A stretch of 32,292 nt of DNA from Candidatus Brocadiia bacterium (GTDB lineage: Bacteria > Planctomycetota > MHYJ01 > WSZJ01), in assembly GCA_013360825.1 (NCBI GenBank), contig JABWAY010000004.1, forward strand, positions 1 through 32,292. Direction: 5' to 3'. How positions within the stretch are numbered: the stretch's first letter is position 1; each line of letters starts with the position of its first letter. Positions 1-32,292 of this stretch are shown piece by piece. Made by a program: the position numbers and the translations under genes. Under the pieces are notes generated by a model. That model did not search any database. It saw only the letters and a list, made by a program, of their open reading frames with translations, and had not been told where the DNA came from.

Positions 1-1464
1 GCTGCGATGGCTCGATCCACGCCGCACGCCGAACTCAAAATCATCGCCGATCCGGAACGACTGGGCCCCGCTGAACGGGCCGGTGAGGCCGCCGACGTCG
101 ATGAACTGGCAGCGCCAGTAGTACACCGTATCGCGCTGCAGGGAGATCAGGATCTGAAGGTCCGGACACCGGGCATCGTCCGGAAGCGGGGCCCCGAGCA
201 GGATCGTCCCCGAGTCGTAGTCGATGAGCGTGAAGGTGGGATCTTCGGACACCTGGAACCGGACCTGGCCTGCGAAGTCCGGCGCGACGTTGGCGTCGCG
301 GAAGATGGCGCTGAAGACCGGCTGCTCATCGATCACGGGGCTGACGAATCCTCCGTCTCCATTCTGGGCCCCGTTGTTCTGGGTGTTCACAAACAGCGTA
401 TCGGGAGCGAGCGGCGCCAGATTGGCCTCGACGGTGAACAGCTCGGCCGCCGTGAACGCGCTCAGGTTTCCGGCGCTGTCACGGGCACGGACCCGCCACG
501 AGTAGGCGCCGGGAACGAGCGCCTGAGTCACGCTCGACGGCGTCGGGGTCAGCGTCAAGTCGGGAGACGGGATGGTCCCGAGGTTGTCGATTTCGACCAC
601 GTACGTCACCGCGGCGGGGCCGCAGGGCCCCGTGTCGGTGGCATCGGTCCAGTCGAACGCGACCGGGGAGACGACTGTCGGCCCTCCGACCGGCGCGAGC
701 TGGGTCGGCACCGTCGGCGCGGCCAGGTCCGCCGCCGGGCAGGTGACCGTCAGATTGTCGATGAACCAGCCCGTCAGCTCCTCTTCGGCGTCAATCCCCA
801 AACCACCGACGTCGCCGAGGTACCCGGTGATCTGGACCCGGAACCTGACCTGCAGGTCGATCGCCGTAATGGCCGCGAACTCGGGGAGGAGGTCGAGGAA
901 AAACGTGATGATGTAGTGATCGTGCATGCCGGCGCCCTCGGCGATCGTGTCGGCGCTCGCCGGAGCCGTGTCCACGTTCGCAAACTGCCGGGTCATGACA
1001 ACGGATCCCGTCGACGCGTCGATGAAATCGACGAAGCGATTGTGGAACGCGGTCTCGTCGTTGCAGGAGTCCATCTCGTACATCTCCGTGAACGACAGCG
1101 TCACCCCGGTCAGCGTCGTCAGCGAGATGACCGGGCTGGTGACGCTCGACTCGAAGGGCGTCCCGGTCGCGGCACCGTAGGCGATCGCGACCCCGTCATT
1201 CCAGTTCAGGCAACCCGCGCCCGCAAAGACAGTCCCGACGAGTGCGACATCAGCCAGTCCGCAGCCATACATCCCGGAGGTGGTCGCAGGCGTCGCGTCG
1301 GCTGCCCACTGCACCCCCGGGGTCCCCACCGGCCCGTCCACGGACCAGCCGGCGGGAAGGGGAGCGTCGAACGTCTCGGAGTAAATGACCGACTGGGCCT
1401 GACCGGCGGACGCCACCACCAGCAGGATCAGCAGAGCCAGTCCTGACTTGAGATCACGCAACAT
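1..1464 (-). CDS. Secreted multidomain beta-sandwich protein (3' end outside window)
   Basis: This gene is not in the ORF track because it runs off the left edge without a stop; 488 codons are visible from ATG 1464. The start follows a good AAAGGGGAG ribosome site. Residues 1-23 are a signal peptide (hydrophobic LALLILLVVASA, then GQAQS). Residues about 25-235 look like a jelly-roll/MAM-type sandwich ending in GWFIDNLTVTC, a sequence typical of secreted bacterial adhesive or enzyme-associated modules. Two fibronectin-III-like stretches follow (about 240-335 with YVVEIDN and YSWRVRARDSAGN; about 340-480 with FQVSEDP and YYWRCQFID). No catalytic motif is seen. It is probably exported and may be cell-surface or extracellular; a C-terminal anchor could lie outside the window. 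The neighbour on the right is divergent and unrelated. The function is unknown. The reading frame is well supported; the domain names are inferred from sequence style. Confidence 0.8.
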   Translation of the reverse strand, partial: MLRDLKSGLALLILLVVASAGQAQSVIYSETFDAPLPAGWSVDGPVGTPGVQWAADATPATTSGMYGCGLADVALVGTVFAGAGCLNWNDGVAIAYGAATGTPFESSVTSPVISLTTLTGVTLSFTEMYEMDSCNDETAFHNRFVDFIDASTGSVVMTRQFANVDTAPASADTIAEGAGMHDHYIITFFLDLLPEFAAITAIDLQVRFRVQITGYLGDVGGLGIDAEEELTGWFIDNLTVTCPAADLAAPTVPTQLAPVGGPTVVSPVAFDWTDATDTGPCGPAAVTYVVEIDNLGTIPSPDLTLTPTPSSVTQALVPGAYSWRVRARDSAGNLSAFTAAELFTVEANLAPLAPDTLFVNTQNNGAQNGDGGFVSPVIDEQPVFSAIFRDANVAPDFAGQVRFQVSEDPTFTLIDYDSGTILLGAPLPDDARCPDLQILISLQRDTVYYWRCQFIDVGGLTGPFSGAQSFRIGDDFEFGVRRGSSHRS

Positions 1465-1619
1465 CGACACTCTCCCCTTTCGCGACTGCGAACCCTCAGA
1501 ACCGGCGCTCGACCGCACCCCGCCGGCACAGGCCGGAAGCCTACTGAATCGGCACGGCCTGAACAAGGTTCTTTCCGCCGTTTCTTTCCCCCCGGTTTGC
1601 TGCCCGCCGCGCCGATTTC

Positions 1620-1628
1620 TGGTACAAC
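1620..1628 (+). promoter_or_regulatory. Possible extended -10 promoter for a leaderless rnd-like mRNA
   Basis: The sequence TGG-TACAAC ends 8 nt before ATG 1637. No Shine-Dalgarno sequence lies in front of that ATG. Transcription starting about 7 nt below the -10 would begin at or next to the start codon. No convincing -35 is visible, so this rests on a TGn extended -10 only. Confidence 0.35.
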
Positions 1629-1636
1629 CCCGACCG

Positions 1637-2563
1637 ATGCCCTCCCCCTTCCCAGGCCCGGAACAATTCAAAGAAGCGCTTCCCTTCCCGATCCACTGGG
1701 TCTCCGACGCGGAGTCCGCGGCGCCGCTGCGGGAGCGTCTCCTGGCGAGGACGGAACCCTGGGGAATCGACATCGAGACGACGCTGACCGGGCAACACCA
1801 CTGCGAGGTGGCGCTGGTGCAGATCTCGGACGGGCGGGAAGCGTGGCTGGTCGACTCGCTCGCGTTCGACTACAAGCCCGTCATCGAGGCCCTGTACGCG
1901 AGTCCCCTGCACTTTGTCATCGTCCACGGCGGGATCGGCGACCTGGCCGTGCTGAAGCGGGTGCTGCGGGTGATGCCCGACCAGGTGTTCGACACCCTGG
2001 TCGCCGCGCAGGTGCTGGGGATCCCGAGTCCGAATCTCCGGGAGCTGGCGCGGGAATGCCTGATGGTGACGATGACGAAAGGCAGCCAGCAGTCGAACTG
2101 GCGCGTGCGCCCGCTGTCGCCGGGCCAATACCGTTACGGCGCCCTGGACGCCTGGGTTCTCCCCGGGATCGCCCGGGTTCTCAGCGCGCGGGTCGCGGCG
2201 GCGGGGAAGACCGAGGACACGCGGGAGGGGACCCGGGCGATGCTGGAGGCGGTCCGGACGTACGAGCCGCCGAAGATCCACCCCTACGAGGTCGGGTTCT
2301 CCCGGCGGACCCGGGACCGCGGGGCCCGCGCGCGGCTCCACGCCCTCCTCGACTGGCGCACGGTCATGGCGAACCGGGGGAACATCGCGCTCCTGATGTC
2401 GGTCGGGAACCGGATTCTCGGGACGCTGGCGGAGCGGAATCCGCGGAACGAGGCGGAGCTGGTTTCGGCCGGATTCCCGCGCGCCCTTGCCCGCCGGTAC
2501 GGGGACAAGATCCTGCGGGTGCTCGCTTCCGTCCACGAACCGGACGAGCCAAAGTCGCATTGA
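1637..2563 (+). CDS. rnd: RNase D-like 3'-5' exonuclease with HRDC domain
   Basis: The predicted protein has 308 residues and belongs to the DEDDy exonuclease family; RNase D trims the 3' ends of tRNA precursors and other small RNAs. Exo I is GIDIETT (the D-x-E pair), Exo II is HGGIGDLAVL, and Exo III is YGALDAW with the tyrosine and aspartate expected of the DEDDy type. An HRDC-like helical region sits near residues 220-300 (LHALLDWRTVMANRGN, ALARRYGDKIL). The ORF track starts at 1448, but the first 63 codons there look non-coding; ATG 1637 gives the normal RNase D N-terminus. At about 308 residues it is shorter than the E. coli enzyme (about 375), consistent with a single HRDC domain. A tRNA gene lies immediately downstream, which fits the function but may be chance. 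The family call is confident; the exact RNA substrates are not known. Confidence 0.88.
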   Translation: MPSPFPGPEQFKEALPFPIHWVSDAESAAPLRERLLARTEPWGIDIETTLTGQHHCEVALVQISDGREAWLVDSLAFDYKPVIEALYASPLHFVIVHGGIGDLAVLKRVLRVMPDQVFDTLVAAQVLGIPSPNLRELARECLMVTMTKGSQQSNWRVRPLSPGQYRYGALDAWVLPGIARVLSARVAAAGKTEDTREGTRAMLEAVRTYEPPKIHPYEVGFSRRTRDRGARARLHALLDWRTVMANRGNIALLMSVGNRILGTLAERNPRNEAELVSAGFPRALARRYGDKILRVLASVHEPDEPKSH

Positions 2564-2588
2564 CAGGGTGGGGGGATGTCCGTAAGAT
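2560..2588 (+). promoter_or_regulatory. Sigma-70 promoter of tRNA-Val
   Basis: A perfect TTGACA (2560-2565) is followed by a 17-nt spacer and TAAGAT (2583-2588). The predicted start lies a few bases before the tRNA at 2602. The -35 box overlaps the TGA stop of the exonuclease gene (2561-2563). Confidence 0.82.
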
Positions 2589-2601
2589 CCCCCGCTCTTC
2601 G

Positions 2602-2675
2602 GGGCGGATAGTTCAGCTGGCTAGAACGCCTGCTCGACACGCAGGAGGTCACAGGTTCAAATCCTGTTCCGCCCA
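2602..2675 (+). tRNA. tRNA-Val(GAC)
   Basis: A 74-nt cloverleaf can be folded by hand. The acceptor GGGCGGA pairs fully with TCCGCCC, with discriminator A73. The D stem is GTTC/GAAC with GG in the loop, the anticodon stem is CCTGC/GCAGG, the variable loop is AGGTC, and the T arm is ACAGG-TTCAAAT-CCTGT. The anticodon loop is TCGACAC, so the anticodon is GAC (valine). Position 33, nearly always T, reads C here. CCA is not encoded, so it would be added after transcription. It has its own strong promoter. Confidence 0.93.
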
Positions 2676-2820
2676 TCCGGCCGCCGGGGATTCCCCCGTG
2701 CGGCGCGGCGTCCCGGGAGGGGCGATTCCTCCGGGGCTTGCGGTGGGCCTGTCCGGGCCCCCGGACCTCGGCCCGGATCGGGGTCGCCTGCCGGGGGACC
2801 GACATTCGACGTCCGGCATT
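2676..2820 (+). other. GC-rich spacer after tRNA-Val
   Basis: No coding sequence is convincing here. The stretch holds GC-rich dyads just after the tRNA (CGGGGATTCCCCCG) and near 2750 (TCCGGGCCCCCGGA). They could stop or process the tRNA transcript, but there is no T-run, so I do not call a terminator. Confidence 0.4.
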
Positions 2821-2825
2821 GCCCC

Positions 2826-2922
2826 CAATGGGAACACCGGGAATTCTCATTGCAATTCCAATGCGATTCCCGTAGACCATGTGGCCGAACCATTGACCAG
2901 CCATTCTCATTGGACCATTCTC
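2826..2922 (+). promoter_or_regulatory. Repeated ATTCTCATTG motif in front of the H1-like gene
   Basis: ATTCTCATTG occurs at 2843-2852 and again at 2903-2912, exactly 60 bp apart. An inverted copy, CAATGGGAA (2826-2834), faces the first across a 9-nt spacer with one mismatch. CCATTCTC is also repeated directly at 2901-2908 and 2915-2922. The block is AT-richer than its surroundings. It lies immediately upstream of ATG 2934 and overlaps possible promoter elements (TTGCAA-17-TAGACC; TTGACC at 2893). It may be an operator for the downstream gene; the binding factor is unknown. Confidence 0.45.
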
Positions 2923-2933
2923 GGGGAGCCCAC

Positions 2934-3470
2934 ATGCCGGAGGTCGATCTGCACGCCGTCAAGGAGTACCTGAAAACACACCTGGCGCATTTCACGGAGC
3001 CGGCGCAGGTCCGGTTCCGGGAGATTCAGAAGCAGGTCAAGAGCCAGTTCGGGTACGGGATGTTCATGCCGCAGCTCTCCGCCCTGATCCGCGAAATCAA
3101 TCCGGCGCTCTCCAAGCCGCCGCGGAAGAAGGCCGGGAAGAAGAAGCCGGCCGGGAAACCCGGGCGGAAACCCGGGCGGAAGGCCGGACGGAAGCCCGGA
3201 CCGAAGCCGGGTCGGAAACCCGGACGGAAGCCGGGCCGGAAACCCGGGCGCCCCGCGGGCACCCGCCGTGGACCCGGTCGCCCCCGGGGAACCGGAAACA
3301 CGGCCGGCCAGTTCCTGATCAGGGTGGGACGGAAGCTCTCGTTCGCCCGCTCCCGGGACCACGTCCAGTCGATCATCGACAAAATGGTCGCCGCCGGACA
3401 GAGCCTCGGGCGCCTCAGGATTTTTTCGCTCTCCCCCGTCCGTGTCTCGACCCGGATCACGCTCGAGTAG
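2934..3470 (+). CDS. Histone-H1-like basic repeat protein, probable DNA-binding
   Basis: The 178-residue product has three parts. Residues 1-60 form a folded-looking helical domain (HAVKEYLKTHLAHF, IQKQVKSQF, LSALIREIN). Residues about 62-120 are a lysine/arginine/proline/glycine tract made of GRKP four-residue units ending in RRGPGRPRGTG, which resembles an AT-hook (GRPRG). The C-terminal 55 residues look structured again (FLIRVGRKLSFARS, IIDKMVAAGQS). The low-complexity tract resembles bacterial histone-H1-like tails, which bind DNA or RNA by charge and compact it. The ORF track starts earlier at 2850, but ATG 2934 follows GGGGAG with suitable spacing and begins the conserved-looking domain. 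The gene is monocistronic, with its own terminator. I know no specific family for the two terminal domains; nucleic-acid binding is inferred from composition. Confidence 0.75.
   Translation: MPEVDLHAVKEYLKTHLAHFTEPAQVRFREIQKQVKSQFGYGMFMPQLSALIREINPALSKPPRKKAGKKKPAGKPGRKPGRKAGRKPGPKPGRKPGRKPGRKPGRPAGTRRGPGRPRGTGNTAGQFLIRVGRKLSFARSRDHVQSIIDKMVAAGQSLGRLRIFSLSPVRVSTRITLE
3151..3252 (+). repeat. 12-bp tandem coding repeat (GRKP units)
   Basis: Degenerate 12-bp units of the form cgGAARCCCGGr encode repeated GRKP, with GRKA and GPKP variants. About eight units are recognisable. Tracts of this kind change length by slippage, so copy number may vary between strains. Confidence 0.75.
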
Positions 3471-3490
3471 CCATCCCGACGACCTCCCGG

Positions 3491-3522
3491 CCCCGGCGAG
3501 ACCCGCCGGGGCTTCTTTTTTT
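3491..3522 (+). terminator. Intrinsic terminator of the H1-like gene
   Basis: The stem CCCCGGC (3491-3497) pairs perfectly with GCCGGGG (3505-3511) over a 7-nt loop and is followed by CTTCTTTTTTT. It ends the H1-like transcript before the tRNA-Ala promoter. Confidence 0.9.
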
Positions 3523-3546
3523 CCCCTGCGCACGCCCGCGCGGCCC

Positions 3547-3575
3547 TTGACGCCCCGCCCGGACCCCGATAGGAT
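3547..3575 (+). promoter_or_regulatory. Sigma-70 promoter of tRNA-Ala
   Basis: TTGACG (3547-3552), a 17-nt spacer and TAGGAT (3570-3575). The predicted start is about 25 nt before the tRNA at 3607, leaving a short 5' leader for RNase P. Confidence 0.78.
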
Positions 3576-3606
3576 CCCCGCCCTCTTGACGGCGGCGCGT
3601 CGGCAT

Positions 3607-3679
3607 GGGGCTGTAGCTCAACTGGGAGAGCGCCAGAATCGCACTCTGGAGGTTGGCGGTTCGATCCCGCTCAGCTCCA
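3607..3679 (+). tRNA. tRNA-Ala(CGC)
   Basis: A 73-nt cloverleaf. The acceptor GGGGCTG pairs with CAGCTCC and includes the G3-U70 wobble that marks alanine tRNAs. The D stem is GCTC/GAGC, the anticodon stem is CCAGA/TCTGG with loop ATCGCAC (anticodon CGC), and the T arm is GGCGG-TTCGATC-CCGCT. The discriminator is A73. CCA is not encoded. It reads the alanine codon GCG, which should be common in a GC-rich genome. Confidence 0.95.
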
Positions 3680-3769
3680 TCCCGACGCGCCGCCAACGAT
3701 CCGGATGACCTGCCCTTCGGGAAGTCAAGACATCGCCCGTCGCCCGCCCCCAGACCTGTCCGAAAGGAT

Positions 3770-3798
3770 TTGACTTCGCCCCGCCGCAAGGGTTACAA
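3770..3798 (+). promoter_or_regulatory. Probable promoter of the coiled-coil/actin-like operon
   Basis: TTGACT (3770-3775), a 17-nt spacer and TTACAA (3793-3798). The -35 is good and the -10 is weak. It leaves about 50 nt of leader before ATG 3854, with GGAGGT at 3837-3842 as the ribosome site. Confidence 0.5.
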
Positions 3799-3853
3799 GC
3801 CATATTCCAACCCGGGCGGCCCAGGACGGGCCCAGTGGAGGTAGACCCCAGGC

Positions 3854-4672
3854 ATGTGGATCGTCAAAAACGTCCTTCGCGGCTCGATCCAGATCGAAGA
3901 CCTCAAGGTCAAGATCCCCGCCAAGGACTATTTCGACCTGGATAAGATCGGCCGGGAGCGCGCGGAACAGTCGCGCCAGCTCAAGCTTGCGATGGAGGAA
4001 GGCTACCTCCAGAACGTCAAGAAGTCCGACCCCGGGACCAACGAGGCCGTGCTGGTCAAGGAGGAGACCCGGAGCGAGATCAAGTCGAAGATCGAGGAAC
4101 TGCGCGCCGCGATCGTCAAGTCTCCCGACAAGGAGACGGTCCTGAAGGCGATCGGGGATCTCCGCGGCGTCCTGGCGGGCTCGAAGGATGTGGAACAGAT
4201 CCGCGCCGACTTCGACGACCTGAAGAAGCTGGTCTCCTCCATGGACGGCGACGGCGGCTGGCTCAAGAAGGAATTCGAGAAGCTGCGGACCTCGTTCTTC
4301 GACAAGGAGAAGGACGAGAAGACCCTGATGAAGCGGGAGGTCCTGGAGCTCCGGAAGGCGGTGCTCGAGGAGCGCGGACGGTCCCAGGCGGTGCTCACGC
4401 AGTTCAACGAGTTCCGGGACACCCTCCTCAAGGAATTCAAGGGGCTGCTCACCGGCCTGGTCGCCGCGGGCCCCCGCATGTCGGCCACCGGCGAGGGCGG
4501 CGAGGCCGTCGGCGAGCGCGTGCGCATGACCGAAGTCGAAATCAAGGCCCGCCTCAAGATGCTGGACCAGCGGGAAAAGGAACTGCAGGCGAACTTCGAA
4601 TCCATCGGAAGGAAAGTCGAGGGCGACATGGGTGCGGCCAATCAGGCCGACCTCCTGTCGGACCTCGAGTAA
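3854..4672 (+). CDS. Coiled-coil protein paired with an actin-like ATPase, function unknown
   Basis: The product has 272 residues and no signal peptide or membrane segment, so it should be cytoplasmic. Residues 1-55 form a compact module (NVLRGSIQIEDLKVKIPAKD, then a Leu/Glu-rich helix ending EEGYLQNV). From about residue 65 to 200 the sequence is almost entirely charged heptad-like helix (KSKIEELRAAIVKS, FDDLKKLVSSMD, MKREVLELRKAVLEERG). A glycine-rich break (VAAGPRMSATGEGGEAVGER) precedes a final helix with TEVEIKARLKMLDQREKELQ. I do not recognise a named family. The N-terminal pattern reminds me of short beta modules in phage or structural proteins, but this is a weak impression. The gene lies 81 nt upstream of an actin-like ATPase on the same strand, with a promoter before it and a strong terminator after the pair. 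By analogy with filament/adaptor pairs it may bind, anchor or regulate the actin-like protein. That role is inference. Confidence 0.8.
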   Translation: MWIVKNVLRGSIQIEDLKVKIPAKDYFDLDKIGRERAEQSRQLKLAMEEGYLQNVKKSDPGTNEAVLVKEETRSEIKSKIEELRAAIVKSPDKETVLKAIGDLRGVLAGSKDVEQIRADFDDLKKLVSSMDGDGGWLKKEFEKLRTSFFDKEKDEKTLMKREVLELRKAVLEERGRSQAVLTQFNEFRDTLLKEFKGLLTGLVAAGPRMSATGEGGEAVGERVRMTEVEIKARLKMLDQREKELQANFESIGRKVEGDMGAANQADLLSDLE

Positions 4673-4753
4673 CATTGAGAACACGGTGCCGGCGCGGCGG
4701 CTGCGGCCGACCCGCCGGACCCATCGTCCACCTCTGGAAGAAAGGGGCCGGGA

Positions 4754-5836
4754 ATGTGCGCTAAGGGAGTCGACATCGGAACGTGCTTCCTTGTGGGAGC
4801 GGAGTTGAAAGACGGGAAGGAAGTGTTCACGATGGAACGTGACGCGTTCTTCTCGATGCCCAACGAGGACTTTGCAGAGGACATGCTGACGAAGTCGGGC
4901 GCCTTCTACATCATCAAGGGCGACCAGATCTACGTCGTCGGCGAGGACGCGTTGAAATTCTCGATGGTGACGGGAAATGCCAAGGACTATCGCCGCCCGA
5001 TGGCGAAAGGGGTGCTGAACCCCGGCGAGGAAGAAGCGATCTCGATGATGGAGGTGCTCCTCGAGGCCGTCGTCGGGAAGCCGAACTTCCCCGGTGAGAC
5101 CATCTGCGCGACGATGCCCGCGAACCCCGTCGACGCCGAATTCGACGTGACCTTCCACCGCATGGTGCTGGAGCGGTTCCTGAAGAAGATCGGGTACGAC
5201 GTGAAGTGCATCAACGAAGCCATGTGCATCATCTATGCCGAGAACCCGACCGTGACGATCAACAACGAGGTGCTGCCGTTCACGGGCATCGCGCTGTCGT
5301 TCGGGGCCGGCATGGTGAACCTCGCGGCCTCCTGGCGCGCGAAGAAGCTGCTCGAGTTCTCCTGCGGGCGTTCGGGAGACTGGATCGACCGGCAGGTCGC
5401 GAAGGTGCGGAGCGTGCCGGTGTCCAAGGTGCAGAGCCACAAGGAGAAGTACCTCAACTTCGACCGGATCGACCCGACCGACCAGCTCCTGGTCGCCCTC
5501 GAGATCTACTACGAGGACCTGATCCGCTACGTCATCGGGCACTTCCAGCAGCAGCTCAAGATGGCCAATGCGACGATCGACGAGCCGGTCGAGATCGTGA
5601 TCGCCGGCGGGACCTCCAAGCCGCCGGGATTCGTGGACCGGTTCAAGAACATCCTGCGCGAGATCGGTCTCCCGATCCCCGTGAAGGCCGTGCGCCATGC
5701 GAAGGACCCGCTGAAGGCGGTCGCGGCGGGCGCCCTGATCGCGGCGATTTCCGAGGAGAAGAAGCGCAAGGCCGCCTCCGCAGGCGAGGCAGCGCCGAAG
5801 GCTTCGGCCAAGAAGGACGTGCCGCTCATCAGCTGA
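4754..5836 (+). CDS. Actin/Hsp70-superfamily (actin-like) ATPase
   Basis: The 360-residue protein shows the actin-fold ATPase motifs in order. Phosphate-1 is GVDIGTCFLVGAE at residues 5-17 (D-x-G-T). Connect-1 is INEAMCIIYAE near 155. Phosphate-2 is ALSFGAGMVNLAASW near 180. The adenosine motif is EIVIAGGTSKPPGF near 285, and connect-2 is VAAGALIAAIS near 325. The usual phosphate-2 aspartate (DxGxGT) is replaced by serine (SFGAG). The C-terminal tail (KKRKAASAGEAAPKASAKK) is lysine/alanine-rich and probably disordered. There is no membrane segment. ParM, MamK, MreB and FtsA share this fold and polymerise, while Hsp70 and sugar kinases do not, so filament formation is possible but not shown. 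The preceding coiled-coil gene and the shared terminator suggest a two-gene unit. It is not MreB, FtsA or DnaK by motif spacing. Superfamily membership is confident; the cellular role is unknown. Confidence 0.85.
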   Translation: MCAKGVDIGTCFLVGAELKDGKEVFTMERDAFFSMPNEDFAEDMLTKSGAFYIIKGDQIYVVGEDALKFSMVTGNAKDYRRPMAKGVLNPGEEEAISMMEVLLEAVVGKPNFPGETICATMPANPVDAEFDVTFHRMVLERFLKKIGYDVKCINEAMCIIYAENPTVTINNEVLPFTGIALSFGAGMVNLAASWRAKKLLEFSCGRSGDWIDRQVAKVRSVPVSKVQSHKEKYLNFDRIDPTDQLLVALEIYYEDLIRYVIGHFQQQLKMANATIDEPVEIVIAGGTSKPPGFVDRFKNILREIGLPIPVKAVRHAKDPLKAVAAGALIAAISEEKKRKAASAGEAAPKASAKKDVPLIS

Positions 5837-5856
5837 TTCCGGACCTGAAGACACGA

Positions 5857-5890
5857 GAAGGGGCGGCACATGCCGCCCCTTCTTTTTTTT
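5857..5890 (+). terminator. Strong intrinsic terminator after the actin-like gene
   Basis: The perfect 12-bp stem GAAGGGGCGGCA / TGCCGCCCCTTC (5857-5868 and 5871-5882) is followed by eight T residues. It closes the two-gene operon. The ATG at 5870 that the ORF track uses for the next gene lies inside this hairpin. Confidence 0.93.
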
Positions 5891-5935
5891 GGGGTGGGTC
5901 CGATGCGGGAGGGGGGAAAACAGGGCCGGGGAGCC

Positions 5936-6931
5936 ATGCGCCTGCTGGTGTCGGCGGGGGCGGGGCTGGTGGCGCTGTTGGTGCTGGCCTGGTGGGTGGA
6001 TCTCCCGGCGGCGGGGCGTGCGCTCGGGCGGGCCGGGATCGCGGGGGCCGGGTCGATGGGTCTCCTGTGTGCGGCGGCCCTGGGCCTGCATGCGGCGGCC
6101 TGGCACCTCCTGTTGCGGGCGCAGGGGGTGCGCACGGGGGCGGCGACGACGGGCGCTTCGTTCCTCATGGGAAACGCCGTGGCCTGGGCGACGCCCTCGC
6201 TTTACCTCGGCGGGGAGCCGATCCGGATCTGGCACATTGCGCGGGTGAGCGGTTCGCTGAAGCGGGACGTCGCGGCGACGGTGGTCGTGCACAAGTTTGC
6301 CGAGTTCGCCGGGTTCCTGACGGCGTTTCTTGTCTGCGCGGGGGCGATGGTGTGGAGCTTTGATCTGCCACCGGCGTTGAAATGGAGTGCGGTCGGCCTG
6401 TCGGGAGTGCTGCTGCTGGCGTTTCTGGTGCTGGCGGGGGCGCTGCTGAGGCGGTGGCCGCTGGTCTCGGGGCTGATAAGGAGGGCTGGGCCGCGATGGG
6501 CGGGGGCCCGGGACGCGGCGCGGGACATGGAGGAGCGGATCGGGGAAACGATGCGGGAGCGGCGTGGGGCTTTCTTCGGCTGCCTCGCGCTGGCCGGGGC
6601 GCCGATTGTGCTCGTGGCCGCGAAGCCGCTTGTGTTCTTCGCCTGCCTGGGCCGGACGCTGTCCTTTCCCGAGGTCGCGCTGCTGTTTGTCCTGACGCAG
6701 CTCGTCCTCGCCCTTCAGTTCACCCCCGGTGGCCTGGGGGTCTTCGAGGGCGGAGTGATCGGAGCGTTCGCCCTGATCGGGATCGGAGGGGCGGAGGCGA
6801 TGGCGTACGCCGCGGCGCAGCGGATTGCGGACGCGGTGCTGGTCGGGGGCGGCGTTGCGCTGGCGATCCGGGGTGGGGCCGGGGCGTTTCTCCGCGGAGG
6901 GCCCGACCCTTCCCCGCCTTCGGGTCCCTGA
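5936..6931 (+). CDS. Flippase-like (LPG synthase transmembrane domain, UPF0104) membrane protein
   Basis: The product is an inner-membrane protein of about 331 residues with seven or eight hydrophobic segments. Diagnostic motifs of the lysylphosphatidylglycerol-synthase transmembrane family are YLGGEPIRIWHIARVSG near residue 85 and FTPGGLGVFEGG near 270. Members of this family occur as the flippase half of MprF and as stand-alone proteins thought to move lipids or lipid-linked substrates across the membrane. The cytoplasmic aminoacyltransferase half of MprF is absent, so lipid lysylation is not expected. The tracked start (5870) lies in the upstream terminator. ATG 5936, just after GGGGAG, gives a hydrophobic N-terminus (MRLLVSAGAGLVALLVLAWW) and is preferred; ATG 5903 is the alternative. 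No promoter is obvious, so the gene may rely on read-through or a weak promoter in the 50-nt gap. The substrate cannot be told from sequence. Confidence 0.85.
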   Translation: MRLLVSAGAGLVALLVLAWWVDLPAAGRALGRAGIAGAGSMGLLCAAALGLHAAAWHLLLRAQGVRTGAATTGASFLMGNAVAWATPSLYLGGEPIRIWHIARVSGSLKRDVAATVVVHKFAEFAGFLTAFLVCAGAMVWSFDLPPALKWSAVGLSGVLLLAFLVLAGALLRRWPLVSGLIRRAGPRWAGARDAARDMEERIGETMRERRGAFFGCLALAGAPIVLVAAKPLVFFACLGRTLSFPEVALLFVLTQLVLALQFTPGGLGVFEGGVIGAFALIGIGGAEAMAYAAAQRIADAVLVGGGVALAIRGGAGAFLRGGPDPSPPSGP

Positions 6932-6946
6932 ATACCTGCGGGCGGG

Positions 6947-7696
6947 TCAGCGGCCGGGGACGGAGTACTGCTCGGCGTGGAGGACGCGTTCGACGAACTG
7001 CCGCAGCCGGTCGCGCGCCCCGGGATCGAGATCGACGAAGGCGATCCCGAGATCCCAGCCGCCCTCCGGCGAGGGGACCTGCCGGACGACCTGGCCGCGG
7101 CCGCGGACCGGCGCGGCCCCCGGGAGGTCGAGTTCCATCTGGAGGACGTCGCGGGCGCGGACCTCGTCCGCGGTCCGGAGGCAGACGCCCGTTTCGCTCA
7201 GGTTCAGGACGGTCCCGGGCCGGCGCGCGGCGGCGGCGTCTCCGTCCTTGAGCCATCGGACTCCCAGCCGCCGGGCGATCCGCCGGGCGCGCAGGAAGAA
7301 CGGCATCGCGGGCCGGTCGGCGCTGACATGGTCGAACGCACGCAGGATCTCGTCCCGGAGGTACGGTTTCTCGATGTAGGCCTTCACGCCGGCCGCGAGC
7401 GAGGCGGGGACGAGATTCCGGGTCTCGACCGAGCAGGTCACGACCACCCGGACGGCGGGGGCGGTCTCGATCAGGACGCGCGCCGCGTTCACCCAGCCCA
7501 CGCCGGGAGTGCTCGGGTGGTCCGGGAGCCCCAGGTCCACCGTGACCGCCCACGGCCCCAGGCGGTGGACGGCATCCAGAAGCGCGCGCCCGTGGGCCAC
7601 CGACCCGACGAAAGTGTAGTCGCTTCCCCTCAACAGCGTTCCGAACGCGACGCTGGCGACGGGACGGGGGTCGGCCACGAGGACGGAGCGGGGCAT
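6947..7696 (-). CDS. Response regulator with PilZ output domain
   Basis: The protein has 249 residues. Residues 1-125 form a receiver domain: SVLVADPRP at the acidic pocket (only one clear acidic residue), VTVDLGLPD with the phospho-acceptor aspartate, VVVTCS for the Ser/Thr switch, and AYIEKPY for the conserved lysine. Residues about 140-245 form a PilZ domain, the common cyclic-di-GMP receptor: RRIARR upstream, NLSETG matching the (D/N)xSxxG signature, and WDLGIAFVDL in the last strands. Loss of acidic residues at the receiver N-terminus may weaken phosphorylation. Its ATG overlaps the upstream gene's stop by one base (TGATG), indicating translational coupling. It is the last gene of a four-gene set with a decayed GGDEF regulator, a kinase and a CheY-like regulator. 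It likely links phospho-signalling to cyclic-di-GMP binding, for example in motility or surface behaviour; the target is unknown. Confidence 0.88.
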   Translation of the reverse strand: MPRSVLVADPRPVASVAFGTLLRGSDYTFVGSVAHGRALLDAVHRLGPWAVTVDLGLPDHPSTPGVGWVNAARVLIETAPAVRVVVTCSVETRNLVPASLAAGVKAYIEKPYLRDEILRAFDHVSADRPAMPFFLRARRIARRLGVRWLKDGDAAAARRPGTVLNLSETGVCLRTADEVRARDVLQMELDLPGAAPVRGRGQVVRQVPSPEGGWDLGIAFVDLDPGARDRLRQFVERVLHAEQYSVPGR

Positions 7697-8592
7697 CAGC
7701 CGCGGTGTGAGCCGCCGGGGGAGGCGATCCTGCCGGAGGAGAGGGCGCGGGCGGCGGAGTCGATGGCGGCGTCCAGGCCGCGCGAGGGGTCCACGTCCAC
7801 GATCCCGGCGCGCGCCGTCCCGCCGGTTTTCACGCCGGCGTCCGCCAGGCGTTTTCCGAGACTCACCTGCGCCTTGCCCGCCACCTCGCGGGCCGCATCC
7901 GGCGCGAGATTCACGCTGAGCGCGACGAAATCTCCGCCGCGGAGGCGGGCCAGGACGTCGGCGTCGCTGAATTCCCCGCGCAGCACGTCGGCGATTTCCA
8001 TCAGCAGCATGGAGCCGTCGTCTCCGCGCGCGCCGATCCGCGTGTCCGGAATCGCCTCAAACACGAGCCGCGTCAGCGTCGGCCGCCGCCCCAGCTGGGC
8101 CGCGAGCCGCATCACCTGCTCCCCGACCACGTTGAACCCGCGAAGGTTGTACAGCCCCGTCACCGCATCGATGATCGCCAGGCTTTTCAGCTCCGCCTGG
8201 AGTTTGTGGCGTTCGACGGCGTAGAGAAGCGCGCGGGCGAGGACGGCGTCGGTGGCCTGGCCCTTGACCAGGTAGTCCTGGGCTCCCTCCTCCACGGCGC
8301 GGACGGCGACCTGTTCGTCGTCGAGACCGCTCATGACCACGACGGGGGCCCTGGCGCCGGCGGTGCGGACGCGGATGAAGGTTTCGAGACCCCGGCTGTC
8401 CGGGAGGGTCAGGTCGAGGAGGATGACGTCCCAGGCATCGGCGGCGGCCAGCCGGGAGAGGGCGTCGGAGAGGCGTTCGACGAGGGTGATGTTGAAACGC
8501 GCGCAGGAGGCGGACTCCAGGAACTCACGGATGAGCCGCGCGTCCCCGGGATTGTCCTCAACGAGCAGGACCTCAAGGCATTTGATGTCCAC
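7696..8592 (-). CDS. Response regulator with degenerate GGDEF domain
   Basis: The protein has 298 residues. The receiver domain (1-125) is intact: LLVEDNPGD acidic pair, ILLDLTLPDS phospho-acceptor, VVMSG switch and YLVKGQ lysine. Residues about 140-280 keep the outline of a diguanylate cyclase: DAVTGLYNLRGF at its start and RLRGGDFVALSV at the active-site hairpin. GGDEF is reduced to GGDF, and the metal-binding and FKxxND segments are replaced by LVFEAIPDTRIGARGDD. The domain is therefore probably inactive as a cyclase and may act as a binding or dimerisation module. The start is GTG 8592, preceded by AAAGGGA. Its stop overlaps the PilZ regulator's start (TGATG), so the two are probably made in fixed ratio. 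Pairing a decayed GGDEF with a PilZ protein suggests a cyclic-di-GMP-related complex; this is inference. Confidence 0.85.
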   Translation of the reverse strand: MDIKCLEVLLVEDNPGDARLIREFLESASCARFNITLVERLSDALSRLAAADAWDVILLDLTLPDSRGLETFIRVRTAGARAPVVVMSGLDDEQVAVRAVEEGAQDYLVKGQATDAVLARALLYAVERHKLQAELKSLAIIDAVTGLYNLRGFNVVGEQVMRLAAQLGRRPTLTRLVFEAIPDTRIGARGDDGSMLLMEIADVLRGEFSDADVLARLRGGDFVALSVNLAPDAAREVAGKAQVSLGKRLADAGVKTGGTARAGIVDVDPSRGLDAAIDSAARALSSGRIASPGGSHRG

Positions 8593-8623
8593 GGTGTTCC
8601 CTTTCTCAAATGGGAATCAGGGA

Positions 8624-9370
8624 TCAGGAATTCAGGGCGGGGAGGGTGAACCAGACCGAGGCGCCGCGTCCGGACTCGCCGGAGGCGCCGAGGGTGCCGC
8701 CGTGGCGCTCGACGACGCGGCGCACCCAGGCCAGGCCGGCGCCGATGCCGGGGGCTTCGGCGCGGGTGACGAGGCGCTGGAAGAGCCTGAAGAGGCGGCC
8801 GGACTCCTCGGCCGGGAAGCCGGAGCCGTTGTCGCGGACGATGAATTTCCGGAAGGCGCCGGCGGGCTCGGCCTCGACGCGGATGTGGAGGGGGACGTCG
8901 GGGCGGCGGAATTTCAGGGCGTTGTCGATGAGGGTGGAGAAGGTGCGGGTGAGCTGGGCGGGGTCGGCGTGGACGACCGGGAGGAGGCCGGCCTCGAGCG
9001 TCGCCCCGGCGGCCGCGAGGGCCGGCGCGTGCTGGCGGCGGGCTTCTTCGAGGCAGCGCGCGCTTTCGACCATCCGCATCTCGCCGCCGCGCGTCTGGAC
9101 GCGGGAGATATCGAGGATGGCGGCGAGCATCTTCGAGAGCCGCGAGGCGCCGTCGACGGCGAAGCCGATGAACTCATTGGCGGTCGGGTCGAGCTGGGCG
9201 GCGTAGCGGCGCTGCAGCAGCTGGGTGTAGCTCGCCACCATCCGCACGGGTTCCTGCAGATCGTGGGACACGACGTAGAGGACCTGCTGGAGTTCCTCCC
9301 GCAGGCGGCGGTTCTCCTCCTCGAGCGCACCGGCCCGTGCGGGGGGTTGCGCGGACCCGGTCGGCTCCAT
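8624..9370 (-). CDS. Cytoplasmic sensor-less histidine kinase
   Basis: The protein has 248 residues. A short coiled-coil leader (EEENRRLREELQQVLYVV) is followed by a HisKA domain with H-box VSHDLQEPVRMV and a HATPase_c domain: N-box LIDNALKFRR, G1 DNGSGF, F-box RLFRLFQRL and G2 GIGAGLAWV. There is no sensor domain and no membrane segment, so input must come from a partner protein. The H-box SHDLQEP and overall style match the phytochrome-like/light-sensor kinase group. ATG 9370 follows AGGAGG with ideal spacing, 12 nt after the stop of the CheY-like regulator. It may phosphorylate that regulator and the two downstream ones. The nearby divergent kinase has the same H-box, so the two may share targets. 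Confidence 0.9.
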   Translation of the reverse strand: MEPTGSAQPPARAGALEEENRRLREELQQVLYVVSHDLQEPVRMVASYTQLLQRRYAAQLDPTANEFIGFAVDGASRLSKMLAAILDISRVQTRGGEMRMVESARCLEEARRQHAPALAAAGATLEAGLLPVVHADPAQLTRTFSTLIDNALKFRRPDVPLHIRVEAEPAGAFRKFIVRDNGSGFPAEESGRLFRLFQRLVTRAEAPGIGAGLAWVRRVVERHGGTLGASGESGRGASVWFTLPALNS

Positions 9371-9382
9371 GGGCGCCTCCTC

Positions 9383-9829
9383 CTACTGCTGGGGCAGCTT
9401 GACGATCGACAGCCAGAAGTTCTCGATCGACTGCACGACCTTGACGAACTGGTCGAGGTCGACCGGCTTGGTGACGTAGCAGTTCGCGCTGAGGTCGTAC
9501 GCGCGCAGGACATCCTCCTCCGCCTCGGAGGTCGTCAGCACCACCACCGGGATCCGCCGGAGCTTCTCATCCGACCGGATCTCCGTCAGGACCTGCCGGC
9601 CGTCCTTGCGGGGAAGGTTCAGGTCCAGCAGCACCAGGTCCGGACGCGCGGCCTCCTTGTACTTCCCTTCCCGTCTGAGATATTCCATCGCCTCCACGCC
9701 GTCCGAAACAACCGTCAGCCGGTTGAAGACCTTGGCTTCCTTCAGCAGCTCGACGGCGAGCCGGGCGTCGCCCGGATTGTCTTCGACGAGGAGGATTTCG
9801 ATCGGCTCTCCGAGGACCCGCGTGCTCAT
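9383..9829 (-). CDS. CheY-like single-domain response regulator (Rcp1 type)
   Basis: The 148-residue receiver stands alone. It shows [25 protein letters not shown] (phospho-acceptor aspartate), VVVLTTS and [12 protein letters not shown], with the extended alpha4 region and long C-terminus ([15 protein letters not shown]) typical of Rcp1-type regulators that pair with phytochrome-like kinases. The ORF track joins it to a long antisense frame starting at 11254; the true start is ATG 9829, which follows AAGGGAG. It is the first gene of the minus-strand signalling set and faces a divergent GAF kinase across 105 nt. With no output domain it probably acts by protein contact, or relays phosphate between the kinases and the other regulators. 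Confidence 0.93.
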
Positions 9830-9918
9830 GGTGTGCTCCCTTGTGTCTCCGCGGCCATTGTGCCGGTGGCGGCGCCCGGGTCCAAGGGACATTCCTGTAC
9901 CGCGGCGAGGGGCGGGGG

Positions 9919-9927
9919 TGTTGTAAT
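9919..9927 (+). promoter_or_regulatory. Possible extended -10 for a leaderless GAF-kinase mRNA
   Basis: TGT-TGTAAT ends 7 nt before ATG 9935. There is no Shine-Dalgarno sequence close to that ATG. No clear -35 is seen. Confidence 0.35.
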
Positions 9928-9934
9928 CCGCGCG

Positions 9935-11407
9935 ATGCCTGACGCTCCGCCGGGAGGGGGAACCCCGGCCGTGCCGGGGGAAGGAGACCTGGTCCGGCTG
10001 AAGAAGCTGCTCGAACGCGAATCGCACCTGCGGGGCGAGGCGGAGTCGATGTCCGCGGCGGCGCTGCGCGGGCTGCAGCAGAAGTACGCCGAGCTGGTGC
10101 ACGCCAACGCGCAGCTCGACCTGTTTCACCGGGTGGCGACGGCGGCGAACGCGGCGACCACACCGGCCGAGGTCTTCATGGCGGCCCTGGAGACGATCTC
10201 CCGCCATTTCGCCTGCCCGGTCGGGCACGTCTTCCTGCCGGATGCCCACGATCCCCGCGTGTTCGTCCCCTCCGACTGGTGGCAGCTCGCCGACCCGGCG
10301 AAGTACGCGGAGTTCCGGCGCGAAACCATGGCGGTGACCGTGATGCGCGGGCGGGGCCTCGTCGGCCGCGTCGTCGAGTCGCGCCGGCCGGAGTGGCTCC
10401 TCGACGTCCCGGTGGAGGCGCAGTTCCAGAGGGCCGCCGCCGCCGCGCGCTGCGGACTCCGGGGCGCGCTGGCCTTCCCCGTGATCTCCCGCGGCGGCGT
10501 CTCCGCCGTCCTCGAATTCTTCGCCGACCAGCCCCGTGAACCCTCCCGCCGGCAGCTCGAGACATTCGCCTTCATCGGCATCCACCTCGGGCGCGTCGCG
10601 GACCTCCTCGCCGCCGAAGCCCAGATGAAGGAAAAAGACGCCGAACTCGCCCACCAGCTCATGGAAATCCAGCACCTCGCCACCCTCTCCGCGCACGACC
10701 TCCAGGAACCGCTCCGCATGGTCGTGAGCTACCTCGAGCTCCTCCAGCGCAGGTTCTCGGGCCGGCTGGACCCCGGCGCCGACGAGTACATCGCCTTCGC
10801 CACCGGCGGCGCCCTGCGGATGAAGGGACTGCTCGGCGACTTCCTCACCTACGCGCGGCTCTGGGCCCCGCCGTCGAGGCACGACACCGTCAGCCCGCAG
10901 GAGATCGCGCAGCAGGTCGTCGCACGGTCCTCCCACCGCATCCGGGCGGCCGGGGCGGAGGTCACCGTCGCCCCCGATCTCCCGCTCGTGCGCGGGGAAC
11001 GCGCCGAACTCGCCGAATTGCTCGACGCCCTCTTCGACAACGCGCTGAAATTCCGCGGCGACGCCCCGCCGGTGATCGCCCTGACCTGGGAACGGCGGGG
11101 CCCCCAGGCGGTCTTCACGCTGAAGGACAACGGCCCCGGAATCGACCCGAAATTCCACGACAACCTCTTCTGGCTGTTCCGCCGGCTCCATCGCGAGGAG
11201 GACCGCGGCCGCGGGCTCGGACTCGCCAAGTCGCGGCGGATCGTGGAACGGCACGGAGGGCGGATCTGGGTGGAGTCCTCCCCCGGCCAGGGAACAGCGA
11301 TCCGCTTCACCCTCCCCCTCGCATCCGAAACGCGGCGCGAACCCGCACCGGGGACAGGCTCCTCTCCCGCCGCGCCTGCGGCCGGGCCCGATCCTCTCAA
11401 GGACTGA
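9935..11407 (+). CDS. GAF-domain hybrid-free sensor histidine kinase
   Basis: The protein has 490 residues and no membrane segment. A coiled coil (about 20-65) leads into a GAF domain (about 70-230), with a second coiled coil ([21 protein letters not shown]) as signal helix. HisKA has H-box [20 protein letters not shown]. HATPase_c has N-box [11 protein letters not shown]1 DNGPGID, F-box FWLFRRL and G2 [12 protein letters not shown] domains bind small ligands or chromophores; I cannot identify a conserved bilin-binding cysteine with certainty. The tracked start (8333) is far too early; ATG 9935 is preferred. The kinase is divergent from the CheY-like regulator and has a very similar H-box to the second kinase, which suggests shared partners. 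The C-terminal 30 residues are proline/alanine-rich and look disordered. Confidence 0.88.
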
Positions 11408-11440
11408 CGTCGCGGCGACCGCCGCCCCCTACTCGGCGCT

Positions 11441-11614
11441 TCAGCCTTCCGGCCCGCATTCGGACCCTTCCCCGTCCTTCTTCTCGCCGCCGGACTTCTC
11501 CCCGTCTTTGCCGGAGCCTTCCGTGGCGGGAGCGTCGGACTTTGTGTCGGAATCGCTGGAAGCGCAGCCGGCGAGCAGCGCGGCGGCGAACAGGGCGGCG
11601 AGGAGTGTCTTCAT
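11441..11614 (-). CDS. Small secreted lipoprotein
   Basis: The 57-residue product has a classical lipoprotein signal: MKTLLAALFAAALLAGCASS, with lipobox LAGC. The mature part is about 40 residues rich in serine, glycine, lysine and glutamate (SGKDGEKSGGEKKDGEG) and probably unstructured, with one further cysteine near the end (SECGPEG). It sits 47 nt after the last ABC permease on the same strand, so it may be cotranscribed. No strong ribosome site is visible. The lysine/glutamate-rich mature region could be a flexible surface tether; the function is unknown. It is embedded in a longer tracked frame that starts at 12511 and overlaps the permease; that start is not credible. Confidence 0.72.
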   Translation of the reverse strand: MKTLLAALFAAALLAGCASSDSDTKSDAPATEGSGKDGEKSGGEKKDGEGSECGPEG

Positions 11615-11661
11615 GACGGAAATGTACGGCGGCGGCAGGGGGCGACTCAAGGAGAAACCGA

Positions 11662-12627
11662 TCAGACCCCCTTGCCGATATAGGACTTCCATGTGGAAAA
11701 TGCCGCTGCCGCCCCGAGGAAGACCAGCGGAAACACGAAGATCCCCGTCCATCCCAGCCAGGCCGGGGGCAGAAACTCCAGGCTCCCCTCGAAGAACCGG
11801 GGGACCGGATCGAGCGACCGGAGAGCCGCGGTGCGCACGAAGCGGCTGAGCACGTACAGCTTGATTTCCAGGCGCCCGATCGTCGCCTCGACGATGACGG
11901 CGTAGGCCATCGCAATGAGGTATGGCCGGCCGAGGATCGCCCCGAGCGAGAAGAACAGCGTGCCGTAGAGGACGGCGCCCGCGGCGGAGGCGAAAAGCGC
12001 GGCGAACAGCTCCCGGGGCTGCGCGGGCGCGCGGTGGCTCGGGCGCGTCATCGTGACGAACTTCCCGGGCGATCCCTCGCGCATGCCCGGGCGCCGCTCG
12101 CCGGAATCGTCGTCCACCGCCCCGTCCTCCCCGCGGGGGACTGCGGTCCCCGAAGGGTCCGCCACCCAGGTCGTCGTCTCGTACGGCTGCACCTGCTTGA
12201 GCGCCAGCGGCCACGCCGCCAGCACCGGGATCATCGTGATCAGGGCCAGCGGGACGATGCAGCCGAGCCACTTCCCCACCACGATGAACGCCCGGGGAGT
12301 GGGACGGCAGTACAGATAGACGATGGTCCCGTCCTCCACATCCGAGGAGAAGGCGGGGACGGCGCCGAGGAGTGCGATAAAGAGGATCGCCCCCTGGAGG
12401 TAGAGCTGGTCGAACAGCTGGAGAAACGGGTGGTTCATCCCCTTCGGCTCGAGGAACACGAAGACCGAGAGCAGGGCCGGGAAGACGGAGCCGGCGAGCA
12501 GGAGGAGCCACTTGCGCGGTCCCTGCAGGAACTGGCGGAAGGAGAGGTGCGCCGCGGTGATCAGGCCGGTGATCGGGGACGTCGGGGCGGCGGGGGGCGG
12601 GGGCGGTGCGGTGGCGGGAGAGACCAT
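11662..12627 (-). CDS. ABC-2 type transporter permease (second pair)
   Basis: The 321-residue membrane protein has about six hydrophobic segments: WLLLLAGSVFPALLSVFVFL, AILFIALLGAVPAF, LGCIVPLALITMIPVLAAW, ASAAGAVLYGTLFFSLGAIL, AYAVIVEATIG and IFVFPLVFLGAAAAF. The motif FSSDVEDGTIVYLYCRPTPR at the second segment is characteristic of ABC-2 permeases (exporter family). A hydrophilic insertion of about 60 residues (DDDSGERRPGM and neighbours) sits between segments 3 and 4. The N-terminus is proline-rich. Its ATG directly follows the TAA of its ATPase (TAAATG), so the two are translationally coupled and should form one exporter. The substrate is unknown. Confidence 0.87.
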   Translation of the reverse strand: MVSPATAPPPPPAAPTSPITGLITAAHLSFRQFLQGPRKWLLLLAGSVFPALLSVFVFLEPKGMNHPFLQLFDQLYLQGAILFIALLGAVPAFSSDVEDGTIVYLYCRPTPRAFIVVGKWLGCIVPLALITMIPVLAAWPLALKQVQPYETTTWVADPSGTAVPRGEDGAVDDDSGERRPGMREGSPGKFVTMTRPSHRAPAQPRELFAALFASAAGAVLYGTLFFSLGAILGRPYLIAMAYAVIVEATIGRLEIKLYVLSRFVRTAALRSLDPVPRFFEGSLEFLPPAWLGWTGIFVFPLVFLGAAAAFSTWKSYIGKGV

Positions 12628-13551
12628 TTATCCCTCGGTGAGATAGCGGAAGACGGCGTCGAGGTTGTCGTCCGGGCTCTCGATCTCGTGCACCGGGAGG
12701 CCTGCGTCGAGGAGGACCTGGGGAAGCGCGGCGTAGAAGGCGTCCGGCTGCGGCGTGCGGACGGTGACGACTCCCTCGCCGATATGGAGTTCCGTGACGC
12801 GCGGATCCCTCGCGAGGACCGCGGCGAGGTCGCGGCCCCGCGGGGTGCGCAGGCGGACGGAGTGCGGGTGGCGGTCGATCATCCCGCGGATTTCGCGGAC
12901 CTCACCCGCGGCCATGACCCGCCCCTTGTGGAGCAGGAGCAGGTGAGGGGTCATGGCCTCGACCTCGTGGAGGACATGGCTCGAGATGATCACGCTCCGC
13001 CCCTCGCGGCCGAGGGCCTTCACCAGGTCGATGACGTCCCGGCGGATGATCGGGTCGGCGCCGTTGAGCGGCTCGTCGAGGATGAGGAGTTCCGGGTCGT
13101 GCGAGAGGGCCTGGGCGAGCTTGAGCCGCTGGCGCATTCCCTTCGAATACCCGTAGATCTTCCGGTCCGCGAATTCCGCCGCCTTCACGCGGTCCAGCGC
13201 GGCGGACGCCCGGCGCGCGCGTTCCGGCCCGGCGAATCCGTGGATGCCGAGGAGGGTTTCGACGAACTCCCGGCCCGTCATGAACTCGAAGAAGTTGTCG
13301 TGGTCCGGGCAGTAGCCGATCCGGCGGTAGAGGTCCGGGTTGCCGAAAGCATGGGCGCCGAAGACGAGCGCGACGCCCTTGGACGGGCGCATCGAGCCCG
13401 TGAGGATCCGGAGGAACGTGGTCTTCCCCGCGCCGTTCTGGCCGAGGAGCCCCACGACCCCGCCCTGGAAGTTGAGCGTGACGTCCCGGAGGGCGACCAC
13501 CTGCCCGTACCAGCGGGTGACGTTCTGGAACTGGACCGCGAACTGGCTCAC
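12628..13551 (-). CDS. ABC transporter ATP-binding protein (second pair)
   Basis: The 307-residue cytoplasmic ATPase has Walker A GQNGAGKT, Q-loop region GYCPDHDNFFEF, signature YSKGMRQRLKLAQAL (in place of LSGGQ, as usual in this ABC-2 group), Walker B LLILDEPLNGAD and H-loop ISSHVLHEVE. A C-terminal extension from about 220 to 307 resembles the regulatory tail of CcmA/NatA-like ATPases. The start is GTG 13551, overlapping the upstream permease stop by four bases (GTGA). The tracked start at 14394 is a read-through into a shadow frame. It is followed without a gap by its permease. Confidence 0.9.
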   Translation of the reverse strand: MSQFAVQFQNVTRWYGQVVALRDVTLNFQGGVVGLLGQNGAGKTTFLRILTGSMRPSKGVALVFGAHAFGNPDLYRRIGYCPDHDNFFEFMTGREFVETLLGIHGFAGPERARRASAALDRVKAAEFADRKIYGYSKGMRQRLKLAQALSHDPELLILDEPLNGADPIIRRDVIDLVKALGREGRSVIISSHVLHEVEAMTPHLLLLHKGRVMAAGEVREIRGMIDRHPHSVRLRTPRGRDLAAVLARDPRVTELHIGEGVVTVRTPQPDAFYAALPQVLLDAGLPVHEIESPDDNLDAVFRYLTEG

Positions 13552-14426
13552 GCGCGCCTCTCCGCATCGGCCGTGCGCCAGACGACCACGGACAGCGACA
13601 GGACGCTCACGCCCGCCAGGATCGCCAGGCTGATCCAGGGGCTGAACGGCATCATCTCGTGCAGGTCCAGCCCGGGCATCTTCGGCATCCGCGCCCCCCC
13701 GGCGGGCATCTCCGGCATCAGCGACGCCGAGATTTTCAGGACGTTCCGGTTCAGCGAGAGCAGGTATCCCCACTTGAGCTTCGCCGCATCCGTCAGGATC
13801 AGCGCGATCGCCTCGAGCATCAGGTAGACGACCGCGAATCCGATCCCGGCCAGGAAAGTCTTCCGGGTGCACGAGGAGAACGCCATGACGAGCGCGATCG
13901 CCGGGATGACGGCGATCGGGACCGAGAGCAGCACGGCGCCGGACAGCTGGGCCCCGTAGGCGGCCGTCGCCTTGTCCCCGAGCGCGTAGGTGGAGACCCC
14001 GATGCTGACCAGCGGGGAGAGCACGGCGGGCAGGAGGACCAGGACGGCGGCGGCGGCGAGTTTCCCCACGATGTAGTCCGCACGGACGATCGATTTCGAG
14101 AAGTACATGAGGAGGGCGTTGTGCTTCAGGTCGCTCGCCACCAGCCCGCTTCCCGCGACGGGCAGCACCAGCAGGCAGGTCCAGGTCAGCGAGGTGCTGA
14201 GCGCCGAGGCGGCGATGTATCCCGGATCGATCCCCGAAATCATCAGGCCGACGAAGGCTCCCGGCAGGGTCATCAGCATGGTGAGCCCGCCCAGGAGGGA
14301 CAGGGCGAGGGTATGGCGCCGGAAGATGTTCTTCGCGGTGGCCGTGGCGATCGCCAGGACGCGGAACGGGTGAGGCTGGAAGGTCCCCGTCCACGGCTGG
14401 TAGCTCTGGTCGAAGAGGGCGCTCAT
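13548..14426 (-). CDS. ABC-2 type transporter permease (first pair)
   Basis: The 292-residue membrane protein has about six hydrophobic segments. The N-terminal QSYQPWTGTF and the first helix after KNIFRRH match ABC-2 permeases of the YhaP/NatB style. DLKHNALLMYFSKSIVRADYIVGK is the conserved cytoplasmic stretch after helix 2. A methionine/proline-rich loop (LMPEMPAGGARMPKMPGL) precedes the last helix and could lie on the outer face. The ATG overlaps the upstream ATPase stop by four bases (ATGA) and the gene's stop overlaps the next ATPase start (GTGA). It should pair with the upstream ATPase, giving two complete exporters in one operon, or one heterodimeric complex. Confidence 0.87.
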   Translation of the reverse strand: MSALFDQSYQPWTGTFQPHPFRVLAIATATAKNIFRRHTLALSLLGGLTMLMTLPGAFVGLMISGIDPGYIAASALSTSLTWTCLLVLPVAGSGLVASDLKHNALLMYFSKSIVRADYIVGKLAAAAVLVLLPAVLSPLVSIGVSTYALGDKATAAYGAQLSGAVLLSVPIAVIPAIALVMAFSSCTRKTFLAGIGFAVVYLMLEAIALILTDAAKLKWGYLLSLNRNVLKISASLMPEMPAGGARMPKMPGLDLHEMMPFSPWISLAILAGVSVLSLSVVVWRTADAERRA

Positions 14427-15355
14427 TTTTCCGCTGCCTCGATCAGTCCGGAGAAGACGTCCTCGAGCGATTTCTGCGCCGGCGCGAGGTGGCGGACCTG
14501 TGTCCCGGTGGCCGCCGCGGCCCGGAGCACCGGCGCGGTCGCCTCGAGATCCTCCACCGGGATCACCAGCCGGTCCGCCTCCGCGACCTCCCGCGGCGCG
14601 AGACCCTCCGCGCGGAGGGCGGCCTGGAACCGGGCGCGGTCGCCCCGGAACCGGAGGTCGAGCGCCTTCTCCGCGTGGCCGATGATCGCATCGAGCGGGC
14701 CCGCGGCCGCGAGCCGCCCGCGATGGAGAACGACGACCTCGTCGCAGACCGATTCGACGTCGTGGAGGATGTGGCTGGAAAGGACGACCGAAATCCCCTT
14801 CCGCGTCGAGATGTCGCGCACCAGCGCCAGCATCTCCTCCCGCCCCTTCGGGTCCAGGCCGTTGGTCGGCTCGTCGAGAAAGAGGAGTTTCGGGTGGTGG
14901 ACGAGCGCCTGCGCGAGCTGCACGCGCTGGAGCATGCCCGTGGAGTACGTGTCGATGTCCCGGTACCGCGCTTCCCCCAGGTCCAGGGCGCCGAGGACAT
15001 CGTGGGAGCGGGCGAGGGCGTCGCCGGCGGACATGCCGACGAGGCGGCCGGCGAGGCTGACGTACTGGACGGCGCTCATCCTCGGGATCATGGACCCGGA
15101 CTCCGGCATGAACCCGGTGACCTGGCGGATCCGGAGGGCCGCGCGCCGCGAGTCGAGGCCGAGGACGCCGGCGGTGCCGGCCGTGGGGCGGATCAGCCCG
15201 AGGAGGATCTTGATGAGGGTGGACTTTCCCGAGCCGTTGGGGCCGAGCAGTCCGATGGCGCGGCCGCTGACGGACAGGGAGACCCCCGCCAGGGCGCGGA
15301 TGTTCCCGTAGACCTTGGAGAGATCGGCGACCTGCAGAAGCGGGGGTGCGGACAT
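14423..15355 (-). CDS. ABC transporter ATP-binding protein (first pair)
   Basis: The 310-residue ATPase has Walker A GPNGSGKS, Q-loop region TGFMPESGSMIPRM, signature YSTGMLQRVQLAQAL (non-classical, S-T-G-M), Walker B LLFLDEPTNGLD and H-loop LSSHILHDVES. The C-terminal domain ends PAQKSLEDVFSGLI, typical of CcmA-type subunits. It opens the five-gene minus-strand operon. ATG 15355 has no close Shine-Dalgarno sequence. TAAGAT ends 8 nt before it, which suggests a leaderless message. Gene order is ATPase, permease, ATPase, permease, lipoprotein, all overlapping or adjacent apart from the 47-nt gap to the lipoprotein. Confidence 0.9.
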   Translation of the reverse strand: MSAPPLLQVADLSKVYGNIRALAGVSLSVSGRAIGLLGPNGSGKSTLIKILLGLIRPTAGTAGVLGLDSRRAALRIRQVTGFMPESGSMIPRMSAVQYVSLAGRLVGMSAGDALARSHDVLGALDLGEARYRDIDTYSTGMLQRVQLAQALVHHPKLLFLDEPTNGLDPKGREEMLALVRDISTRKGISVVLSSHILHDVESVCDEVVVLHRGRLAAAGPLDAIIGHAEKALDLRFRGDRARFQAALRAEGLAPREVAEADRLVIPVEDLEATAPVLRAAAATGTQVRHLAPAQKSLEDVFSGLIEAAEK

Positions 15356-15363
15356 CGCGGGGG

Positions 15364-15393
15364 ATCTTATCCTCCGGCGCGGTGCGCGGTCGA
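15364..15393 (-). promoter_or_regulatory. Possible promoter of the double ABC operon
   Basis: On the minus strand, TCGACC (-35) is followed by an 18-nt spacer and TAAGAT (-10). The -10 ends 8 nt before ATG 15355, so the message may be leaderless. Confidence 0.45.
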
Positions 15394-15410
15394 GCGGGGA
15401 TTGCGCCGGG

Positions 15411-17147
15411 CTACATTTCTTCCGGCGCCTCGATCCCGAGGAGGTCGAGCCCGGTGCGGAGCGTGCGGCGCGCGGTCTGCACGAGCAGGATCCGGGCGTC
15501 GGTCAGCGCGGCGTCGTCGGACAGGATCCGCTGGTTCCGCCAGAAGCGGTTCACCTCTCCGCAGAGGTCGATCAGCGCGCGGCTCAGGAGCGAGGGTTCG
15601 TAGCGGGTCGTGGCATCGCGGATGATGTCGGGAAAGCGGCCGATCTGGCGCAGCACCGCGCGGTCCTCGTCCGTGGTCAGCAGGGTGAAGTCGACCGAGG
15701 CGGGCGGCTCTTTCCCGTACTTTCTCAGCGCGCTCGAGAGCCGGGCGTGCGTGTACTGGAGGTACGGCCCCGTTTCGCCCTTGAACGCCTTGGTCTCGGG
15801 GTCGAAATCGAGCATCTGCTGCAGGTTGAAGTCGATGTCGCGGGTCCGCGTGCGGGACAGGTCGTTGAAGATGACGGCGCCGATTCCCACCTGGTGTGCG
15901 ACGCGCGATTTCCGGGCCGCGTCCCATTCGCGGTCCGCGATGATCTCGTGGACGCGCTCGATCGCCGCCTGGAGCACGTCGTGCAGCAGCACGATCGTGC
16001 CCTTGCGCGTCGCCATCTTCTCGCGGACCCCCTCGGCGTTCACGATCCGCATCAGGCCGAACTCGACGTGCACCGGCTCGACGTCGACGCCGAGCAGCTC
16101 CGCCACCTTGAACAGCTGCCGGAAATGGAGCTTCTGGTCGGCCGCGACGACGTAGACCAGCGCCCGCGCCCCCAGATCCCGGCGGCGGTACAGGATCGCG
16201 GCAAGGTCGCGCGTGCCGTACAGACTCGCGTCGTCCGCCTTCCTCAGCAGGAACGGCTCCTTGAACCCGTGTGCGGTGAGGTCCACCACATAGGCACCCT
16301 GGCTCTCCGAGCAGAGCCCGCGCGCCTCCAGCTCCGCGATCGCCCCGGCCATCCGGTCCACGTACGCCGACTCACCGCTCCAGGAATCGAACTCGATCCC
16401 AAGAAGGGAATAGACGCGGCGGAACTCGGCCAGCGAGATGTCCCGGAAATGCTGCCAGACCTTTTTTGCCTCCGGGTCCCCCGACTCCAGCCGGCGGAAC
16501 CAGTCGCGGGCCTGCTGCCGGAACGCGGGATCGGCCCGCTCGGCCTCCGTGAAGCGGACGAGCAGGTCCTTGAGGAACTCGACGCCCCGCTCCTTCAGGC
16601 TCTCCTCGCTTCCCCACTTTTCCCACGCCGACAGCAGCTTCCCGAAATTGGTCCCCCAGTCGCCGAGGTGGTTCACGCCGATCGTCTTCCATCCGCAGAA
16701 GGCGTGGAGGTTCCGGATCGCGTTGCCGATCACGGTGCTGCGCAGGTGGGCGATCCCGAGCGGTTTCGCGATGTTCGGGCTGGAGAAATCGATGACCACG
16801 GTCCGGCCCTGGCCGAGGTCGGTTGCGCCCCAGCGCGCGCCGGCCGCGCGGGCGCTCTCGAGGACGGTGCGGGCAAGGACGGCGGGCTCGGCGAAGAAAT
16901 TCACGTACGGCCCGGTCGCCTCGATCCGGGCCACCGAGGCCGGTTTCCGGATCGCCGCGGCGAGTTGCCGCGCGACGGCCGGGGGCGGCGCGTTGTCGAA
17001 CCGGTCGCGGACCGCGAAGGTCGGAAAGGCGAAGTCCCCCATCGCGGAATCCGGGGGCGCCGTCAGCAGCTCCCGGGCGCGCTCCGCGGTCAGCCCCGGC
17101 ACCGCGGCGACCAGCGCGCCGATCACGTCCGTCCGTATCGTGTCCAT
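15411..17147 (-). CDS. argS: Arginyl-tRNA synthetase
   Basis: The 578-residue class I synthetase charges tRNA-Arg. The N-terminal Add-1 domain (1-90) is followed by the catalytic domain with FSSPNIAKPLGIAHLRST at the HIGH position and KMATRKG at the KMSKS position. The C-terminal DALR anticodon-binding domain (about 455-578) ends LLGIEAPEEM, the usual ArgRS ending. The HIGH motif is G131-I-A-H134: the first histidine is glycine and the third residue is alanine. Some bacterial ArgRS proteins have other residues at the first position, so activity is likely retained. ATG 17147 follows GAGGA. Upstream on the same strand is the methyltransferase, 60 nt away. There is no sign of truncation. Confidence 0.96.
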   Translation of the reverse strand: MDTIRTDVIGALVAAVPGLTAERARELLTAPPDSAMGDFAFPTFAVRDRFDNAPPPAVARQLAAAIRKPASVARIEATGPYVNFFAEPAVLARTVLESARAAGARWGATDLGQGRTVVIDFSSPNIAKPLGIAHLRSTVIGNAIRNLHAFCGWKTIGVNHLGDWGTNFGKLLSAWEKWGSEESLKERGVEFLKDLLVRFTEAERADPAFRQQARDWFRRLESGDPEAKKVWQHFRDISLAEFRRVYSLLGIEFDSWSGESAYVDRMAGAIAELEARGLCSESQGAYVVDLTAHGFKEPFLLRKADDASLYGTRDLAAILYRRRDLGARALVYVVAADQKLHFRQLFKVAELLGVDVEPVHVEFGLMRIVNAEGVREKMATRKGTIVLLHDVLQAAIERVHEIIADREWDAARKSRVAHQVGIGAVIFNDLSRTRTRDIDFNLQQMLDFDPETKAFKGETGPYLQYTHARLSSALRKYGKEPPASVDFTLLTTDEDRAVLRQIGRFPDIIRDATTRYEPSLLSRALIDLCGEVNRFWRNQRILSDDAALTDARILLVQTARRTLRTGLDLLGIEAPEEM

Positions 17148-17207
17148 GGTCCTCGGAACAGAAACAGGGCGCCGATGGCGGCCCCGGGAATCAGGTCCCG
17201 CGCGGGA

Positions 17208-17927
17208 CTACTTGCGCAGTTTCAGCGGCGCCAGCCGCTTCCCCCAGCGTTTCAGCGCCGCGGGAAGGAACCGCGTCTTCTCGCGCACTTCCTCCGGCCC
17301 CGCGGCGTCCTTGTGATTGACGCAGTAGAGGGTCCTCCAGAGCCCCAGGCGGTCCACCAGTTCCACCTTCTCCGGCTTCAGGTTCGTCATCCTCAGGAAA
17401 TCCGGCAGCTTCAGGTCGCTTCGCCATCCGGCCCGCCAGAAGAACGGGGCGAAAAAGCGTTCGATGTCGTTGATGAAGACGTTCGGCGCCATGAAGTGAT
17501 TGACGAAGACGATGCGGCCGCCGCGGCGGCAGACCCGTTTCATCTCCTGCACCACGGCGCGCGGGTCGGGAACGGTGGTGATGAAGTAGGCGGCGAGGAC
17601 GGCGTCGAAGGAGTCGTCCGGGAAATCGAGCTTCGTCGCGTCCATCTTGAACAGGCGGACGCCCTTCAGCCCGTGCTCGCGGACCCGCTTGTAGGCGCCG
17701 TCGAGCATGCCCTGGGAAAAGTCGATGCCGGTGAGGTCGACGCCGCCGGGGAACATGGGGAGGCAGGCACCGGTGCCGACGCCGACCTCGAGGATTTTCT
17801 CGCCCGGCCTGGGGGCCATGGCGGCCAGCGCCCGCCGGCGGCCGGATTCAAAGAACCGGTTGAAAACGAGGTCGTAGACTCCGGCGTAGAAGTTGTAGAC
17901 CCATTCGATGTGCCCGCCGCCCGCCAC
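17208..17927 (-). CDS. Class I SAM-dependent methyltransferase, PmtA/UbiE-like
   Basis: The 239-residue protein has a Rossmann methyltransferase core: motif I ILEVGVGTGACL (about 45-57), motif II TGIDFSQGML, the motif III region MDATKLDFPDDSFDAVLAAY and the post-III region RVCRRGGRIVFVNHF. The N-terminal YNFYAGVYDLVFNRFFESGRR resembles PmtA-type phosphatidylethanolamine N-methyltransferases, which make phosphatidylcholine, and also UbiE/COQ5 quinone methyltransferases. The lipid-methylation reading is preferred but not proved. The start is GTG 17927; GGAGG lies 4 nt upstream, slightly close. It is a single domain with no membrane helix and a basic C-terminal tail (LKRWGKRLAPLKLRK) that could touch membrane lipids. 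Confidence 0.82.
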   Translation of the reverse strand: MAGGGHIEWVYNFYAGVYDLVFNRFFESGRRRALAAMAPRPGEKILEVGVGTGACLPMFPGGVDLTGIDFSQGMLDGAYKRVREHGLKGVRLFKMDATKLDFPDDSFDAVLAAYFITTVPDPRAVVQEMKRVCRRGGRIVFVNHFMAPNVFINDIERFFAPFFWRAGWRSDLKLPDFLRMTNLKPEKVELVDRLGLWRTLYCVNHKDAAGPEEVREKTRFLPAALKRWGKRLAPLKLRK

Positions 17928-18003
17928 CGGACCTCCGATCCGGGGACCCTTCCCCGGCAGGGCGGGATTTTCTCCGGAAAGTGCGCCGAAATGAAGGGAA
18001 AGT

Positions 18004-18992
18004 TCAGGCCATCCGGGAGGCGTCGCGGGCGTGGGCGATGACGCGATCCAGGATCTCGTCGATGTCGACGGTGGGCCTGTAACCGATGGCCTTGCGGGCG
18101 CGCGCGATCGACGGTACGCGCCTCCGCATGTCCTCGAATCCCTCCTCGTAGGCGCGGTCGTAGGGGATCTTGCGGATCGGGATGCGACCGCCGACGCGGG
18201 CTGCGATGAGGCGCGCGAGGGCCAGGATGGAGATTTCCCTGGTGGCGCCCAGGTTGAAGACCTGCCCGGCCGCGGCGGGCTGGTCCGCCAGGGCGGCGAT
18301 GCCGCGGACGACGTCCCCGACCCAGGCGAAGCACCGCGTCTGGCGGCCGTCGCCGAACACCGTGATCGGCCCTCCGGCGAGCGCCTGCTCGACGAACCGG
18401 GGGATGACCATCCCGTAGCGCCCCGTCTGGCGCGGCCCCACGGTGTTGAACAGCCGGGCGATCACGACCGGCAGGCCGCGCTCCTTGTGATAGGCGAGCG
18501 CGAGAAACTCGTCGACCGCCTTGCTGGCGGCGTACGACCACCGCGACTTGCTGGTCGGCCCGAGCACGAGGTCCGCGTCCTCCCGGAACGGCACGGCCGC
18601 CGATTTTCCGTACACCTCGCTCGTCGACGCCACGAAGACGCGCCGCCCCTTCTTCGCCGCCGCCCGCAGGACCATCTCGGTCCCCCGGATGTTCGTCTCG
18701 ATCGTGTGCGTCGGCTTCTCCACGATCAGCCTCACCCCGACCGCCGCGGCCAGGTGGAAGACGACGTCGGCGTCGTCGACCTGCTCCGCCAGGAGAGATT
18801 CATTGAAGATCGAGTCGATCGTGTAGCGGAACCGGGCTTCGGTCTTGAGGTGCTCGATGTTCGCGATCGCCCCCGTCGACAGGTCGTCGATCACGGAGAC
18901 CCGGTCCCCGCGCGCCAGCAGGAATTCCGCCAGGTGCGACCCGATGAATCCCGCGCCGCCGGTGATCAGCGCCCGGCACCCGCGTTTGAGCG

Positions 18993-18996
<4 letters not shown>
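18004..18996 (-). CDS. NAD-dependent sugar-nucleotide epimerase/dehydratase
   Basis: The 330-residue extended short-chain dehydrogenase has the NAD-binding [10 protein letters not shown] at residue 13, VIDDLSTG after strand 2, a catalytic serine in STSEVYG, and YAASK (Tyr-x-x-x-Lys). [21 protein letters not shown] is typical of UDP-glucuronate decarboxylase, UDP-glucose epimerase and dTDP-glucose dehydratase relatives. The substrate is probably a UDP- or dTDP-hexose for cell-envelope polysaccharide; the exact reaction is not clear. Its ATG overlaps the carB stop by four bases (ATGA), so it is translated behind a pyrimidine/arginine biosynthesis gene, an unusual pairing. It is full length. Confidence 0.9.
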
Positions 18997-22265
<3,269 letters not shown>

Positions 22266-22283
22266 GGGTGTCGTCTCCCGTAC

Positions 22284-22310
22284 AAAAAAAAAGCCCCGTC
22301 TCAGCGGGGC
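22284..22310 (-). terminator. Intrinsic terminator in the carB leader (putative attenuator)
   Basis: On the minus strand GCCCCG-CTGAGA-CGGGGC is followed by nine T residues, ending 18 nt before the carB ATG. Only the minus direction has a T-run. Transcripts from the promoter at 22368-22396 must cross it to reach carB. Confidence 0.88.
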
Positions 22311-22318
22311 CGCGTCGT

Positions 22319-22348
22319 TCAGGTCTTGTTGGCGATTCGGTGGCTCAC
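22319..22348 (-). CDS. Putative nine-residue leader peptide of carB
   Basis: The frame GTG AGC CAC CGA ATC GCC AAC AAG ACC TGA would give [13 protein letters not shown] lies 7 nt upstream of the GTG. The stop lies 8 nt before the terminator stem, so a ribosome at the stop would cover the 5' arm and block the hairpin. That geometry matches leader peptides of attenuated biosynthetic operons such as pyrBI. One arginine codon (CGA) is present but there is no run of regulatory codons. It is far too short for coding statistics; position is the only evidence. Confidence 0.45.
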
Positions 22349-22367
22349 ATCTCGTTCCTGGGGCGGG

Positions 22368-22396
22368 ATATTAGCCAGCGGAGCCGCGTCGCGCAA
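22368..22396 (-). promoter_or_regulatory. Probable carB promoter
   Basis: On the minus strand TTGCGC (22396-22391), a 17-nt spacer and TAATAT (22373-22368). It is a moderate match. It would give a leader of about 95 nt that contains the short peptide and the terminator. Confidence 0.5.
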
Positions 22397-22482
22397 GAAC
22401 TGCAGGTCGCCCCTGGAAACCCGCCGCCCCCGCGGCAGCCGGCGGCCCCCGGCGGCGGACGGGCGCCCCCGCCGCGCCCTCC

Positions 22483-23043
22483 TCACTTGCGCTTCTCCTC
22501 AAGCTTCTGGATCTCCTCGTCCTTCGGAAACCCGTCCTTCACGATCCGGACCAGCGCCGGCCGCGCGGGGTCGAAATCCTCCCGGGCCGTTTTCGGCTCC
22601 CGCGCTCCCGGAGGCAGGTAGTGAACCTCGAGTTCGTCGCAGTGAAAACAGAGCAGCAGCTCGACATGCTCCTTCTCCCGGATCCAGAACCGGAAGCCCA
22701 CCCCCGGCTCGAACGCGCACCGCTTCGCCGTGTCGAACAGATACGTCCGCTCGTCGAACAGGATGTCGGCGATCGACCGCGCAAAGTCCGCCTTCCGCCC
22801 CTCCGCCGTCGCCGTGATCGGGTATCCGCCGCACTCCTTCCCCATCGGTTCCGGGGGTTTCTCGGGGTGGACGCGGAAGCACTCCACGCGGTCCGCGCTC
22901 CAGAGAATCGACACGACGGACTCCCCGCCGAGAAACGCCTTGACGCGGTCGGACGGCAGCGGGCGCTTGTCCTCGGCGCGCAGCCCCCGGATGAGGAGGG
23001 CGGCGGCGGCCAGCGTCAGCGCTGCGGTGAGAGGGGCGCGCAT
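22483..23043 (-). CDS. Secreted protein of unknown function with a CxxC motif
   Basis: The 186-residue product has an N-terminal signal segment (APLTAALTLAAAALLIRGLRAED). The mature domain is alpha/beta-like: SVVSILWSADRVECFRV, a stretch with KECGGYPI, ADILFDERTYLFD and FRFW. Its most recognisable part is LLLCFHCDELEVHYLPPG, with a CxxC pair. I recall short secreted proteins with an LCFxCxxL stretch, but no assigned function. Cysteines near 55 and 70 could form disulphides or bind a metal. The C-terminus is charged (EEIQKLEEKRK). ATG 23043 follows AAGGACAC. The gene lies between the helicase and carB on the same strand, with GC-rich dyads but no T-run after it. Confidence 0.75.
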   Translation of the reverse strand: MRAPLTAALTLAAAALLIRGLRAEDKRPLPSDRVKAFLGGESVVSILWSADRVECFRVHPEKPPEPMGKECGGYPITATAEGRKADFARSIADILFDERTYLFDTAKRCAFEPGVGFRFWIREKEHVELLLCFHCDELEVHYLPPGAREPKTAREDFDPARPALVRIVKDGFPKDEEIQKLEEKRK

Positions 23044-23083
23044 GACCGGTGTCCTTTCAGAGAGGTGGGCCCGGATTGTAGCG

Positions 23084-25150
23084 TCACGACCAGTCGGAAT
23101 CCCCGTCCATCCACCGGTTGTCGTCGTCTTCGCCGGCCCCGGTCTCCGGGCGCCGCCCCCCCGGCCGGGAGGAATCTCCGCGGACGTCCACGGGCGTCGT
23201 CAGCCACGCCGGAAGTTCCTCCAGGAACCGGCTCTGCCGCTGGATGACCCCGCCGTACGCCCCCTCCCGCGCCATGACGGGAAGGCAGAGTTCGAGATGC
23301 ACACGGGCGCGCGTCGCGGCCACATAGAAGAGGCGGCGCTCCTCCTCCTCCCCGCCCTCGCCCAGCGCCCGCTGGTCCGGGAATCGCCCGTCCACGAGCC
23401 AGATCACGAAGACCGCCGCCCACTCCAGACCCTTCGCCTGGTGGACCGTGGAGAGCACGATCTTCTTCTCCGGAGTCCCGTCCCGGGCGACGTCCCCCTC
23501 CGCCCCCCCCGAGACGAGCGCGAGCTCCGAGAGAAACTCACCCGTTCCGGGAAACCGCGTCGCGTAGGACGCCAGGGTCCGCAGGTCCTGCACGCGGGCG
23601 TGCGCGTTCTCGTACGTGTCCTGCAGGTGCTGTTCGTACCCGCACGCCAGGACCGCCTCCAGCTGGCCGCATGGATTGTCCCGCTGCGACCGGACCGTCG
23701 CCAGCGCCCGCCCCAGGTCCCGGATCGCCGCGACCGATCCCTTCGGGACCCCGACGCGCCCCTCCGCCAGGTCCCCGACCGGGTCGGCCGAGGCGCACAC
23801 GCCCGCCCAGACCCGGTCGGCCGTGACCTTCCCGACCCCGGGCAGCAGCCGCAGCACGCGCTTCCAGGCGAGCTCGTCCTTCGGATTCGTGTCGATCCGG
23901 AGGTACGACGTGGCGTCCTTGACATGGGCCTGCTCGAAGAACCGCATGCCGCTCCGGACTTCGAACGGGATCTTCCTCCGGGCGAGTTCCATCTGGAGTT
24001 CCATGGAGAGGAAGTGGGACCGGTAGAGCACGGCGATGTCGTCGGGGGGGAGCCCGCCGGCCGCGAGGTTCCGGATGCGCTCCGCGACGTACCGGGCCTG
24101 GTCCTCCGGTCGCGGCAGGGCGACCAGCAGCGGCCTGGGTCCCGGCGGCTGCGCACTGAACAGTTCCTTGGCGTGCTGGGCCCGGTTCCGCGCGATCGAC
24201 GCGTTCGCCAGCTCGAGGATCTGGGGGGTCGAGCGGTAGTTCTGCTCGAGCTTGAAGATCTTCGCGTCGGGATAGCGCTCGTGAAACCGGAGGATGTTCG
24301 CGAAGTTCGCGCCGCGGAAGGAGTAGATCGACTGCGCGTCGTCCCCGACGACCATCAGGTTCCGGTGGCCGCCGGCGAGGAGGTCGACGAGTTCCGCCTG
24401 GAGGATGTTCGTGTCCTGGTATTCGTCCACCAGCACCCAGGCGAACCTCCGCTGGTACTCGAGCCGGATGTCCTCATTCTCCTTCAGCGCGCGCAGCCAG
24501 AGGGTCAGCAGATCGTCGAAGTCCACGATGCCGAGCGACTGCTTCCGGTGCGCATAGATCCCGGCGATCCGCTCGATCTCCCCGACCAGGTCGCCGTGGG
24601 ACGGATGCCTCTGCTCCACCACGTCCGCGATCGACCGGCCCGTGTTCGCCGCCATGGAGACGATGTCGAGCAGGACCTCCCCCCGGGGAAGCCCCTTTTC
24701 CTTCTTCCCGAACACCTCCCCGCCGACGGTGCCGATGAGGTCCGCCGCGTCCCCCCGGTCGGCGATCGTGAAGCCGCGGGGAAGCCCGACGGCGTGGCCG
24801 TGGCGCCTGAGGGCGAGCAGGCCGGCATGGTGAAAGGTCCCCCCGGTGACGGTGACGGCGCCGCCGAGAAGCGCCTCGGCGCGGTGGAGCATCTCCCGGG
24901 CGGCCTTGTTGGTGAAGGTCAGGAGGAGGATCGCCTGAGCCGGCACGCCGTTTTCGACCAGCCAGGCGACCCGGTACACCAGCGTCCGGGTCTTCCCGCT
25001 CCCGGCGCCCGCGATCACCAGCATCGGGCCGCCGCCGGCCCTGGCCACGGCCAGCTGCTGCGGGTTCAGCGCGCGCTCGTAGTCGATCCGCGCGGGCGCG
25101 TCGGGGGGGCGGAGGACGGACTCCTCCCGCGGCGGATCCGGCGGGCTCAC
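23084..25150 (-). CDS. UvrD/PcrA/Rep-type superfamily 1A DNA helicase
   Basis: The 688-residue helicase unwinds DNA 3' to 5' in repair and replication restart. The motif order is complete: Q-motif region LNPQQLAVA, motif I AGAGSGKTRTL, Ia LLTFTNKAAREM, II VLVDEYQDTN, III VVGDDAQSIYSFRGA, IV LEQNYRST, V STVHQAKGLEWAAVFV and VI EERRLFYVAATRA. The 2A region has SGMRFFEQAHVKD. No RecB-type nuclease domain is present. The C-terminus is short and acidic (GAGEDDDNRWMDGDSDWS) and may be an interaction tail. The start is GTG 25150 with a weak ribosome site, 24 nt behind the small basic gene, so the two probably form one transcript. The acidic tail differs from the basic C-terminus that contacts RNA polymerase in PcrA. 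Assignment to UvrD, PcrA or Rep cannot be settled by motif alone. Confidence 0.93.
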   Translation of the reverse strand: MSPPDPPREESVLRPPDAPARIDYERALNPQQLAVARAGGGPMLVIAGAGSGKTRTLVYRVAWLVENGVPAQAILLLTFTNKAAREMLHRAEALLGGAVTVTGGTFHHAGLLALRRHGHAVGLPRGFTIADRGDAADLIGTVGGEVFGKKEKGLPRGEVLLDIVSMAANTGRSIADVVEQRHPSHGDLVGEIERIAGIYAHRKQSLGIVDFDDLLTLWLRALKENEDIRLEYQRRFAWVLVDEYQDTNILQAELVDLLAGGHRNLMVVGDDAQSIYSFRGANFANILRFHERYPDAKIFKLEQNYRSTPQILELANASIARNRAQHAKELFSAQPPGPRPLLVALPRPEDQARYVAERIRNLAAGGLPPDDIAVLYRSHFLSMELQMELARRKIPFEVRSGMRFFEQAHVKDATSYLRIDTNPKDELAWKRVLRLLPGVGKVTADRVWAGVCASADPVGDLAEGRVGVPKGSVAAIRDLGRALATVRSQRDNPCGQLEAVLACGYEQHLQDTYENAHARVQDLRTLASYATRFPGTGEFLSELALVSGGAEGDVARDGTPEKKIVLSTVHQAKGLEWAAVFVIWLVDGRFPDQRALGEGGEEEERRLFYVAATRARVHLELCLPVMAREGAYGGVIQRQSRFLEELPAWLTTPVDVRGDSSRPGGRRPETGAGEDDDNRWMDGDSDWS

Positions 25151-25174
25151 CGCGTCGCGCGCTTCGCCGCCGGC

Positions 25175-25393
25175 CTAGCCCTTCTTCTCATCCCCGCCCG
25201 CCGCCTTCCGCTGGGCCGCGATCTTCTTCCCGGTCGCCAGTCTCCAGCGGCGCTGAAGCCGCTTGAGCTCCTTGCGGCTCTCGCGAAGTTTCACGTCCTT
25301 GCGCCGGTCCTTGGACGCCGTCCGGATCGCGGCAACCGCTTTCTTCTGGGCGTCCATGTCCTTCTTCAGCTCGTCCACGTTCAACTTCGCCAT
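25175..25393 (-). CDS. Small basic coiled-coil protein
   Basis: The 72-residue product is almost entirely charged helix: VDELKKDMDAQKKAVAAIRT, then RKDVKLRESRKELKRLQRRWRLATGKK. No membrane segment or signal is present. The ORF track starts 13 codons earlier at 25432, but that ATG is part of the -10 box TATGGT of a good promoter, so it cannot be in the message. ATG 25393 has GGAG 10 nt upstream. The protein resembles short basic helical proteins of unknown role; binding to DNA, RNA or the downstream helicase is possible but not shown. It is cotranscribed with the helicase by position. Confidence 0.7.
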   Translation of the reverse strand: MAKLNVDELKKDMDAQKKAVAAIRTASKDRRKDVKLRESRKELKRLQRRWRLATGKKIAAQRKAAGGDEKKG

Positions 25394-25427
25394 GTCGTCG
25401 TTTCTCCAGGTTTCCTCGGGGCGCGAG

Positions 25428-25457
25428 ACCATACCAGCGTACAGGCCGGGGTGTCAA
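25428..25457 (-). promoter_or_regulatory. Minus-strand promoter of the small basic gene/helicase unit
   Basis: TTGACA (25457-25452), an 18-nt spacer and TATGGT (25433-25428). The -35 is part of an 11-bp inverted repeat shared with the divergent promoter. Confidence 0.75.
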
Positions 25458-25485
25458 CGCCCCGCGCCCCATTGGTTGACACCCC
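25448..25485. repeat. 11-bp inverted repeat joining two divergent -35 boxes
   Basis: GGGGTGTCAAC (25448-25458) and GTTGACACCCC (25475-25485) are perfect complements with a 16-nt spacer. Each arm contains a TTGACA. It may be an operator or a symmetric promoter pair. Confidence 0.85.
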
Positions 25486-25505
25486 CGGGAGCCCCCCGAT
25501 ACAGT
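25476..25505 (+). promoter_or_regulatory. Plus-strand promoter of the FabZ-like/dapF unit
   Basis: TTGACA (25476-25481), an 18-nt spacer and TACAGT (25500-25505), about 22 nt before ATG 25528, with CGGAGGA as ribosome site. Confidence 0.75.
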
Positions 25506-25527
25506 TCCGCGCCCTCACGGAGGAACC

Positions 25528-26004
25528 ATGCCGCCGCAGACTCTCGTAGACCTGACCGGAATCGACCTCGCACAGATCCAGATCCCCATCGAAGAAGTCC
25601 GGATCTACAACGCCCATCGCTTCGAAATGGAGCAGCTCGACGGGGTCATCTGGCTGGACCGGGAGACCAAGTCCGCGGTCGGCGTGAAGACGGTCCGGAA
25701 CGACGAATTCTGGGTCCGCGGCCACATCCCGGGACGCCCGCTCCTGCCGGGTGTGGTCATGATCGAAAGCGCCGGCCAGCTCTGCTCGTTCGTCTACAAG
25801 GCCTGCATGGCTCCGGACCCGAAAATCTTCCTCGGCTTCGCGGGGGTCAACAACGTCAAGTTCCGCCGCCCCGTCGTCCCGGGCGAGCGCCTCATCACGA
25901 TCGCCCGGCTCAAGGAGGCGCGCCGCCGCGTGGTGTTCGACACGCAGGGCCTGGTCGACGGCGGCATCGTCTACGAGGGCGAAATCATCGGCATGCCCGT
26001 CTGA
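25528..26004 (+). CDS. FabZ-like 3-hydroxyacyl-ACP dehydratase (hotdog fold)
   Basis: The 158-residue hotdog-fold protein carries the FabZ-type active site RGHIPGRPLLPGVVMIESAGQ (catalytic His, then the GVVMIES glutamate) and the strand FAGVNNVKFRRPVVPGERL. FabZ removes water from 3-hydroxyacyl-ACP in fatty-acid elongation. The N-terminal 40 residues (IEEVRIYNAHRFEMEQLDGV) are longer than usual for E. coli FabZ, so a specialised relative is possible. ATG 25528 is 5 nt after CGGAGGA. It precedes dapF by 31 nt. Fatty-acid and peptidoglycan functions together suggest an envelope unit. Confidence 0.85.
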   Translation: MPPQTLVDLTGIDLAQIQIPIEEVRIYNAHRFEMEQLDGVIWLDRETKSAVGVKTVRNDEFWVRGHIPGRPLLPGVVMIESAGQLCSFVYKACMAPDPKIFLGFAGVNNVKFRRPVVPGERLITIARLKEARRRVVFDTQGLVDGGIVYEGEIIGMPV

Positions 26005-26035
26005 TTCTCCGCCGTCCGATTCCCCGGAGGCTCCC

Positions 26036-26860
26036 ATCCGCTTTTCCAAGATGCACGGCATCGCGAACGACTATGTCGTCCTGAACGGCTTCCGGTCCGC
26101 GCCGCGGGACCCCGGCCGCCTCGCCCGCGAACTCTGCGACCGCCGGTTCGGCGTCGGCGCCGACGGGCTCCTCGTCGTGCTCCCGTCGCGGACCTCCGAC
26201 TTCCGCATGCGCATGTTCAATCCTGACGGCTCCGAAGCCGAAATGTGCGGCAACGGCATCCGCTGCTTCGGGAAGTACGTCTACGACCACGGGCTGACCG
26301 GGCGGAAGCGGATTTCCGTGGAGACGCCGGGGGGCGAGAAGATCCTCGAGCTGTCCGTCCGGGGGAAGACGGTGACCTCGGTCCGGGTCGACATGGGGGA
26401 ACCGGAGCTGGAGCGGCCGGGGATTCCGATGAAGGGAACGGGGCGCGCGGTGGACGAGGTGCTCAAGGTCGGCGGGGAGACGTACCGGTTCACGAGCGTG
26501 TCGATGGGAAACCCGCACTGCGTGATCTTCGTGAAGGACGTGGCGGCCTTTCCGGTCACGGAGGTGGGGCCGAAGATCGAGACGCACCCGTGGTGGCCGC
26601 GCCGGGTGAACGTCGAGTTCGTCGAGGTGACCTCCCGTCGCGAGGTGCGCCAGCGGACCTGGGAGCGCGGCGCGGGCGAGACCTGGGGCTGCGGCACCGG
26701 CGCCGCCGCGGTCTGCGTCGCCGGCGTCCTGACCGGGAGGACCGAGAGGAAGATCCTGAACCACCTGCTCGGCGGGGACCTGACGCTCGAGTGGGCGGCC
26801 GACAACCATGTCTTCAAGACGGGGCCGGCGGTCGAGGTCTTCCGGGGCGAGGTCGGCTGA
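26036..26860 (+). CDS. dapF: Diaminopimelate epimerase, probable ATC start
   Basis: DapF converts LL-diaminopimelate to the meso form for peptidoglycan and lysine. The two catalytic cysteines are in EMCGNGIRC and WGCGTGAAA; NPDGSEAEMCGNG and SMGNPHCVIF are diagnostic. The first in-frame ATG is 26051 (MHGIANDYV). Families begin five residues earlier with a form like M-x-F-S-K-MHG. Here the five codons before that ATG read I-R-F-S-K, with ATC 26036 exactly where the initiator Met belongs. GGAGG (26026-26030) is 5 nt before the ATC but 20 nt before the ATG. No ATG, GTG or TTG occurs upstream in frame. I therefore place the start at ATC, giving 274 residues, with ATG 26051 as the alternative. The family's GLGNDF is GIANDY. 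It ends in a convergent hairpin with the next gene. Confidence 0.92.
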   Translation: MRFSKMHGIANDYVVLNGFRSAPRDPGRLARELCDRRFGVGADGLLVVLPSRTSDFRMRMFNPDGSEAEMCGNGIRCFGKYVYDHGLTGRKRISVETPGGEKILELSVRGKTVTSVRVDMGEPELERPGIPMKGTGRAVDEVLKVGGETYRFTSVSMGNPHCVIFVKDVAAFPVTEVGPKIETHPWWPRRVNVEFVEVTSRREVRQRTWERGAGETWGCGTGAAAVCVAGVLTGRTERKILNHLLGGDLTLEWAADNHVFKTGPAVEVFRGEVG

Positions 26861-26889
26861 GTCCGGCCGCGCCGGGGATTTCAGCCGAC
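26852..26889. terminator. Shared convergent hairpin over both stop codons
   Basis: GTCGGCTGA (26852-26860) and TCAGCCGAC (26881-26889) are perfect 9-bp arms. An inner CCGGC-CGC-GCCGG stem adds pairing. Each arm contains the TGA of one of the two facing genes, so both proteins end Val-Gly. There is no T-run, so it may act as a block, an RNA 3'-end protector or a weak bidirectional terminator. Confidence 0.6.
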
Positions 26890-29043
26890 GAGTTTCTTCG
26901 ACAGCCATCCGCCCTTCTGCGCCCCCGTCAGGTCCTTCAGCATTTCGACCCCCTTCTTCCCGGCCACCCGGCCGTTCGAGATGTCGCGCATGACGACGCG
27001 GGCCCGATGGGCGCGCCAGATCGAGGCGAACGAGTCGAGGACGAGTTCCAGGGGGCCTGCGATCAGGCGCAGGACGCGTTTCCGCGGCCCCTCGGCCTTC
27101 GCGGCCTCCACGGCGGCCCCCTCGGCCGGGGCCTCCGGTTCCGCGGCGGAGGCCAGGAGGTCGTTGATGACCCGGCGCGTCCCGTAGTCGACGCTGGGGT
27201 TCTCGTCCAGGAACGCCTGCGCCTTCCGGCGGATCAGATCGCGTTCGAAGTCTTCCTGCTTCCCGCATTCCCGGATGAACGCCAGTCCCTTCTCCTGCAC
27301 CAGCGCGTCCCGGCTGCAGACGCGCTCGACGGCGCGGAGGAGGTCTCCCTGGCGGACCCAGCGTTCGGCGAAGTCGAGCCCCGTGCCCTTGATGTTCTGG
27401 ATCCCGAGCACGTGGACGCGCGCGTTGGGCGGGCACTGCGATCCGACCAGGCGGATCAGGTCCGGGCCCTTGATGTAGTAGTTCTCGACCGCCTGGACCG
27501 AGGAGAGGAACCACTGGCGGTACCAGGTCCGGTGGGAGTCCAGCCACGCCGCCAGCCCGGCGTCGCCGTCGGCGATCGCGGCTTCGAGGGCGCCGGCATG
27601 CGCGAGCACCGCGATGTAGCCCGTCACCGCGTCGCGCACCGCCCGCTCCTGCTCCTCCGTCGCGACCTGCCCGGCGGGAAGATGCGTCAGGACGAGCCCG
27701 ACCATCGCCTCCAGGTCCGGCGCGGCGGCCTCGATCGATGCCGCCAGCGCCTCCGGGTCCGCCTGCAGGATGTCCGCGCCCCGCCCGGCCAGCTCCCCGG
27801 GCGTCCGGCAGAGGAAGCGGAGCGCGGCCGTGTCCCGCCGCAGCACGCTCCGCAGGAATCCGGCCCGGTCTTCCGCCTTCGCCGGCAGGACCAGGCGGGA
27901 CAGACGCGCGTCCAGCGCCTCCTCGATGTACCCGCTCAGGCCGTTCAGGTTCGAGCCGATCAGGAAAATCCTGTGTGCGGCGAGGTCGTCGACCAGGATC
28001 GACGCGAAGACCTTGGACCGCGGCACGCGGTCCGCGCGGTTGTTCACGACCAGGACCGTCCACTCCCGCCGGTCCCCCTCCAGGTCGTCGAGCTTGAGGC
28101 GCCGCCAGTTGTTCATCGTCCCGGCCCGCTCGTTGGCCGAGCACCCGTTGGAGAATCGCAGGCGCCGGCCGCCGGCGACATGGATCTCCGGGTAGGTCTT
28201 GAGCACCCCGAGGTCGGGAACGACATGATCGGCGATTTCCTTGATCATGAAACCGTCCTGGAGCCCGAGGAGCATCCCCAGCTCGAAGGTGAGCGCGAGG
28301 TTCTTCGGGTGCACCGTGTACGGGAAACGCGCGAGCACGTCCGGAGTCATCAGGTCCGCCATGTCGGTGTCCGGCTCGATCAGGCGCGCCCCGCGCCGGC
28401 GCGCGAATTCGCGGAGGACGGGCTGGAAGTGCTGCTCGGTCTGGATCACCGTCGCGCCGAGGCCGACGAAGTTGGCGATCGCCTCGGAGACGTCGTGACC
28501 GGAAGGGCCCTGGATGTCCTCATGGTCCGGGTAGGTGTTGGTGATCGTGGAGATGTCGTCGGTCATCCAGGACTGCTGGAGGATGCGCACGTAGTCCGCC
28601 TGCAGCGCCATGCACTCCCAGAGCATGACGTCGGCCTGCATGTTCTCGGCGATCTCCAGGACGCTGCACTGTTCCCAGATCGTCGCCTTGTCGTGCGGGC
28701 GGAACAGGTAGTACTCCCGCGACTCCTCGTAGTCGTACGCCGTGACGAACATCGCCTCGCACCCCGTGGACTTGGAAAGCATCCGGTAGCCGAGCGCGTT
28801 GAACAGCGCCGCCTTCTTGCGCTCGCTTCCCGACTTTCCCCGCGTTCCCCACCCGCCGACGACGAGCGGGATCGCGCGGCGGGCGCGGCGGGCCCGCCAC
28901 TGGCGCCAGCAGCCGACGAAGACGAGGAACATCGTGACGCCGGCGACGAGGGCGAGAAGCTGGGGCAGGGTGTTTCCGCCCGGGCTGAACCACAGCTCGC
29001 CCCAGATCCGCCAGTTTTCGAGGAACCGGTCCCAGGTGTTCAT
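26881..29043 (-). CDS. CapB/PgsB-like Mur-ligase-family amide ligase with long C-terminal extension
   Basis: The predicted protein has 720 residues. A membrane helix (LPQLLALVAGVTMFLVFVGCW, about 25-46) precedes a basic stretch. The P-loop is VVGGWGTRGKSGSERKKAAL near residue 63; the GTRGKS form is typical of PgsB/CapB poly-gamma-glutamate ligases. STGCEAMFV and ITNTYPDHEDIQGPSGHDV match that family's second region. B. subtilis PgsB has about 393 residues; here another 320 residues follow the catalytic part. They contain LVLTHLPAGQ, DSHRTWYRQWFLSSVQAVENYY and a helix-rich C-terminus ending KGGWLSKKLVG. No PgsC-like protein is in the window. The ATG overlaps the upstream stop by four bases (ATGA). 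The likely activity is an ATP-dependent ligation at the membrane; the product polymer is unknown. Confidence 0.82.
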   Translation of the reverse strand: MNTWDRFLENWRIWGELWFSPGGNTLPQLLALVAGVTMFLVFVGCWRQWRARRARRAIPLVVGGWGTRGKSGSERKKAALFNALGYRMLSKSTGCEAMFVTAYDYEESREYYLFRPHDKATIWEQCSVLEIAENMQADVMLWECMALQADYVRILQQSWMTDDISTITNTYPDHEDIQGPSGHDVSEAIANFVGLGATVIQTEQHFQPVLREFARRRGARLIEPDTDMADLMTPDVLARFPYTVHPKNLALTFELGMLLGLQDGFMIKEIADHVVPDLGVLKTYPEIHVAGGRRLRFSNGCSANERAGTMNNWRRLKLDDLEGDRREWTVLVVNNRADRVPRSKVFASILVDDLAAHRIFLIGSNLNGLSGYIEEALDARLSRLVLPAKAEDRAGFLRSVLRRDTAALRFLCRTPGELAGRGADILQADPEALAASIEAAAPDLEAMVGLVLTHLPAGQVATEEQERAVRDAVTGYIAVLAHAGALEAAIADGDAGLAAWLDSHRTWYRQWFLSSVQAVENYYIKGPDLIRLVGSQCPPNARVHVLGIQNIKGTGLDFAERWVRQGDLLRAVERVCSRDALVQEKGLAFIRECGKQEDFERDLIRRKAQAFLDENPSVDYGTRRVINDLLASAAEPEAPAEGAAVEAAKAEGPRKRVLRLIAGPLELVLDSFASIWRAHRARVVMRDISNGRVAGKKGVEMLKDLTGAQKGGWLSKKLVG

Positions 29044-31151
29044 GACGCGGGCGCCTCCTCCGGTGCCGCCGCCGGCTCCGCTCCCGCGAAGTAGGGCGCC
29101 GCCCAGGAGTGCTCCGGGGGCGCGTGGGGCTGGAACGCGACCGCGAATCCCAGCCGCCTCATTTCCTGGATGTAGGCGTTCGGAGGAATCTCGGCATTCC
29201 CGAACCGCGACTGCTCCCGCAGCGCCGCGAGAGACGCGTACGTCTTCGCGAACGCCCAGCGCAGCCTCCACCGCGCGCGGCGGTCCTGCGGGGGATCGAT
29301 CCGCACGACCCCCTCGCTCGAAAAGACCTTCACGCTTCCGAACTCCAGCGCGTCCAGGAAATCGTCGGGCAGGGGGAGGAAGCGCCGCCACCCGCCCTCC
29401 GCGGGCATCTGCACCGGCTCCCCCGGGACCTTGGTCGGCGACTCCTCGCCGAGCCCGAGCGGGTGGGCGCGGATCGTTCCCTCGTACCGGCGCGCCACGA
29501 CGTGAGAGTGGGCCTGCCGTTTGTCCGGCGCCGGATTCAGCGTCTCGTGGATCCACCGCCAGAGCCGCCACCGTTTCTGGTGCCCGACCGTCACGCGCCA
29601 GCCCCCGCCGGCGCCCCGGGGGAGGGCGTAGAGCCCGTAGGTCCTCCTCGAGAGCCAGGCCAGGAGCCGGCCGAGGACCTCTTCCTCCTCGGCGGAACCC
29701 GCCGCCTGGATGTCGACCTGTCCTTCCCGGTTCTGTTCCACGAGGAGGGGCATCACGGTCTCGCGGAAGCTGGCGAAGCCGGGGAGGGACGCGACGCGGA
29801 CGCGTTCGAGCAGGTCCTCGCAGGCGCTCCGGATCGTCGGGCTCCACTCCTTCTGGACGCCCTTCGCGACCAGCTCGAGCGCGAACTGTTCCGCGACGGC
29901 GCCGTCGAACTGGCCGACGGAGATGAGCTGCTCGAGCGCGTCTCCGGCATGGCGGATGGCGACGCGGAGGGGCATGGGGTCTTCTTCGCGTTCGAACAGG
30001 AGGCGCCACTCCTGGAATGCGATTTCCGCGCCGTGGGGCTGGAGGGCCCAGCGCCCGAGGGTGAGCGAGATGGCGGCGCGGACCTCCGGGACCGGGTCCC
30101 ACTCCTCCCTCATGAGGACGTACTCCCGCAGGAGCGGCCAGGAGCGGTCGGCGTCGCGGGCGCCGAGGGCGAGGATGGCGCCCTGCCGGACATACGGGGA
30201 CGGATCCGGGCCGGCCAGGACGGCCTGCACCAGGTCGAGGGAGGACACCTCGTCGAGGGCGTCGTTCCCGCGCTCGATGAGGAAGCGCCGCACGAAGATA
30301 TCGTCGGGGATGCGGGGATCGGGGTTGCGCAGGCGTTGCCGCGCGAGCCGCAGGGCGTCGACGGGGGAGGCGAGCAGCCAGGCCTGAAGCGCCGAGCACT
30401 GCACCCAGGTGTCGGCCCAGGGATTCTGCGCCCGCACGGCCAGCGCGTGGAGCGCGGCGGGGTCGATCACGATTCCCTGCTTCGGGTTGCGGTTCGCGCG
30501 GAGAATCGACACCAGGGCGTCGATCCACTCGCGCTCGAGGTGGACCGGCAGCCGCAGCTGCATCGCCCTGTGGAACGACTCCAGGAACCCGGTCTTCTCC
30601 ATCACGTCGGCCGGCGTGCGGCCCCGGTCGGGACCGCAGCGGGAGAGCGCGCGGGACGAGAGGAAGACGAGGGTCTGCTGGAAACGCCGGGCGGAGCGCT
30701 GGGCGCGGCGAGCGAGCTCGAGGATGGCCTCCCAGTCCATGAACCGCCCGAAGGCGGCGCGGTCCCCGCGCAGCTGCTCGGGGGTCCGGCGGAGGAACTG
30801 AAGCGTGTCGAGGTAGAGCGACTCGCGCTCGGCGGAGGTGGAGGCATACCGGAGCGCGGCCTCCTGGACCCCCAGGTGCGTGTCGATCTCCTGGATCCGG
30901 TTCTCCGCCCGCTCGATGCAGCGGACCGCCCCGCCGATCATCGCGAGGTACGGATCCCGCTTGAGCATCGGGTCGAGCCCCGGAAACACGGTGCGGACGG
31001 CCCCGACGGCGCGGGTCAGGTGGCGCGACATGAGCCGGCGCATCAGCGGCGGGACCGGGCGGAGGACGTCGTCGATCACGCCGTCCAGCGCCCGTCCGCT
31101 GACCTCGCGGGTGTCCGGCGCCCTCTCAAAGGACCGCGTTACTGTCGCCAC
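29040..31151 (-). CDS. Large HEAT-like helical protein, partner of the CapB/PgsB-like ligase
   Basis: The predicted protein has 703 residues, no signal peptide and no obvious membrane helix. Residues about 1-290 are helical without a known motif. Residues about 300-500 show HEAT-like repeats such as SPYVRQGAILALGARD, DPVPEVRAAISLTLGRWA and WSPTIRSACEDLLERV. The C-terminal 200 residues contain WRVTVGHQKRWRLWRWIHETL, EFGSVKVFSSEGVVRIDPPQD and a proline/alanine-rich end (GAEPAAAPEEAPAS). I recognise no family for the whole chain. The start is GTG 31151 after GAGG, overlapping the upstream gene by 13 nt; the ORF track runs 305 codons farther into an antisense-style frame. Its stop overlaps the ligase start (ATGA). 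HEAT repeats bind proteins, so a scaffold for the ligase is plausible. Confidence 0.75.
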   Translation of the reverse strand: MATVTRSFERAPDTREVSGRALDGVIDDVLRPVPPLMRRLMSRHLTRAVGAVRTVFPGLDPMLKRDPYLAMIGGAVRCIERAENRIQEIDTHLGVQEAALRYASTSAERESLYLDTLQFLRRTPEQLRGDRAAFGRFMDWEAILELARRAQRSARRFQQTLVFLSSRALSRCGPDRGRTPADVMEKTGFLESFHRAMQLRLPVHLEREWIDALVSILRANRNPKQGIVIDPAALHALAVRAQNPWADTWVQCSALQAWLLASPVDALRLARQRLRNPDPRIPDDIFVRRFLIERGNDALDEVSSLDLVQAVLAGPDPSPYVRQGAILALGARDADRSWPLLREYVLMREEWDPVPEVRAAISLTLGRWALQPHGAEIAFQEWRLLFEREEDPMPLRVAIRHAGDALEQLISVGQFDGAVAEQFALELVAKGVQKEWSPTIRSACEDLLERVRVASLPGFASFRETVMPLLVEQNREGQVDIQAAGSAEEEEVLGRLLAWLSRRTYGLYALPRGAGGGWRVTVGHQKRWRLWRWIHETLNPAPDKRQAHSHVVARRYEGTIRAHPLGLGEESPTKVPGEPVQMPAEGGWRRFLPLPDDFLDALEFGSVKVFSSEGVVRIDPPQDRRARWRLRWAFAKTYASLAALREQSRFGNAEIPPNAYIQEMRRLGFAVAFQPHAPPEHSWAAPYFAGAEPAAAPEEAPAS

Positions 31152-32292
31152 GGAAACCTCGCTTCCTGATACCGCTCGAACCGCTGCAGTTCCGGGTCGA
31201 TGTGTTCGTGTCGCGTGCCGTCGCGGCCGCCGAACCGGAAGGTGAGGGAGGCGCGCACCTCGCGTTCGTGGTCGTCGAAATCGTAGGAGAAGCCGGCGCC
31301 GGCGGACATCCAGGTGCCGCGTCCGAGCCAGGTTTCCCATGCGACGTCGAGGGCGGCGATGCGGGAGGACGTCCGCCGGGAACGGTGGTCGTCGTCGATG
31401 CGAAGGACGCGCACGACGGAGAACTCGGCGAAGAGATCCTCGTGGTGGGCCTGGACGTCGACGCCGTAGGTCCAGCGGTCGGGATCCCACGGGAGGAGGG
31501 AGCGGTTGGAGCGGGTGCCGGCGCGCATGTCGATGCGGACATTCTGCCACGGGATGGCGCGCAGGCGGATGTCGGCGGCAAGCCAGCGATCGTGGTCGTC
31601 GCGATAGTCGTTGTGGATGAGCGGGTGCGGCTCGATTGAGGCGGCGCGCCGGTCGCCCAGGGAGGACCACCAGGAGTTCATCGAGGCCGCGACGAACAGG
31701 ATCCACTGTTCGTCGAGGACCTGGCGCCATCGCAGGCGAGCATCGGTCTCGTAGGAGTAGCCGGTGTAGCCGTGGAGATTCTCCACCCACCCCTGGACGA
31801 TCACCCGCGCGCTGAGGTCGGGGCGCGTGCTGAACGTGTAGTTGGCGCGGATCTCGGCCCCGAGCAGAACCGGGTAGGTCGCGGCCTTCCGGGCCTCGAG
31901 GCTGAAGCGGGCGTAGAAGGGCGCCTCGAACGGCTTCCAGTGGAGGCGCGCACCGGAACGGATCTCGTCCACGTCGGCGTTGTCGCCGTCGCGGAATTCG
32001 CCCGCGTGCCGGAGGGCGCCCGCGACATTGAGTTCCAGGATGCCGGGGTACTCCACCAGCCGCCACTGCTCCCGCTCCCCTTCGCGCGGCCCCGGGATCC
32101 GGTCCGGTGCGGGCGGCGCGACGGCCTCGGCGGCCATATCGCCGCGGGGAACGGGGGGCGACACCGCCCGCGCGAGGGCCGCGCCGTCCACCGTGCGGAC
32201 CGCCAGGCGCACGAACGAGTCGCCGGGAATCTCGAACTCCGCTTCCCCCGCCCCCGCCCGGGCGACGCCGGACAGGAAGGTCCGCGAGATGG
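31139..32292 (-). CDS. Predicted beta-barrel outer-membrane protein (5' end outside window)
   Basis: The frame stays open to the right edge, so the tracked start at GTG 32212 is not the true start. The first visible part (AEFEIPGDSFVRLAVRTVDG) looks like the last strands of a fibronectin-like domain. After a proline-rich linker, about 300 residues alternate polar and hydrophobic residues in strands rich in aromatic and arginine residues: ILELNVAGAL, ARFSLEARKA, AEIRANYTFSTR, SARVIVQGWVENLHGYTGYSYETDARLRW, MSAGAGFSYDFDDHEREVRASLTFRFGG. This is typical of outer-membrane barrels. A charged 30-residue tail follows the last strand. Overlap with the next gene suggests one operon, so the barrel may export or anchor the polymer made by the CapB/PgsB-like ligase. 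That role is inference. Confidence 0.7.
   Translation of the reverse strand, partial: ISRTFLSGVARAGAGEAEFEIPGDSFVRLAVRTVDGAALARAVSPPVPRGDMAAEAVAPPAPDRIPGPREGEREQWRLVEYPGILELNVAGALRHAGEFRDGDNADVDEIRSGARLHWKPFEAPFYARFSLEARKAATYPVLLGAEIRANYTFSTRPDLSARVIVQGWVENLHGYTGYSYETDARLRWRQVLDEQWILFVAASMNSWWSSLGDRRAASIEPHPLIHNDYRDDHDRWLAADIRLRAIPWQNVRIDMRAGTRSNRSLLPWDPDRWTYGVDVQAHHEDLFAEFSVVRVLRIDDDHRSRRTSSRIAALDVAWETWLGRGTWMSAGAGFSYDFDDHEREVRASLTFRFGGRDGTRHEHIDPELQRFERYQEARFPWRQ

Follow-up and report, generated by a model that had tools for sequence, protein, structure and literature searches.

A conserved terminator and short reading frame in front of carB, a candidate translation-coupled attenuator in a genus of Planctomycetota

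The essential gene carB of an uncultured Candidatus Brocadiia bacterium (Planctomycetota) is very probably regulated through premature termination of its own transcript, judging from a compact leader that recurs in front of the gene in five species of one genus. The best reading of this leader, to which a probability of about one half is given, is a transcription attenuator coupled to translation of a mini-frame whose sequence would be of no consequence. The window, which is the whole 32,292-nt stretch of DNA analysed, comes from an 87.8% complete assembly of 532 contigs. It was compared with the corresponding regions of four sister species (G001 to G004; the window species is G000), all of them draft assemblies.

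Anatomy of the carB leader

An earlier note on the window had described a promoter, a ribosome site, a GTG-initiated frame (MSHRIANKT), a stop codon 8 nt before a terminator with nine Ts, and then the ribosome site and ATG of carB. Every one of these elements was recovered from the sequence and by a terminator scan (Table 1), in which the carB hairpin was the strongest terminator-like site within the part of the window that was scanned. Structure is confined to this terminator. The whole leader folds no better than shuffled sequence (z -0.17) and no conserved competing fold was detected, in agreement with the earlier statement that no clear antiterminator is visible. From the GTG to the hairpin the leader is poor in U and rich in A and C, with 2-3 U in 36-38 nt.

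Table 1. Features of the carB leader and neighbouring genes (window coordinates)
Feature	Position	Strand	Basis and remarks
-35 hexamer TTGCGC	22391..22396	-	sequence
-10 hexamer TAATAT	22368..22373	-	sequence; 17-nt spacer to -35
Putative transcription start (+1)	near 22359-22361	-	predicted from sequence
Shine-Dalgarno-like AGGA of mini-frame	22356..22359	-	sequence; 7 nt 5' of GTG
Minimal ATG-TGA frame	22350-22345	-	sequence; window species only
Mini-frame MSHRIANKT	22319..22348	-	sequence; GTG start, TGA stop, 9 codons
Linker, stop codon to stem	22311..22318	-	8 nt
Intrinsic terminator GCCCCG-CTGAGA-CGGGGC plus nine T	22284..22310	-	terminator scan
Terminator stem GCCCCG/CGGGGC	22310-22293	-
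Nine T	22292-22284	-
carB Shine-Dalgarno GGGAG	22275..22279	-	sequence
carB, carbamoyl-phosphate synthase large subunit	18993..22265 (ATG 22265)	-	1090 aa; TIGR01369 1495 bits, NF003671 1652 bits
Co-directional genes 3' of carB	14423..18996	-	NCBIfam
Epimerase/dehydratase	18004-18996	-	NCBIfam
PmtA-like methyltransferase	17208-17927	-	NCBIfam
argS	15411-17147	-	NCBIfam
ABC ATPase	14423-15355	-	NCBIfam

The four genes that follow carB may form an operon with it, and the gene order is identical in G001 and G002. In this genus carB is separate from carA. Neither the carA nor the pyrB leaders of the genus contain a terminator or a leader of this kind, and a pyrimidine regulon of such leaders was rejected on these grounds.

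Conservation of the leader in five species

The order of promoter, GTG frame, stop codon, hairpin, T-run and carB is present in all five species. The leader was seen directly at carB in four of them; in the fifth, G003, it lies at a contig end. There (locus L173, after position 14362, plus strand) the spacer between terminator and carB measures 91 nt and is rich in short repeats, as against 14-30 nt in G000, G001, G002 and G004. The promoter hexamers are separated by 17 nt in every species. At the same position the sisters carry the -35 hexamers TTGCGG, TTGCCG, TTGCTC and TTGCGC, and their -10 hexamers are TAGAGT, TAAATT, TAGATT and TAAATT. An AGG is kept throughout the alignment of the five species, 9-10 nt 5' of the GTG in the sisters. 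The sister terminators consist of the stem GCCCCGC/GCGGGGC and seven Ts, and begin 12-13 nt after the stop codon in all four, compared with 8 nt in the window species. The earlier note had proposed loss of either the frame or the hairpin in close relatives as grounds for abandoning its reading; both are kept in all five.

Between the species (G003 left out), carB shows 52-62% identity at fourfold-degenerate sites, so neutral sequence has largely diverged. The stretch from ACATAG through the linker and stem, block ACATAGGGAMGACCCCCCAGCCCCGC, is by comparison 96-100% identical in the three sisters that align without gaps; G003 is shorter by one C. The sister linker, GGAMGACCCCC(C)A, is strongly conserved (block ACATAGGGAMGACCCCC(C)A), to the same degree as the stem itself, which does not hold for the window species. 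A covariance search returned one copy per genome, with carB copies at 68-103 bits and the next match in the genus at 27 bits. Neither blastn nor the covariance model found further copies in the five genomes or in 54 more distant genomes, and the element was not detected outside the genus in that set.

Within this conserved frame of elements, the mini-frame keeps its place and not its codons. Its start and stop are present in all five species, the stop being TAG or TGA, and its length is always a multiple of three (24, 24, 24, 24 and 30 nt; seven codons in every sister). The encoded peptides are MSHRIANKT in the window species and MTNPRRT, MTNAHDT, MTHPHRT and MTTPDLT in the sisters. All four sisters have GTGAC, the start codon and the two bases after it, while mid-frame columns are 38-62% identical, much like the fourfold sites of carB. 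Since start, stop, linker and hairpin are kept while the middle of the frame drifts neutrally, selection appears to see those elements and not the peptide. The minimal ATG-TGA frame that the earlier note saw overlapping the GTG is real in the window species; it is absent from the four sisters and is thus not conserved.

Terminators in front of genes are rare in the genus

In a background scan of 1.78 Mb of genus DNA, 41 strong terminators were found, 24 of which lie 15-29 nt after the stop codon of a gene. Only those at carB and trpE stand 25-37 nt ahead of a confirmed gene start and follow no nearby gene end; the few others near open frames concern frames unconfirmed as genes. The rate of strong terminators without a preceding gene end is about 3e-6 per nt per strand, which gives a chance of about 2e-4 for any given 60-nt stretch; the terminator at carB recurs in the same place in all five species. 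Among the carB genes of 80 other bacteria, three have any terminator within 250 nt upstream. Two further sites were noted. At locus L186 (position 1504, plus strand) a terminator directly follows a tRNA-like sequence and ends 7 nt before an open frame of 773 aa, and on a contig labelled Alsobacter soli (L042) a terminator-like hairpin lies about 58 nt before carB, possibly an independent attenuator.

No -10-like hexamer (TANNNT) is present between the terminator and the carB ATG in any of the five species. As there is no promoter-like sequence after the terminator, carB messages would have to pass the hairpin. In G001 a different gene stands upstream of the leader, and the leader is still found with carB. 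The proposal of regulated termination is thereby well supported at the level of sequence.

The trpE leader and other promoters of the genus

The trpE gene of this genus is preceded by a textbook leader-peptide attenuator with Trp codons. The leader peptide reads MTHTRISPAYWWPYSAGTGADAGLPG in the window's own genome (L225), and MSRNASLRPSWSWRPYAHGTEAFAALAG and MTRTASNFPSRTWRPYAYGTEASAGLPG in sisters (L160, minus strand, hairpin at 7477; L165, plus strand, hairpin at 3914). In all three loci a terminator stands between the peptide and the gene, 25-29 nt before the start codon in L160 and L165. Ribosome-mediated attenuation is therefore likely to be available in the lineage. In each locus a -10-like hexamer lies about 9 nt before the leader-peptide ATG, so translation of the peptide probably starts on a leaderless RNA. 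Elsewhere in the genus (L161 at 19125, L166 at 4983 and L174 at 2440, all plus strand), the -35 of a promoter apparently lies partly within the T-run that terminates the gene before it, and the -10 lies just a few nt 5' of the ATG, as in leaderless-type starts.

Proposed mechanism

In the favoured reading, the only promoter, upstream of the hairpin, would start a transcript that by default terminates at the hairpin with its T-run; the short RNA so released would measure about 75-80 nt. Its mini-frame of seven to nine codons would be translated by a ribosome entering at the 5' end. When the polymerase is slow relative to this ribosome, the latter would reach the stop codon close behind the polymerase at the moment the hairpin is due, the hairpin would be hindered, and transcription would continue into carB and perhaps into the downstream genes. 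The peptide would be irrelevant, and only the positions at which translation starts and stops would matter. No competing antiterminator is present, and a ribosome on the mini-frame is the simplest switch. What the sequences show is the anatomy of the leader and its conservation; translation of the frame, a positive effect of translation on read-through, and nucleotide supply as the signal that sets the pace of the polymerase are what we infer.

Once the polymerase has completed the T-run, a ribosome standing at the stop codon would by calculation be 39-44 nt behind it, measured from P site to RNA end. This is about the spacing of closely coupled ribosome-polymerase complexes, so there would be little room for an 18-nt hairpin. 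By standard ribosome footprints, a ribosome parked 12-13 nt away would end 2-3 nt short of the stem. In the four sisters a parked ribosome would thus not overlap the stem, which argues against a simple block. Other points also tell against translation coupling. The Shine-Dalgarno sequences of the sisters are weak (AGG, 9-10 nt spacing). The conserved sister linker exceeds what a terminator or a parked ribosome needs, the leader has no U-rich pause region, and carA and pyrB of the genus do without such a leader.

The signal may be nucleotide supply acting on polymerase speed, which is a guess. A leader this poor in U speaks against UTP-dependent pausing as in pyrBI and pyrE; the candidates left are CTP, suggested by the C-rich stretch before the sister hairpins, and coupling in general. 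That carbamoyl-phosphate synthesis is controlled by an attenuator with neither regulatory codons nor U-rich pause nor antiterminator, one that responds to how fast the polymerase moves compared with the ribosome and may do so by way of CTP supply in the C-rich run, is a doubtful proposition as a whole.

Comparison with known leaders

The closest known case is the pyrimidine-controlled carA leader of Pseudomonas, to which the leader is likened by description and not by sequence. For the carAB leader of P. aeruginosa, one promoter and a leader peptide have been described, together with a stem-loop on which the pyrimidine response depends; the leader of P. syringae carA is reported to give a short terminated RNA, P32 (PMC4997734). 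Both the Pseudomonas leader and the present one have a single promoter and a terminator-like stem-loop between the start site and the first carbamoyl-phosphate synthase gene, and the putative peptide of the mini-frame has a counterpart in the short leader peptide reported in P. aeruginosa. In Pseudomonas, however, carA and carB share an operon and the leader stands before carA, whereas here it precedes a carB separate from carA, and the role of the Pseudomonas stem-loop is experimental while the present leader is described from sequence.

Like the pyrBI and pyrE leaders of E. coli, the carB leader places an intrinsic terminator in front of a pyrimidine gene, lacks both an antiterminator and regulatory codons, and has a frame whose putative translation would end near the hairpin. 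In the case of pyrE, the upstream rph gene ends a few nt before the hairpin. The earlier note had likened the stop-to-hairpin spacing to that of pyrBI; the likeness is only partial, since the 8 nt occur in the window species, against 12-13 nt in the four others, and there is no U-rich pause region. Unlike pyrBI and pyrE, which depend on UTP-sensitive pausing in a U-rich leader (PMC7818426), the carB leader is U-poor and has a dedicated frame of 7-9 codons.

Attenuators of the trp type, including trpE of this genus, have a leader peptide (putative in the case of carB) between promoter and terminator, with the terminator only a short distance from the gene, as in the carB leader. The trpE peptides, however, have 26-28 codons, contain Trp codons and are similar between species (WRPYAxGTEA in G001 and G002, WWPYSAGTGA in G000), whereas the carB leader has no Trp codons and no kept codons. 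The carA motif (SRC-12-1) of Polynucleobacter is likewise a candidate RNA element before a carbamoyl-phosphate synthase gene; in that case a long imperfect hairpin precedes carA of betaproteobacteria and has been put forward as a riboswitch candidate (PMC8632094).

Alternative explanations

One rival that stays alive, although it is unlikely, is a regulated terminator switched by a protein or small molecule that binds conserved blocks of the leader (GGUUYAGGC near the 5' end and ACAUAGGGAMGACCCCC before the stem), the mini-frame being incidental. It would account for the conservation of the sister linker, for which a lone terminator or a parked ribosome offers no reason. The window species, however, lacks the GGUU and UAGGGA blocks and nevertheless keeps frame and hairpin; there is no conserved antiterminator, and no Rfam family scored at or near its gathering score. 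The PyrR-binding RNA motif gave no Rfam match in the leader, and a B. subtilis PyrR query, in a search run without a positive control, gave no match in the five genus genomes. An antiterminator or riboswitch was set aside, with no conserved competing fold and no Rfam match, and a CsrA-like reading of AUAGGGA was dropped because the motif is missing in the window species.

It is similarly improbable that the hairpin is a partial terminator of fixed strength, free of regulation, by which the level of CarB is set, or the end of a small RNA or micro-protein gene read through into carB, and is kept for dosage or for the small RNA. The position and strength of the terminator are constant across species, as such a role would predict, and the carA leader of P. 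syringae gives the stable small RNA P32 (PMC4997734). Ordinary terminators of the genus, on the other hand, stand 15-29 nt after a gene stop; only carB and trpE differ, and trpE is plainly an attenuator.

A far smaller chance is given to a terminator that ends an upstream transcript, with a separate carB promoter between it and the ATG. The genes in L161, L166 and L174 provide a precedent within the genus, but just 14-30 nt are available at carB in four species, none of the five has a TANNNT hexamer there, and the conserved promoter sits upstream of the terminator.

Classical attenuation through arginine codons is largely refuted, since these codons number 1, 2, 0, 1 and 0 in the peptides of G000 to G004, drift at the neutral rate and are accompanied by no antiterminator, unlike at trpE. 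In its favour are the use of carbamoyl phosphate in making arginine, the presence of argS among the genes that follow carB, and a sister peptide with two consecutive Arg codons. E. coli does not control its arginine genes by attenuation (PMC6245113).

Significance

The product of carB makes a precursor common to pyrimidines and arginine. If translation-coupled attenuation proves to be true, the carB leader would be a small, testable example of control by ribosome-polymerase coupling, one that needs the position of a mini-frame and not its codons, in a lineage without genetics.
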